Shown here: in pieces, positions 1 to 55,593 of the stretch | Position numbering within the stretch: position 1 is the stretch's first letter | How the letters are laid out: each line of letters begins with the position of its first letter | Assembly (NCBI RefSeq): GCF_003852495.1 | Contig: NZ_QAJI01000009.1 | Coordinates: 4,800 to 60,392 of the forward strand | Reading direction: 5' to 3' | DNA: 55,593 bases | Source: Taibaiella sp. KBW10 | GTDB taxonomy: Bacteria > Bacteroidota > Bacteroidia > Chitinophagales > Chitinophagaceae | Program-made: the position numbers and the translations under genes | Notes under the pieces: model-generated | What the model was told of the DNA's origin: nothing | What the model saw: only the letters and a program-made list of their open reading frames with translations | The model's database searches: none

Positions 1-65
1 GCGGCCATCTTTATGTATGGGAAATTGCTTGTTTATAATTTTGTATTTATATCCTTACGTTGAAC

Positions 66-1820
66 TTAATCTGCAGCACCTACCTGTTGTCTCCACATGG
101 CATAATACAGCCCTTTTAACGCCAGCAGGTCATTATGGTTGCCCTGCTCAATGATCTTGCCTTTTTCCAGTACAAAAATACGGTCAGCATGCATTACCGT
201 AGATAAACGGTGCGCGATGAGGATAGTAATCTGATTGCGTTCCTGGCTGATCTCCTCCATGGTTTCGGAAATCTCTTTTTCAGTAATCGAATCCAAAGCA
301 CTGGTGGCCTCATCAAAGATCAGCAATCTTGGCTGACGCAATAAGGCACGTGCAATTGATAAACGTTGTCTTTCCCCACCCGAAAGTTTTAATCCGCCTT
401 CGCCGATCACCGTATCTAAGCCATTATCACTTCTGGCCAGGATACTTTTACCCGAAGCCTGGTGAATAGCAGCCATAACGGCTTCATCATCTGCATCCGG
501 TTTTACGAACTTCAGGTTCTCGCGGATGGTGCCCGAAAAGAGCTGGGTATCTTGCGTTACAATCCCCAATTGTTTGCGGATACTGGTCAGTGATACTTTA
601 CTTTCATCCACATCATTGTAGAGAATATCGCCGGCACTGGGTTTATAAAGGCCCAATAACAGTTTTACTAAAGTTGTTTTACCACTACCGGATGGCCCTA
701 CAAAGGCAATTGTTTCGCCTTTAATGGAACTGAATGATACCTGATCTAAAGCGGGGCGGGTACTGCTTTTGTGCTTGAAGCTCACCTTGTCAAATGCAAG
801 GGTTCTGATGTCGTCAATCATTACAGCATCTGAAGGCTCCTGCTCTACTTCTTTATTCAGCAAGGTCTGTAAATTTTGCAAAGAGGCATCGGCTTCGCGG
901 TAGCTCAAAATAATATTACCCAATTCCTGTAAAGGCCCAAAGATGAAGAAGGAATAAAACTGCATCATCATCAGGTCACCAATCTCTAATTTATCATAAA
1001 ACAGGTAATAGAACAGGGTAAACATGATACACTGTTGCAGAAAGTTCACAAAAGTACCCTGTATAAAACTGATCGAACGAATGCTCTTTACCTTCTTTAA
1101 CTCCAGGTTGAGAATCTTGTTTGTATTATTATTCAAACGGTTGATCTCCTGATCGGTTAAGCCAAGGCTTTTCACCAATTCGATATTGCGTAAGGATTCT
1201 GTAGTACTACCTGCTAAGGAGGTTGTTTCCTTAACGATGTTTTTCTGAATCACTTTGATGCGCTTACTCAAGAAACTGGTGAGTAAAGACAACACAATTG
1301 CCCCTACCAGATAGATAAGTGGCAGGGTGGGGCTCAGGCGGTAAGCAATCACCGTCACGAAAATAATCCCCACAAGCGTCGCAAATAAGATGTTGATAAA
1401 GTTCGTGATGAACTTCTCACAATCGGCCCGCGCTTTAATAAGTACTGATAACGTTTCCCCGCTTCTTTGGTCTTCAAACTCCTGGAAAGGCAGTTGCAGG
1501 GAGTGCTTCAGTCCATCGGTATAAAGGCTGGCCCCGAACTTCTGGATAATCACATTCACCACATAATCCTGGAAAGCTTTAGCGATACGGGAGATCATGG
1601 CCGAGCCGATAATTAATCCCAAACCCAGCATGATGCCATTGAAGAAACCTTTGGCATTATCCGGACGGAAATTAGCAACTTTGGCTGCATAAGGGTTGAT
1701 CAGGTAGTTGCCCAGGAAATAAGGGCTCAATAAAGAAAATACCTGATTGATGGCCGCGAGAATCAATGCGAAAAAAATCAGCATTTTATAGCGGCTTAAA
1801 TAATTGTATAATAGTTTCAT
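66..1820 (-). CDS. ABC exporter, fused permease and ATPase (MsbA-like)
   Basis: A half-transporter of 584 residues: six-helix ABC transmembrane domain in roughly residues 1-320, then a nucleotide-binding domain. Visible motifs are Walker A (GPSGSGKTTLVK), the signature LSGGERQRLSIARA and Walker B followed by the D-loop (LLIFDEATSALDS), with the switch His in IAHRLST. Members of this family homodimerise in the inner membrane and export lipids, peptides or drugs; the substrate cannot be read from the sequence. It begins 22 nt after the thiamine pyrophosphokinase stop codon on the same strand, so the two are probably co-transcribed, though no functional link is evident. The length is normal and no motif is missing. 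Confidence 0.93.
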   Translation of the reverse strand: MKLLYNYLSRYKMLIFFALILAAINQVFSLLSPYFLGNYLINPYAAKVANFRPDNAKGFFNGIMLGLGLIIGSAMISRIAKAFQDYVVNVIIQKFGASLYTDGLKHSLQLPFQEFEDQRSGETLSVLIKARADCEKFITNFINILFATLVGIIFVTVIAYRLSPTLPLIYLVGAIVLSLLTSFLSKRIKVIQKNIVKETTSLAGSTTESLRNIELVKSLGLTDQEINRLNNNTNKILNLELKKVKSIRSISFIQGTFVNFLQQCIMFTLFYYLFYDKLEIGDLMMMQFYSFFIFGPLQELGNIILSYREADASLQNLQTLLNKEVEQEPSDAVMIDDIRTLAFDKVSFKHKSSTRPALDQVSFSSIKGETIAFVGPSGSGKTTLVKLLLGLYKPSAGDILYNDVDESKVSLTSIRKQLGIVTQDTQLFSGTIRENLKFVKPDADDEAVMAAIHQASGKSILARSDNGLDTVIGEGGLKLSGGERQRLSIARALLRQPRLLIFDEATSALDSITEKEISETMEEISQERNQITILIAHRLSTVMHADRIFVLEKGKIIEQGNHNDLLALKGLYYAMWRQQVGAAD

Positions 1821-1842
1821 GCGTTTGTGTTGCGTTTAATAT

Positions 1843-2505
1843 TTAATCATGGCATTCCATCATCAGTAAATCCCCATCTGTATAGGTTATTTTTACAAAG
1901 CCATCTTCTTTTACCCGGTTGGAGCTGCCTGTCCGGTAGCCCACCGTAAGTGTTTCATTATCTAAAGGATACAGCAGGTTTTGCGTGCTGATGCCATGGA
2001 CGGTACCTATCGGAATCAGCGAAATGATGGTTTGTGCGGCATACCACTTCTCAAAAGTATAAGGAATGGTGTAAATCTTTGAATAATCGTCAAAGAGTAC
2101 AATCTTCAGACGATCCCGAAAGCGAACAATATTACTGATATTGGTAAACGCATGGTCGGCACGTTTCCCGGTAGCCCAAACGACATTGACCGCCGTAAAA
2201 TTGCGGGATAACAAGTAATGAAACGCTTTTTCTAAATCGGTCGATTCCTGATCGGCCTGATGAATGATCTCGATGGGATACTGTTTTTCCCGGTAGTAAT
2301 GGGCATCAAAATCCCGGTCAAAGTCGCCGATGAGTACATCTACTTTTATACCCAGCTCCATAACCCGCTCCATGGCACTATCCAGTACTACAACCAAAGG
2401 TGACCATTCGAGGAGTTCATTCAGTAAATCCATACTGCATGCTTCCCCATTAGCAATAATGAGCGCAGGTTCCTGATTTTCACGAATAATATGATGAGAA
2501 GACAT
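1843..2505 (-). CDS. Thiamine pyrophosphokinase
   Basis: 220 residues, normal length for thiamine diphosphokinase, which transfers pyrophosphate from ATP to thiamine to make the cofactor ThDP in the cytosol. The N-terminal catalytic domain shows the family pattern VVLDSAMERVMELGIKVDVLIGDFDRDFD; the GDFD aspartates bind Mg-ATP. It continues with the acid-rich QESTDLEKAFHYL segment (usual DSTDxxKA). The C-terminal thiamine-binding beta-sandwich shows TVHGIST and GSSNRV. It is the first gene of a probable two-gene unit with the downstream ABC exporter and is divergent from metG. A TAnnTTTG-type element lies close upstream. Confidence 0.88.
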   Translation of the reverse strand: MSSHHIIRENQEPALIIANGEACSMDLLNELLEWSPLVVVLDSAMERVMELGIKVDVLIGDFDRDFDAHYYREKQYPIEIIHQADQESTDLEKAFHYLLSRNFTAVNVVWATGKRADHAFTNISNIVRFRDRLKIVLFDDYSKIYTIPYTFEKWYAAQTIISLIPIGTVHGISTQNLLYPLDNETLTVGYRTGSSNRVKEDGFVKITYTDGDLLMMECHD

Positions 2506-2522
2506 GGGTATAATTAAGGTTG

Positions 2523-2530
2523 CAAAAGTA
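2523..2530 (-). promoter_or_regulatory. Putative -7 promoter element for the thiamine pyrophosphokinase gene
   Basis: The minus strand reads TACTTTTG, an exact match to the Bacteroidota -7 consensus TAnnTTTG, about 18 nt before the start codon. No clear TTG at -33 is visible, so this rests on one box. Confidence 0.4.
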
Positions 2531-2668
2531 GCCTTTTTGTGACTAATGATAGGTTAAATTGATATGATTGTTGTATAAACAGTATTTATAGTAGGGACGC
2601 TGCTGGAAATATACCGAAAAGCATGGCTAAGTGTGCGATTTCCGTTTCTATTATCAGCTATAAAATTC

Positions 2669-2676
2669 TACCTTTG
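2669..2676 (+). promoter_or_regulatory. Putative -7 promoter element for metG
   Basis: TACCTTTG matches TAnnTTTG exactly and is followed by CACCC and then the metG ATG only 5 nt later. If this box is used, the transcript starts at or next to the ATG, so the message would be nearly leaderless. A convincing -33 TTG is not seen. Confidence 0.45.
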
Positions 2677-2681
2677 CACCC

Positions 2682-4775
2682 ATGAGTCAGCAATACAACA
2701 GAATCCTGGTTACAGCCGCCTTACCTTATGCCAACGGACCCGTTCATATCGGGCATTTGGCCGGTTGTTACCTGCCTTCCGATATATACGTGCGTTTCCA
2801 GCGTGCGAAAAAAAATGACGTTAAATTTATCTGTGGTACCGATGAGCATGGCGTGCCGATTGCCATCCGTGCGATGAAAGAAGGTGTAAGCCCACAGGAA
2901 GTAGTAGATAAATATCATAAAATAATCGGCGATAGTTTTGCGGGAATGGGCATTTCTTTTGACATATTCTCGAGAACCACAACCGATATACATCGCCAGA
3001 CTTCTCAGGCCTTTTTTAGAAAACTATATGATGAGGGCTTGTTTGAAGAAAGAGAAAGCGAGCAATATTTTGATGAAGAGAAGCAAACCTTTTTGGCAGA
3101 CCGGTATATTGTAGGTACCTGCCCGATCTGTAGCAATGAAAATGCCTATGGTGATCAGTGTGAGAAATGCGGTAGTACTTTGTCGCCCGAGCAACTGATC
3201 AATCCGAGAAGTGCTTTGAGTAACGCAACTCCTGTAAAGAAGGCAACCAAGCATTGGTATTTTCCGCTGAATCAATATGAGGAATTCCTGACCCAATGGA
3301 TTGTAGAAGGCAAAAAAGACGAATGGAAATCGAACGTATATGGTCAGTGTAAAAGCTGGCTGGATAGTGGTTTGCAGCCGCGTGCGATGACGCGCGACAG
3401 TAATTGGGGTGTGCCGGTACCCGTAGAGGGTGCCGATGGTAAGGTCTTATATGTATGGTTTGATGCTCCGATCGGCTATATCTCTGCCACCAAAGAATTG
3501 CTGCCCCAGAGTTGGGATGACTATTGGAAAAAAGAAGATACCAAACTGGTTCATTTTATCGGAAAAGATAATATCGTGTTTCACTGTATTATCTTCCCGG
3601 CGATGCTGAAAGCACATGGTGGGTATATTTTGCCCGAAAATGTACCGGCCAATGAATTTTTAAATATTGAAGGCGATAAAGTATCCACCTCCCGTAACTG
3701 GGCGGTTTGGATTGATGAATACCTGAAGGATTTTCCGGATATGCAGGATACTTTACGCTACGTCTTGTGTGCCAATGCGCCCGAAACAAAGGATAATGAC
3801 TTTACCTGGAAAGATTTTCAGACCCGCCACAACAGCGAATTGGTCGATATCTTTGGTAACTTCATCAACCGTGCCATGGTGCTGATGCACAAACTGTGCG
3901 ATGGTAAAGTACCGGCGTATCACGAAGCGGAAAAAACGGACCTTGATCTGGCAATTATCCACGATATCCAGGCCGCAAAACAAAAAATAGAACATTCTAT
4001 AGAGCATTATAAATTTAGAGATGCTTTGTATGAAGTGATTGATATTGCCCGTAAGGGAAATAAATATTTACAGGAGGTAGCACCCTGGACATTGTCGAAG
4101 ACTCCGGAACTGAAAATGGCCAACCAGGCTAAAATAGACAACTGCCTGCACATTGCGTTACAGTTGACGGCAAACTTGGCCATTTTTGCGAATCCTTTTA
4201 TACCCTTTACCGCCAAAAAAATCTGTTCTATGCTGACCGTAGTAGATAAAATACTGGATTGGGAAAATGCGGGTAAAATGGATTTATTGCGTAAGGGCTA
4301 TCCTTTACGTGCACCGGAATTATTGTTCCGGAAAATAGAAGATACCGAGATCGAAGCGCAAAAAGAAAAATTACAGGCCAATGCGAAACAATCGGTGATT
4401 TTAGCGCCGGAAGCGGCGCCTGCAGCACCTGCTGCGCCGGAATTAAAACCCGTTATTGAGTTTGGTGATTTTGATAAAGTGGAACTGCGCGTGGGTACGA
4501 TCCTGAGCGCAGAAAAAGTAAAAAAAGCAGATAAATTATTACAATTGGAAGTCGATCTTGGTTTCGAGACAAGAACCATTGTTTCGGGTATTGCTTTGCA
4601 TTACCAACCTGAGGAGGTGATCGGACAACAAGTTGTGGTTGTGGTGAACCTTGCCCCTCGTAAAATGCGGGGTATTGAAAGTGCAGGTATGATCCTGATG
4701 GGAGAAGATGCGGAAGGGAAATTGGTGTTCATCTCACCAAAATCAATGGTGAATAGCGGAGGAACCGTAAAATAG
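2682..4775 (+). CDS. metG: Methionyl-tRNA synthetase
   Basis: 697 residues. Class I synthetase that charges tRNA-Met in the cytosol. The N-terminus has the HIGH signature ([14 protein letters not shown], about residues 15-28). A zinc knuckle of four cysteines follows (CPICSN...CEKCG, about residues 147-168), and the KMSKS loop appears as KVSTS ([10 protein letters not shown], about residue 337). After the anticodon-binding helical domain, an Ala/Pro-rich linker leads to a C-terminal OB-fold tRNA-binding domain of EMAP-II/Trbp111 type ([20 protein letters not shown]...). This two-part architecture is usual for Bacteroidota MetG. It leads an operon with the SAM-hydroxide adenosyltransferase (20 nt gap) and a small monooxygenase-like gene. 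Confidence 0.97.
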
Positions 4776-4795
4776 ACATCGTAGAAGACAGGAAC

Positions 4796-5590
4796 ATGAT
4801 TGCAACATTCATATCGGATTTTGGGAATAAAGATAATGCCGTGGCTATAGCCAAGGGTTTGATATTAAAGTCAAACCCTGAGCTGCGCCTGATAGATATT
4901 TCCCATGAGATTGCGCCTTATGATCTGCTGCAATGCAGTTATCTGTTGAACAGTGCTTTTCGCAATTTCCCGGAAGAGACCGTGCATATCTCTATGTTTG
5001 ATATCATGCACCGGCATCCTGCTCAAATCTTGTTTGCCCGTATAGAAGGGCAGATCATTATCAGCGCAGATAATGGCATGTTTACCTTTACCTTCCCGGG
5101 TGCAGATATTGCAATTTGGAAATATGAAGCCCCAGCTTCTGCCAATTATATTGAATGGTTACGTAAAGTAGCAAATCTGATTCAAGAGATGCATGCGGCA
5201 CAATTTGACTTTGAACAGCTGAAAGCAGTGGTATTTGAACCGGAGGTGCAAACCACGCCTTTAAGGGCTATGGTGAAGGATATGCAGATTGATTGCCATG
5301 TGATCCATATCGATCGTTTTGGTAATGTGGTCCTGAATATTACGCAGGAAGAATTTGAGGCCTATCGAAGGAACCGGCAATTCAGCATCCGCATCCCGCG
5401 CAATGTTCCCGTCACACAACTGAGCCAGAATTATAATGATGTGATCCAGGGAGAGCGTCTGTGTTTATTTAACAGTGCCGGTTATCTCGAAATCGCCATC
5501 AGAGAAGGCTCCGCGGCGCAACTTTTAGGTTTGGAACTGTTTAAAAAAGACCAGCTTATTTATAATATTATTCCTATAGAATTTTCATGA
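4796..5590 (+). CDS. SAM hydroxide adenosyltransferase (DUF62 family)
   Basis: 264 residues. The N-terminal SDFGNKDNAVAIAKG segment corresponds to the TDFGxxD signature of the DUF62/fluorinase-related family. Characterised non-halogenating members hydrolyse S-adenosylmethionine to adenosine and methionine. The C-terminal domain contains HIDRFGNVVLNIT, matching the family's HIDxFGNxxTN substrate-binding segment, and NSAGYLEIAIREGSAA near the end. It is a single cytosolic protein of normal length. It lies 20 nt after metG and overlaps the next gene by ATGA, so the three genes are translationally linked. Methionine and SAM metabolism is a plausible common theme, but that is inference. Confidence 0.85.
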   Translation: MIATFISDFGNKDNAVAIAKGLILKSNPELRLIDISHEIAPYDLLQCSYLLNSAFRNFPEETVHISMFDIMHRHPAQILFARIEGQIIISADNGMFTFTFPGADIAIWKYEAPASANYIEWLRKVANLIQEMHAAQFDFEQLKAVVFEPEVQTTPLRAMVKDMQIDCHVIHIDRFGNVVLNITQEEFEAYRRNRQFSIRIPRNVPVTQLSQNYNDVIQGERLCLFNSAGYLEIAIREGSAAQLLGLELFKKDQLIYNIIPIEFS

Positions 5591-5883
5591 TTATCCGTAT
5601 TGTAAAAATGACCTTCCTTCCCGAAGGTATTCCTGATTTTCTGTCCTTATTTGAAGCGCGTAAAAGCCAGATAAGGTCACAGGAGGGCTGTACACACCTC
5701 GAATTATTAAAAGACCTTGCACAGGACAATATTTATTTTACCTACAGTTATTGGGAAGATCCCAAGTACCTGGAGCAATACCGCAACAGCGCTTTTTTTG
5801 CTGATACCTGGGCGAAGACAAAGGCTTTATTTCAGGATAAGGCGCAGGCCTGGTCGGTGGTGCGGGAAGTGGTGCTGGCCTAA
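5587..5883 (+). CDS. Small antibiotic-biosynthesis-monooxygenase (ABM) fold protein
   Basis: 98 residues forming a single dimeric alpha/beta-barrel ABM domain: an N-terminal beta strand (IIRIVKMTF), helix (PDFLSLFEARKSQIRSQEG), the C-T-H-L-E-L strand typical of the family, a YSYWEDPKYLEQYRNS segment and the terminal helix. Family members include quinol monooxygenases, haem-degrading enzymes and many proteins of unknown function, so no substrate is assigned. Its ATG overlaps the upstream stop codon (ATGA), making it the last gene of the metG operon. A strong terminator follows 27 nt after the stop. Confidence 0.78.
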   Translation: MIIRIVKMTFLPEGIPDFLSLFEARKSQIRSQEGCTHLELLKDLAQDNIYFTYSYWEDPKYLEQYRNSAFFADTWAKTKALFQDKAQAWSVVREVVLA

Positions 5884-5910
5884 CTTTTCTGCAGAAAATA
5901 TTTATACGTA

Positions 5911-5942
5911 AAAAGGATATGACAGGTCATATCCTTTTTTTA
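5911..5942 (+). terminator. Rho-independent terminator of the metG operon
   Basis: A 13-bp perfect stem (AAAAGGATATGAC paired with GTCATATCCTTTT) with a 2-nt apparent loop is followed by a T-run. It sits between the plus-strand metG operon and a minus-strand gene, and the A-run on the other side may allow it to work in both directions. Confidence 0.85.
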
Positions 5943-5990
5943 TGATGTTAAAGATGGGATCTATTTTATTCCGTTTAATGTAGCATTTAT

Positions 5991-6566
5991 CTATTTTGAA
6001 TTTAATTTCATCCTTAAGGTATCCATTAAAGTCATCAGTCCATTATATGTTCCGGTAAAATAGGCACCATTTTTAAATTGTGGCAGGAAATATTTGTCCG
6101 TTATTGCTTTTGTTTCCTCGTCAGATAATATTGCTGCTATTCCATAACCATTGCAGATCCGCATCATTCTGTATCCTTTAGAAATACAGATCAGTATTCC
6201 ATTGTCTTTGCCTTTTAGACCAATCCCCCATGTATTTGCGATATGTAATGCTAAAGCGTTAAATTGTTCTTGTGACGTATATAGGGTATCCAGTGTCACT
6301 ATGCAAATTTGGGTTGTCGTTTCTGTTCTAAAGGCCGCAATAATACTGTCTAATTTTTCTTGTTCCTTAGGGCTGAATAAATCTTCGTAATCATTCGTAT
6401 AATTTGTCGGCGCGGGCAAACTATCCCAAAATTTTTGTCGATACGTATGCAGGTCGGCGTCCGAGGAGGTTTCGATACGTAATGGCGACGGCTTCGTCTG
6501 GCTACGACAAGAAGTGACGTAACAAATGAACAAAAGGAGTAATGATATGAATTTAGAGTGGCTCAT
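5991..6566 (-). CDS. TPM-domain (YgcG-like) lipoprotein
   Basis: 191 residues. The N-terminus MSHSKFISLLLLFICYVTSC is a lipoprotein-type signal with the Cys at the end of the hydrophobic stretch. The rest is one TPM domain: NDYEDLFSPKEQEKLDSII, TTTQICIVTLDT, then IANTWGIGLKGKDNGILICISKGYRMMRICNGYGIAAILSD, which holds the family's WGIGxKxxDNGxL and GYG elements. Unlike the classical YgcG form it has no C-terminal transmembrane helix or Gly-rich tail. TPM domains act in the envelope, and some plant homologues are phosphatases linked to photosystem repair; the bacterial role is unclear. Confidence 0.8.
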   Translation of the reverse strand: MSHSKFISLLLLFICYVTSCRSQTKPSPLRIETSSDADLHTYRQKFWDSLPAPTNYTNDYEDLFSPKEQEKLDSIIAAFRTETTTQICIVTLDTLYTSQEQFNALALHIANTWGIGLKGKDNGILICISKGYRMMRICNGYGIAAILSDEETKAITDKYFLPQFKNGAYFTGTYNGLMTLMDTLRMKLNSK

Positions 6567-6632
6567 GCAAGGTAGTATTTAGGCTTATTTATACTTTGAA
6601 TCCGGGCAAACTGTGTTTATACTATCTAATGC

Positions 6633-6974
6633 TTACAAATCAAAATACTGCAAAATATAGGCCTTTAAAAGGGTCTCTTGTCCGTCCAGCGTATTTTCCG
6701 GTACCGGTATCAATTCTTTAAAATGCGGCCATCCTTCTTCGTCTATGCCTGTTGGCAAGTAGTAGCCGCCTTTGCTTAGCAAAGTGCAAACAGCCACATG
6801 CATCAGGTCTTGTTTTTGTTCTTTGGAAAAGCCGGCTTCCGGTGTCTGGCCGGTATATTCATTGATGCCAATCAGGTAAAGAAGTGCCTGCATGTCGGGC
6901 AACTTTCCAAAACGTTCTGTCATCATGGTTTCCAGCGCGGACCAGCGTTGGCTAAGGTTGTGTATATCGGTCAT
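6633..6974 (-). CDS. Conserved hypothetical small cytosolic protein
   Basis: 113 residues, no signal peptide or membrane segment, not assigned to a named family. The sequence looks like a compact helical protein: an N-terminal helix (HNLSQRWSALETMMTERFGKLPDMQALLYLIGINEYT), a second helix (SKEQKQDLMHVAVCTLLSKGGYYL) and an acidic C-terminus. The pattern of charged helices and the conserved-looking GINEYTG and GYYLP..DEEGWPHF segments suggest a real gene rather than a chance frame. It lies between the TPM-domain gene and the signalling operon, all on the minus strand, with 66 nt to the former and 87 nt to the latter. Confidence 0.7.
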   Translation of the reverse strand: MTDIHNLSQRWSALETMMTERFGKLPDMQALLYLIGINEYTGQTPEAGFSKEQKQDLMHVAVCTLLSKGGYYLPTGIDEEGWPHFKELIPVPENTLDGQETLLKAYILQYFDL

Positions 6975-7061
6975 GTATGATGAATCTTTTGCGGACGAAG
7001 ATACATCAGATTTAAGGGATTTGTCTTTTTATAGGACATTGTTCCGGGATCTTATAATTGG

Positions 7062-7814
7062 TTACAGCTCTTTAAGGACTACCTCAATACGGGTTCCTTT
7101 GCCCGTGCGGGAATGAATGGTTAGTAGTCCGTTGATATTTTTAGCGCGGTCGTGCATACTGGTAATTCCTAAACCCGGTTTAAAGTCTGCTTGTTCTACA
7201 TCAAAGCCAATACCATTATCGCTGAGCGACATTGCAAAGTCATGGGTGCCATAGCGTAAGAAGATGCTGATCTCATTGGCCCGGGCATATTTAATACTGT
7301 TTTGGATCGCCTCTTGGGCAATACGAAAGAGCATGATCTCGACATCATCCTCGAGTATATCTGTAATGCCTTCTACATGAAGGGTGCAAGCAATCTTTTT
7401 AGAATTATTGACCCATTCTATCTCTTCTTTCAGGGCATTCACCAAACCATTTTTGCCGATATATTTTGAATTCAGTCCATGACCCAGGTGATGGGTATCC
7501 ATAATAACGGTATCAATAATATCTCCAATTTTACCCAGCATTTTCATATCCACCGCTTCATCCTCATCTTCCATCGTATTGATGTTAATCCGGGCAAGGT
7601 GTAACAGGTTACTGATATTATCATACAGTTCTATAGAAATCAGTTGCATGGTGCGCTCCCTTTCATTAATGATGGCCCTTAAGGCTTCCTTGCTTTTTCT
7701 GTTTTGCCGGTTTTTAAACGTGATTAAAAATACGACCATAAAGAAAATAAAAAGGACCGTCGATAAGGTAGCCGCGATAACAAAGGGGATGGTGTCCAGG
7801 TTAAGTGTAAACAT
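7062..7814 (-). CDS. Short histidine kinase of the NarL-partner type lacking the phosphoacceptor His
   Basis: 250 residues: one N-terminal transmembrane helix (about residues 10-33), a HisKA_3-like dimerisation helix pair and a HATPase_c domain with N-box (RIAQEAIQNSIKYA), G1 box (LSDNGIGFD) and G2 (GLGITSMHDRA). The family H-box normally reads ELHD; here the aligned segment is MQLISIELYDNISNLLH, with Tyr64 (codon TAT) in place of the His (CAT). The ATP-binding part looks intact. There is no sensor domain. It is the last gene of a four-gene unit and overlaps the seven-helix membrane protein gene by 14 nt, so that protein may supply sensing. It may be a pseudokinase, or the partner of another kinase. 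Confidence 0.85.
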   Translation of the reverse strand: MFTLNLDTIPFVIAATLSTVLFIFFMVVFLITFKNRQNRKSKEALRAIINERERTMQLISIELYDNISNLLHLARININTMEDEDEAVDMKMLGKIGDIIDTVIMDTHHLGHGLNSKYIGKNGLVNALKEEIEWVNNSKKIACTLHVEGITDILEDDVEIMLFRIAQEAIQNSIKYARANEISIFLRYGTHDFAMSLSDNGIGFDVEQADFKPGLGITSMHDRAKNINGLLTIHSRTGKGTRIEVVLKEL

Positions 7815-8466
7815 CTATTCTTCTCATTTTAGGATAAAGTAAGAGCAAGATTCCATAACTTAAGTAAGTAGTAGTACTTACCAATAAAATGATCGTGCTG
7901 AAAACTTGTGATCTGTCCTTATCTGTACTGCCCAACAGGGGATATATGCCCCAGCTCCAAATGGCGGAAAACTGGTAGAAAATGATGGTAAAGGCTAGCC
8001 AGAAATGGGTCCTATGCTGCAGTTTCAGGTCATCATCATCTACAATGATGATTCTTAAAATAGCATAGAGTGCCGTTGCCAAAATGACGAGACATTCGAT
8101 CAATAAAAAATTTGAGTTATGCGTATGTAAAAAAGGCTGCAGGTAGATATTGTTTAAAATACCTAATAAAATACCTCCTGCAGCAATATATAATCCCGAA
8201 TTGTTCTTTTGCAACACATCTACAGAACGTTTGAAGTACAGGCAGAATAAAACATACTCCAGGTAGAAATAAGTATTGTAGAACACATAATTATTTCCGT
8301 AATAGACAGAAAATAAATCTGAAGCAATTTCATTGAACAGCCCCAACCATATGATCCAACAGATGACTTTGGTCGCGGAGTCCAGCGATTTATAGCGGAA
8401 CACTGCGATTAAGGCAATGGTAATGACAATTACCCAGTACACATTGCTCAGTAAATTTCCGTCCAT
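7801..8466 (-). CDS. Seven-helix integral membrane protein, possible sensor subunit
   Basis: 221 residues that are almost entirely hydrophobic, with about seven predicted transmembrane segments (for example VYWVIVITIALIAVF, VICWIIWLGLFNEIASDLF, YFYLEYVLFCLYF, GLYIAAGGILLGIL, FLLIECLVILATALYAIL, FWLAFTIIFYQFSAIWSW, FSTIILLVSTTTYLSYGILLLL). No catalytic motif was recognised. Its 3' end overlaps the short histidine kinase by 14 nt and it follows the exported protein gene by 9 nt. Position and overlap suggest it acts with the kinase as a separately encoded membrane input module; this is inference. Similar proteins next to NarL-type pairs are common in Bacteroidota. Confidence 0.8.
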   Translation of the reverse strand: MDGNLLSNVYWVIVITIALIAVFRYKSLDSATKVICWIIWLGLFNEIASDLFSVYYGNNYVFYNTYFYLEYVLFCLYFKRSVDVLQKNNSGLYIAAGGILLGILNNIYLQPFLHTHNSNFLLIECLVILATALYAILRIIIVDDDDLKLQHRTHFWLAFTIIFYQFSAIWSWGIYPLLGSTDKDRSQVFSTIILLVSTTTYLSYGILLLLYPKMRRIDVYT

Positions 8467-8475
8467 CGACCCTTC

Positions 8476-8958
8476 TTATGGTAAGAGATTATCTTTAGCA
8501 CTCCCTTCCGTGGGACAGGAAACGGGACATGGCTTCGCACGATCAGGTACCCTGTCTCCCGGCGCGTAAATATAATTACCATCCTTATCGAATCCGGCAA
8601 TGACAACTGTTAAGGCGCCGCTTTTTAATCCGCAAGGTAATCCTTCTTTCCCGCTGTTGATATAATCCATGGTATGGGCAAACATAATTTTTACACCCTT
8701 TATATCCGGATTGTTCAGGTAGGTTCTTAATTTTTCCGCATCCATAATCAGGCTGTATAAGTTGGGAGTGTCTGCAGTGGTTGTGTTATTGGCACCTACA
8801 CTCACCAGATAGCTTTGTATCATACGGTTGGCCGTTTCTTTAGAAATCAGGCCATCGTCGGCTACCGGAGCGGCACTACTTTGGCTATACACAGGGTTAG
8901 CATCCAGAAAAAGGAGACAAGATAATGCCAGAAGCACTAGAAGTTTTAATCGTTTCAT
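8476..8958 (-). CDS. Exported protein of unknown function in a signalling operon
   Basis: 160 residues with a clear signal peptide (MKRLKLLVLLALSCLLFLDANPVYSQ, cleavage near residue 26). The mature part begins with a helix (ISKETANRMIQSYLVSVGA) and ends in a Cys/Pro-rich tail (PDRAKPCPVSCP), with another Cys in LPCGLKSG. No family was recognised. It lies between the response regulator (26 nt upstream) and the seven-helix protein (9 nt downstream), so it is probably a periplasmic or surface component of the same system. The segment GALTVVIAGFDKDGNYIY looks like a small beta-rich unit. Confidence 0.75.
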   Translation of the reverse strand: MKRLKLLVLLALSCLLFLDANPVYSQSSAAPVADDGLISKETANRMIQSYLVSVGANNTTTADTPNLYSLIMDAEKLRTYLNNPDIKGVKIMFAHTMDYINSGKEGLPCGLKSGALTVVIAGFDKDGNYIYAPGDRVPDRAKPCPVSCPTEGSAKDNLLP

Positions 8959-8984
8959 TATTATTATTTTAAGTAGTTAAAAAA

Positions 8985-9668
8985 TTAGAGTGGAGTTTCC
9001 TGAGATTCGATACCTACATAACCAAATTTAATAGCAAAAAAGGCCAGACCGGCGCGCGTTTTGACGCCAATTTTATTATACAACCTCAGCCGGTGTGCCT
9101 CTATGCTTTTTGCTGAATAGCCCAGCAGGCCGGAGATTTCATCGAAGGTTTTATCAGCAATACTGTAACGCAACAATTGCATATCCAGAGCAGTGAGCTC
9201 CGGTAAGACAAATTTCTTACGTTTAACACTCTGCACAAATTCTTTGGAAAAGAGTTCTGTATTATAGAGGCCTACATCATAAATTTCTTCTATTGCCCTG
9301 CGCATTTCGCTGGCTTTGGCGCGTTTGGTCAGGTAGCCATCTGCCCCACATAAAACCATACGTACCCTATAGCCTTCTGACTCATAAGCAGAGATCACAA
9401 GTATCTTTATTTCAGGCCATTTATGTTTTAGTGCGGTGATGGTCTCAAATCCATCCATTTTGGGCATAGAGATATCTAAGAGGCATACATTCGGCTCTTC
9501 CGGACATTCTTCCATCTTCTTAATCAGGTCTGCTCCGTTGCCTGCTTCGACAATTACCTTGATCCGGCCATCTTTTTCGAGATTCGTGATAATGGCTTCT
9601 CTGATCAGGTCATGATCTTCAGCATAGGCTATCTTTATGGGAATAATATCATTTTTCAGGTCCTTCAC
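8985..9668 (-). CDS. NarL/FixJ-family response regulator
   Basis: 227 residues: receiver domain (about 10-130) with acidic pocket E17-D18, phosphoacceptor Asp65 in LLDISMPKMDG and the conserved Lys in LTKRAKASEMRRA, followed by a LuxR-type helix-turn-helix (DKTFDEISGLLGYSAKSIEAHRLRLYNKIGVKTRAGLAFFA). It controls transcription in response to phosphorylation. It is the first gene of the four-gene unit running to 7062. The cognate short kinase in that unit lacks its phosphoacceptor His, so the phosphate donor for this regulator is uncertain. Confidence 0.92.
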   Translation of the reverse strand: MKDLKNDIIPIKIAYAEDHDLIREAIITNLEKDGRIKVIVEAGNGADLIKKMEECPEEPNVCLLDISMPKMDGFETITALKHKWPEIKILVISAYESEGYRVRMVLCGADGYLTKRAKASEMRRAIEEIYDVGLYNTELFSKEFVQSVKRKKFVLPELTALDMQLLRYSIADKTFDEISGLLGYSAKSIEAHRLRLYNKIGVKTRAGLAFFAIKFGYVGIESQETPL

Positions 9669-10037
9669 AAACTATACAATTGAGGGGGGTTACCCGTTAT
9701 TAACGAGTTATTAAAGTTAATTTTTTTGTTCAATTGATAAAAGTAGGATTTCCCTTTCTTCTTTTGTCTGCTTTTTGTTATTTTTTGTAGATTTTTGGCC
9801 TTTTTTGATAAGATTTGAGGGATTTCCCCTTTGCAAAGAGGCTCTAACTTTTCACCTTTACCTTATAAAGCAAGGAAGCTGAACATCTTATCATGAAAAA
9901 ATGAACGTAAGCATTGTTTTTCATGAGTAAAACCATTTCCCTTATTCGTGGTTACATTCATTATCTAATGAAAAAATAATTTTTAATCTTCCTAAAGTTT
10001 TTTCCATTTTTTGAGATTATAAAAATGGCTCAAATAC
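9669..10037. other. Divergent intergenic region with a 10-bp inverted repeat
   Basis: 369 nt, T-rich, between the response regulator and the DNRLRE gene. It contains a perfect inverted repeat, TCATGAAAAA at 9891-9900 and TTTTTCATGA at 9917-9926, separated by 16 nt and about 112 nt before the DNRLRE start. This could be an operator or a weak hairpin. No exact TAnnTTTG box with a spaced TTG was found on either strand, and no gene is seen. Confidence 0.45.
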
Positions 10038-10991
10038 ATGAATTTACGTAAACTCTTTTGTACCGGTATCCTTGCCGGAAGTTTTTTGGTGCAAGCCGCA
10101 CAGGCGCAATACACCCTTAATTTAAAACCAGGCCCTAAAGAAGGTTTGGATGCTGAATTGACCTATATGGAAGATGCTTGTCATAATTCCGGTCAGCCCT
10201 TACCGCCTCATTTGATCAATAGTGGTTCTAAAGCATATATGACGATTTCTGACTGGACATGGAATGAGGTTGGATGCCCCGGTAGTACGACAAGATCATT
10301 AATTAAATTTAGCGGCTTAAGTACGCTTCCTCCGGGTGCCCGTATTACCAGTGCCACCATGAGCTTATACCATCCTGCACCGATAAGTGGTATGTGGGGT
10401 AATAACTATTTTCCGGGTACGCCTTTGTCTAATACAAATGAAGGAAGCGTGTATTTGGTCGACCGCTCAGATGTCGGTACATGGAATGAAGACAGGGTTG
10501 ACTGGACTGATAAACCTGGTTATGAAACAGGTATCTCTGCTGCAATTCCCGTAACCAATACCCAATGGAATGGCGTTTCTACCACAGACGTAACCAAACT
10601 TGTGCAGGAGATTGTAAATGGGGGCGGAATAAATAATGGATTTTACCTGAAATTAAATACAGAAGTACATTATCGGGCTCAGGTTTATGCGACCAGCGAT
10701 CATCCGGATGCGGCACTTTGGCCTGAACTCCGTGTTCGCTATACTTTGCCCTATACGGCACAATTGTCGATCAGCCCTAATCCTGCAAAAGATAAGATAA
10801 CGGTACAGGCAAATGAAGAAATTGCCAGCCTGAAAATTGTATCGGTATCGGGTAGTACCATACAAAATGCTACTTCTGTAAAAGAGCATAATGCTTTTGT
10901 ATCCGTTTCGGATCTTAGTCCGGGACTTTACTTTATTGAAGCAATCACCGTTACAGGGAAACTGGTACGGGGGAAATTTGTAAAAGAATAA
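10038..10991 (+). CDS. DNRLRE-domain secreted protein with T9SS sorting domain
   Basis: 317 residues. A signal peptide (MNLRKLFCTGILAGSFLVQAAQAQ) is followed by a DNRLRE-like beta-sandwich covering about residues 28-235. The recognisable elements are RSLIKFSGLSTLPPGARITSATMSLYH, the internal WNEDRVDWTDKPGY, TDVTKLVQEIVNGG and FYLKLNTE, ending WPELRVRY. The last 75 residues form a type A T9SS sorting domain (SISPNPAKDKITVQ ... LSPGLYFIEAITVTGKLVRGKFVKE). Such proteins are exported through the outer membrane and attached to the surface or released; DNRLRE domains are carbohydrate-associated or adhesive modules. It is a lone gene followed by a strong hairpin terminator. Confidence 0.85.
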   Translation: MNLRKLFCTGILAGSFLVQAAQAQYTLNLKPGPKEGLDAELTYMEDACHNSGQPLPPHLINSGSKAYMTISDWTWNEVGCPGSTTRSLIKFSGLSTLPPGARITSATMSLYHPAPISGMWGNNYFPGTPLSNTNEGSVYLVDRSDVGTWNEDRVDWTDKPGYETGISAAIPVTNTQWNGVSTTDVTKLVQEIVNGGGINNGFYLKLNTEVHYRAQVYATSDHPDAALWPELRVRYTLPYTAQLSISPNPAKDKITVQANEEIASLKIVSVSGSTIQNATSVKEHNAFVSVSDLSPGLYFIEAITVTGKLVRGKFVKE

Positions 10992-11091
10992 TTGAAACCA
11001 CAGCCCGGCAATAGAGCAATGAATTTCCTTTTATAATAACGCTCAATACTATTTAAGGATTTTACGTTCTTCAGCCTTTTGAAAAAAAACG

Positions 11092-11146
11092 AAAAGCCTG
11101 TCGAAACCCTGTATTCATCTGTTACAGGGATTTGACGGGCTTTTTT
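11092..11146 (+). terminator. Rho-independent terminator after the DNRLRE gene
   Basis: A long hairpin of about 22 bp (AAAAGCCTGTCGAAACCCTG paired with CAGGGATTTGACGGGCTTTT, a few mismatches or wobbles) has a loop near 11113-11120 and ends in a T-run. Confidence 0.8.
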
Positions 11147-11240
11147 ATGTCTGCTTCGTTTTGTGCATCCAAAATGGGTGCATCTATTTTGGAAAGCGGT
11201 ACGCCTGTTACGGTAAAATAATAAGGTTTCAGGGGGGAGC

Positions 11241-11612
11241 TTATTTCACCATAGGTTTATACTTCTTCCGGTTGTCAAATATGATCCAAAGATTAATGAC
11301 CATGAGTATCGCTGCAATAGCCATTCCAGAACGATCCAGAACCAGGTGATGTAGCAAAATGCCTACCATAACCGGAAAAAGGATGATGGCGCCTAAAGCA
11401 CGGTATTTATTGCTGAGTACAAGTACGCCGCCTATAATTTCGGCAACAGCGACTAAAGGAATCAACCAGGTAAGTTGCATCAAAGCGGCGAACAAACTTT
11501 TTTGTGCTTCTGTCGGTTCCGGCATAGGCATATAATGGAAAAATTTATTAAGCCCGGAATTAATAAACATTAATGCGAACAGAATGTAGATAACTAGTTT
11601 TACGATTTTCAT
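11241..11612 (-). CDS. DoxX-family membrane protein
   Basis: 123 residues with four transmembrane helices: VKLVIYILFALMFINSGLNKF, FAALMQLTWLIPLVAVAEIIGGVLVL, YRALGAIILFPVMVGILLHHLVL and MAIAAILMVINLWIIF. The GLNKFFHY turn after helix 1 and the AEIIGGVLVL segment match DoxX/MauE-like small membrane proteins. Family members have been linked to quinol oxidation, thiosulfate handling and redox stress, but the role here is unknown. Standalone gene with its own -7 box 18 nt upstream. Confidence 0.82.
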   Translation of the reverse strand: MKIVKLVIYILFALMFINSGLNKFFHYMPMPEPTEAQKSLFAALMQLTWLIPLVAVAEIIGGVLVLSNKYRALGAIILFPVMVGILLHHLVLDRSGMAIAAILMVINLWIIFDNRKKYKPMVK

Positions 11613-11629
11613 ATGATCTTTATTTATAT

Positions 11630-11637
11630 CAAATATA
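11630..11637 (-). promoter_or_regulatory. Putative -7 promoter element for the DoxX gene
   Basis: The minus strand reads TATATTTG, an exact TAnnTTTG match, 18 nt before the DoxX start codon. The nearest upstream TTTG is only 13 nt away, shorter than usual, so the -33 box is uncertain. Confidence 0.4.
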
Positions 11638-11795
11638 ATTATTTCTGATACAAATAGTTTATTTAAGAACGTCTTTTTTAAAAGACAAGTGTACCGCGAT
11701 AATAAAATCGCAGCTTTTAGGATTAAAATTGTATTTTAGGTTAGCGCCTGGTCATCGACAATAGGGGTTGCTGTAGTGCCGGAAATCAATATAAG

Positions 11796-12317
11796 ATGGA
11801 AAATGAAATGGGAAGTTCAATGTTCTATAAAGAGATGGATACGCCTGTAGGCCGATTAAAGCTTATCGCCAGTAATCTTGGGCTGGTAGCGGTTCTTTGG
11901 GAAGGGGAAACCTTTTCACGCATTAAGCTCGAAACACCACCACAGGCAGCAAATGATCATCCGATACTTTTGGCAGCAGAGCAGCAACTGGCAGAATATT
12001 TTGCACAAAAAAGAAAAGTATTTGACCTTCCCCTGGCTATTACCGGTACTGAATTTCAGAAAAAAGTATGGGCGCTATTGGCCACCATTCCCTATGGGAA
12101 AACCAAGACTTATGGTGCCTTGGCACAATTAATGGGCGATTCCAAAACGGTACGGGCCGTAGGAGGTGCATTGAATAAAAATCCTGTTTCAATTATCATT
12201 CCCTGCCATAGGGTAATCGGTGCCGCCGGGCAATTAGTAGGATTTGCCGGAGGGCTGTATCATAAAAGCTACTTGCTGGATATAGAAAACCCTAAGATAC
12301 AATATTCCTTATGGTAA
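11796..12317 (+). CDS. ogt: Methylated-DNA--protein-cysteine methyltransferase
   Basis: 173 residues. A suicide repair protein that moves the methyl group from O6-methylguanine to its own cysteine. The active site IIIPCHRVIG is present with Cys137, preceded by the recognition-helix region (IPYGKTKTYGALAQLMG and VRAVGGALNKNP with the arginine finger). It has the N-terminal ribonuclease-H-like domain and no Ada DNA-binding part, so it is of the Ogt type. A second alkylation repair gene follows after about 40 nt on the same strand, which suggests a small DNA repair unit. Confidence 0.93.
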   Translation: MENEMGSSMFYKEMDTPVGRLKLIASNLGLVAVLWEGETFSRIKLETPPQAANDHPILLAAEQQLAEYFAQKRKVFDLPLAITGTEFQKKVWALLATIPYGKTKTYGALAQLMGDSKTVRAVGGALNKNPVSIIIPCHRVIGAAGQLVGFAGGLYHKSYLLDIENPKIQYSLW

Positions 12318-12356
12318 ATAATAAAACCTGATTATCCTTCTCTTAATTATCCTTTG

Positions 12357-13001
12357 ATGTTTAATACCTTTTCTGCACACAATTTTAAGGACCTATGTGA
12401 TACTTTATCTGCTAGAGATGAGGGGCTGGCAATGATCATTAAAACCTATGGATATCCACCCATGTGGACGCGCCCCAATACTTATGAGACATTGGTCCAT
12501 ATTATTTTAGAACAGCAGGTTTCTTTGGCCTCGGCATTAGCCGCTTTGCATCAATTAAGACAAGAAACAAGGGGCATTACACCCGCTGCTATACTCGCTT
12601 TAAGTGACGAGACCATGAGGGCTTGTTATGTGAGCCGTCAGAAAATGAGCTATATCAGAATACTGGCGAGGGCGATAGCGGAAGGCGATTTGGATCTGGA
12701 CGCATTGACTGTTTGTGCCGACGAAGATATCCGTGCACAATTGATCAGGCTAAAGGGTATTGGACACTGGACGATAGATGTATACCTGATGTTCGTACTG
12801 CAGCGTGCCGATATCTTTCCTTTTGGAGATCTTGCAGCCGTTAACGCATTAAAAAGGCTAAAACAATTGCCGAAAGAAACCCCGCGTGCCGCTTTGCCTG
12901 ATATGATACAGCATTGGCGACCCTATCGTACTGTAGCGACTATGATCCTATGGCATCATTATTTATCATCACCGATAAGCGCAAAAATGCAATCCCTATA
13001 A
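12357..13001 (+). CDS. DNA-3-methyladenine glycosylase, AlkA-like (HhH-GPD)
   Basis: 214 residues from the ATG at 12357; a TTG three bases earlier is less likely. Base-excision repair glycosylase of the helix-hairpin-helix GPD superfamily that removes alkylated bases. The hairpin is LKGIGHWTIDVYLMF (GIGHWT at residues 134-139), followed by IFPFGDLAAV with the catalytic Asp158. The N-terminal half LVHIILEQQVSLASA is the usual substrate-pocket helix. It lacks the extra N-terminal domain of E. coli AlkA. It pairs with ogt immediately upstream: together they repair methylated guanine and adenine. Confidence 0.9.
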   Translation: MFNTFSAHNFKDLCDTLSARDEGLAMIIKTYGYPPMWTRPNTYETLVHIILEQQVSLASALAALHQLRQETRGITPAAILALSDETMRACYVSRQKMSYIRILARAIAEGDLDLDALTVCADEDIRAQLIRLKGIGHWTIDVYLMFVLQRADIFPFGDLAAVNALKRLKQLPKETPRAALPDMIQHWRPYRTVATMILWHHYLSSPISAKMQSL

Positions 13002-13068
13002 TTTCCTTATCCCTCACCCAATAATCACTGCTATGGGACATAGGCCATCACAAATAAATCTTAAATAG

Positions 13069-13098
13069 TTTGAGGGCTAACGATATTCTTTACTTTTA
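13069..13098 (+). promoter_or_regulatory. Putative promoter of the MarR gene
   Basis: TTTG at 13069-13072, an 18-nt spacer, then TACTTTTA at 13091-13098 (seven of eight matches to TAnnTTTG). The start codon is about 41 nt downstream, a normal leader length. Confidence 0.45.
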
Positions 13099-13138
13099 CC
13101 CTCTGGGTGGTCCTTTAACCGATCACTACATACACTAG

Positions 13139-13567
13139 ATGGAACATACTAAAATAGTCATAGACACGATGTATACCCTGAGTATCAGCGTGCGTAAATA
13201 CTTCCACAAAAAGCTGGCCTTATTGAATCTCGACATTACTTATGAAATGATAAGGTTACTGGCCATTCTTTCCAGGAATAATTATATGAACCAGCAGGAG
13301 ATTGCCGATATTTCTACAAAAAATAAAGCGAGCCTTACTTCCTTGCTGGATAATATGCAGAAGCGGGAGCTGATCGTACGGACAGAAGATGATTTAGATC
13401 GGAGAAATAAAATCATTAGCCTTACGGCCAAGGGGAAAGCGTATATGAAGGAAGTGAGCCCGGTCGTCAATACTTTTTTTCAGTTGGTAGAAGATCACAT
13501 CGGTAAACAAGAGATGGAGAGAATGAATAAAACTATTATGAAAATCAATCAGCTGCTCAACGTATAA
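13139..13567 (+). CDS. MarR-family transcriptional regulator
   Basis: 142 residues, standard for a MarR winged-helix dimer: N-terminal dimerisation helix (TMYTLSISVRKYFHKKLALLN), DNA-binding helices (MNQQEIADISTKNKASLTSLLDNMQKRELIVRT) and wing (DLDRRNKIISLTAKGKAY). Such proteins usually repress genes for stress, efflux or aromatic compounds and release DNA on ligand binding or Cys oxidation. No Cys is present, so ligand sensing is more likely. It is convergent with the alcohol dehydrogenase gene and follows alkA by about 137 nt with its own promoter; its target is not evident. Confidence 0.87.
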   Translation: MEHTKIVIDTMYTLSISVRKYFHKKLALLNLDITYEMIRLLAILSRNNYMNQQEIADISTKNKASLTSLLDNMQKRELIVRTEDDLDRRNKIISLTAKGKAYMKEVSPVVNTFFQLVEDHIGKQEMERMNKTIMKINQLLNV

Positions 13568-13651
13568 GCACCTTATTAAGGCAATGTTCTTTTGAACTTT
13601 TCAGAAGTGAGCTTGTGCGCACAATAGGGACTATATAAGAATCGAAATGAT

Positions 13652-13685
13652 AAAAAAAGGAAGATACTGCTATCTTCCTTTTTTT
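13652..13685. terminator. Bidirectional terminator between the MarR and alcohol dehydrogenase genes
   Basis: A 15-bp perfect stem (AAAAAAAGGAAGATA and its complement) with loop CTGC, flanked by a T-run on both strands. It lies between two convergent genes and suits both. Confidence 0.8.
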
Positions 13686-13762
13686 GCGTCCGACATAATA
13701 TTTCAAGCCGCTTTACATAAAACACCTTTCTACTGCTCCTCGTATAGCAGAAAGTGTTAAGG

Positions 13763-14827
13763 TTAATTTTTTATAGAAGCCATGTCAATAACAAAACGGT
13801 ATTTGACATCGCCTTTTAGCAAGCGTTCATAGGCATCATTAATTTGATCTACCCTGATAAGTTCAATATCTGCAGTGATCTGGTGCTGGGCACAGAAGTC
13901 CAGCATTTCCTGTGTTTCTGCAATCCCACCAATATTAGATCCCGCAAAGCTTCGTCTGCCCAGTATTAAACTGAAGGAAGTCACCGGTAGCGGTTCCATA
14001 GGTGCACCAACCAAAGCGAGCGAGCCATCTACTTTTAATAAATTCAGATAAGCATCAATGTTATGCTGAGCAGATACACAGTCCAGGATGAAATGAAGAC
14101 TTTTGGCATGTTGTGCCATTTGAGCGGCATCGGTAGACAGTACAACCTCATCGGCACCTAAGCGTTTTGCATCTTCTGTTTTGGATAAAGATGTCGTAAA
14201 CACAACCACATGTGCGCCCATAGCCTTAGCAATTTTGATACCCATGTGTCCGAGGCCACCAATGCCAACGATACCTACTTTCTGACCAGGACCCACTTTC
14301 CAGTGCCTTAAGGGAGAATAAGTAGTGATACCGGCACATAACAATGGCGCTGTTCCGGCGAGGTCCAGGTTTTCCGGTACCCGCAATACATAATTTTCAT
14401 CTACTACTACACTTTCAGAATAGCCTCCATAAGTTCGGCCGCCGATGTGTGTATCGGGAGAATTGAAGGTAAGGGTATTGCCCGGTTCACAAAACTGTTC
14501 CAAACCGTCTTTACAATAATCGCATTCACGACAGGAGTCTACCATACAACCTACTGCGGCAAGATCGCCTACTTTAAATTTCGTGACATGATTGCCTACA
14601 CTCGTTACCCTGCCTACGATTTCATGTCCCGGCACGATCGGGTATACTGTATTGTGCCATTCGTTTTTGGCACTGTGCAGATCAGAGTGGCAAATCCCAC
14701 TAAAGAGGATTTCAATTTCTACATCATGAGGCGTTACTGTTCTGCGTTGGATATCCATTGCCTGCAAAGGGGCATCAGCCGCCTCTGTACCATAGGCTTT
14801 CGTACTTTTTGTTGCTGTGTGATTCAT
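13763..14827 (-). CDS. Zinc-dependent NAD(P) alcohol dehydrogenase (YahK/CAD-like)
   Basis: 354 residues, medium-chain dehydrogenase. Catalytic zinc ligands are visible in GICHSDLHSAKNEW and GHEIVGRV. The structural zinc lobe has its four cysteines in GCMVDSCRECDYCKDGLEQFC. The Rossmann GIGGLGHMGIKIAKAMGAHVVVF carries the GxGGLG motif. It resembles the cinnamyl-alcohol/YahK group, which reduces aldehydes with NADPH. It lies 64 nt downstream of an aldo/keto reductase and an AraC regulator on the same strand, a common arrangement for aldehyde or electrophile detoxification. Confidence 0.92.
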   Translation of the reverse strand: MNHTATKSTKAYGTEAADAPLQAMDIQRRTVTPHDVEIEILFSGICHSDLHSAKNEWHNTVYPIVPGHEIVGRVTSVGNHVTKFKVGDLAAVGCMVDSCRECDYCKDGLEQFCEPGNTLTFNSPDTHIGGRTYGGYSESVVVDENYVLRVPENLDLAGTAPLLCAGITTYSPLRHWKVGPGQKVGIVGIGGLGHMGIKIAKAMGAHVVVFTTSLSKTEDAKRLGADEVVLSTDAAQMAQHAKSLHFILDCVSAQHNIDAYLNLLKVDGSLALVGAPMEPLPVTSFSLILGRRSFAGSNIGGIAETQEMLDFCAQHQITADIELIRVDQINDAYERLLKGDVKYRFVIDMASIKN

Positions 14828-14891
14828 TTTTTTATTTGTTTTTAAGAAGGTCTGTGATTCTTTGCATGGTTTGTACTATAAGCGATTTGTC

Positions 14892-15920
<1,029 letters not shown>

Positions 15921-15974
15921 TTAGAATGGAGTAAGGGTACAGACTAACGAAAAAGAAACAATAGCTTACGAAAA

Positions 15975-16874
15975 TCAAACATGGCGAAATTTTAACGGAC
16001 TGACCGACATGTGCTTTTTGAAAAAATTATTGAAATGGGTTACCTCTGTATAACCCAAGGCATAAGCAATTTCCGAAACCGTCCAGGACGTTTGCTTTAA
16101 TAGGATCTTGGCTTCTTGTAAGAGGCGTTCCGCAATAATCTGTGAGGTTGTTTTTTCTGTTGCTTCTTTAAGCGCCCGGTTTAAATGATTCACATGAATA
16201 TTTAGTTTTTCCGCATAATCAGACGCAGAGCGCAACCCCAAAGCCTGATGTACATCATCTATCGGAAATTGCCGTTCCATGAGCTCTAAAAACAAAGTGG
16301 CAATACGTTGTGCGGCATTGAGCGGATGTTTGTTTAAGTGATCAGATGCCTGCATCCTTAAGGTAAAATGAACCATTTCATATACGATCGTCCGAAGCAA
16401 ATCATACTTGTGTATGTAATCTGAATTAATCTCCGTTAGCATCCGTTCGAAATTACCGGCCAGAATAGCCGCCTGTTCATCACTCAGCTCAAATACATGG
16501 TCTCCTTCCGGTTGAAAAACAGAATATTGATTAAGGTTGCCATAATGATGGAAGAAAGACTGGTCGAAAATGCAAAAATAGCCTTGGTGTATCTGGTCTG
16601 TATGCTCCCAGCGGTAGGGGATCTGCGGATTAGAAAAGATCAAAGCTTGTTTTTGTATCTGAATAGCTTTATCGGCATAGGCAATCGTACTTTCTCCTAT
16701 GAGTAAAGTAATTTTGAAGTAATCGCGTTTTTTATAGGGTACCGGCTTGGAATGATTACCACTGAAGGGTTCCAGTTTAAATACATTAAAATGACAGATC
16801 TCTTTGCATAGCTTATCGGGCATAAAGTCGTATTGCCTTTTGTAAAAGGCCGCCAGCGTTTCCATTTCATTCAT
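15975..16874 (-). CDS. AraC-family transcriptional regulator
   Basis: 299 residues: an N-terminal cupin-like sensing domain (about 1-150) and a C-terminal pair of helix-turn-helix motifs. The first reads GLRSASDYAEKLNIHVNHLNRALKEATEKTTSQII; the second is TVSEIAYALGYTEVTHFNNFFKKHMSVSPLKFRH, with the family's A.LGY...FNNFFKK signature. It is upstream of and on the same strand as the aldo/keto reductase and alcohol dehydrogenase, and divergent from a dienelactone hydrolase-like gene, so it probably controls some of these; no operator was identified. Confidence 0.9.
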   Translation of the reverse strand: MNEMETLAAFYKRQYDFMPDKLCKEICHFNVFKLEPFSGNHSKPVPYKKRDYFKITLLIGESTIAYADKAIQIQKQALIFSNPQIPYRWEHTDQIHQGYFCIFDQSFFHHYGNLNQYSVFQPEGDHVFELSDEQAAILAGNFERMLTEINSDYIHKYDLLRTIVYEMVHFTLRMQASDHLNKHPLNAAQRIATLFLELMERQFPIDDVHQALGLRSASDYAEKLNIHVNHLNRALKEATEKTTSQIIAERLLQEAKILLKQTSWTVSEIAYALGYTEVTHFNNFFKKHMSVSPLKFRHV

Positions 16875-17060
16875 GAAATAAAATTACGAATTTCAAACGC
16901 TACCGCAACAGGTGACCTTAAAATTAACATTGCATGTCGGCAACTTGTATCAATTATCGAATTCTTCAGGCATTGGCCCCGGTTTTATTACCTTTATAAA
17001 AACAAAACGGGTGCCGGCGTGCTTATCCGTTTATTTTGTAAATCGTTCAAATAAGTTTAT

Positions 17061-17804
17061 ATGAGAAATATATTATGTCTTGCTGTAGCCATATTAGCCG
17101 GTTTTACAACGATCGCTCAGCAATTAAAGCCGGTACGCTATAGCGATGGTGCGCAACAGCTCGCCGGAATGGTCACAAATAATGCCGGTAAAAAATTGCC
17201 GGGCGTGCTCATTCTTCCTGCATGGAAAGGGCCGGATGAGGAAGCCAAGGCAGCTGCGCTGGCTTTAGCCAAACAGGGGTATATCGCCTTTGTTGCCGAT
17301 ATCTATGGTGTAGGAAATATCCCTTCCGATAATGCTGCCGCTTCGAAAATAGCAGGGCAGTATAAACAAGATTATAAAGCTTATCAGCACCGGATACTTT
17401 TGGCTTTGGAACAATTAAAAAAAGAAGGTGCTTTGCCGGATAAAATTGCTGTGATCGGCTATTGTTTTGGCGGAAGTGGCGCTCTGGAAGCTGCCCGTGC
17501 CGGTTTTCCTGTAGTCGGTATTGTATCTATCCACGGAGGGTTGGCCAAATCGGCCGATCGCGAGAATGCCGCGCTGAGCACAAAAATACTTATTGAAAAT
17601 CCTGCGGATGACCAAAGTGTGCAACCGGAAGACCTGCATAAGCTGGTGACGGAGATGAATGATGGAAAGGCAGACTGGCAAATAATTACCTACGCCCATA
17701 GCAAACATACGTTTACCGATCCGAAATCGCCGGACTATAATGCGGTAATGGCTAAAAGGGCCTGGCAGCATACCTTAATGTTTTTGAAAGAACTCTTTCA
17801 ATGA
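17061..17804 (+). CDS. Exported dienelactone hydrolase-family protein
   Basis: 247 residues with a signal peptide (MRNILCLAVAILAGFTTIAQ). Alpha/beta hydrolase of the dienelactone hydrolase type. The nucleophile elbow is GYCFGGSG with Cys135; the catalytic Asp is likely in NPADDQSVQPED and the His in YAHSKHTFTDP. Cys instead of Ser is typical of the family. Being exported it probably works in the periplasm; the substrate is unknown. Divergent from the AraC gene with about 186 nt between; a TTATTTTG sequence near 17031 may be the -7 box. Confidence 0.88.
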   Translation: MRNILCLAVAILAGFTTIAQQLKPVRYSDGAQQLAGMVTNNAGKKLPGVLILPAWKGPDEEAKAAALALAKQGYIAFVADIYGVGNIPSDNAAASKIAGQYKQDYKAYQHRILLALEQLKKEGALPDKIAVIGYCFGGSGALEAARAGFPVVGIVSIHGGLAKSADRENAALSTKILIENPADDQSVQPEDLHKLVTEMNDGKADWQIITYAHSKHTFTDPKSPDYNAVMAKRAWQHTLMFLKELFQ

Positions 17805-17833
17805 TCAGTAAGCGATCCTAAATTGGGTGCGCA

Positions 17834-17871
17834 ATAGTAAAGCGCCCATCATATGAGGGGCGCTTTACTAT
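17834..17871. terminator. Perfect 14-bp stem-loop between convergent genes
   Basis: ATAGTAAAGCGCCC pairs perfectly with GGGCGCTTTACTAT across a 10-nt loop. No long T-run follows on either strand, so it may end transcription weakly or act as a structural 3' end for both the hydrolase and threonine aldolase genes. Confidence 0.55.
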
Positions 17872-17962
17872 GTTTAAAATACGGTTCCCGTGCACACACT
17901 TTTGAATCATATCTTTTCTGTTTTAGCAGAAGGGAAAAGACATACGCATATTTTAGATAGAA

Positions 17963-18991
17963 CTATCCAAACTGTATTAAATCATGGATGAATTCATTTA
18001 CCTTATGTTCATCCGTTGCCCAGGAGGTAATCAGGCGTATGGCAGATTGGTTTTCGTCCATTTCTTTCCATACGTAAAATAGGTATCGCTCGCTTAGCCC
18101 TGCAATAAGGGTTTTGGGTAATATGGGGAAAATTTGATTGGTTTTTGGTTCGGTGAGGAAGGTGTATCCTTTTTCTTTAATGGCTCCGGCTATTTTCATG
18201 GCCATGCTATTGGCGTGTTTCGCCAGGCTGAAATAGAGGTCATCTTTAAACAGTTCCAAAAACTGAATTGCGAGTACCCGTCCTTTAGCCAGCATGGCTC
18301 CTTTTTGTTTTAGAACATAGTCGAAATCATTTGCCAGTGCCGGTTTGTTAAACACCAGCGCCTCTCCGAGCAGTGCGCCGTTTTTAGTCGCACCTATATA
18401 AAAGAGATCCGTAAGCCGCGCGATATCCGATAAAGTAAGGTCATTGTTTTCGGCCATTAAAGCATGGCCTAATCTGGCGCCATCCAGGAAGAGCAATAAA
18501 TCATGTGTACTACAGTATGCGGATAATTGCTCCAGTTCTGCCTTAGTATAAATGCTCCCGATTTCCGTGGCGTTCGAAATGTAGACCATTCTCGGCTTGA
18601 CCACATGTGGTTTTAAGGAATAGTCCTGTAGTGCTTTTTGCAGGTCGGCCGGGCTTAGTTTTCCATCCTTTGTTTCCATGGTGATTACCTTATGTCCGGT
18701 TGCTTCAATCGCCCCGGTTTCATTGGCAGAGATATGCCCTGTTTGCGCACTGATCACGGCCTCATGTACCCTTAGCAAAGAGGAAATGGCAATAAGATTG
18801 GTTTGGGTGCCTCCTGATAAAAAATAAATCTGTGCTTCAGGGCGATTTAGTTTTTGTTTTAAAATATCCTTTGCCTGTACTGCATATTCGTCTTCCCCAT
18901 AGCCCAATTGCTGTACAAGGTTTGTCTCTATCAGTTTGTGGAGAATATTAGGATGTGCTCCCTCGGAATAATCATTTTTGAAATTATACAT
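17963..18991 (-). CDS. Low-specificity L-threonine aldolase
   Basis: 342 residues, PLP-dependent fold-type I enzyme that splits threonine or allo-threonine to glycine and acetaldehyde. The N-terminal YNFKNDYSEGAHPNIL carries the usual DYSEGAHP segment. LSGGTQTNLIAISSLLR is the glycine-rich PLP phosphate site, LLFLDGARLGHAL holds the Asp and Arg that contact the cofactor, and FYIGATKNGALLGEALV contains the Schiff-base Lys. The length is normal. Single gene, convergent with the hydrolase gene. Confidence 0.93.
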   Translation of the reverse strand: MYNFKNDYSEGAHPNILHKLIETNLVQQLGYGEDEYAVQAKDILKQKLNRPEAQIYFLSGGTQTNLIAISSLLRVHEAVISAQTGHISANETGAIEATGHKVITMETKDGKLSPADLQKALQDYSLKPHVVKPRMVYISNATEIGSIYTKAELEQLSAYCSTHDLLLFLDGARLGHALMAENNDLTLSDIARLTDLFYIGATKNGALLGEALVFNKPALANDFDYVLKQKGAMLAKGRVLAIQFLELFKDDLYFSLAKHANSMAMKIAGAIKEKGYTFLTEPKTNQIFPILPKTLIAGLSERYLFYVWKEMDENQSAIRLITSWATDEHKVNEFIHDLIQFG

Positions 18992-19344
18992 AATTATTGT
19001 CTTTAGCGGCCTAGTACCGTTTTTTCGTTTCGTTTAAGCCCTGTCATTTGCTTACGTAAAGATATGATGGTTTCGCTTGGATTTTCGACCCTCCATGATC
19101 AAAATATACGGCTTGATCAAATAAACAAATACCCGCAGAAAATGGGGAAGACGCTTTCCTGATTTGGTTTGCTACCTATATAAGCAATCTTTCTTTTAGA
19201 CAACTGACATAGGGTTGTCATCCGGTGGTTGTACTATTGCAGTACAGATATAAAAATGACGTGCAATGAACCCATTATTTACCCGGCCAACACAACAGTG
19301 TTCTGCTGCTGATTTCCTAAACACATTTGGTTGTAATTTAGCAT
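18992..19344. other. Divergent intergenic region, no gene
   Basis: 353 nt between the threonine aldolase and YdeI-like genes. It contains a short inverted repeat (GACAAC at 19199-19204 with GTTGTC at 19214-19219) and a TAATTTAG sequence just before the ATG at 19345 that resembles a -7 box imperfectly. Nothing else was recognised. Confidence 0.4.
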
Positions 19345-19932
19345 ATGGTTAATCAGGAAAAACCTTTTGTATCAATTTGCCCGGAAAGCCGGGAAGCCTG
19401 GCGATTGTGGTTGCAGGAAAATCATCTTTCAGCACAATCTGTCTGGTTGGTGTATTATAAAAAGGACGCGGGTATGCCAACGCTTTCATGGAGCGAAGCG
19501 GTTGATGAGGCCCTTTGTTTTGGCTGGATTGACAGTACTAAAAAGACAATTGATAAAAAATCATTTATGCAGTTCTTCTCCAGGCGGAAACCCAATAGTG
19601 TCTGGTCCAGGATCAATAAGGAGAAGGTTGCGCGATTAATGGAAGCTGATCTTATTGCTCCGGCAGGCTACGTAAGTATTGAAAAGGCAAAGCAAAATGG
19701 GTGCTGGAATATTATAGATGAAGTAGAGCTGCTCAGCATACCTGAAGATCTGGAAGCTGCATTAAAATCCCATCCCGAAGCCATGGCATTTTTTTTAAGT
19801 TTAAGCAAGTCGGTGCGTAAAGGAATGCTACAATGGGTGGTGCTTGCCAAACGAGCCGAAACCCGGCAAAAACGCATTCAGGAGCTGGTTGTACTCGCTG
19901 CTCAACAGCAGAAACCCAAGCAATTTAGGTAA
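19345..19932 (+). CDS. YdeI/OmpD-associated family protein
   Basis: 195 residues, cytosolic. The N-terminal half matches the YdeI family: REAWRLWLQENHLSAQSVWLVYYKKDAG, then LSWSEAVDEALCFGWIDSTKKTID and FSRRKPNSVWSRINKEKVARLMEADLI. The C-terminal helical domain (LSKSVRKGMLQWVVLAKRAETRQKRIQELV) is the usual extension. The family is widespread and includes a protein reported to affect bacteriocin or polymyxin resistance, but no biochemical function is settled. Monocistronic. Confidence 0.85.
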   Translation: MVNQEKPFVSICPESREAWRLWLQENHLSAQSVWLVYYKKDAGMPTLSWSEAVDEALCFGWIDSTKKTIDKKSFMQFFSRRKPNSVWSRINKEKVARLMEADLIAPAGYVSIEKAKQNGCWNIIDEVELLSIPEDLEAALKSHPEAMAFFLSLSKSVRKGMLQWVVLAKRAETRQKRIQELVVLAAQQQKPKQFR

Positions 19933-19972
19933 AATAATCAGGCTCGACCTTATATCAAGCCTGATCTTTCCA

Positions 19973-21889
19973 TTATGGGTTTATCTGTATCATCTTTCTT
20001 TTTAGGACCAAACCATTTTGAAGCCCGATATGTATAAAGTATACGCCTGCAGGTGCATTGAGGTTAAGAATGCTCGTTCTCTGATCGATGTGCTGAGACA
20101 GGATCAGCCTGCCTAAAAGGTCATACACGCCAACCTGGCACTGCGTATAGCCCTCCGGTAATATTAAGTGATAAGTTCCTGTGCCCGGATTGGGATAGAG
20201 CTGTATCTGTTCCGAAAGTTTCCGCGCTTCTATACTATTAGGATCGATTCTTATGGCGGTGCAATTGGAGGTGTCTTTACAACCATTAATACTGCTGAGT
20301 ACTACGGCATAGCTGCCGGTCTGAACAGGTGTGAAACTGGCGTTGGTAGCACCGGTAATGGCTTGTCCCGTATTACAATCAATCCATTGATAGCTGACGC
20401 CAGTAGCCTGTGCGGTTATGGTTTGGTTTTGTACCGTAACACCGGGATCTAAATAGCATTGAAATAGTTTGAGCAGATAAATGTCATCGGCACCGTTAGC
20501 GGTAGCATTATAAGCACCTATTCCGGGATCAAAGTCGGCCGATTGGTTAAATTGACCACTCATGTATATATTTCCTGTGGGGTCGAGTGCAAGTGTTTTT
20601 GCTCTGGATACCGCACTGGATTGTATTCCTCTTGCCCAAAGGAAATGCCCGCCGGAATCGTATTTGGCGATATACGACTGTACATTACCGGTCATGGGTA
20701 GCGTATGTACCGTCGCGCCCGGATCAAAATCTACATTAGGCATATAGTAATACCCACAGATATAATAGTTCTTGTAAGGGTCGATATGGCCTCTATACGC
20801 TTCGCTGGTCTCAAAAGAAAAGGACCAGCGGTAAGCGCCTGCTGTATCCAGTTTGACCACATAACTACTTAAGGTGGAAGTAGAGGTCATGAAGCCGCCA
20901 TCGCCGCCATCATTGAAATCCATCGTTCCTGAAAAACCGCCGCATACATAAAGATTACCCTCATTATCGTAGTCGATATCGTTGCAGTAAGAGCTGCCTC
21001 CGGTGCCGACAAAACAGCGCACCCATTTAAAATTCCCGTTTTTATCCCATTTAAGCACATATAGTTTTTCCTGCGAGTTGGGATAGGGCATTTGGGTGGC
21101 CGGTCCGGGATCAAAGTCACAGTTAGTGGAAAACTGCCCTGCGAGATAAATATTACCCTGGTAATCCGTATCCATAACACAAGATTCTTCCGGTCCGTCA
21201 CCACCATAGCTTTTGGCCCAGATGAGCGTACCTTCCACGGTATATTTGGCCACGAAGATATGACGCACGGGTGCGCTTAAGAGATACATGCCGGCACTTG
21301 GATCAAAATCTATATTACCATTCCCAAAGGTCCCGGATACATAGATGCCATTTTCTTTAGAAACAATGATGTCAAAACCCTGGTTAACATTTTGGGCGGT
21401 GCCCTCCAATACTTTTACCCATTCCAGGCTGCCATTGGCTCGCAATTTCATGAAAAAGATGGAGCTGATCGCTGCGGTACTGGTGTGGATTTGCTGTCCG
21501 GGACCGGGATCAAAGTCTATGGAGCCTCTAAAATAACCGGTAATATAAATGTTATTGGCAGCATCTATCGTTAAGGCTTCGGTATAGATATATCCGGTAC
21601 CTCCAATGGTTTCGATCCAGATGATATTGCCATCCGTATCCATTTTTTGGACAAAAGTTTTTGGACTATTATTGCTGCCCTGTACCATAAATACATTAGG
21701 TCCGGGGTCCAGGTCTACGATGCCATGCGCATTACCCACACTAACGAGTTGCTGGTTCCCGTCAAATGCTTTATCTGTAATATATTCATCGGCTGTGCCG
21801 CCGATTTGTTTCATCCAGACAAAATCCTGCGCCTTAACCTTTAAGGAAACGCAAATCAAAATGAGTAAAAAGGTATATAAAGATTTCAT
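19973..21889 (-). CDS. Secreted repeat protein with T9SS sorting domain (DFDPG-type repeats)
   Basis: 638 residues. A signal peptide (MKSLYTFLLILICVSLKVKAQ) precedes about eight repeats of 50-60 residues that each carry a DFDPG-like turn (IDFDPGPG, IDFDPSAG, CDFDPGPA, VDFDPGAT, ADFDPGIG) together with GNIYxxGxF and W(A/V)K strands. This is typical of SBBP-like beta-propeller surface proteins. An Ig-like stretch (VSYQWIDCNTGQAITGATNASFTPVQTGSYAVVL) is followed by a type A sorting domain (LYPNPGTGTYHLILPEG ... APAGVYFIHIGLQNGLVLKRKMIQI). It is exported by T9SS; function unknown. Confidence 0.85.
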   Translation of the reverse strand: MKSLYTFLLILICVSLKVKAQDFVWMKQIGGTADEYITDKAFDGNQQLVSVGNAHGIVDLDPGPNVFMVQGSNNSPKTFVQKMDTDGNIIWIETIGGTGYIYTEALTIDAANNIYITGYFRGSIDFDPGPGQQIHTSTAAISSIFFMKLRANGSLEWVKVLEGTAQNVNQGFDIIVSKENGIYVSGTFGNGNIDFDPSAGMYLLSAPVRHIFVAKYTVEGTLIWAKSYGGDGPEESCVMDTDYQGNIYLAGQFSTNCDFDPGPATQMPYPNSQEKLYVLKWDKNGNFKWVRCFVGTGGSSYCNDIDYDNEGNLYVCGGFSGTMDFNDGGDGGFMTSTSTLSSYVVKLDTAGAYRWSFSFETSEAYRGHIDPYKNYYICGYYYMPNVDFDPGATVHTLPMTGNVQSYIAKYDSGGHFLWARGIQSSAVSRAKTLALDPTGNIYMSGQFNQSADFDPGIGAYNATANGADDIYLLKLFQCYLDPGVTVQNQTITAQATGVSYQWIDCNTGQAITGATNASFTPVQTGSYAVVLSSINGCKDTSNCTAIRIDPNSIEARKLSEQIQLYPNPGTGTYHLILPEGYTQCQVGVYDLLGRLILSQHIDQRTSILNLNAPAGVYFIHIGLQNGLVLKRKMIQINP

Positions 21890-22096
21890 AGCAATATATT
21901 GGGCTTAAGCTATAAAGCTAAAAAAAATATATATATAATGCAAGTGTTCAATCCTTGAAATGAAAATATGATTATTGAGGAAGCAGGTAAAAAGGCCAGG
22001 CCATGTAGCAAAGTTGGCCTTAATAAGATGTGCCGGTCAGACAGGACGTTATCCTTTGGATATTGAAAATCGTCGTCCCATTTTCGTATAGGGAAT

Positions 22097-22138
22097 AAAC
22101 AAAGAGAGACCATCATTAAAGACAGTCTCTCTTTGTTT
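22097..22138 (-). terminator. Stem-loop terminator after the small lipoprotein gene
   Basis: A 14-bp perfect stem (AAACAAAGAGAGAC with GTCTCTCTTTGTTT) and a 14-nt loop, about 20 nt after the stop of the small gene at 22158. On the minus strand it is T-rich at its 3' side. Confidence 0.6.
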
Positions 22139-22157
22139 ACTTTATTTTAATAGCGAA

Positions 22158-22385
22158 CTAAAATACAGAAATGCTACAGTTATAATCCACACCCAACAGG
22201 CTTCCGGATTTATTACATTCTGCTTTTGCCTCTTTATATGTTTTGTCTTTGATGACTGAGGTACTTTTGTTGCCATTTACGGTACACTCACAATTCCAGT
22301 CTTTCGGTTTATTACAAGCTGTTGTAAAAGCGAAAGTGGTTCCGAAAATAGCCAATGCTGCGCTTACTGATGCTATTCTTTTCAT
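22158..22385 (-). CDS. Small Cys-rich lipoprotein, unknown function
   Basis: 75 residues. The N-terminus MKRIASVSAALAIFGTTFAFTTAC reads as a lipoprotein signal, with Cys at the cleavage site followed by Asn. The mature part is about 50 residues with five more cysteines' worth of redox potential (NCECTVNG, AECNKSG, YNCSISVF), perhaps forming disulfides in the periplasm. No family was recognised. It has an unusually strong Shine-Dalgarno. It is downstream of the CsbD and small membrane protein genes on the same strand. Confidence 0.72.
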   Translation of the reverse strand: MKRIASVSAALAIFGTTFAFTTACNKPKDWNCECTVNGNKSTSVIKDKTYKEAKAECNKSGSLLGVDYNCSISVF

Positions 22386-22391
22386 AATTTG

Positions 22392-22399
22392 CCTCCTTT
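22392..22399 (-). promoter_or_regulatory. Strong Shine-Dalgarno for the small lipoprotein gene
   Basis: The minus strand reads AAAGGAGG six bases before the ATG, a near-perfect anti-16S match. Most genes in this window lack such a site, as is usual in Bacteroidota. Confidence 0.6.
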
Positions 22400-22548
22400 A
22401 TTTTTTTGTAAAAGAAATGTTTGCCTTTTGTTATTCGACAAAACGATGCCATAAATATGTCCTAAAAAGGACCGATGTTTTAAAACTACTTTTAACTTTT
22501 TAAAAGAAGCCGGTAGTGTTTGTATGATAAAACACTTGTAGCAACCAA

Positions 22549-22749
22549 TTAATCAAACTTCATGCGATCAATAAAATCGTTTATTTTATCTTTCGTTTCT
22601 CCTGTTTTCTTTTGAAGCTTACCTATTAGTTCATCTTCCTTTCCTTCTTCATAAAGCAGGTCATCATCTGTCAGATCAGCCCATTGTTGTTTGAGGTTGC
22701 CTTTGATAACATTCCAGTTACCTTTTAGTTTATCTTGTAGTGTGCTCAT
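22549..22749 (-). CDS. CsbD-family stress protein
   Basis: 66 residues from the ATG at 22749 (a TTG three codons upstream is less likely). The sequence [58 protein letters not shown] is a textbook CsbD domain: [20 protein letters not shown] and G..D.L.G.LQ. CsbD proteins are small, hydrophilic and induced by general stress in other bacteria; their molecular role is not known. It lies between a small membrane protein and a small lipoprotein gene, all minus strand. Confidence 0.9.
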
Positions 22750-22819
22750 ATGTAACAATTTTAATGGTTATGAAATATTTATTGATAAAAACGGTACATA
22801 GAAGAAATAAGCATGCCCG

Positions 22820-23339
<520 letters not shown>

Positions 23340-23852
23340 TTAAAAGTCAGAGAGTAGCTTTGCCAAAAACTGATTGATAAATGAAAAGACCTCGTGGTAT
23401 TCGTTCACTATATTTGGGTTTAAGGGGTCCTGGATCAATACTTGGTTTATTTGCTTTGCGATAAGGATAATGATCTTTATTTTTTCTTTTTGTGTACTGA
23501 CACTGCTGCTCAATGCTCTCGAGATAACGTTTCTGGTTGTTCGTTCAAATGCTAAGCGTTCAAATAATATAGTGTTATGTCGACGGGGTATCAATTGTAT
23601 TCTTAAATAATCATAAATAGTATTTATTTCAATTGCCCCTTCCGGGATGCCCGCGACATATAGGCTAAGTTGTTTATTATAGCTCTTTCCGGTCTGATCG
23701 TGTTTCAGTACCGTACTTTCAAAATACAACCATAAGTTTTTCAACCTTCTGACAATATCATAATGGTTTTGTGCTTCTATAGGAGCCTTGTTTTCTTTTT
23801 TGATCCTTATCTCCTGATCAAAATAATGTTCCATTGGTACTGCTTTTAACAT
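23340..23852 (-). CDS. Hypothetical protein, unknown function
   Basis: 170 residues, basic, predicted mostly helical, no signal peptide or membrane segment, no recognised family. Features are an amphipathic N-terminal helix (AQNHYDIVRRLKNLWLYFESTVLKHD), a central Arg-rich stretch (QLIPRRHNTILFERLAFERTTRNVI) and a hydrophobic C-terminal helix (EYHEVFSFINQFLAKLLSDF). It lies 558 nt downstream of the RiPP-like cassette on the same strand; the gap makes co-transcription doubtful. An exact -7 box (TATATTTG on the minus strand, 23979-23986) is 127 nt upstream, without a matching TTG. Confidence 0.6.
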   Translation of the reverse strand: MLKAVPMEHYFDQEIRIKKENKAPIEAQNHYDIVRRLKNLWLYFESTVLKHDQTGKSYNKQLSLYVAGIPEGAIEINTIYDYLRIQLIPRRHNTILFERLAFERTTRNVISRALSSSVSTQKEKIKIIILIAKQINQVLIQDPLNPNIVNEYHEVFSFINQFLAKLLSDF

Positions 23853-24410
23853 TAAGTGGGTATTGTTTTTTTCGTAGGGTTTGGTCGCTATCTCTCATAT
23901 ATATTCCCGATAAACTTAGTCAGTGGAAATATTACGATCTATATTTTCCTTATAATTTACATTAATGTGAATTAAATGCAAATATATAATACTTCAAGAC
24001 ATTATTAAATTAATAATTGTAAATATCTGGACATAATTAGCCCGGACAGCGGTAGCAAGTCTGTTTATAGATGCTTATGAACGGGTGCTACATTATCGGA
24101 AATCAGGTAGAAGATGTGCTCCGGAGAAACGTGGAACGGTCTGGGAGGGTGATCGGAAATATAGCACTTGCCATCGCATTTCAACGGCTAATAAGTGTAA
24201 AATTCCATTGTGCTATAAAAAGGAGTTCCCGAGGAAGGAATGCTGCAGCAATTTTGCAAACGTACCTTACAGCTTATGGCAGCTTCAATAGCAGATAAAA
24301 ATGGTTGACCTATTCCGGCATTTTTAGCAGTAATAGTATCTAATTCTTTATGGGTTCCTGTAATTGGATTAAGGTTATCTATCTGTAACAGATCGCGACA
24401 ATCCCTTTTA
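23853..24410. other. Intergenic region downstream of the RiPP-like cassette
   Basis: 558 nt, AT-rich from 23940 to 24040. It contains a possible -7 box for the unknown gene (23979-23986, minus). Its right part has a long open minus-strand frame (stop at 24188-24190) running back into the 3' end of the JmjC gene without an ATG; its C-terminal end is rich in Cys, Ser and Thr (see findings). No clear terminator for the cassette was found. Confidence 0.4.
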
Positions 24411-25205
24411 TTACCTTGTGGCGATTTGTCTTGCTCTAATGGCTTGCCGGTTTACATAAAATTGAGTCCATGGTGCTGGATTTGGCCGGCCTTGTAGCAT
24501 AAATTGTACGGCAATTGAAAGGTCTAGGTTCGTTACATGATGCCACCAATATTGCGGAATATAAAGGAGCTCTCCGGCTTTCAGTTCTACTTCCAGAGAA
24601 GGAACCTCGAAAAAATCGGGATTTTGTAAATGATCGGGTCGCAGAAAATCGACCTGGCTCCAATTAGGTTTGGGTTCTGTATCCGGTATCGGATACAGGC
24701 TGTCATGAAAAGCCGGATCATATAAGGTTACGGATTTTCGCCCTTTAACAAGGCCCAGTAAGACCGGTAGACTATCCCAGTGCAGATGGGTCACCGTGCC
24801 TTCTGCTGCCAACCATAATGCCGTTGCCTGTAAGGTCTCTTTCGGGAAAAAACCGGGTGTGGCAATATCGTTAGCGGCTTTTTCAAGATCGTTGACAAAT
24901 AATCCCTGACTTAAAAAATAGTCTTTCTGCAATGCGCCATCCTGAGAAAGGTTTTCAATTAATTGAGTAAGATACATATTGACTGGCTTTGAACGGTCAA
25001 ACCGATGTTCTCCACCCTTGTGATGACATGCCGTAACCATTGTATTGCCCCACTGTTCCTCCAAATACTTAAGATTCCATTTCTGTATTGCCGGCCAATC
25101 GGTTAATATGTTCTCGAATATTGCCGGCTGATCGATAGTGGCGCGATAATGTTCAAAGGCATCGGTGGTCATACCTTTAAATTTGCGAAGCTTAATCTTT
25201 TTCAT
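24411..25205 (-). CDS. JmjC/cupin-8-type Fe(II)/2-oxoglutarate oxygenase of the RiPP-like cassette
   Basis: 264 residues from the ATG at 25205; a TTG start 21 nt upstream is possible. The cupin-8/JmjC core shows the metal site HWD (His142, Asp144 in VTHLHWDSLPVLLGLVKG) and the distal His in IPQYWWHHVTNLD (His222), with the Lys/Thr-containing GRKSVTLYDP segment used for 2-oxoglutarate. The N-terminus (KFKGMTTDAFEHYRATIDQPAIFENILTDWPAIQKW) is the standard family opening. Related enzymes hydroxylate protein side chains, and some act on RiPP precursors. It is the last gene of the cassette, 13 nt after the YcaO stop, so a precursor-modifying role is the best inference. Confidence 0.85.
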   Translation of the reverse strand: MKKIKLRKFKGMTTDAFEHYRATIDQPAIFENILTDWPAIQKWNLKYLEEQWGNTMVTACHHKGGEHRFDRSKPVNMYLTQLIENLSQDGALQKDYFLSQGLFVNDLEKAANDIATPGFFPKETLQATALWLAAEGTVTHLHWDSLPVLLGLVKGRKSVTLYDPAFHDSLYPIPDTEPKPNWSQVDFLRPDHLQNPDFFEVPSLEVELKAGELLYIPQYWWHHVTNLDLSIAVQFMLQGRPNPAPWTQFYVNRQAIRARQIATR

Positions 25206-25218
25206 GTCTTTGCGTATT

Positions 25219-26481
25219 TTATCCAAAAGGATGTGGGGTCATATTCAGGTTTGTTTCTTTTACACTTTCTGCATGGTCATTGACGCCATTCAGAAATGGG
25301 GCGAGTTGGGGGAAAAAGGAATCAGATTCTTTAGCGGGTGCATTGGGTATAATGATGCGGTATACGTGCCAGCCCATATTACGGGTTACTTCGTCCGTTA
25401 CATTTATGGCAATAACCTCACTTTGAAAACACTCGTTTGCTGCGCAGACAAGTTCGTGTAAGGTTTTTGGTGTTGCGGTTGAGACAATACCAGAGGCTTG
25501 CCGTGCATGCTTTAGATACCAGTCCCTGATAAGCGGGCCGTTTTGATACCCGCGTATGACGTGCTCCAAAGAACTACGGGGTTGTGCTATAAGAGCTGAT
25601 TTATTGGCCCTCATCAGCCGTACGGTATATTGCAACATCAGGGCCTCTTCAACTGCTTTTTCCAGCGATCTGGTATCAGAAAGGCCACATGCGGAACCGA
25701 TGGTTAATTCAGTGCCATCTTTTTTGCTCACCAGGGCGAGCATCGTATCCGGCAGCCCATCTGTTTTGATCGCGAATAGATCGGCCATAAAATTCATTTC
25801 TTTAAGCAGTGCCCAATAGGGTGTATCCTGTTCTGAAAGAGAAATCTTATGTATTTCCGTATTCGGGTCCCGCCATGATCGAATGCAGGCGCTTCGCTCA
25901 ATAACTTCCAGGAATGCCCTCATCATAGCGTCTTCCTGGCTTTGGCCGGCAGCCAGGCCGGTGGCTCCTGGCCTCATGAATATACTTTCATGCTCAGACG
26001 GTGTCCAGCATAAATATGCGGCGAGCGCGGGTACATAGATATTCTTTTGGTTTACTAAATCGGTTCCGGTACACCAGGAAAGCAGATTTATATCTGCATT
26101 CTGAAAAGCCGGGGGAATTTGCTGGCTTGGATGGAATTGTTGCAGCCTTGAGGGCGCAATTGCGGGTACCCCGTCTTGTTGCAAGGCTGAAAAGCTTGTA
26201 CAGACCAGGTTCATTGGATTTAAGCCTGCCTGAAAGGCGCTGACTCTTTCGATCAATTCACCCATCGCTCTGAGGCGTACGGCTGATTCATTTTGACCAC
26301 AGGCAGCACCTGTAATCATTTGTCTTTTGCCTGAGTTCGCATTGGCGGGAAAATGATTTGCCGCCGCCGCCGTTCTGCCCAGCAAAATTTCATTCATGCC
26401 ATCGAATAGGGGTCGAACATCCACCATTTCTCCGGAAAAGAAACAACCTTTAGGGTCTGGTATATTTTGCTTGTCAGTCAT
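25219..26481 (-). CDS. YcaO-domain ATP-dependent peptide-modifying enzyme
   Basis: 420 residues from the ATG at 26481; a GTG start nine codons upstream is less likely. The YcaO ATP/Mg motifs are all present: ExxER in RAMGELIERVSAF (Glu75-Arg79), a second ExxER in AFLEVIERSACI (Glu192-Arg196), and Glu278/Gln284 in LEKAVEEALMLQ. The C-terminus ends in PHPFG, like the Pro-rich tails of azoline-forming YcaO enzymes. Characterised members use ATP to activate backbone amides and make azolines, thioamides or amidines. Its ATG overlaps the E1-like gene by 8 nt, the classic pairing of azoline-forming systems. No TfuA gene is adjacent, so thioamidation is less expected. Confidence 0.92.
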   Translation of the reverse strand: MTDKQNIPDPKGCFFSGEMVDVRPLFDGMNEILLGRTAAAANHFPANANSGKRQMITGAACGQNESAVRLRAMGELIERVSAFQAGLNPMNLVCTSFSALQQDGVPAIAPSRLQQFHPSQQIPPAFQNADINLLSWCTGTDLVNQKNIYVPALAAYLCWTPSEHESIFMRPGATGLAAGQSQEDAMMRAFLEVIERSACIRSWRDPNTEIHKISLSEQDTPYWALLKEMNFMADLFAIKTDGLPDTMLALVSKKDGTELTIGSACGLSDTRSLEKAVEEALMLQYTVRLMRANKSALIAQPRSSLEHVIRGYQNGPLIRDWYLKHARQASGIVSTATPKTLHELVCAANECFQSEVIAINVTDEVTRNMGWHVYRIIIPNAPAKESDSFFPQLAPFLNGVNDHAESVKETNLNMTPHPFG

Positions 26482-27601
26482 GTTGTGCTGCTTTAGTGCC
26501 ACAAACACGGCAACGGGTATCCCTTAGGAAAGGTTTCTTTACAATCGAGGGTACAGAAGAAAAATCAATAGTCAGTACAGCGTTCTGCACATTGCTCTCC
26601 ATGCCTGCCAGGAAATGAATACTTTCTTGAGCGAGCAAAGCGCCGCTAACCTGTAAGATAGGACTTAAGGATCCTGAATACGGCCGACCCATCTTTTCTT
26701 TCAATGCAATCATTTGTGCCGCGTTGGGGAATTGATCCAGAACCCGCGGCCAGTCACAGGCCGGACAAGCCGTCTCATTGGGGATAGTGAGCGGGCCTAT
26801 ACCGCGTCGATTACCGCGGATCATTGGGATTTGCAATTCATTACACACCTGCGATACCCAAACCGAAATCTGCCAGGTAGGCGTATCAGCAGTGAGTATG
26901 ACTAAATCAACAGCAGCGATAGAAGTAAACAGTGTTCTAAGCGTATCTTCATTATCGATTAATAACGGGATACCGTCAAATTGGGTCACCTCTTTATGCT
27001 TACTGATAAATGCGGCAGCAACCTCCGTTTTTGTCTTGCCTATATCTGATGTGGTAAACATTGTAGCCCGGGCAAGATTGTGTGTCTCTACAACATCCAT
27101 ATCAACTCCGGTGATTTTTCCAATACCGGCGGCAGTAAGATGCGGGATAACGGATGTGCCCAGACTACCGAGTCCAAGCATCAGTACATGAGCTTGCCTG
27201 ATGTCTTGCAACAGCTGATATTTAGAACGCTCTGCGGGTGCATGTTTATCGAAATAAGCCAATTGCTTTTCAAAACGGCTGTACATCCAATCGCTCATGT
27301 CCGCACGATTGTCTTCCTCAACCTTCAACAGGCCAAGTTCTTCCAAGGTATTAATGAGTTTTAGGACTATTTCTTTCCAGTTTGGGTGCTGCGCTTCGGG
27401 TACCGCCATTAAGGCATGTACACTGGTTCCTTTTGTGAGGTATCTTACAGCTGGTAATAACAAGGTTCCGAAGTCCTTCAGCAGATAACCTTTATTGCCC
27501 GTTTTGAACAACCATATTTCTGAATCCGTCACGGGAAAGGGATGAAAAGACGGATCGATGCTCAGTTTGCCTAGATTAACCCTGTCCGTCGCGGCAATCA
27601 T
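26474..27601 (-). CDS. E1/ThiF-like YcaO partner protein with N-terminal recognition-like region
   Basis: 375 residues. Residues 1 to about 95 resemble a small winged-helix RiPP recognition element (SEIWLFKTGNKGYLLKDFG ... LINTLEELGLLKVEED). The rest is an E1/ThiF fold: nucleotide loop LGLGSLGTSV (GLGSLG at 143-148), GVDMDVVETHNLAR, and two zinc-binding CxxC pairs, Cys279/282 (CPAC) and Cys364/367 (CRVC). In azoline RiPPs such partners bind the leader peptide and present it to YcaO; many no longer adenylate. It overlaps the HExxH gene by ATGA and the YcaO gene by 8 nt, indicating tight co-expression. Confidence 0.88.
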   Translation of the reverse strand: MIAATDRVNLGKLSIDPSFHPFPVTDSEIWLFKTGNKGYLLKDFGTLLLPAVRYLTKGTSVHALMAVPEAQHPNWKEIVLKLINTLEELGLLKVEEDNRADMSDWMYSRFEKQLAYFDKHAPAERSKYQLLQDIRQAHVLMLGLGSLGTSVIPHLTAAGIGKITGVDMDVVETHNLARATMFTTSDIGKTKTEVAAAFISKHKEVTQFDGIPLLIDNEDTLRTLFTSIAAVDLVILTADTPTWQISVWVSQVCNELQIPMIRGNRRGIGPLTIPNETACPACDWPRVLDQFPNAAQMIALKEKMGRPYSGSLSPILQVSGALLAQESIHFLAGMESNVQNAVLTIDFSSVPSIVKKPFLRDTRCRVCGTKAAQHD

Positions 27602-28617
27602 GCTACTATGTTGTTGGCGGTAAGTTCTTCCATGAATATATGACCGGAGGTGGTTAGCTGAGCATGATTTTGTACCACGTCAAATCCGACGGTCAAGTTT
27701 TGTTGAATCTTATCCAGTTTTGAGTCGATTGTAATATTATTCTTTAAAGAAAGATCATATCCATTCCGGGGAAGGGTATGTACATTCGTAAAGAATTTCT
27801 TGAGCCTTAGTAATACAAACATTTGGTGGAATACACCAAACATTGGACGACGATCGGGGCGAAGGGGAGACGTAAATAATTCCGAGTCCGGGTTGCTGAA
27901 AAGTGGGTTTAAGGCATGCATGGCGTTCAGGCGCATATGGCTGCATTCATGAATCAATTCTTCCGCAAATTGTAATGGCGTCCGAATCGCACTTTCCCGT
28001 AGCCAAATAGAGCCATGAGATCCGAAATCGACAAATCCGATCACTTTTTCGCTTTTGAAAATAAAGAGTTGCTTTAGGGTTACCTTTATTTCCGCGAGCA
28101 TTTCCGGCCAGAAATTTTGTATAATTTTAATGCCTTCTCTGATAATAAACTGCAAATCTTCTTCCAGATCTGTCAAGACCTCGATTTCACAATCCGTACC
28201 ATTGGCTTTTTTGGCCATTAAGATAGCTTTTTTAATGGTGGGCATCATGGCATCCTGAGCAGGAGCAATGTCTATGACCACATCATATTGACTTTGCAGC
28301 TCCTTTGCTCTTGATTGGCTTGCACTTGCTGCTTCCAGCGCGTGCTCCCATCTCTCTATGAAAACGGGCCAATCAATCTCCTGGTTATTTGCTGCTTTTA
28401 CACCATTGTACCACTGGAAGATAGCGGGGTGGCAATTACTTGTTCTTGTGCGTTCTAAAAGTGCATGTACCTTGCTGGTAAATGCGATATCTATATTGCT
28501 GATCCGTTTTGAAACGGCATCGCAAATCCATTGCTGCAGTGCAAGGTTTTCCTGCTCCGATTGAAGGGGAGCAGGTAGCCAAGCATGGAGTGTTGTTGAG
28601 CGTATATTACGATGCAT
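27598..28617 (-). CDS. Alpha-ketoglutarate HExxH-type putative peptide beta-hydroxylase
   Basis: 339 residues. The metal motif HECSH lies at residues 223-227 in FAEELIHECSHMRLNAMHALNP, followed by SPLRPDRRPMFGVFHQMFVLLRL. That Arg-Pro-rich, His-containing downstream segment (His264) is shared by the HExxH family known from RiPP clusters. Characterised members, including fusions to radical SAM enzymes, are 2-oxoglutarate-dependent peptide beta-hydroxylases rather than proteases. It starts 14 nt after the precursor peptide stop and overlaps the E1-like gene by ATGA. A free-standing HExxH protein beside YcaO and E1-like genes is unusual. A peptidase role is possible but less likely. Confidence 0.82.
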   Translation of the reverse strand: MHRNIRSTTLHAWLPAPLQSEQENLALQQWICDAVSKRISNIDIAFTSKVHALLERTRTSNCHPAIFQWYNGVKAANNQEIDWPVFIERWEHALEAASASQSRAKELQSQYDVVIDIAPAQDAMMPTIKKAILMAKKANGTDCEIEVLTDLEEDLQFIIREGIKIIQNFWPEMLAEIKVTLKQLFIFKSEKVIGFVDFGSHGSIWLRESAIRTPLQFAEELIHECSHMRLNAMHALNPLFSNPDSELFTSPLRPDRRPMFGVFHQMFVLLRLKKFFTNVHTLPRNGYDLSLKNNITIDSKLDKIQQNLTVGFDVVQNHAQLTTSGHIFMEELTANNIVA

Positions 28618-28631
28618 ATATCTCTTTTAAA

Positions 28632-28820
28632 TTAGTCTGCGTATTCCATTTGAAGTAAAACACCGAAGTCAGGTAGTTGGTCTGCCTGCACCTGCTTAAC
28701 ATTGTTTTTAGAGAATACCTGGTCAGCTTGTTCGTTGCTAAGAACGTATTGTGCTGCTTGATCTGATGGGATTTGGTAAAGCTTACCATTTTCTCCGCGT
28801 AATGTGAGTACGTCTGCCAT
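28632..28820 (-). CDS. Putative RiPP precursor peptide
   Basis: 62 residues, first gene of the cassette. The start is the ATG at 28820 with a weak ribosome site. Residues 1 to about 35 look like a leader: MADVLTLRGENGKLYQIPSD followed by an acidic, Gln-rich amphipathic stretch. Residues 36-62 (FSKNNVKQVQADQLPDFGVL then LQMEYAD) would be the core. There is no Cys anywhere; the only Ser/Thr are Thr6, Ser19, Ser28 and Ser37, so a C-terminal core cannot form azolines. Size, position 14 nt before modification genes and lack of any enzyme motif support the call. It could instead be a small accessory protein. Confidence 0.68.
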   Translation of the reverse strand: MADVLTLRGENGKLYQIPSDQAAQYVLSNEQADQVFSKNNVKQVQADQLPDFGVLLQMEYAD

Positions 28821-28927
28821 TTTTGTTTGGTTTAATGATGAATAAAAATGTTTATTACTTGTTCTTAATATTTGTTGATGTTTATTTTTTGTCTGAATCT
28901 GCCTGGTTCATCAAAACGGGTACCGTA

Positions 28928-28960
28928 CAAATAATTCTTTTATTTATGAATTATAAGCAA
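28928..28960 (-). promoter_or_regulatory. Possible promoter of the RiPP-like cassette
   Basis: On the minus strand a TTG (28960-28958) and ATTATTTG (28935-28928, six of eight matches to TAnnTTTG) are separated by 22 nt, about 110 nt before the precursor ATG. The match is imperfect. Confidence 0.3.
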
Positions 28961-28980
28961 TATTCAATTTTTTTTGTAAT

Positions 28981-29010
28981 AAAAAATCAGGTAAAAAAAC
29001 CTGTTTTTTT
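28981..29010. terminator. A/T-flanked hairpin isolating the cassette
   Basis: CAGGT at 28988-28992 pairs with ACCTG at 28999-29003, flanked by an A-run and a T-run so that either strand ends in T. It is a short stem, so at best a weak bidirectional terminator. Confidence 0.4.
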
Positions 29011-29089
29011 ATTATTTGAACAAGAGGGGATGTTCCGTATTGAGAGAGAAATGTTTCCATACGATCGGAATAATACCGATATATTTTAC

Positions 29090-29122
29090 AAAAGGCGATA
29101 CCCCGTAGAGATATCGCCTTTT
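29090..29122 (-). terminator. Terminator of the 845-residue T9SS gene
   Basis: AAAAGGCGATA pairs perfectly (11 bp) with TATCGCCTTTT across an 11-nt loop, about 54 nt after the stop codon; the minus strand ends the stem in TTTT. Confidence 0.7.
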
Positions 29123-29175
29123 ATAAAATGGATGGTGAATCAATACTATGGTATTGATCTTTTCTGTAAAAATAA

Positions 29176-31713
29176 TTATGGTTCCTTTACAATAGTCAAT
29201 TTAGCAATTTGCGATCCGTTTGTGTCTGCCACCGTGCAGATGTATATGCCTGCCGGTAGTTGTTTTAGATTAAGGAGCATACTTCCTTCATGACCTTTTG
29301 CGGAATAGACTAGTTGCCCCTTGGTGTTATAGATCGATATGGACGCTGCACCTTTCAATCCTTTTATGGTTACCGATTCCCGCGTATGATTTGGAAATAA
29401 AGATAATGCTCCAACCTGGCTGAATGTTACCAGTCGTACCGGGCTATAAGTAAATTTTCCATCATAATCCTTTTGTTTGATCCGGTAGAAATTATCTCCT
29501 TCAAGTGGTTCCAGGTCGGCATACTTGTATAGACTTTGGAAATGAGTAGTGCCGGTGGAAGATAAGCTTCTGACCGCCCCGATAAGCGTCCAGTCTTTAC
29601 TGTCGGCACTTCTTTCTATTTCAAATCCCCAGTTGTTTTCCTCCGATGCCGTAATCCATTGCAGATCCACTTTGTTATTTTGTTTGTCGGCGCTAAAGCT
29701 GATTAAGCTGACAGGTAGCGGGCAAGTCACCTGGAAAGACACGGTATCTGAACTGATACAACCGCCTAATGGACTGGTGATTTTCCATGCAAAGCGGTAT
29801 TGCCCAACTGAATCGAGACTATACGCAGAGGTAGAGAAGCTGGTGGCCGATGCAATAACAGGGTTGGCTCCGGCCGGTGCCTGTATCAGTGTCCAGGCTC
29901 CGGTACCGGTACCCGGATTATTGCCGAGCAGCGAAACAGAATGGCTACATACCCCGGCTTGGTCAGACCCCGCGTTTGCATTGATCGGGTTTTCTACATG
30001 TATGGTAAACGTCGCGCTAAGAGCAGTGCCGGAACAGCTATATTCCTGGTCCAGGAATGGTCCGATACCGCTGGGAGTAGGGGCGGCCGTTATCCGGAAT
30101 ACATAGTCTCCGGCCCGGTTCAGGTTGTCGATCGTAGTAGTGCTACTGGTCAGGGAACGCAGGTTGGGGGCAGTATATATCGGTACCGCAGAACCGGCTG
30201 GCCTTGATAGTACCGTAAAACCATAACTTCCGCTGAAATCCTGAAAATAGCTGCTGTTGACCACCCCCTGGTAAATGGCGGGGAGCGCTATGGTAGCCGA
30301 GATTGTGCCTGTGCCCGGATAGCAGATGCTTTGGTCTGCAACCGCAACGTTTGGCCGGTTATTATCAGAGACATGAATGTAGTAAGGTTGCGTCCTGCTG
30401 CAGGAGCCATTAGAGGTCTGTACGTTTAACTTATAGGTTCCTGCCTGCCATCCGCCGGAAGGTGGGGTTACGGTAGCTATTCGGTTATAGGTGCCGGCGC
30501 CACTGACGCTGATTGTCGGCGCACCTCCCGGAGGGTAGAACCCTGCCGCGGTGACTGTCGTGACCACAGAGGCCGGATCGAGGGGGTCAATGTCGAAATA
30601 AAAAGTTTCTGCTGTGGTCGTGCCCACCTTACTGGCACAGTGTATCTCTCCTGCGCTGTTAGTGCTTGCATAGGCAGCGTATTGCTCCGGATGTGTATTC
30701 AGATTGAAAATGACCGGGTAGGGCGAGGTGCCGGAATAAGTGTAAGCAATAGGTGCAGTAGTGTAGGTGCCACAAGCATTTGTTACCGTAAGGGTAAATA
30801 CATAGGTTCCGTCTACAGACATCCCATTCAGGTATAGCCTCCTCGTTTCTATTTCATCAAAAGTTAGATTCGCCCCTGCCGGCTGGCTGGTTACAGTTGC
30901 CGAAACGGTGGTGCCGGAGGCTACTGTACCAGCAGATCCGGTATGACCGGAGGCAAATGCCGGAGAGGTGGATTGCAGGTCGAGATAATCACGAACTAGC
31001 GGTTGTGTCCTACACTTGGAAACCGTGGTGGGCGCTACGATCTGTGGATTAGGTATGAAACGAACAATGGTAGAATCTTCATAACTACAGATACCATCCA
31101 GAGAAGTAATCCTCAGGATCGCATAATAAGCAGGATCAATTTCATGATTCGATTTGTTGATCAGATAGAAGGTTGGTATGGCCGATGTTGTACTGCTGAA
31201 TTGAGCGTTCGTCGACACAAAGGTTCCAAACCTGCTAAAGCTGAAAATATTTACCGCTCTCCAGCTGCCCGTATAACCGGCAGGGATTACACCCGATAGG
31301 TTGGTGGTACCTGTTGTGGCACAAATAGTCGTAATGTCAGGCCCGGCAGTAAAAGAGGCCGGCCTCGGATGTGCCGTAATGGTTACCGTGGAGCTGGCCA
31401 ATCCTGAACCGCAGGGATGGCTGAGCCGAAAGATATAATCGCCGTTTACCGTCATACCGGTGACAGATGTATTGAAACTGTTGGGAGTGGCAATGGTGGG
31501 TACAGTAGGTCCTGAAATGAACGTCCAGCTTGGCCCTCCCGCTCCGGCAGTGCCGGATAAGCCACCGGTGAGTGTTGTAGATGCGCCGCAAACGATTGCA
31601 TTGCCACCGGCATTAACGGTACAGTTGACGCCTTGTGCGTAGCTAATTCCGGGGCCACCGGAAAAGAACAGGATACTTCCGAAGAGCATTAAGGTTGTAA
31701 AGATTGACTTCAT
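29176..31713 (-). CDS. Large Ig-like secreted protein with T9SS sorting domain
   Basis: 845 residues. A signal peptide (about residues 1-27, ending in SYAQG) is followed by several Ig/PKD-like repeats. Each has a GxYxFxxxxxx-type strand (GDYIFRLSHPCGSG, GTYVFTLTVTNACGT, GTYKLNVQTSNGSCS, GDYVFRITAAPTPSG, GQYRFAWKITSPLGG) and often a disulfide-capable Cys. A fibronectin-like domain (KVDLQWITASEENNWGFEIERSADSKDW) follows. The C-terminus is a type A sorting domain (LSLFPNHTRESVTIKG ... LPAGIYICTVADTNGSQIAKLTIV). It is probably a surface-exposed adhesive or structural protein; no enzyme domain was found. Confidence 0.85.
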   Translation of the reverse strand: MKSIFTTLMLFGSILFFSGGPGISYAQGVNCTVNAGGNAIVCGASTTLTGGLSGTAGAGGPSWTFISGPTVPTIATPNSFNTSVTGMTVNGDYIFRLSHPCGSGLASSTVTITAHPRPASFTAGPDITTICATTGTTNLSGVIPAGYTGSWRAVNIFSFSRFGTFVSTNAQFSSTTSAIPTFYLINKSNHEIDPAYYAILRITSLDGICSYEDSTIVRFIPNPQIVAPTTVSKCRTQPLVRDYLDLQSTSPAFASGHTGSAGTVASGTTVSATVTSQPAGANLTFDEIETRRLYLNGMSVDGTYVFTLTVTNACGTYTTAPIAYTYSGTSPYPVIFNLNTHPEQYAAYASTNSAGEIHCASKVGTTTAETFYFDIDPLDPASVVTTVTAAGFYPPGGAPTISVSGAGTYNRIATVTPPSGGWQAGTYKLNVQTSNGSCSRTQPYYIHVSDNNRPNVAVADQSICYPGTGTISATIALPAIYQGVVNSSYFQDFSGSYGFTVLSRPAGSAVPIYTAPNLRSLTSSTTTIDNLNRAGDYVFRITAAPTPSGIGPFLDQEYSCSGTALSATFTIHVENPINANAGSDQAGVCSHSVSLLGNNPGTGTGAWTLIQAPAGANPVIASATSFSTSAYSLDSVGQYRFAWKITSPLGGCISSDTVSFQVTCPLPVSLISFSADKQNNKVDLQWITASEENNWGFEIERSADSKDWTLIGAVRSLSSTGTTHFQSLYKYADLEPLEGDNFYRIKQKDYDGKFTYSPVRLVTFSQVGALSLFPNHTRESVTIKGLKGAASISIYNTKGQLVYSAKGHEGSMLLNLKQLPAGIYICTVADTNGSQIAKLTIVKEP

Positions 31714-32077
31714 TATATTGGGATTTGGAGATAAATAAGGCTATTGAAATAAGGTTTAAAAAGGGCCAGAAGGCGGACGTGAAATCGTTATACTTGTGTA
31801 CCGAACAGATGGATATATGAGCGATTTATGCGGTATAAATCGTATGCAAAGTAGAAACGTTTATCAAACGCCTATCGAACTCTAGTAATAGTTCAATGAA
31901 TTGTAGTAGTTCTTGAAGTGGAAGACTCGATTGGGAAATTAAGGTTAAGCCATACCGTTCTATGCTGCTTTTTAGAACTACGTTCTATAGCCTGAAAGGC
32001 AGAAAAAAACCGGTCCTTTTGGGACCGGCGAAAATAGTAAACTTTGTTTTGTGTGTGGTAAACGGGTATCCCGTTTT
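31714..32077. other. Intergenic region with terminator, no gene
   Basis: 364 nt upstream of the 845-residue T9SS gene. It includes the terminator of the downstream-facing response regulator gene (32003-32028). A promoter for the T9SS gene should lie near 31720-31800, but no good box was found. Confidence 0.4.
32003..32028 (-). terminator. Rho-independent terminator of the NarL-type regulator gene
   Basis: CCGGTCC and GGACCGG form a 7-bp GC stem with a 5-nt loop; on the minus strand it is followed by seven T residues. It lies about 50 nt after the regulator's stop. Confidence 0.85.
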
Positions 32078-32761
32078 TTATAAATCATCCAACTGAACGA
32101 TCCCGTTTTTTAAGGCAAATTTGATAATGCCGGCCAGGTTCTTTGCCCCGATTTTTTTGGAAATGTTATTCCGGTATTGCTCCACCGTGCGTTCCGAAAG
32201 GAAAAGGTGTTTACCGATTTCCTTGGCAGTCTGCTGGCGGCAGAGCAGCCGGATCAGCTCCAGTTCTTTACCGGAAAACTTTGTATTGGCAATAAGATGC
32301 TTCATGGCAAGATCATCATTGGCATCAGAAAAACGATTGATGATATGGTTGCGGGCTTCTCTGCAAAAATATTCCTTGCCTTCCATAATCAGTGCCACAC
32401 TGCGTATAAATTCTTCGTCATCTTCTTTTTTGATCACATAACCATTTACTCCGGCCTGAAGCATACGAAGTATGGCCTCCGGAGCATAAGAAAAAGAGTA
32501 GGCCAGAATCCGTGTGTTTGGTAATTTAAATTTTAATTCCCGCACCAGCAGGTCACCTGTGGTATCCGGGAGGGTATAGTCTATAATAACAAGATCCGGG
32601 AAGTGCTGTAATGCAAGACTCATACCGGTAGCGCCTTCATGAGCCATGTCGAATTGCGTAAACATTTTTCCGACCACCAGTTTAATCCCGTTGGCAACCA
32701 TTTTATGATCATCGATCACCAGTACCCGGTTGTATTGTACCGTATATTGTTCCTTGTGCAT
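32078..32761 (-). CDS. NarL/FixJ-family response regulator
   Basis: 227 residues: receiver with Asp17-Asp18, phosphoacceptor Asp61 in LVIIDYTLPDTTG and Lys in GYVIKKEDDEEF, then a LuxR-type helix-turn-helix (CRQQTAKEIGKHLFLSERTVEQYRNNISKKIGAKNLAGIIKFAL). It is the cognate regulator of the TPR-type histidine kinase just upstream on the same strand, 45 nt away. The target genes are unknown; the neighbouring T9SS genes are candidates only by proximity. Confidence 0.9.
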   Translation of the reverse strand: MHKEQYTVQYNRVLVIDDHKMVANGIKLVVGKMFTQFDMAHEGATGMSLALQHFPDLVIIDYTLPDTTGDLLVRELKFKLPNTRILAYSFSYAPEAILRMLQAGVNGYVIKKEDDEEFIRSVALIMEGKEYFCREARNHIINRFSDANDDLAMKHLIANTKFSGKELELIRLLCRQQTAKEIGKHLFLSERTVEQYRNNISKKIGAKNLAGIIKFALKNGIVQLDDL

Positions 32762-32806
32762 ATGCTTAAATCGTCCTTAAATAAATAATAGCGTTCTGAT
32801 ACATCC

Positions 32807-34753
32807 TTAATGTAATTTCATCTGGAAGTCAATATGGTAACCATCAGGATAGTGGTTGTTGATGTCCAGGTCAGCATTGAGCTTGTGCATGCGTTGGGTA
32901 ATATTCTCCATGCCTATCCCTATGCCGGCTTCTGTTGTGATCCATCCTCTTCCGTTATCGCTGTATCGGATGCTTAAAATGTCTTTGTGATTACTGAAAC
33001 GGATATTTATATGGTCAAAAGAAGCATGCTTTATGGTATTGAGGATACATTCCTGCAAGATCGCCTTCAATTGGCTAAACTGGTAATGGCTCAGAAACCT
33101 TTTTACATTCACTTCTTCGGTAATGATGAACTGAAATCCACTGACAGAAGCGATCTTCTGCAAAGGCTGTTTCACTGCAGTAATAAGGTCGGCAATAGAA
33201 AATTGCTTTTCGGATTTCAAGTCTTGCGCCAGGCTTCTGATCAGCTCCATAGTATGTTCTATATGCTCTTCCAGTTCACTTTTAACGGTGGCGCTGGTCT
33301 CTTCAAGCCGGTTCGTTTTGGCCAGCGCTTTCGCATACAATAAAGCAGGGTTTGCTTCATCATGCAGGTTGCGGGCAAGGTTAAGCTTGAATTCAAGAAA
33401 TTTCGCTTTTTGTTTTTTCCGGATGTTATGAAAGATAAACATACCGCCAAAAAGTAAAAGCAGAAAACCGGCTATGAGTAACAGTAATTGCTGGTCGGTC
33501 TTCTTCTGTTGCGCCGCGGCTTCTGCCATTAAAATTTGTTGCTCCTCTACCTTAGCCATAGTATACATCATGTCGCCCGACTCCGCTACGGTAGCGGTCA
33601 TCGCTACATCCATAAATTCGATAGCCCTGCGCAGGGTATCGATACTTTCCTTATACCGGCCCTCATTATACAGCAGGCGTGCATCATACTTCTTAATCAT
33701 GTAGGCATTATAAGGATCGCGCATATTACTGTAGAGTTGCTCAATAATCTTAAGATAGCGCCGGGCGCTGTCGTTGGGGCCATGATCCAGAAAATAGCCT
33801 ATCTTATTATCGGTTACGCCAAACTCGATATGGTTTTTCAGGTAATCCGGGGTATTGTGATCTGCCCGTAATTGATCCAGCCCTTCAATTGAAGCCCGGA
33901 CCAAATCCGGAAGATGTAAGGCCGTGCCTTTTTTATACAGGTTTAATAATTGTATGTATTTTAATCGCGCCGGCGCATCATGGTTATCTTTATATTTTGT
34001 CTCCAGGATGTTCTGAATCTCCGTTATGACGCCCCTGATCTCGTTGCCGCTAAATGTGTCGAGCTCATTAAAAGCGGCATCTCCAAGGTAGCCCGTCAGA
34101 TTGATGGCCCTTACAACTTCTCTGATATCCGTTGGCTCGTGCCTGAGCTGTATGGGAATATTCCGTACAAACTGTCTGTTCTGCTTATATAGCGACAAAG
34201 AATGCGCGTATGCATTTTTAATATTATAATAGTCGGCCATAAACATCAAAGAGGTTATAGAAGGACCGCTTCCGCTTTTTTCTTCCGCCGCCCTTAATTT
34301 TTCCCCATAGTAGAGCATCTCGCCAAACCTGCTGGCCATTTTGGCCTGATTGCTCAATATCGTATAGTACTCTTGTTTATATTTTTCGTTCTGCTTTCCG
34401 GACCAGACTACATTCCGGTAAAAGGACAACAATTGTAACAGCTCTTTATTAGTATAATCGATATCCTCAGACAAGATCAGGCGCAGGGTACTATTTACGG
34501 AATCTAAATACGCTTTCTCCTTTAGTGTTCCCTTTTTATATAAGACCGAAAGATTTGTCACTACCTGTGTGGCCGAGTCTTTGGCAGATTTTCCAAAAGA
34601 GGAAAAAGAAGCTCCTAAAAGAAGTATACTTATGATCCACAAGCGCTTCCTAAAAGAAGTCCTGTATATGTTTGGATAAAGAATCTTTTTTATAAAGCAT
34701 AAGAGCATTCTTTTTGCTGATGCTTGTTCGATTACTGGTATAAAGCCAAACAT
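32807..34753 (-). CDS. Membrane histidine kinase with N-terminal helical-repeat sensor (NarL-partner type)
   Basis: 648 residues. A hydrophobic signal-type segment (RLWIISILLLGASFSSFG, about residues 38-55) precedes a 370-residue helical region with TPR-like spacing (for example MLYYGEKLRAAEEK, ARRYLKIIEQLYSNM, GRYKESIDTLRRAIEF). A transmembrane helix follows (LLLLIAGFLLLLFGGMFIFH, about 424-443), then the H-box NLARNLHDEANPALLYAKAL with the His retained, and HATPase_c (RYSDNGRGW, GIGIGMENITQRM). A perfect -7-like box overlaps the listed ATG at 34753, so the true start may be the Met 15 codons in (34708). Pairs with the regulator downstream. Confidence 0.87.
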   Translation of the reverse strand: MFGFIPVIEQASAKRMLLCFIKKILYPNIYRTSFRKRLWIISILLLGASFSSFGKSAKDSATQVVTNLSVLYKKGTLKEKAYLDSVNSTLRLILSEDIDYTNKELLQLLSFYRNVVWSGKQNEKYKQEYYTILSNQAKMASRFGEMLYYGEKLRAAEEKSGSGPSITSLMFMADYYNIKNAYAHSLSLYKQNRQFVRNIPIQLRHEPTDIREVVRAINLTGYLGDAAFNELDTFSGNEIRGVITEIQNILETKYKDNHDAPARLKYIQLLNLYKKGTALHLPDLVRASIEGLDQLRADHNTPDYLKNHIEFGVTDNKIGYFLDHGPNDSARRYLKIIEQLYSNMRDPYNAYMIKKYDARLLYNEGRYKESIDTLRRAIEFMDVAMTATVAESGDMMYTMAKVEEQQILMAEAAAQQKKTDQQLLLLIAGFLLLLFGGMFIFHNIRKKQKAKFLEFKLNLARNLHDEANPALLYAKALAKTNRLEETSATVKSELEEHIEHTMELIRSLAQDLKSEKQFSIADLITAVKQPLQKIASVSGFQFIITEEVNVKRFLSHYQFSQLKAILQECILNTIKHASFDHINIRFSNHKDILSIRYSDNGRGWITTEAGIGIGMENITQRMHKLNADLDINNHYPDGYHIDFQMKLH

Positions 34754-35268
34754 ATTCTGTTCTTGTAGTTTTCAGAGGTAAAGATAATGTTTTGATTATT
34801 AGTTAATTGCATAAGTACAATCTTCTGTATTGCAGAATTGAACAAGTACGGTATTATAATTGAAAATACTGCAATTTTTACCTAAAAAATAGAATAGACA
34901 GATGGTCTAAGTCTCGTGGAAAGATGAGCTGCAGTATGATCGACCGCTTGATTACGGCTATTGGCTTGGCTTTTGCCGGTTAGCGCAATAAACTTTGGAG
35001 CGTGTATCTTCCCTGGGCGCCGCCTGGCACTTGATAATCCTGAATTGATCTTGTTCAGTAATCGTATTGGACTTGTACTCCAGTTTTAAATATCGTGTTT
35101 AACTCACACTAAATTTGACAAATCGCAGCTTAGGGAATAGTGAGCAGCATTTGTTTTTTATCACAACTTTTCCTTGGTTACGACTTGTAGTTTTCAATAT
35201 GCCTACCTGAGCTGTTACCGTATCGTTTTTTCTTGTACTAACCATTTATTAATCATTCAATCCTTTTT
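34754..35268. other. Divergent intergenic region, no gene
   Basis: 515 nt between the TPR-kinase and the truncated secreted protein gene. No open frame with a start and coding character was found on either strand. On the minus strand TATGTTTG (34754-34747) matches TAnnTTTG but overlaps the annotated kinase start. TAGTTTTC near 35188 may be part of a plus-strand promoter. Confidence 0.35.
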
Positions 35269-35493
35269 ATGAAGCAAAATCTACTTTTAAGGGTACTGAC
35301 AATTAATTTATTGCTTGGGGGCTCTTTGTTTGCACAAAATCCCGGAGGTGTGCCGGTTGCGGCCTGGTACCGGGCCGATGTGCCAGCTAATCTGTGCTCC
35401 GATGCTGGATTTACCACTACAGAAATGAACAACTTTGAGGTAACCATTACTCCGGAAGGTGCCATGATTACACAGAAGATTGTGAAGGAATAA
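35269..35493 (+). pseudogene. Miniature secreted protein, likely internal-deletion remnant of a T9SS adhesin
   Basis: 74 residues. The N-terminus is a signal peptide (MKQNLLLRVLTINLLLGGSLFAQ) followed by NPGGVPVAAWYRADVPANLC, which resembles the start of large LamG/adhesin-type surface proteins (PGG..G...WYRAD). It then jumps to FEVTITPEGAMITQKIVKE, which looks like the final strands of a T9SS type A sorting domain. The middle of the protein, which in such adhesins is hundreds of residues, appears to be missing, with the frame preserved. A clean terminator follows. It may still be transcribed as a tiny exported peptide. Confidence 0.6.
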
Positions 35494-35917
35494 TCATTTG
35501 GAACGCTTTTTAGCGCTTCAATAAGACATATAATTATATTAAGATTTTCATTTTTAGTGCTTGAACAAAGCCGGGAGCGGGTATCTACCCGCTCCTTTTC
35601 TATTATACCCGATCGATCATTTGAAAACTTTTTCATCTGCAAGACCAGAAGCGATTAAGCTTCCGATTAGTATATTTTACCAGAATTATTTAAGTCTGCA
35701 CTGCTGAAATTAGGGCGATGTGTTTTTATTATTTACGCGAAGGGAGTCGCCTTCTATTGCAATAATATATCATATCCTTCAGCCTTAATAACAGGCATTT
35801 AAAATAATAAAATGTGTTTAGGCATCTAAGATATATGTTGTTACATACGTCTTCCTAATCTGGGAATTATCCCGATTGCGACATTCTTTTCCAAGAACAA
35901 TAAAAAAGACATTATTT
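35494..35917. other. Intergenic region with terminator, no gene
   Basis: 424 nt between the miniature protein and the next T9SS gene. It holds the terminator at 35574-35599, then AT-rich sequence with an imperfect small hairpin (GCGAAGGGAGTCGC near 35739). No promoter box could be assigned with confidence. Confidence 0.35.
35574..35599 (+). terminator. Terminator after the miniature secreted protein gene
   Basis: GGAGCGGGTA pairs perfectly (10 bp) with TACCCGCTCC, then TTTTC. It lies about 80 nt after the stop of the remnant gene. Confidence 0.75.
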
Positions 35918-36757
35918 ATGAAAACGATGAAACCCTTTATACTCGTGCTTTCAATCTTTAGTTTACTATTGATGAACAAGTACACGTACGGCCAAATAAC
36001 CCCATTACCTTATTATGAGAATTTTGACAACTCCGCAAATTTGCGCTGGACAACCTACTCATTCGGTACCGTTGATGCGGATGACTTTCCCTGGTATATA
36101 ACAATACACAACCCCTATAGCCCGGCTTTCTCCATGATGCACACTTGCAATTCGAGTACGACACAAGCAAATAACTGGGCTGTTTGCCAAAAGCAGTTTT
36201 CCTTCACCGCTGGGGGTAGAATAGATTCTATCCGAACTTGGATTTCGAGCGTCCATCCACCGGCTATTGGTGATACGATTGGTATTTACCTGCTCTCCGG
36301 TAATCCTGACCCATCTTTGGCGACTTCTAAAATATTGCTGCAAGATTTCAGAGGTCCTAACTTTCAGACAGACATTTGGGCAAAAACAACGAATATCCCC
36401 ATTCCGCCAAGCCCCGGTAAGAGTTATATTGCCTTTAGGTATAAAACAGCCAATAATTGTATCAATATTTTTTTGGACAACATGCATCTATCCGGAAGTG
36501 GCCCTACTGGAATAACTGAGCGATTCAAGGCCGGTAAGGATTTTAAAGCCGTACCCAATCCTGTTGTGAATACCCTGACCATTCAAAGTAAGCAACAATT
36601 TGAAACAGTCCATATTTATGATGTTGTAGGACAAAAAGTACATACGCAAACTTTCGCACGCCAGATCGATATCTCCTTTTTATCACCGGGAATTTATTTC
36701 TTAGAATTAATTGACCACAATAAGAATAGAGGTATTGAGAAAATTGTGAAGCAGTAG
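35918..36757 (+). CDS. Secreted protein with T9SS sorting domain
   Basis: 279 residues from the ATG at 35918, where the signal peptide MKTMKPFILVLSIFSLLLMN begins; a frame start 14 codons upstream would bury the signal. After about residue 28 (TPLPYYENFDNSANLRWT) comes a single beta-rich domain typical of choice-of-anchor or MAM-like surface modules, with WYITIHNPYSPAFSMMH and NCINIFLDNMHLSG. The final 75 residues are a type A sorting domain (FKAVPNPVVNTLTIQS ... LSPGIYFLELIDHNKNRGIEKIVKQ). No enzyme motif was seen. Monocistronic. Confidence 0.8.
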   Translation: MKTMKPFILVLSIFSLLLMNKYTYGQITPLPYYENFDNSANLRWTTYSFGTVDADDFPWYITIHNPYSPAFSMMHTCNSSTTQANNWAVCQKQFSFTAGGRIDSIRTWISSVHPPAIGDTIGIYLLSGNPDPSLATSKILLQDFRGPNFQTDIWAKTTNIPIPPSPGKSYIAFRYKTANNCINIFLDNMHLSGSGPTGITERFKAGKDFKAVPNPVVNTLTIQSKQQFETVHIYDVVGQKVHTQTFARQIDISFLSPGIYFLELIDHNKNRGIEKIVKQ

Positions 36758-36970
36758 TTTGATAATTTTGGTACGGACAGTACTATTAAAGTTGCGCGAA
36801 AGTTGCCGGTGATTGGTGTTGTTCGCGATCCTGATTCAAATGCCAAAACCAATATTAGGTGCTTAGTTTATCATTGGCATTCTGATCGGCTTGGCTTGTA
36901 CAAGATTATCCTGTGGGATAAACCAAGTCGAATCCGTTTGTTATCTTTACCGGAGATTTATATTGTGATC

Positions 36971-37654
36971 ATGTTTAATCTCCTGATAGTTGAAGACGAC
37001 GAGCGCATAGCCGCACTGGTCAAGCGTGGCTTGGAAGAACACGGCTACACGGTTACGGTGGCTTATGACGGAATTTCCGGCAGGAAACTAGCCCTTAACA
37101 ATGCATTTGACCTTATTATCACAGATATTGTCCTGCCTAAAATGGATGGATTGGATCTGTGCAGGGAGATCCGCAGTGAAAAACCCGGTATACCAATCAT
37201 TATGCTGACGGCCCTCGGAACTACAGATGATAAAGTAGAAGGCTTTGACGCCGGAGCGGATGATTACCTGGTAAAACCCTTCGAGTTCCGTGAGTTGCAT
37301 GTACGGATAAGAGCATTATTAAAACGACAAAACAGTAACAAAAATACCCAGGGATTTTTACTAAAATATGCTGATCTTGAAATGAACCTGCATACCAAGA
37401 TCGTAAAACGCAACAACAAAGAAATCTCCCTTACCCCCAAAGAACTGAACTTACTGCAATACATGATGCAAAATCCGGAAAGAGTTTTGTCCAGAGTGGA
37501 AATAGCGGAGGATGTATGGGCAACCACTTTTGACACGGGTACGAACTTCATTGACGTGTATATCAATTATCTCCGTAAAAAGATTGACCGCGATTTCGAT
37601 ACCAAGCTCATACATACCCGACCCGGTTTAGGTTTTATATTTAAAAAGGGTTGA
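36971..37654 (+). CDS. OmpR-family response regulator
   Basis: 227 residues from the ATG at 36971, where the receiver domain begins (MFNLLIVEDDERIAALVKRG); upstream in-frame codons are not part of the domain. Acidic pocket Asp9-Asp10, phosphoacceptor Asp52 in ITDIVLPKMDG, Lys in DDYLVKPFEFREL. The C-terminal OmpR winged helix shows EISLTPKELNLLQYMMQNP and a C-terminal HTRPGLGFIFKKG. It is followed at once by its sensor kinase and then by a metal-type efflux operon, so it probably activates that efflux system, like CusR/CopR. Confidence 0.93.
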   Translation: MFNLLIVEDDERIAALVKRGLEEHGYTVTVAYDGISGRKLALNNAFDLIITDIVLPKMDGLDLCREIRSEKPGIPIIMLTALGTTDDKVEGFDAGADDYLVKPFEFRELHVRIRALLKRQNSNKNTQGFLLKYADLEMNLHTKIVKRNNKEISLTPKELNLLQYMMQNPERVLSRVEIAEDVWATTFDTGTNFIDVYINYLRKKIDRDFDTKLIHTRPGLGFIFKKG

Positions 37655-37656
37655 CC

Positions 37657-39024
37657 ATGCAGATCAAAACAAGGCTTACTTTGCTCTTTACCGCTTTGGT
37701 AGCTACGCTACTCCTGGCCTTCGCCCTGACGGTCTATTTTTCTTCGTCCGAAACACGCGAAGAGGAATACTTCAAAAGGCTACGGCAACAGGCTGCAACT
37801 AAAGCCAATCTTCTGTTTGATACCAAGATCACCCCAAATGTATTACAGCTTATTTACAAAAATGCGCCCAATGCCTTATTTCAGGAAGAAGTCGCTATTT
37901 ACGATACTGCGTTTCATCTTTTATACCACGATGCGGTCGAAATAGATAAGGTAAAAGAAACAATGGGTATGATCGATAGCATTATTGCCCGGAAAGAAAT
38001 ACAGTTTTATATCGGTGAGATACAGGTCGTAGGATTTCTGTACGAACATGACGGCGGCCACTATGTGATTACTGCCGCCTCAAAAGATGAATACGGGCTG
38101 ACGAAGCTGGCCGACCTGCGTTATACAATCATCATTGCATTACTCGTGGCCGTAATCATCATTTTTCTTGCCGGCCAATTCCTTGCTAAGAAATCCTTGC
38201 AACCGGTTTCTACCCTGGTGGGGAAAGTTCAGAAGATTACCGCGACCAACCTCGATCTGCGTGTGGATGAGGGAGACCGAAAAGATGAGATTGCAGCATT
38301 GGCCATAACGTTCAATGAAATGCTCAACAGATTGGAACATTCCTTCGATGCGCAAAAGCGTTTTGTATCCAATATCTCGCATGAATTAAGAACCCCTTTA
38401 ACGGCTATGCTTGCTGAACTGCAACTGACCGCAGAGAAAAAGAGAGATACAGAAGAATACCAAGCAGTAATAGCCCATACGATTACAGATACCCAAAAGC
38501 TGATCCGGCTTTCCAACAGTCTGCTGGACCTGGCTAAAGCTAATTACGATGAAACGGAAATCTCTTTTAAAAATATCCGACTCGACGAGCTTTTGTTAGA
38601 CGCCCGTATGGATGTGCTGCATAATCAACCACATTACAAAGTGAATATTACTTTTGAACAGGAAATTGATCATGATAAGGATATCTCCGTACATGGCAAT
38701 GAGTACCTGTTAAAAGTAGCTTTCATCAATCTTATGGAAAACGGATGCAAATTTTCCGAAGATCTTCAAAGCACCGTTTTCATTTCTTACGACAGGGAAA
38801 ATATACTGCTGCGCTTTGCAGACAAAGGGGTAGGGATAAGCGCTGAAGAACTACCTTATATTTTTACCCCATTCTACCGGGGCGCCAATAAAAAATTTGC
38901 CGATGGGAATGGCATCGGATTATCCCTGACGCAGAAAATTGTTGAACTACACAAGGGGCACATTTCAGTGGTCTCAAAGGAAAAAGAAGGCACTACTTTT
39001 ACGATTACTTTACCGCATAACTGA
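37657..39024 (+). CDS. HAMP-domain sensor histidine kinase (CusS-like role)
   Basis: 455 residues from the ATG at 37657, two nt after the regulator stop; a TTG at 37651 also fits. Two transmembrane helices (LTLLFTALVATLLLAFALTVYF and YTIIIALLVAVIIIFLAGQFL) flank a periplasmic domain of about 120 residues. HAMP (KKSLQPVSTLVGKVQKITATN), HisKA (KRFVSNISHELRTPLTAML, His in SHELRTP) and HATPase_c (NLMENGCKFS, FADKGVGIS, GNGIGLSLTQKI) follow. The position between the regulator and the RND operon suggests it senses periplasmic metal or another efflux substrate. The ligand residues are not identifiable. Confidence 0.93.
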   Translation: MQIKTRLTLLFTALVATLLLAFALTVYFSSSETREEEYFKRLRQQAATKANLLFDTKITPNVLQLIYKNAPNALFQEEVAIYDTAFHLLYHDAVEIDKVKETMGMIDSIIARKEIQFYIGEIQVVGFLYEHDGGHYVITAASKDEYGLTKLADLRYTIIIALLVAVIIIFLAGQFLAKKSLQPVSTLVGKVQKITATNLDLRVDEGDRKDEIAALAITFNEMLNRLEHSFDAQKRFVSNISHELRTPLTAMLAELQLTAEKKRDTEEYQAVIAHTITDTQKLIRLSNSLLDLAKANYDETEISFKNIRLDELLLDARMDVLHNQPHYKVNITFEQEIDHDKDISVHGNEYLLKVAFINLMENGCKFSEDLQSTVFISYDRENILLRFADKGVGISAEELPYIFTPFYRGANKKFADGNGIGLSLTQKIVELHKGHISVVSKEKEGTTFTITLPHN

Positions 39025-39070
39025 TTTTGCCTGCTCTAATAAAATTCTAATAACATTCTATAGCTCCTCT

Positions 39071-39094
39071 AACGGCTCCTGTACAGGAGCCGTT
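39071..39094. repeat. 24-bp perfect palindrome before the efflux operon
   Basis: Each strand reads AACGGCTCCTGT followed by its complement, an exact two-fold symmetric sequence with no spacer. It ends one base before a TAnnTTTG box. It may be a regulator-binding site; as RNA it would be a 10-bp stem with a GTAC loop and could also end the two-component operon. Confidence 0.6.
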
Positions 39095-39095
39095 C

Positions 39096-39103
39096 TACTT
39101 TTG
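39096..39103 (+). promoter_or_regulatory. Putative -7 promoter element of the efflux operon
   Basis: TACTTTTG, an exact TAnnTTTG match, lies about 60 nt before the adaptor ATG and directly after the palindrome, which covers the -33 position. A recognisable -33 TTG is missing, as expected for an activated promoter. Confidence 0.5.
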
Positions 39104-39162
39104 CACCCGTACCTAAGTGGCCGTGCCACTTGCCATTTTTATTAGATCATAATTTCCTTTAG

Positions 39163-40281
39163 ATGATGAACAATACTTTTCACGCCGCATTACTTGCAGG
39201 ATTATTTATAGCGCTCTCTTCCTGCCAGCATGATCAGAAAGAAAACAAAGCAGACGACTTTGTGCTGCGCGGCGATACGATATGCATTTTGCCTAATACC
39301 AATTTAAGTAAGAAACTAAAAATAGGTTCTGTTCAAAACGAACCCTATCGGCTTCAAATGCTCACTGCGGGTACGGTAAAAGCCATTCCTACACAATATG
39401 CAGAAATTGCGCCGCCTTTTCCCGGAAGAGTTACCAGATCGTATCTACGGCTGGGCATGAAAACCACGCCCGAAACGCCTCTGTTTGAGATCAGTGCTCC
39501 CGATTTTATTACCGCACAAAAGATCTTTTTCCAGGAAAAATCACAACTGGAACAGGCCAAAAAGAATTGGCAACGCCAGCAAGATCTTGTCGCACACGGG
39601 GTAGGAACACAAAAAGACCTGGAAGAAGCGCAGACCGCTTATGAGGTGGAAAAGAAAGAATATGAAAATGCCGTCATCGGCATCAAAATCTTTAAAGCCG
39701 ATCCCAACAGATTATCCTTGGGACAGGCGCTTGTGGTGCGCGCGCCCATATCAGGCGAAGTGGTTGAGAATAAAGTTGTGCTGGGCCAATTTATCAAGGA
39801 TGATGCGGCCAGTGTAGCCACTGTAGCCGAACTGTCTAAGATCTGGATCGTCGCACAGGTAAAAGAAAAGGATATCCGTTTTATTCATGAATTGGACGAA
39901 TGTACTATAGAAATTGCCGCATTGCCGGAACAACCTATTAAAGGAAAAGTATACCATGTCAATGAGATTGTAGATGAGGCTACGAGGAGTGTCGAAGTAC
40001 TGATAGAAGCGGATAATAAAAATCATACCTTAAAACCCGGTATGTATGTAACGGTAAATTTCATCGACGCACCCACTACCGCCATCCTTATCCCCGCAAA
40101 AGCGGTGCTGCAAATGGCCGATGCCAGCTTCGTATTCCTTGAAACGGCTTCTGGTAAATATATTAAACGTAAGATCGAAACCGCGGGTACCTCGGGAGAT
40201 AAAGTTGTTGTCAAATCGGGTCTGAACACCGGAGAACGGATTGTTACAGAAGGTGGGTTTTATTTACTCGATGCCAGATAG
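39163..40281 (+). CDS. Efflux RND periplasmic adaptor, lipoprotein (CusB/CzcB type)
   Basis: 372 residues. The lipoprotein signal (LLAGLFIALSSC, Cys near residue 21) anchors it in the inner membrane. The membrane-fusion fold is visible: beta-barrel and lipoyl parts (AEIAPPFPGRVTRSYLRLG, VVRAPISGEVVENKVVLGQFI) around a long coiled-coil hairpin (KIFFQEKSQLEQAKKNWQRQQDLVAHGVGTQKDLEEAQTAYEVEKKEYENAV). The C-terminal membrane-proximal domain shows KPGMYVTVNFI and NTGERIVTEGGFYLL. It links the RND pump to the outer-membrane channel. It is the first of three contiguous efflux genes. Confidence 0.93.
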   Translation: MMNNTFHAALLAGLFIALSSCQHDQKENKADDFVLRGDTICILPNTNLSKKLKIGSVQNEPYRLQMLTAGTVKAIPTQYAEIAPPFPGRVTRSYLRLGMKTTPETPLFEISAPDFITAQKIFFQEKSQLEQAKKNWQRQQDLVAHGVGTQKDLEEAQTAYEVEKKEYENAVIGIKIFKADPNRLSLGQALVVRAPISGEVVENKVVLGQFIKDDAASVATVAELSKIWIVAQVKEKDIRFIHELDECTIEIAALPEQPIKGKVYHVNEIVDEATRSVEVLIEADNKNHTLKPGMYVTVNFIDAPTTAILIPAKAVLQMADASFVFLETASGKYIKRKIETAGTSGDKVVVKSGLNTGERIVTEGGFYLLDAR

Positions 40282-40305
40282 TTAAACTCCCTCAAAAAAA
40301 GAACA

Positions 40306-43300
40306 ATGAAAAATTTACTATTGACTGCCATCCATAAACGATGGCTGCTTGCAGCGCTATTTGTACTACTGGCCGTTTTCGGGTATTACTCCTGGACGCA
40401 GCTGTCTATAGAAGCCTATCCCGACATCGCCGATGTTACTTCTCAGGTCGTTACACAAGTACCGGGACTAGCCGCCGAAGAAGTAGAGCAACAGATTACG
40501 ATCCCCATTGAGCGCGCACTGAACGGTATGCCGGGTATGCATGTCATGCGCAGCAAAAGTACCTTTGGCCTGTCTATCATTACTATTGTCTTCGACGATG
40601 GTATTGAAGACTATTGGGCCAGGCAGCGCATTACCGAGCGGCTGAACGATGTGGCACTTCCTTATGGCGCGCAGCCGGGTTTAGACCCGCTGACTTCACC
40701 TATCGGCGAAATCTATCGCTATATCATAGAGAGCAAAAATCATGATCTGCGCGAAATAACGGATCTGCAAAACTGGACCATCATTCCGCGAATTAAGCAA
40801 GTGTCGGGCGTAGCCGATGTGACTAATTTTGGAGGAATCACGACACAGTACCAGGTGGCACTTGATCCCCGTAAGCTGGAGCAGTACAACCTTTCGCTGG
40901 CGGAGGCTCAGGCGGCAATCAATAATAACAATGCCAATACCGGGGGCAGTGTGCTTCCGAGAGGAGATCTCGGTTATGTTGTGCGCGGTATCGGCCTGGT
41001 AAAGACATTAGATGGGCTGGGCAATATCGTCGTAAAAACGATTGATGGTGTTCCTGTTTTCCTCAAAGATGTAGGTACGCTGAAATACGGTAATCTGGAG
41101 CGTAAAGGGATATTGGGCTATACCGACAGAAAGGTAAACTACAGCGAGGGAGATGAGGGTATTGTCTTAATGCTAAAGGGGCAAAACCCTTCCAAAGTGC
41201 TGGATGGCATTCATGAAGCGGTGGATGACCTGAACAATAATATTCTTCCGGAAGGTGTAACCATACGACCTTATCTTGATCGTACCAATCTTGTTCATAC
41301 CACATTAAATACCGTTTCCCATACACTGCTGGAAGGTATGGCGCTGGTGATCATTGTCCTCATCGTCTTTCTGGGAAACTGGCGGGGTGCTTTAATTGTA
41401 GCGCTTACCATTCCTCTGGCACTGCTGATCGCCTTTGTGCTGATGCATCTTACCAATATACCCGCCAATTTGCTGTCCTTAGGCGCTATAGATTTTGGGA
41501 TCATCGTCGATGGTGCTATCGTCATGATGGAAACGATTTTAAAGAAACGCGAAGATAATCCCGGAGCAACATTACAGGAAACCTCCGTTGGGCAGCGAGC
41601 CGTAGCCGTGGCCAAACCTATTTTGTTCTCCACCATTATCATTATTACCGCCTATCTGCCATTGTTTTCTTTTGAGCGGGTAGAGAAAAAGCTATTCACC
41701 CCTATGGCATTTACCGTAGGCTATGCACTATTGGGTGCTTTGGCGGTGGCCCTATTGCTTATTCCCGGCCTGGCATTTGCCGTATATCGTAAGCCCCGTA
41801 AGCTTTATCATAACAAATGGCTGGAGCAGTTGACCACATCGTACTACAGCCGTATCCGCAAGATCATGCGTAAACCTAAGCAGGTTTTCATCCCTCTTGC
41901 TATCGTGCTGTGCGGCGCCATCGTGCTGTCTGCAACGGTTGGTAAGGATTTTTTGCCACCGCTGGATGAAGGCTCCATATGGGTACAGGTACAATTACCA
42001 CCGGGTCTGTCTTTAGAGAAATCAAGGGAAATGAGCGATAGCCTTAGGGCGCATACCATGAAATATGAAGAGGTCACTTATATGATGGTACAGGCCGGGC
42101 GTAATGATGATGGCACCGATCCCTGGACTGCTTCTCATTTTGAATGCAGTATTGGCTTAAAACCTTACGGACAGTGGCGACAAGGAAGAACGAAAGCCGA
42201 CCTGATCAGCGACCTGTCGCGGGAATATGCCGCTATGCCGGGCTATACCGTAGGCTTTAGCCAACCCATGATCGATGGTGTAATGGATAAAATCGCAGGG
42301 GCACATAGTGAATTGGTCGTAAAGATATACGGAGACGATTTTAAAGAGACCCGCCGTATTGCAGAAGCTGTATTAAGTACGCTCAAAAAAATAAAAGGAG
42401 CGGCAGACTTGGCCATCGACCAGGAGCCCCCGTTACCACAGCTGCAGATCTCCGTCGACAGGGATGCGGTAGCCCGGTATGGGCTTAATGTGAACGACGT
42501 AAGTGAACTGATTGAAGTCGCTATCGGCGGCAAAGCGGTTTCCCAGGTATTCGTGGGCAACAAAGTGTATGATGTGATCTGCCGGTATGATGAAGACAGT
42601 CGCAATACACCGGAAAAGATCGCTAACCTGATGTTGACTTCCCAAACCGGCGCTAAAATACCCTTGTCGCAAATCGCGGTGGTAAAGACGGCTACCGGAG
42701 AAAGCACCATTACCCGGGAAATGAATAAACGCCACCTGACCGTAAAACTGAACCTGCGGGGCAATGACCTGAATTCTTTCTTAAAGGAAGCGCAGTCCAA
42801 AATCGAAAGTAATATCAAATATGACCACAGCACCTATGCCATCAAATGGGGAGGGCAATTTGAAAACCAGAACAGGGCATATGCCAAGCTGATGGTCATT
42901 GTACCGCTGGCATTGGCGATTATGTTCCTCTTGTTGTACAGTGCCTTTGGGAAATTCCGGCAGGCTGGGCTGGTGCTTTCTATTGTACCGCTTGCCATAT
43001 TCGGAGGCATGTTGGCCCTGAATATCCGGGGCATGACGCTTAATGTCTCTTCCGCAGTGGGTTTCATTGCACTGTTCGGAGTAGCGATCCAAAACGGGGT
43101 GATCCTTGTTTCGCATATTAATGACCTGAGAAAAAAAGGATACGAACTGTCGATAGCGGTAATGGAAGGGGCTAAACACCGGTTTCGTCCGGTACTCATG
43201 ACCGCAACGGTTGCCGCTCTGGGCTTATTACCTGCCTCGCTGGCCACCGGCATTGGTTCCGATGTGCAGCGTCCCCTGGCTACGGTGATCGTTTACGGAT

Positions 43301-43422
43301 TATTTGTGGCTACAGCAATTACACTCTTCGTATTGCCTGCATTGTACTACCTGATAGAACGCAAATGGGGCAAACAAGATTATACCGTACAGACCTTGGA
43401 CGGTGATAAAGATGATATTTAA
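40306..43422 (+). CDS. CusA/CzcA-family heavy-metal RND efflux pump
   Basis: 1038 residues, inner-membrane trimeric proton-driven pump with twelve transmembrane helices. The first helix (WLLAALFVLLAVFGYYSW) is followed by the periplasmic entry (SIEAYPDIADVTSQVVTQVPGLAAEEVEQQITIPIE), the HME signature. The proton-relay helix reads NLLSLGAIDFGIIVDGAIVMME, the heavy-metal-efflux variant. Whether the cargo is Cu/Ag or Zn/Co/Cd/Ni cannot be decided by eye. It follows the adaptor by 24 nt and precedes the channel by 17 nt. Confidence 0.95.
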   Translation: MKNLLLTAIHKRWLLAALFVLLAVFGYYSWTQLSIEAYPDIADVTSQVVTQVPGLAAEEVEQQITIPIERALNGMPGMHVMRSKSTFGLSIITIVFDDGIEDYWARQRITERLNDVALPYGAQPGLDPLTSPIGEIYRYIIESKNHDLREITDLQNWTIIPRIKQVSGVADVTNFGGITTQYQVALDPRKLEQYNLSLAEAQAAINNNNANTGGSVLPRGDLGYVVRGIGLVKTLDGLGNIVVKTIDGVPVFLKDVGTLKYGNLERKGILGYTDRKVNYSEGDEGIVLMLKGQNPSKVLDGIHEAVDDLNNNILPEGVTIRPYLDRTNLVHTTLNTVSHTLLEGMALVIIVLIVFLGNWRGALIVALTIPLALLIAFVLMHLTNIPANLLSLGAIDFGIIVDGAIVMMETILKKREDNPGATLQETSVGQRAVAVAKPILFSTIIIITAYLPLFSFERVEKKLFTPMAFTVGYALLGALAVALLLIPGLAFAVYRKPRKLYHNKWLEQLTTSYYSRIRKIMRKPKQVFIPLAIVLCGAIVLSATVGKDFLPPLDEGSIWVQVQLPPGLSLEKSREMSDSLRAHTMKYEEVTYMMVQAGRNDDGTDPWTASHFECSIGLKPYGQWRQGRTKADLISDLSREYAAMPGYTVGFSQPMIDGVMDKIAGAHSELVVKIYGDDFKETRRIAEAVLSTLKKIKGAADLAIDQEPPLPQLQISVDRDAVARYGLNVNDVSELIEVAIGGKAVSQVFVGNKVYDVICRYDEDSRNTPEKIANLMLTSQTGAKIPLSQIAVVKTATGESTITREMNKRHLTVKLNLRGNDLNSFLKEAQSKIESNIKYDHSTYAIKWGGQFENQNRAYAKLMVIVPLALAIMFLLLYSAFGKFRQAGLVLSIVPLAIFGGMLALNIRGMTLNVSSAVGFIALFGVAIQNGVILVSHINDLRKKGYELSIAVMEGAKHRFRPVLMTATVAALGLLPASLATGIGSDVQRPLATVIVYGLFVATAITLFVLPALYYLIERKWGKQDYTVQTLDGDKDDI

Positions 43423-43439
43423 CCCTCAAAAATGAAATA

Positions 43440-44729
43440 ATGATTAATACACGTCGATATATATACTTTGTTTGCCTGTCATTGTTACTGCTGAATACTT
43501 GGTGCAGTCAGGCACAGACGGATACTTCTTTTGCAAGAAAAGCGATAACCCTTGACCAGTACCTGAGCCTGGTTGGAAAACAAAACCTGAACTATGTGGC
43601 AGCGCAGTACAATGTGCGCATTGCAGCCGCCGGTATGGAAAGTGCTAAAGTTTTTCCTGATCCCGAACTAAGTATCGGTAGCTACGATAACCAGCAATCT
43701 ACCATGCATTTGGGGAGAGGATACAGTGCGGGTATTAGCACAACCGTAGAACTGGGCGGCAAACGCAGGGCAAGAATAGACCTTGCCGGCAGCCAAGTGT
43801 CCTTAAGTAATGCCTTGCTGCAGGATTTTTTTCGCAACCTCCGTGCCGATGCCGCCATGGATTATTTCAATGCCATACAGCAATACAACCTGTTCCGTGT
43901 ATTGGAAAACTCCTACGCCACGATGAAACAACTGGCAGATGCTGATTCCATTCGATTCAAATTGGGCGTGATCACTGACATAGATGCCCGCCAATCCCGG
44001 TTAGAAGCCGGCAACCTGCTTAATCGTTTATTCCAAAGCGAAGCAGAGTGGAAGGTCACGCTGGTACAGCTAAGGCTTAATACAGGTAGTCGTCAGGCAG
44101 ACACGTTCTTGTTCCCATCAGGAAACCTTAAACCCTTGCACCGTGATTTTTCACTAGCTGCGCTGATTAATGAAGCCCAGGTAATCCGGGCCGATGCCAT
44201 AGTTGCACAAAATGCAAAAACGGTCGCGGAGAAGAGCCTGCTGTTAACGAAGGCCAACCGGCGCCTTGATCTGGGTATTTCTGCAGGTATACAGTATGCA
44301 GGCGAAGCAACCAACGAAACCGCTCCTACGCCTGCCTATCGTTCCCTTAATGCCGGAATATCCATTCCTCTGAAATTTTCTAATCTATACAAGGGAGCAA
44401 TCAAAGCCGATAATTATGCTATCCAACAATCGGAAGTGCAGTATGAGCAGATTTTATTGCAGATCCAAACAGAGGTAACACAAGCTTACCTGAACTATAA
44501 GGCCGCAGAAAAACAGGTGGCCCAGTATGAAAAGGGTCTGTTGCTGGAATCCGACAAGGTGCTTGCCGGCAAGATGTATAGTTATAAAAGAGGAGAAACT
44601 GCTCTGTTGGAGGTTTTGAATGCCCAGCGTACTTATAACGAAGTACAACAGAATTACTACCAGTCTCTTTACGGCTATGCCGCTGCATTAATCGCATTGG
44701 AGCGCAGTGCCGGTATTTGGGATTTATAG
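43440..44729 (+). CDS. TolC-family outer-membrane efflux protein
   Basis: 429 residues with a signal peptide (about residues 1-25, ending in SQAQ). The body shows two OEP repeats of long helices: LDQYLSLVGKQNLNYVAAQYNVRIAAAGMESAKVFPDPELSIGSYDNQQ and later INEAQVIRADAIVAQNAKTVAEKSLLLTKANRRLDLGISAGIQYAG. The C-terminal repeat LNAQRTYNEVQQNYYQSLYGYAAALIALERSAGIW ends in the typical short tail. It forms the outer-membrane duct for the RND pump encoded upstream. Last gene of the operon. Confidence 0.93.
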   Translation: MINTRRYIYFVCLSLLLLNTWCSQAQTDTSFARKAITLDQYLSLVGKQNLNYVAAQYNVRIAAAGMESAKVFPDPELSIGSYDNQQSTMHLGRGYSAGISTTVELGGKRRARIDLAGSQVSLSNALLQDFFRNLRADAAMDYFNAIQQYNLFRVLENSYATMKQLADADSIRFKLGVITDIDARQSRLEAGNLLNRLFQSEAEWKVTLVQLRLNTGSRQADTFLFPSGNLKPLHRDFSLAALINEAQVIRADAIVAQNAKTVAEKSLLLTKANRRLDLGISAGIQYAGEATNETAPTPAYRSLNAGISIPLKFSNLYKGAIKADNYAIQQSEVQYEQILLQIQTEVTQAYLNYKAAEKQVAQYEKGLLLESDKVLAGKMYSYKRGETALLEVLNAQRTYNEVQQNYYQSLYGYAAALIALERSAGIWDL

Positions 44730-45066
44730 AAATGATTTTGGCCCGGGCTTGTTGTTAGAGTTGATGCCGCATAGGTTTCATACTTGCTTTGTCCGGCGGC
44801 AATTTATTCTATATTAAAAACAATAAATCGGGTAATGGAAATTTGGCAATCATTTGCTTTTCTAAAATGGGTTTATGTGGCTGATATAGGGTGATTATGG
44901 TTTGATAAATGGGCAGGAACAATAACTTGTGTCTAAGAATAAGGCATAAAAAATTAGGTTACCTCTTTTACTTTGATACATAAAAGAAGTAACCTAATTG
45001 TGATGAGGAAGCGGGCTTCAGATTGAAACGGTGCTAATCATTGCTTGTTATATTATGCAATTGAAT
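44730..45066. other. Intergenic region between convergent genes
   Basis: 337 nt between the efflux channel gene and a T9SS protein gene on the opposite strand. It holds the large stem-loop at 44952-44999 and otherwise AT-rich sequence without a gene. Confidence 0.4.
44952..44999. terminator. Long stem-loop between convergent genes, probable bidirectional terminator
   Basis: AAATTAGGTTACCTCTTTTA pairs with TAAAAGAAGTAACCTAATT through about 18 bp with one mismatch and a 10-nt loop. The A/T flanks allow function on both strands. Confidence 0.65.
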
Positions 45067-47361
45067 TTACAACAGCGTGACTTTACCTTTAAAGATTTTT
45101 CCACCTGCTTCCAATTGGTAGTAGTAAATACCCGGAGCCAATCGGGAAACATCTACAAGGGCTTCATTGTGGCCTTCCTGCTGTGTCAGCACCTGTTGTA
45201 ATACGGTTTTACCCAAAGTATTGCTTAGCTGTATCCGGGCATTGCTTTCAGGATGTTCGGCAGCATACCAGCTAAGATTTATCTTGCCTTTGGCCGGATT
45301 GGGGAAAACCTGCGCACTTTCGGATTCCTGGCCACCTGGCAATAAACCTGGTTGAACCTTGCTCCAGAAATTTCCACCCGGGCCACCATCAATAATCCGG
45401 AAGTAGGAGTACCGTTTTATAAGGCCACAGGGAGTGGTGTTTGCACCTAAGGTCACTTTGAAATAGGCATTGTTTTTTATCGTATTGTAATTAGTATAAA
45501 ACCAGCCTGGAATGAGCGAATTAAAATTGTAGTTATTAAAAGGCGTTGCCTGTGTGAGCGATCCAAGCGCCGGGCCAATAGAGTCGCCATTATTATCAAC
45601 CTGGTGTACGGATAAGAAATAACTTTGGATAGTTAGTCCCGCCGTTGGTGTAAAGGTAGATTGCTGTATACCAGCAGAGAACGCTCCTAGCCAACCATCT
45701 TTACAAAAAACACTTGTTGCCGGCTGGGTATAAGGACTCGAATTGGCTAGCTGACTGATATTCGTCACCTGGTTTTGTACAGGACATCCTGAAGGGCCAA
45801 ACAATTTAAAATCGACAGCCAGACCGATCCGTTTAAGGTTGACAATTTGTGTAAACGATTGGGTGCCGCAATTGTTGCGAACCGTATACGTAATCTTAAG
45901 CCCCCCTGAATAACCGGACAGAAAAGAAGCATATCCCCCATTCAAGACAATAGTGTCCCGCATTTTTGCTCCCGGAATGGCGTTCGCATTATAGGTTCCA
46001 AGTCCGGGCGTGAAGTTTGGTCCCACGATGTTTCCTTTCTCAATAGATATGTCATAACTGGAAAAATAGCCGGTTTCATAGGTAAAGAGTCTGAGGGAAT
46101 CATTTTCGCACAATGTTATTTCAGTAATATTTTGAGCATTCGGGCTTTGGCCATTAACCGTAAAAGTAGGGATAGACAAAGTATAGTTTCTGTAGTCCTC
46201 TCCGTCTATTTGTTTCTGAATAATAAAGCCTGAGTTATTTAAATCGATGGAGCTGACCGTTGTGGCCGGCGATACCGGTACAAAAAAGCTTGGAACGTTA
46301 GGGTAGGTGGAATATAGCGTGCCTACATTGCCGTTTACCAACCAATGGGAACCCCAACCGGGATGATAGGCAAAATAGAGATATCCGTTCTTGCCCAGCT
46401 CAATGTCTGTAAATCCAAACCCGCTCTTTGACAAAGTGCTCGGGATATAGGCCAGTGCATCATTGAGTACAGTGGGTGCACTTAAGTTGACATAGCCAAG
46501 GCCTTCAACGCTAAAGTACAATGCACTCGGACTTTGATGGTAGCTGAAATAAACACGGTCGCCGCTATTGGTACCGGGCACATATTCTATACCGGAAAAT
46601 TTGGTAGTGGAGGGGAAAGTGCCTCCAAGTGGAACTGATTCTGTGTTGGTCACTAAATCAAAAACGGTTATATAGCTGGAGTGATTTAGGACTATTTTTT
46701 TTTTGTTAGGTGCTACTTCCATATCCCAGATGCCGCCTGGAATTGTTGCTAATGCAACCGCAGCACCTACCGTGCCGTCTGGAGCTACATTTATAGAAAT
46801 CAGCTGATTTAGGTCGTTGGTTACATAGACCTTACGGTTGCCATTGGTTTCCAAGGGAGCGATGGCAATAGGCGTGCTGGTACTATTAGAGTAGCCTGAA
46901 ATAACGTTGGTTTCTGTAATGGCAGCAAGGTTTGTGCCATCCTGCTGACGGAAGAAGAGCTCTTGGTGTCTAAAGCCGCCTACACCTACCGGGCTCCATC
47001 TTAGGGAGTAATACTGGTTACACAAGCCTGGTATCGCAAAGGAATACGGAGAGGAGCTACTGCTGCCGATATTGGCCCCGGTATTAGGATTATAAGCGCC
47101 ACAGGCATTCACAAAAGCAATACCATTTCCATTCGCATCGGAAACGACTCCTGCATATTGGTCCCATTGATAGCTTGGACCTGAACCACAAAAATTAATG
47201 CCTGAGCTGGCCGGTAAAGTAGACACGAAATTACAGCAATCGGAAAAATGCATGTGTGTACTTGGAGGAATGATCCAGTCATTTGCCTGCCCTTGTGCAA
47301 GGTAGCTGCTTCCGGAGCAGAGCAAACTGGTTAATAAAAAAAGCTTATTTATCTTTTTCAT
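45067..47361 (-). CDS. Secreted protein with T9SS sorting domain
   Basis: 764 residues with a signal peptide (KKINKLFLLTSLLCSGSSYLAQG). The N-terminal 350 residues read as a beta-propeller-like unit (NGNRKVYVTNDLNQLISINVAPDGTVG, GIWDMEVAPNKKKIVLNHSSYITVFDL, SGFGFTDIELGKNGYLYFAYH). A region rich in paired cysteines and CGTQSF-like strands follows. The end is a type A sorting domain (AQVFPNPAKGKINLSWYAAE ... LAPGIYYYQLEAGGKIFKGKVTLL). It is probably a surface or released protein with no enzyme motif seen. Monocistronic. Confidence 0.82.
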   Translation of the reverse strand: MKKINKLFLLTSLLCSGSSYLAQGQANDWIIPPSTHMHFSDCCNFVSTLPASSGINFCGSGPSYQWDQYAGVVSDANGNGIAFVNACGAYNPNTGANIGSSSSSPYSFAIPGLCNQYYSLRWSPVGVGGFRHQELFFRQQDGTNLAAITETNVISGYSNSTSTPIAIAPLETNGNRKVYVTNDLNQLISINVAPDGTVGAAVALATIPGGIWDMEVAPNKKKIVLNHSSYITVFDLVTNTESVPLGGTFPSTTKFSGIEYVPGTNSGDRVYFSYHQSPSALYFSVEGLGYVNLSAPTVLNDALAYIPSTLSKSGFGFTDIELGKNGYLYFAYHPGWGSHWLVNGNVGTLYSTYPNVPSFFVPVSPATTVSSIDLNNSGFIIQKQIDGEDYRNYTLSIPTFTVNGQSPNAQNITEITLCENDSLRLFTYETGYFSSYDISIEKGNIVGPNFTPGLGTYNANAIPGAKMRDTIVLNGGYASFLSGYSGGLKITYTVRNNCGTQSFTQIVNLKRIGLAVDFKLFGPSGCPVQNQVTNISQLANSSPYTQPATSVFCKDGWLGAFSAGIQQSTFTPTAGLTIQSYFLSVHQVDNNGDSIGPALGSLTQATPFNNYNFNSLIPGWFYTNYNTIKNNAYFKVTLGANTTPCGLIKRYSYFRIIDGGPGGNFWSKVQPGLLPGGQESESAQVFPNPAKGKINLSWYAAEHPESNARIQLSNTLGKTVLQQVLTQQEGHNEALVDVSRLAPGIYYYQLEAGGKIFKGKVTLL

Positions 47362-47931
47362 TTTAAGGATGATTTTGTGCTGTAGCCACTATTTATCTCA
47401 AGTGGAACAACCTGTTAGTGAAGATTTTTCATTGGTAATATGGGTTTAGGGGTAAATTTTCGTGGCGGTTTCTATAGGCATTTATTTTAAGGAGTGAATA
47501 AAGAATAGTTGATAAGGTTTTATGGACCGAATATATGTGTCTCTATATGTGTGTCAATGGCGTATTGTTAATTAGCATTAGGGCAATGATATTTTAATTC
47601 AAATCTTAGTATTGTGCTGTTCACAAGGAATAATACTAGAATTTTACCTTTAATTGTGATTTATTATGAAACGAATGTATGCCTTAAGGTAAATCGGGCA
47701 TAGCTACAATGTACCATCACGTACTTTCTATGTATAGATAGGGCATGTCAATGTATACATCCCGAAGCGCCAAATGTTTCATCAGCTATTTTCTATAATA
47801 CATAAGATCATTTTGTGCCGGTTGCATTTTACGATCTGCCGGATAAATTATTAACTATAAGAGTTGTCTCATAAATTTTGAGATAGTTTTGATATTATTA
47901 GGATTGAATTTAAAGCCGCCGCTATTGTTAT
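47362..47931. other. Divergent intergenic region with a promoter, no gene
   Basis: 570 nt, AT-rich. Near the right end is a good promoter (47864-47891) for the propeller kinase. A short imperfect direct repeat of TATATGTGT occurs near 47525-47545. No gene or structured RNA was recognised. Confidence 0.45.
47864..47891 (+). promoter_or_regulatory. Promoter of the propeller-sensor kinase operon
   Basis: TTG at 47864-47866, a 17-nt spacer, then TAGTTTTG at 47884-47891, exact TAnnTTTG. The start codon is about 40 nt downstream. This is one of the best promoter matches in the window. Confidence 0.55.
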
Positions 47932-50880
47932 ATGTTATTATATCTTAGATTTTTTCTTGTATTATTTTTCCTTATTCATTGGCCAAAAGACTTGTCCGCG
48001 CAGGAATATAATATTACAAACTACCGTTGGGAACAAGGTTTCGCTGCAACAACCGGCTACATCCTTTTTCAGGACAGCAAGGGATACATTTGGATCGGAT
48101 CGGAAAATGGGCTGATGCGTTACAACGGCTATGACTTCAAAATGTATACTACCCGTGACGGATTACCGGATAATGAAATATTGGGTATTGAGGAAGACGA
48201 TCAGGGCAGAATCTGGTTTCTACCCTTTGCAAACGCTATTTGCTATATGAAAGATGGTCAGATATTCAACCCGGAGAATGACTCATTATTACATAAGTTG
48301 GCGATAACCGAGAGGCCACATCATATATATGCTGATCGCCAGGGTACGGTCTGGATTGTTGGTCGCGGAATGTTTATCGCTATTTCCAAAGAAAATAAAA
48401 TTTCAAGAATCCATGAAATTGGGGGATACAATATAGGTAATAGTGATGTTTATATCTGGCTGAACAGCGATAAAGAATTAATGGCTTCTGTTCCTGAGAT
48501 CGGGAATGAATTTTATCACTGGAATGGCAAGCAATTTGATCGGGAAGGCTATATGCCTTTTAAACCGGAAGGAATGCTGGATTTTACTACTACATTTCTA
48601 TATAATACGGCTACAGGCAATTTTAGCAACTACTTTAATAATGGGCTGCCTGTATTTTCAGTCATCCGTAAATTTCCCAGAATACAGTTTTCTTTTGATC
48701 GCAAACTGCTGTTTAAGGATAAATTATTTGTTTCCTCCGATCGCGGTATGTACAAGATTAATATAAGCACCGGAAAAGTCGAAGACCAATTTCTTCAAGG
48801 CACTAAAATAGGTAGTTTTATATTGGCTAAAGATGGATCACTGTGGTTTGGATCTATAGGCCAGGGTATTTACCGGTTTTTAAAAACACCGATAAAATCT
48901 ATAGATACTAAGTTAGAACACCCTTCTGTGATTTTCATTAAGGGGACGGATAATGGGATGTATTGTACTACCGATAAGGTTGTTCATATAAAGGCCGATT
49001 TTACCGATGGTAAGGAGGGCTATAAAATTGAAAAGGCAATTATAGATAAAGACGCTCCGTACTCACGCTATTTATTCCTGGAACAAAACGAAAGCCATGA
49101 ATGGTTGGGCTGTTCCGGATATATTTCCTTAAGAAAAAATCTTGGCGGAAAAATGCAAAAAACGCATAACATATATACAAAAGCGGTGCTGGAAGAAGAT
49201 GCTACACATCTATTGATTGGGGCTTATGGTGGTATTTTTCGCTTGAACAAGAAAAGTTTTCAAGTGGAAGACACATTTTTGTACGATCAAAGAATAGTAA
49301 CCCTTGCAAAAATTAATAATCTTATTTATGCCGGAACGCTGAAGGGACTTTTGGTTTGCCATCCTGACAAGCAGTCCTATCCTGTACTGCCAGATAATCC
49401 ACATTTTAAAAAACACATCATGGCGCTTTGTGCTACTATAGATGAACAGCTATGGGTGGCTAATAGCGATGCAGAATTAATAGCCTTGAAAAATGATACG
49501 ATCACAAAAATAATCGGATTGAAAAATGGCTTGCAATGTAACCGGATTTCATGCCTTAAAGCTTCCGATACGCTTCTTTGGGTGGGCACAGATAATGGTC
49601 TGTTTGCGATTTCTTTGTTTCCACCCCATAATATTGTAAAATACATTTCCTACGAGACCGGGTTAAAGAGCAACCAAGTTAATTGCATTGATATCTATAA
49701 GGGTAGGGTTTGGGTAGGTACTATTGAAGGGATTAATTACTTTGATGAAAGTGATGTTTTGAAAAAACGGGACACGGCAGCGATTATTTTTAATAAAATT
49801 CAGAATGGGGATGATGTTTTGCTACCTTCCAATAATATCATCCGGCTTAAAGATAAACCCCTTTCTATTGACTTTGATATAGTCGAATTTTCGGGTGGGC
49901 TAAAACCGGTGTTTCAATACCGGCTCGATAAACATCAGGAGTGGACAACAATAGAGGGAAATCAACTTTATTTTCCAACCTTGCCATACGGTAAATTTGA
50001 AATAACGATCAGGGGGCTTTCGCCCAATTGGGGAGATGGTATTTATTGCACTCAGTTCTTCTATAACCCGGCTCCTTTTTATCGAACCTGGTGGTTTTTC
50101 TTTCTGTTATTGTTTGCAGGAATCTCTCTAATGGTTATCATTACGTTTATTGTAATAAAGCGGATAAGAAGTCGAGATAAATCTGAACTTGCCATCAGGA
50201 AAAATTTATTGCGCCTCGAGCAGATGGCCTTGCAGGGGCAGTTAAATCCACATTTTATTTTTAACAGTATAGCGGCGATTAAGCAGTATTACAGCTCTGG
50301 TAATCTGGAAAAAGGAGATTTACTGGTTGATTCCTTTTCAAATCTGGTGCGCCTGACTTTTGAAATGGGAACAGAAACGTTTGTCTCCCTGGATAAAGAA
50401 CTCAGCTATCTGTCAGAATACTTGAATGTAGAGCTTATCCGGTTTCATGATTCTTTTAGTTACCACATTGAAAAAGAAACCTCGATTCCTGAATCGAGGA
50501 TATTAATTCCTGCAATGCTTCTGCAGCCCATAGTGGAAAATGCCATCAGGCACGGGATCAGGCACTTGCCTGATGGGAAAGGAAAAATTCATATTTTTGT
50601 GAAACAAGTGAAAGAAACGGTAGCAATATGGATTAAAGACAATGGTATCGGAAGATTGAAAAGCCGCGAGTTGCAAGCCAATCTTTTTACCCGTGCTTTA
50701 ACGAGTAGTAATGTTATTGAAAAAAGAGTGGCTATTTTAAATCGCCTTTTTGATGGGAAAATTATGATGCACACTTCAGATGTTCTAAATGAAATGGATC
50801 AAGTGGCAGGAACAACAATTTTCATATCATATCCCCTTAATCTAAATGAATTATTGAAAGATGAAAGTAGTTATAATTGA
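47932..50880 (+). CDS. Two-component propeller sensor, LytS/YpdA-type histidine kinase
   Basis: 982 residues. A signal peptide (LLYLRFFLVLFFLIHWPKDLSAQ) leads into a Reg_prop two-component propeller spanning about 25-620 (for example FQDSKGYIWIGSENGLMRYNGYDF, DNEILGIEEDDQGRIWFLP, RVWVGTIEGINYFD). A Y_Y_Y-like domain (VFQYRLDKHQEWTTIEGNQLYFPTLPYGKFEITIRG) and a transmembrane helix (WWFFFLLLFAGISLMVIITFIVI) follow. The PF06580-type kinase has MALQGQLNPHFIFNSIAAIKQYY with the His in LNPHFIFN, then LQPIVENAIRHGIRH and KDNGIGR. The periplasmic sensor is typical of Bacteroidota, often for polysaccharides; no glycan genes are nearby. It overlaps its LytTR regulator by 20 nt. Confidence 0.92.
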   Translation: MLLYLRFFLVLFFLIHWPKDLSAQEYNITNYRWEQGFAATTGYILFQDSKGYIWIGSENGLMRYNGYDFKMYTTRDGLPDNEILGIEEDDQGRIWFLPFANAICYMKDGQIFNPENDSLLHKLAITERPHHIYADRQGTVWIVGRGMFIAISKENKISRIHEIGGYNIGNSDVYIWLNSDKELMASVPEIGNEFYHWNGKQFDREGYMPFKPEGMLDFTTTFLYNTATGNFSNYFNNGLPVFSVIRKFPRIQFSFDRKLLFKDKLFVSSDRGMYKINISTGKVEDQFLQGTKIGSFILAKDGSLWFGSIGQGIYRFLKTPIKSIDTKLEHPSVIFIKGTDNGMYCTTDKVVHIKADFTDGKEGYKIEKAIIDKDAPYSRYLFLEQNESHEWLGCSGYISLRKNLGGKMQKTHNIYTKAVLEEDATHLLIGAYGGIFRLNKKSFQVEDTFLYDQRIVTLAKINNLIYAGTLKGLLVCHPDKQSYPVLPDNPHFKKHIMALCATIDEQLWVANSDAELIALKNDTITKIIGLKNGLQCNRISCLKASDTLLWVGTDNGLFAISLFPPHNIVKYISYETGLKSNQVNCIDIYKGRVWVGTIEGINYFDESDVLKKRDTAAIIFNKIQNGDDVLLPSNNIIRLKDKPLSIDFDIVEFSGGLKPVFQYRLDKHQEWTTIEGNQLYFPTLPYGKFEITIRGLSPNWGDGIYCTQFFYNPAPFYRTWWFFFLLLFAGISLMVIITFIVIKRIRSRDKSELAIRKNLLRLEQMALQGQLNPHFIFNSIAAIKQYYSSGNLEKGDLLVDSFSNLVRLTFEMGTETFVSLDKELSYLSEYLNVELIRFHDSFSYHIEKETSIPESRILIPAMLLQPIVENAIRHGIRHLPDGKGKIHIFVKQVKETVAIWIKDNGIGRLKSRELQANLFTRALTSSNVIEKRVAILNRLFDGKIMMHTSDVLNEMDQVAGTTIFISYPLNLNELLKDESSYN

Positions 50881-51601
50881 AGATGAAATATCCTGTCAGC
50901 AATATTTGAAGCAAATTTTACTGGACAATATTGCCGGTATAGAAATCATGGCGATAATTGATAATGTCCCGGATTCCATCACGCGTTTAAAAGAGCTCAA
51001 ACCTGACCTGGTGTTTTTAGATGTAGAAATAAAACTCGGAAGTGGATTTGACATACTGCGCAGCATAGATGACAGGTCATTTGAAGTGATATTCACTACA
51101 GCATTTAATACTTTCGCCGTGGATGCTTTTAGATGCAGTGCCGTCGATTATTTATTAAAGCCGCTGCAAATAAATCAGGTTATAGAAGCGGTGAATAAGG
51201 TTAAAAGAACAAACAATAGAACCAACTCCCCCGATTTAATTGACAAAATATTATTACGGCTTCAAAGCCATTCCATGCAAAAAAATAAATTGATCATATA
51301 TACTACTGAAGGCATGGAATTTGTGGAAACCTCCGATATAATGTTTAGTGAAGCAAAGGGGAATTATACCGATGTCTGGCTTAGCAATGGAACGAAAATT
51401 ACGGCCTCAAAAAAGCTGAAAGAAATTGAAGAGAGCCTGCCGGTTCAATCTTTTTTCAGGGTGCATAATTCTTATATCGTGAACCTGGATTTCATAAAGA
51501 AATATCATAAAGGGCGAAATGGCTATTTATCCCTTTTAAATGGAAAGGGTATACCTGTTGCAGAAAGCAGAAAGGAGGACTTTATGGAATGGATTAAATA
51601 A
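50861..51601 (+). CDS. LytTR-family response regulator
   Basis: 246 residues: receiver domain with Glu7/Asp8 pocket, phosphoacceptor Asp54 in LVFLDVEIKLGSG and Lys in AVDYLLKPLQI, followed by a LytTR DNA-binding domain (LIIYTTEGMEFVETSDIMFSEAKGNYTDVWLSNGTKITASKKLKEIEESLPVQSFFRVHNSYIVNLDFIKKY). It overlaps its cognate propeller kinase gene by 20 nt, indicating tight coupling. Target genes are unknown. The downstream neighbour is a convergent gene. Confidence 0.93.
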   Translation: MKVVIIEDEISCQQYLKQILLDNIAGIEIMAIIDNVPDSITRLKELKPDLVFLDVEIKLGSGFDILRSIDDRSFEVIFTTAFNTFAVDAFRCSAVDYLLKPLQINQVIEAVNKVKRTNNRTNSPDLIDKILLRLQSHSMQKNKLIIYTTEGMEFVETSDIMFSEAKGNYTDVWLSNGTKITASKKLKEIEESLPVQSFFRVHNSYIVNLDFIKKYHKGRNGYLSLLNGKGIPVAESRKEDFMEWIK

Positions 51602-51707
51602 GGATTTTAGATTATGATCCATCTGCCTGCAGCTAACTTTTATAATCCTGTATCACTTTTTCGGGACTGGTCATACTTTAGAATATATCCATTAGCTGCG
51701 GTATCCA

Positions 51708-52922
51708 TTATTCATATATATCGAGCTCGGGCTTCAGAATAAAGACCTTACCATCCGCACGCTTTATGATCATCTGCTTATCATTTTTCAATAATTCCAT
51801 TTGATAATTACGTAATTGCATGTAATCTTTAAACGCAGCCGATTTTTTGCCATTTATATTTACAATTTCATCCATCAGTTTCAGTTGTGGATTGCGTTTA
51901 ATATTTGGATTGGTTGAAATTGAATTTACAATGATTTTTCCCTGTTGAAGCGTCAGGGTGGCACCAAAATTTTTCTCAGGAATTGTATTGATTGGGGTTT
52001 TCCTTTTGCTAAGGATAATTAGTTTCGTAGTATTGTTAATAATACAGTTATAATGCCTGAAAAAGCGGTTTCCCAATTTAAGACCACCCTCAGAATTAGA
52101 AAAGTTTAATTTGAACTGATGTGACAAATAGGTGGCAGTATCGCCAATACGGTATGCAAAATCTTTAATAGTGTAACTGGTATCAATTATAGCTTTTCCA
52201 GTTACTGATGAGGTTAAGCTCCCTACAGTAACCACTTTGGGTATATTGGCAAAAAATGGAAGTGCATTTAGGGTTATGCTGACATCAGCATTATTGGATC
52301 CAAAATCGATCTGTGCATAGCCCATTTGCCCATTGATCCCAAAAACTATTCCAGAGGAGTTGTAAATATCTAATTCAAAAGGCAAATGCACACCTGCATT
52401 TTCAAAAGGTTTTTGCGAAATAGTTACCAGATTTTTATCAAAATCAAATTTCCAGTTTAGTTTGCAGATAATAGAACTTCCGATAATACCGACAGGCTTT
52501 GCATTTGGGCCAATCATTTTTTCAAAATCAATAATCGTAAATGCAGAACCTTTCACATTCAATTTACCAATAAAGACATTATCGGCCAGCTTCAGATCTA
52601 GGTTTACATTATTATTATTTCCATCAACGCCACCTGCATCAATTTTTTCCGCAGCGGGTCTTAAGTTAACTTTTGAAGCGATTTTTTGGTCAATTGCAGA
52701 TGATGCGAATCCATTGTCCCACACAAAAAAAACTTCGACGCCATTAACCGAAGCTTTAATCAAAATCATATCTCCCCATACCTCAATTGGTATGGTAACG
52801 GGTTGTTTTATGTCGGTGATTTCACCCATATGCAGCAATTTAATAACGGCACTATCCGAATTATTTTGGGCTTTCGCATTGAGCGTAAAAATTAGCGATA
52901 ACAATAAAAATATTTTTTCCAT
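51708..52922 (-). CDS. Exported retropepsin-like aspartic protease family protein
   Basis: 404 residues with a signal peptide (MEKIFLLLSLIFTLNAKAQ). Two retropepsin-like lobes are visible. The first carries ASVNGVEVFFVWDNGFASSAI, with DNG where DTG or DSG is usual. The second carries MGYAQIDFGSNNADVSI, with DFG in that place. A PDZ-like C-terminal region (LTLQQGKIIVNSISTNPNIKRNPQLKLMDEIVNINGKKSAAF) follows, as in many Bacteroidota aspartyl proteases. Both catalytic Asp residues are kept but the next residue is altered in each lobe, so activity is uncertain. Confidence 0.72.
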   Translation of the reverse strand: MEKIFLLLSLIFTLNAKAQNNSDSAVIKLLHMGEITDIKQPVTIPIEVWGDMILIKASVNGVEVFFVWDNGFASSAIDQKIASKVNLRPAAEKIDAGGVDGNNNNVNLDLKLADNVFIGKLNVKGSAFTIIDFEKMIGPNAKPVGIIGSSIICKLNWKFDFDKNLVTISQKPFENAGVHLPFELDIYNSSGIVFGINGQMGYAQIDFGSNNADVSITLNALPFFANIPKVVTVGSLTSSVTGKAIIDTSYTIKDFAYRIGDTATYLSHQFKLNFSNSEGGLKLGNRFFRHYNCIINNTTKLIILSKRKTPINTIPEKNFGATLTLQQGKIIVNSISTNPNIKRNPQLKLMDEIVNINGKKSAAFKDYMQLRNYQMELLKNDKQMIIKRADGKVFILKPELDIYE

Positions 52923-53051
52923 TTTTTAAAGGTGGTTTTTAGTGTGTTTTGATAAAAAGTATAATCGACAAAAGAGGATTTTGGCAGGCTTTGCCGGTAA
53001 CAGTTCTATCTATTATTTTTGGTTTATTATAACGGTACAAAATCAGGATAC

Positions 53052-53312
53052 TTACAGGTCGTTTTCGTTTTCTAATTCCGATCTGATGTTTTCCTCATAG
53101 ATTTTAGTAAGCTCGGCCAATTTAGATTTAATGATAAAGTAGTTGATATTCTTTCGGTCTATAGCTAAACTCCTTCTAATCGCATCTTTTGCTTCACTAT
53201 GAAAGATTTTAAGAGGATTGTGGAAGATCTTCCTATCTATTGAAAGAATATGTACCATTAATTTTTTTAAAAACTCCTCATATTCATATAAAATGGTCTC
53301 TGTTTGATTCAT
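53052..53312 (-). CDS. Small hypothetical protein
   Basis: 86 residues, strongly charged and mostly helical (YEYEEFLKKLMVHILSIDRKIFHNPLKI and IIKSKLAELTKIYEENIRSELENEND), no signal or membrane segment. No family recognised. The N-terminal helix may form a coiled coil. It lies between the retropepsin-like gene and a T9SS gene, both on the minus strand, without clear linkage. Confidence 0.5.
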   Translation of the reverse strand: MNQTETILYEYEEFLKKLMVHILSIDRKIFHNPLKIFHSEAKDAIRRSLAIDRKNINYFIIKSKLAELTKIYEENIRSELENENDL

Positions 53313-53362
53313 AGGTTTACGTTTTAAAAATACAGATGAAATACTCCTTACATCAGCAGCAT

Positions 53363-53394
53363 AAATCCCCGGTTCGTTGAGGAACCTGGGATTT
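53363..53394 (-). terminator. Hairpin terminator after the 502-residue T9SS gene
   Basis: AAATCCC and GGTTC pair with GAACC and GGGATTT (12 bp with one C/T mismatch). It lies about 29 nt after the stop of the T9SS gene at 53423. The flanks are only moderately T-rich. Confidence 0.5.
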
Positions 53395-53422
53395 GGTTTT
53401 ATACTAAAAGTTAAGAGATATC

Positions 53423-54931
53423 TTATTTTCTTTTGATCACTTTCATTGTTTGTGATCGGCCCTCTGAAGTAATCAGAAAATGATATACGCCATCAGCCAG
53501 ATCAGCAATATTCAATTCCGTATTTGTTGCTTTAACTGTCTGCTCAACCATCAGTCTGCCTTCGGCATTAAAGATTTGTACCAGTGTTTGTACAGCCGTT
53601 AAGCCTTCAATCCTTACCTTATCCTGTACCGGATTAGGATAAATACTCAGTGTCTGCCCGCATTCATTACTCAGGGACAATACTTTGCTATAGGCCTCTT
53701 TGTGGTCAACATCTACAATGCGTAAACGATAATATTGCATCCTGCCTTTTACCTGATTATCGGTATAATGGTAAGTACTGTTGCTGCCTGTAGGCGTCAC
53801 CGTAGCAATTGTTTCAAACACCATTCCGTCTTTGCTGCGCTCTACTGCAAAATGGCTTAACTGTTCTTCTTTTCCACTCGTCCAATCCAGGATAAAACCA
53901 CGATCTTTAGCGGCGCTGCCGGTAAACGTCAACAGTTGTGTGGGCAAAGGAATACTCCAGGTTACGGTATACGCTGCCGGTGTAAAATCTTTTTTGCCGG
54001 CGGCATCTATAGTAGCATATTTAAAGGTGGTGGTTCCGGTACCCGCCGAGGTTGCGCCGGGAGCGATGGTTAATAAAGCTGGATTATAATTCAGTATGGA
54101 TGTACCGGCAGTAACTGCTAAACCACCTCCCACTACGGAATCGTTGACACCCGTAAAACTTTCGCCTGTAGCGACCCAACCGGCAGGCAACAGCTGAGCA
54201 GGGGCAGCTTGCCCGGCTTCGCCTTGTGTACTGCTTAATTGTGTCGTAAAGCTGCCTTCGGGAATATTGAGTACACTATAAGTGCCATTGGCATTTACCG
54301 GAACAGTTGCGACAACGACACCGCTACTATTGACAAGATTTATATATAATTGTGTGTCACCAGGTGTACCGATACCCAAGCCATCGAAAGCAATATCACC
54401 ACCACTAAAGCTGGCAGCCGTGGTGGTAACGCCGGTTAAGGCCAGGTTTCCTATTAATACAGGAGCTACCGTAGGAGTAGCGGGGTTAAACCGGTATAAG
54501 GCATTGATGGTATTACCTAGGTGAAAATAAATATTCCCGTCTGCAGGGTTATAGGCTGCTTTATTGACAGTTGCGGACAGACCAAAAGACGAAGTCGTCG
54601 TACCATATGGGTTAGCGGCTCCGGGCGTGTAAGAATAGATATTGGCCGGGACTCGTGTACTAAACCAGATGATACCGGTGGTAGGATCAACAGCCATAGC
54701 ACTCGTTTGCAGTACAGGGTGAGTAGCCGCAGCACCGCCACCAAAAACATCTCCTATGGTGGTGGCTAATCCGGTAGCTGTATCAATACGAACTAACGTA
54801 CGCTGATCACTGGCGGACATGCCATAAATGGTGTTGGCTGCACCACAGTTTTGCGCGCTTAACCTGGATAAGGGAATAATGGCCAGGAAGAGAAGTAGGC
54901 TAATTAACTTATTAAGGAAAATCGTTTTCAT
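53423..54931 (-). CDS. Secreted protein with T9SS sorting domain and a probable internal domain junction
   Basis: 502 residues with a signal peptide (about residues 1-26, ending in LSAQ). The N-terminus looks like a secreted propeller (AANTIYGMSASDQRTLVRIDTATGLATTIGD ... AVDPTTGIIWFSTRVPANIYSY ... ASFSGGDIAFDGLG). At that point it changes abruptly to GTPGDTQLYINLVNSSGVVV, a SdrD/Cna-like repeat, then SVLNIPEGSFTTQLSSTQGE. A fibronectin-like domain (GFILDWTSGKEEQLSHFAVERSKDGMVFETI) and a type A sorting domain (LSIYPNPVQDKVRIEG ... LADGVYHFLITSEGRSQTMKVIKRK) end the protein. No enzyme motif. Confidence 0.8.
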   Translation of the reverse strand: MKTIFLNKLISLLLFLAIIPLSRLSAQNCGAANTIYGMSASDQRTLVRIDTATGLATTIGDVFGGGAAATHPVLQTSAMAVDPTTGIIWFSTRVPANIYSYTPGAANPYGTTTSSFGLSATVNKAAYNPADGNIYFHLGNTINALYRFNPATPTVAPVLIGNLALTGVTTTAASFSGGDIAFDGLGIGTPGDTQLYINLVNSSGVVVATVPVNANGTYSVLNIPEGSFTTQLSSTQGEAGQAAPAQLLPAGWVATGESFTGVNDSVVGGGLAVTAGTSILNYNPALLTIAPGATSAGTGTTTFKYATIDAAGKKDFTPAAYTVTWSIPLPTQLLTFTGSAAKDRGFILDWTSGKEEQLSHFAVERSKDGMVFETIATVTPTGSNSTYHYTDNQVKGRMQYYRLRIVDVDHKEAYSKVLSLSNECGQTLSIYPNPVQDKVRIEGLTAVQTLVQIFNAEGRLMVEQTVKATNTELNIADLADGVYHFLITSEGRSQTMKVIKRK

Positions 54932-55022
54932 AAAATTAGCATAGAAAATGATTAGGAATATTTGATTAATACTTAGGTTAATATATTGTAATTTAAATAG
55001 TTACAGAAAAAATGAAATGCTA

Positions 55023-55054
55023 TTAAAAAAAATGAAGAAATGGCTTTCTTCATT
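55023..55054 (-). terminator. Rho-independent terminator on the minus strand
   Basis: AATGAAGAAA and TTTCTTCATT form a perfect 10-bp stem with loop TGGC; on the minus strand it is followed by eight T residues. It would end a transcript coming from the LuxR-type gene at the window edge. Confidence 0.7.
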
Positions 55055-55214
55055 TCTGTGCTTTAGAATGACTTTCCGTGAAACAAATGGCTTGAGGAGT
55101 ATTTTACCTCTCAATTAACTTAATTTATATGAGTTGTTATGCCATTTTTCAGTTTGAAACCTTTAAACATTTTTTGCAGGGCTGAGAACAATACAAAATT
55201 CAAATATTTAATCG

Positions 55215-55253
55215 AAAGCCACAATCACCCCGTAGGGTGATTGTGGCTTTTTT
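55215..55253 (+). terminator. Strong plus-strand terminator without an upstream gene
   Basis: AAAGCCACAATCACCC and GGGTGATTGTGGCTTT form a perfect 16-bp stem with loop CGTA, followed by a T-run on the plus strand only. It is one of the best terminators in the window, yet no plus-strand gene precedes it. Confidence 0.8.
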
Positions 55254-55511
55254 ACATAAACAATCAAACAATAAGATAGATTTCTGCATACTACTAAATG
55301 AACTTCCAGTAGCTATTAGCAGGTAACTATAAGTAAAAAGAAGAGATTTTTTGCCCTTTTATCGACAAAACTTGAGAAGCACCGTTTATTTAGAAAAGTT
55401 TTGGGTGCAAAGAAAGGACACAAGATATCCAAAGGGCGTCTAAGCAAAATATAATAAGATATACTCAAGGCATGATAATAGAGATAAGGTGTAATATGAG
55501 CTTGCGTTTTG

Positions 55512-55593
55512 TCATTTTATTTCACCCCTGATATACTTAGCGATGGCTTCCGTTTTATTGTTTACTTGTAGGACTTTGTACATTTTCTTGATA
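55512..55593 (-). CDS. C-terminal end of a LuxR/NarL-type regulator, cut by the window edge
   Basis: The minus strand from the window end reads in frame IKKMYKVLQVNNKTEAIAKY then IRGEIK and a TGA at 55512-55514. This matches the end of a LuxR helix-turn-helix (hxxxIYxKLxVNNRTEAvaKY). The gene continues beyond the window, so only the DNA-binding end is seen; whether it carries a receiver domain is unknown. Confidence 0.75.
   Translation of the reverse strand, partial: IKKMYKVLQVNNKTEAIAKYIRGEIK

Follow-up and report, generated by a model that had tools for sequence, protein, structure and literature searches.

The five genes at 24411–28820 on the minus strand of the window (the whole 55,593-nt stretch of Taibaiella sp. 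KBW10 DNA analysed here) probably remodel a small ribosomal peptide. On balance we favor reading them as a RiPP operon of the HExxH-YcaO type, acting on a peptide core that is free of Cys, Ser and Thr, the residues usual for YcaO, and that hints at new peptide chemistry. The gene order is peptide, HExxH oxygenase, ThiF/E1-like protein, YcaO and cupin_8/JmjC oxygenase, with successive junctions formed by a 14-nt gap, a 4-nt overlap, an 8-nt overlap and a 13-nt gap; the order and tight spacing from which the original prediction had proposed a single RiPP-like pathway were as it described. TIGR04267, YcaO and Cupin_8 each had a single match genome-wide, namely the cassette gene. The cassette is more than a chance arrangement because the HExxH-YcaO pair recurs with a similar peptide in distant genomes. 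The single-pathway claim is supported.

A strong hairpin (29070–29150, minus strand; fold z-score –8.3 vs. shuffles) sits in the interval separating the cassette from its upstream neighbor and is possibly the terminator of that neighboring gene. It was absent from the list produced by a simple consensus scan for terminators, which found six terminator-like sites against a shuffle mean of 4.8, no clear excess; scanning the window for promoters and terminators gave no clear signal. Only one of the 21 window genes, the cassette's five included, was matched in stretches of two same-genus genomes, so that no empty site was readable.

The recurring loci, 13 in all (L016, L017 and L020–L030), belong to Streptomyces, Nocardiopsis and Embleya. 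Every one has a YcaO match after HExxH and a short ORF with an LP[ED] core directly upstream of HExxH; since 11 of them, the scan loci, were drawn by a query with YcaO already adjoining in two of three rows, this 13 of 13 describes that clade rather than HExxH at large. Among 72,556 plasmid records, the window HExxH matched six, of which five were examined and two had YcaO, while the window YcaO (E ≤ 1e–10) matched two records, both independently matched by the window HExxH. Accessory genes at the 13 loci encode a methyltransferase (at least 10 loci), a PhyH-type protein (6) or a P450 (4). Neither the window ThiF nor the window JmjC was matched at any of the 13, which leaves the layout of the operon as the ground for giving them a part, and the conserved unit elsewhere is peptide-HExxH-YcaO, without either of them. 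The possibility that homologs of the cassette genes would mostly be found apart was thus borne out for ThiF and JmjC but not for HExxH, YcaO and peptide, which stay together within the clade. ThiF sits between HExxH and YcaO in the window cassette; in S. hirsutus it directly follows HExxH, and YcaO is absent.

The candidate precursor peptide (62 aa; 28632–28820, minus strand) comprises a proposed leader, residues 1–40 (28701–28820), and a core, LPDFGVLLQME at residues 49–59 (28644–28676), in its C-terminal part. The core resembles that of the actinobacterial peptides, LPE-x-A-L-M-V-D-V-P, whose codon differences fall mainly at third positions (311, vs. 169 and 32); the 40-residue N-terminal part has no counterpart in the aligned actinobacterial peptides, which are short. 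The alignment held the window peptide and 12 actinobacterial ones, omitting that of L024, which was located later; three rows (L016, L020 and L029) begin at in-frame codons and have uncertain starts. The similarity is modest: the window peptide tied for first place among 782 window ORFs, with one unrelated ORF, in a short match of 5.5 bits (E 0.72) that 3 of 5000 shuffles equaled. At E ≤ 1 it matched nothing among the 72,556 plasmid records, and viral contigs gave no relative; at E ≤ 0.05 the 395 genomes of the phylum yielded four, one being the genome itself and three weak. Its position and core recur beside HExxH-YcaO, and the small peptide gene singled out in the original prediction is a plausible precursor gene.

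Ring formation by YcaO enzymes is usually regarded as confined to Cys, Ser and Thr residues present in the encoded sequence. None of these residues occurs in the 11 core columns of any of the 13 aligned peptides, and this weakens the plain azoline formation originally predicted. The window peptide as a whole has no Cys, its Ser and Thr are limited to T6, S19, S28 and S37, and the nearest Ser thus lies 12 residues before the core. One could still suppose an ordinary azoline RiPP, in which the oxygenases are add-ons and the YcaO, with a docking E1-like partner, cyclizes Ser or Thr residues encoded elsewhere than in the core, here S37 or one before it. As in known azol(in)e RiPPs (TOMM/LAP), the YcaO stands beside an E1-like protein passing TIGR03882 and a small precursor-like gene, and a Thr, Ser or Cys does stand no more than five residues from the core in 10 of the 12 actinobacterial peptides; none is so close in L029, L030 or the window peptide, the five-gene cassette contains no dehydrogenase gene, and the ThiF keeps nucleotide-binding motifs. 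These differences, together with those of the YcaO itself given below, make the explanation an unlikely one.

The YcaO (420 aa; 25219–26481, minus strand; PF02624, E = 1e–34) scored 109 against the SagD model TIGR03604, below its cutoff of 219. A profile of 12 actinobacterial HExxH-linked YcaOs gave it 163 bits, vs. 72 for the best of 14 other YcaOs, and the tree grouped it with those 12 (support 99/99), separate from 13 other YcaOs that come mostly from TOMM-type clusters. Thirteen of the 14 other rows served as the tree outgroup (L078 was profile-scored but left out of the tree), the fused YcaO proteins L068–L070 were not among the outgroup rows, and L024 is absent from alignment and tree for want of a usable YcaO start. 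The C-terminus of the window protein, PHPFG (25222–25236), follows a pattern, PHP[FL]G, shared by all 12 aligned actinobacterial YcaOs and also L024 and by none of the 14 others, nine of which terminate in HP[FL]P. Viral contigs scanned with the window YcaO and with the YcaO profile gave no match.

In several RiPP classes YcaO enzymes work by activating backbone amides, and in bottromycin an amidine arises when a nitrogen nucleophile attacks the activated amide. The same might apply here, the nucleophile being either a free amino group or the side chain of a Lys, with or without prior hydroxylation, and a core lacking Cys, Ser and Thr would suit such chemistry. We consider it rather unlikely: the 11 core columns also lack Lys, and the tie to HExxH would be left unexplained.

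The alpha-ketoglutarate HExxH protein (339 aa; 27598–28617, minus strand) matched TIGR04267 at 83.8 bits (cutoff 40) and carries the expected His223-Glu224 and His227 as HECSH at residues 223–227 (27937–27951). Its predicted structure (pLDDT 79) is ChlH-like, with a Foldseek match to 8s5f at E 9e–11 and TM 0.69; given the TIGR04267 match and the ChlH fold, we rejected a plain metalloprotease. A profile of the 13 actinobacterial HExxH proteins gave the window protein 108.7 bits, vs. 35.5 for the best of five others; the HExxH tree placed the 13 actinobacterial rows on one side and the window protein opposite, with the five others, on long branches whose order it did not settle. At E ≤ 1e–4 the profile found, among 395 genomes of the class, the genome itself and two weak matches, one on a 3.4-kb contig, neither stretch having a match to the window YcaO; it found none in viral contigs. 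The reported targets of hydroxylation by HExxH enzymes are His, Asp, Phe, Gln and Pro (PMC13060819). In the peptide alignment, Gln57 of the window pairs with Asp in all 12 actinobacterial peptides, and this Asp/Gln column fits because both residues are among the reported substrates; Gln57 is our best candidate for hydroxylation. In family and in predicted ChlH-like fold the protein resembles the HExxH oxygenases of other RiPPs (ChlH, PflC/PosC, BipH, PesO), differing in its partners, here YcaO, ThiF and JmjC, where the published cases compared have radical SAM, MNIO or asparagine-synthetase-like enzymes.

The ThiF/E1-like protein (375 aa; 26474–27601, minus strand; PF00899, E = 8e–35) contains two CxxC pairs, CPAC at 279–282 and CRVC at 364–367, as predicted. 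Its assignment as the E1-like partner of the YcaO held in part: it passes the TOMM leader-peptide-binding model TIGR03882, narrowly (38.0 bits, cutoff 36.9), and so could be a docking protein only, but it keeps ATP-site motifs, GLGSLG at residues 143–148 (27158–27175) and NLAR (R178), both of them patterns that none of the five azoline-type E1-like proteins compared has. Because these motifs are kept, the protein may be an active adenylator rather than a docking protein. A housekeeping ThiF/MoeB was rejected, the tree splitting it (100/99) from 15 rows taken as such. In the 395 phylum genomes (E ≤ 1e–15) it matched itself and nine genomes, at 59–69 bits and within residues 122–369. In a recognition-element check, its N-terminal 115 residues aligned at 36.6% probability; a single-sequence structure model (pLDDT 34) was useless and was discarded.

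A catalytic ThiF might even make the main change, adenylating the C-terminal carboxylate of the peptide, which would then be captured within the peptide (as a macrocycle or imide) or by another nucleophile, with YcaO and the oxygenases decorating the product. The best solved match is MccB, and R178, K191 and D239 are invariant in all eight RiPP-type ThiF proteins compared and correspond to residues of EnfB called essential in PMC12250964; the S. hirsutus arrangement noted above also favors such a role. Family and these three residues thus align it with the ThiF-like adenylyltransferases of microcin C (MccB) and pantocin (PaaA) and with GrcB, EnfB and IndF, from whose systems it departs in being accompanied by a YcaO and two oxygenases. 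It has Ala179, after the NLxR motif, where all eight RiPP ThiF proteins keep Gln; it passes the TIGR03882 model, if narrowly; and the tree does not settle its position inside the group of RiPP ThiF and azoline E1 proteins. We regard a catalytic ThiF as the main actor as a real possibility, if a doubtful one. It is compatible with our best explanation rather than exclusive of it.

The last gene encodes a cupin_8/JmjC oxygenase (264 aa from its ATG; 24411–25205, minus strand; PF13621, E = 2e–39), in which all three members of the predicted HxD...H triad (His142, Asp144 and His222) were found. Its best solved matches are JMJD5 and FIH, and YcaO and JmjC proteins can modify cellular proteins; the cassette might then not be a RiPP operon at all, the 62-aa ORF being a regulator or a chance ORF. 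In our own reading of the neighbors no transporter or protease gene adjoins the cassette, as this would suggest. Set against that are the recurrence of the peptide position and core with HExxH-YcaO and the links of both the HExxH and ThiF families to peptide maturation, and we judge the explanation very improbable.

Returning to the RiPP operon, we propose the following course of events. The ThiF-like protein would use its N-terminal domain to bind the 62-aa peptide at the peptide's N-terminal part. HExxH, with iron and alpha-ketoglutarate, would hydroxylate a core residue, most plausibly Gln57. YcaO with ATP would activate the neighboring backbone amide, and the new hydroxyl, replacing the nucleophile that normally comes from Ser, Thr or Cys, would attack it to give a substituted oxazoline, the least certain of these steps. 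The JmjC enzyme would perform a second hydroxylation, and activation of the C-terminal carboxylate may be a further task of the ThiF-like protein, as known RiPP ThiF enzymes activate a carboxylate. Taken by itself, HExxH hydroxylation followed by YcaO cyclization is a step that we put forward tentatively. Equally tentative is the idea of a new RiPP class, in which HExxH makes the nucleophile by hydroxylating a residue other than Ser or Thr (at Gln57, or at Asp in Streptomyces), a dedicated YcaO clade closes the substituted oxazoline onto the backbone, and, in the window version, a catalytically active ThiF adds a second ATP-driven step at the C-terminus. Two ATP-using activators and two oxygenases would on such a reading act on one window peptide.

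Parts of this enzyme set have precedents. In the biphenomycin (bip) pathway, the JmjC hydroxylase BipG and the HExxH hydroxylase BipH occur together, according to PMC12707348, so the pairing of two unrelated 2-oxoglutarate oxygenase families, offered originally as part of an undescribed class, is known from a single RiPP pathway. That cluster otherwise differs, having an MNIO, a radical SAM enzyme and an arginase, and the term YcaO is missing from the main text of the paper. The actinobacterial loci share the HExxH-YcaO pair and a similar peptide core, and differ in the absence of ThiF and JmjC matches, in the short peptides and in their methyltransferase, PhyH-type and P450 genes. For the full combination of HExxH, JmjC, YcaO and ThiF, we found no description in full-text searches of an open-access library, and to that extent the original view of it as undescribed is supported.

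A survey built on IndF excluded clusters with YcaO, taking ThiF there as a docking domain only, as described in PMC12150305; if our reading is true, it casts doubt on a ThiF genome-mining filter that set such clusters aside. It would also provide a readily testable enzyme pair, found in named Streptomyces strains, and a hydroxyl supplied by an oxygenase would enlarge the set of ring-forming residues for YcaO.

The original prediction joined five minus-strand genes at window positions 24411-28820 into one cassette, and all five were seen there as described: a 62-residue peptide, an HExxH oxygenase, a ThiF/E1-like protein, a YcaO and a cupin_8/JmjC protein. Pfam and NCBIfam place the enzymes in the TIGR04267 HExxH oxygenase, ThiF, YcaO and Cupin_8 families; the small ORF matched no NCBIfam model and a single, sub-threshold Pfam model (E = 0.08). 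Searching the whole genome returned one match each for TIGR04267, YcaO and Cupin_8, all inside the cassette. Because a near-perfect hairpin (29070-29150, fold z -8.3) lies upstream, between two same-strand genes, and the cassette genes overlap or nearly touch, the cassette is likely a separate transcription unit; a simple consensus terminator scan missed this hairpin and adds nothing on the point. Secreted proteins near the cassette were read as having sorting-signal-like C-termini, a trait suggestive of Bacteroidota, and the response regulator at 32078-32761 has a second, 85% identical copy in the same genome (G000:C1:739563-740243).

The cassette looks rare. As a single-sequence query, its HExxH protein matched 2 of 195 family genomes (E ≤ 1e-3), namely itself and a 25% match that contains stops and was taken as chance; the same-genus genomes G031, G125 and G192 gave no match, and among 395 phylum genomes (E ≤ 1e-6) it matched itself alone. 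Six of 72,556 plasmid records matched, five of which were inspected for neighbour genes. On the S. microflavus and Embleya plasmids YcaO lies immediately 3' of HExxH, and an independent search of the same records with the window YcaO converged on these two, the only matches at E ≤ 1e-10 (32 records at E ≤ 1e-3, the next best at 1e-9). On the S. hirsutus plasmid ThiF is immediately 3' of HExxH, followed by MFS, TldD-related and split dehydratase genes; the annotated row (L037:6427-15577, NZ_CP109265.1) reads hypothetical small protein, HExxH, ThiF, MFS transporter, TldD-related peptidase, lantibiotic dehydratase and thiopeptide-type protein, with no annotated YcaO. Neither YcaO nor ThiF was found by the HExxH gene of the Xenorhabdus TH1 (L018) and Pantoea (L019) plasmids, in annotation or by tblastn; both have an MFS transporter nearby. 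Elsewhere, the clusters on Rhizobium plasmids L076 and L077 each combine three YcaO genes with single genes for a leader-binding protein and a SagB-type dehydrogenase, and the ThiF-like gene of Thermus thermophilus plasmid pTHTHE1601 (L042) has a MATE transporter and two genes for SagB/ThcOx dehydrogenases beside it.

Scanning 84,980 species genomes with an alignment of the window, S. microflavus and Embleya HExxH proteins (a query biased to this clade) gave hits in 394 stretches; a relative is encoded in 11 of these, each of them actinobacterial. With the two plasmids these make 13 loci, every one with a YcaO match 3' of HExxH and none with a match to the window ThiF or JmjC proteins at E ≤ 1e-3. 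Common neighbours, counted as lower bounds by crude ORF clustering, are methyltransferases and epimerases (each at least 10 of the 13), glycosyltransferases (at least 9), a gene group represented in Embleya by a PhyH oxygenase (at least 6) and P450s (at least 4). Glycosyltransferase and nucleotide-sugar genes surround the HExxH-YcaO pair at L017:421-13124 and in similar stretches of other Streptomyces loci, and a DMFA2-like protein is near the pair in 7 of the 13; these surroundings suggest that the product of the Streptomyces loci is glycosylated.

A profile of 12 actinobacterial YcaOs gave the window YcaO 163 bits and 14 others at most 72, and in a tree with long branches the window and these 12 share one side of a branch (99/99). 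All 13, and also the YcaO of actinobacterial locus L024, end in PHP[FL]G, an ending found in none of the 14 others (9 end in HP[FL]P, 6 of them in PHPFP). The corresponding HExxH profile, of 13 proteins, gave the window 108.7 bits and five others at most 35.5; in the HExxH tree, also long-branched, the 13 stand apart from the window plus the five others, with the window's place not settled. The HExxH model (pLDDT 79) matches ChlH (8s5f, TM 0.69).

In all 13 actinobacterial loci the core LP[ED].[AP]L[ML][VI]D.P occurs in a short ORF directly 5' of HExxH; these ORFs span 24 to about 34 residues, with some start codons uncertain. When 12 of the core DNA sequences are compared, third codon positions account for 311 differences, first positions for 169 and second positions for 32, a pattern like that of a translated gene. 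Against a profile of the 12 aligned peptides, the window peptide scored 5.5 bits (E 0.72); one unrelated ORF ties with it for the top score among the 782 ORFs of the window. Of 5,000 shuffles, 3,590 of which the program reported, 3 equalled it. This suggests kinship but falls short of proof, and the peptide's position ahead of HExxH strengthens the case. Across the 11 core columns (window residues 49-59, LPDFGVLLQME), none of the 13 aligned peptides has Cys, Ser or Thr. At column 57 the 12 aligned actinobacterial peptides all carry Asp, where the window peptide has Gln.

A YcaO target without Cys, Ser or Thr needs another nucleophile, and the reported hydroxylation targets of HExxH enzymes include His, Asp, Phe, Gln and Pro (PMC13060819). 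We therefore propose column 57 as the target: HExxH would hydroxylate its Asp or Gln, and the hydroxyl so formed would then be closed by YcaO onto the amide before it. An ordinary azoline RiPP, in which YcaO and a docking E1-like partner cyclise encoded Ser/Thr outside the core and the oxygenases are add-ons, draws on the Cys, Ser or Thr found within five residues of the core in 10 of 12 actinobacterial peptides; such residues are absent from that range in the window peptide and those of loci L029 and L030, and we regard this reading as improbable. Alternatives are amidine formation by YcaO, rather unlikely, and ThiF-driven cyclisation, somewhat likelier; the two could be combined.

Among solved structures the ThiF-like protein is best matched by MccB (E 4e-20), then ThiF and MoeB. 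In a tree, a branch at 100/99 separates 15 housekeeping-type relatives from a group made up of this protein, eight ThiF proteins of RiPP type and five E1-like proteins of azoline type; its place within that group is not settled. It shares GxGxxG and NLxR patterns with all eight RiPP-type and none of the five azoline-type proteins, and R178, K191 and D239, counterparts of EnfB residues named essential (PMC12250964), fall on columns invariant in the eight. Counting against full ThiF activity are Ala179, where all eight have Gln, and a narrow pass of the TOMM leader-binding model. The recognition domain is putative: with the whole protein as query, the alignment runs from residue 57 on, and the first 115 residues alone reach 36.6% probability.

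One RiPP pathway, that of biphenomycin, already combines JmjC and HExxH enzymes (PMC12707348). For the YcaO-HExxH pair we found no recognisable description in open-access full text; where open-access papers name YcaO, HExxH and RiPP together, the mentions examined concern other systems or references. The cassette is probably a RiPP operon, and probably a distant, more elaborate relative of the HExxH-YcaO type, itself not found described in that literature; its chemistry could be new.
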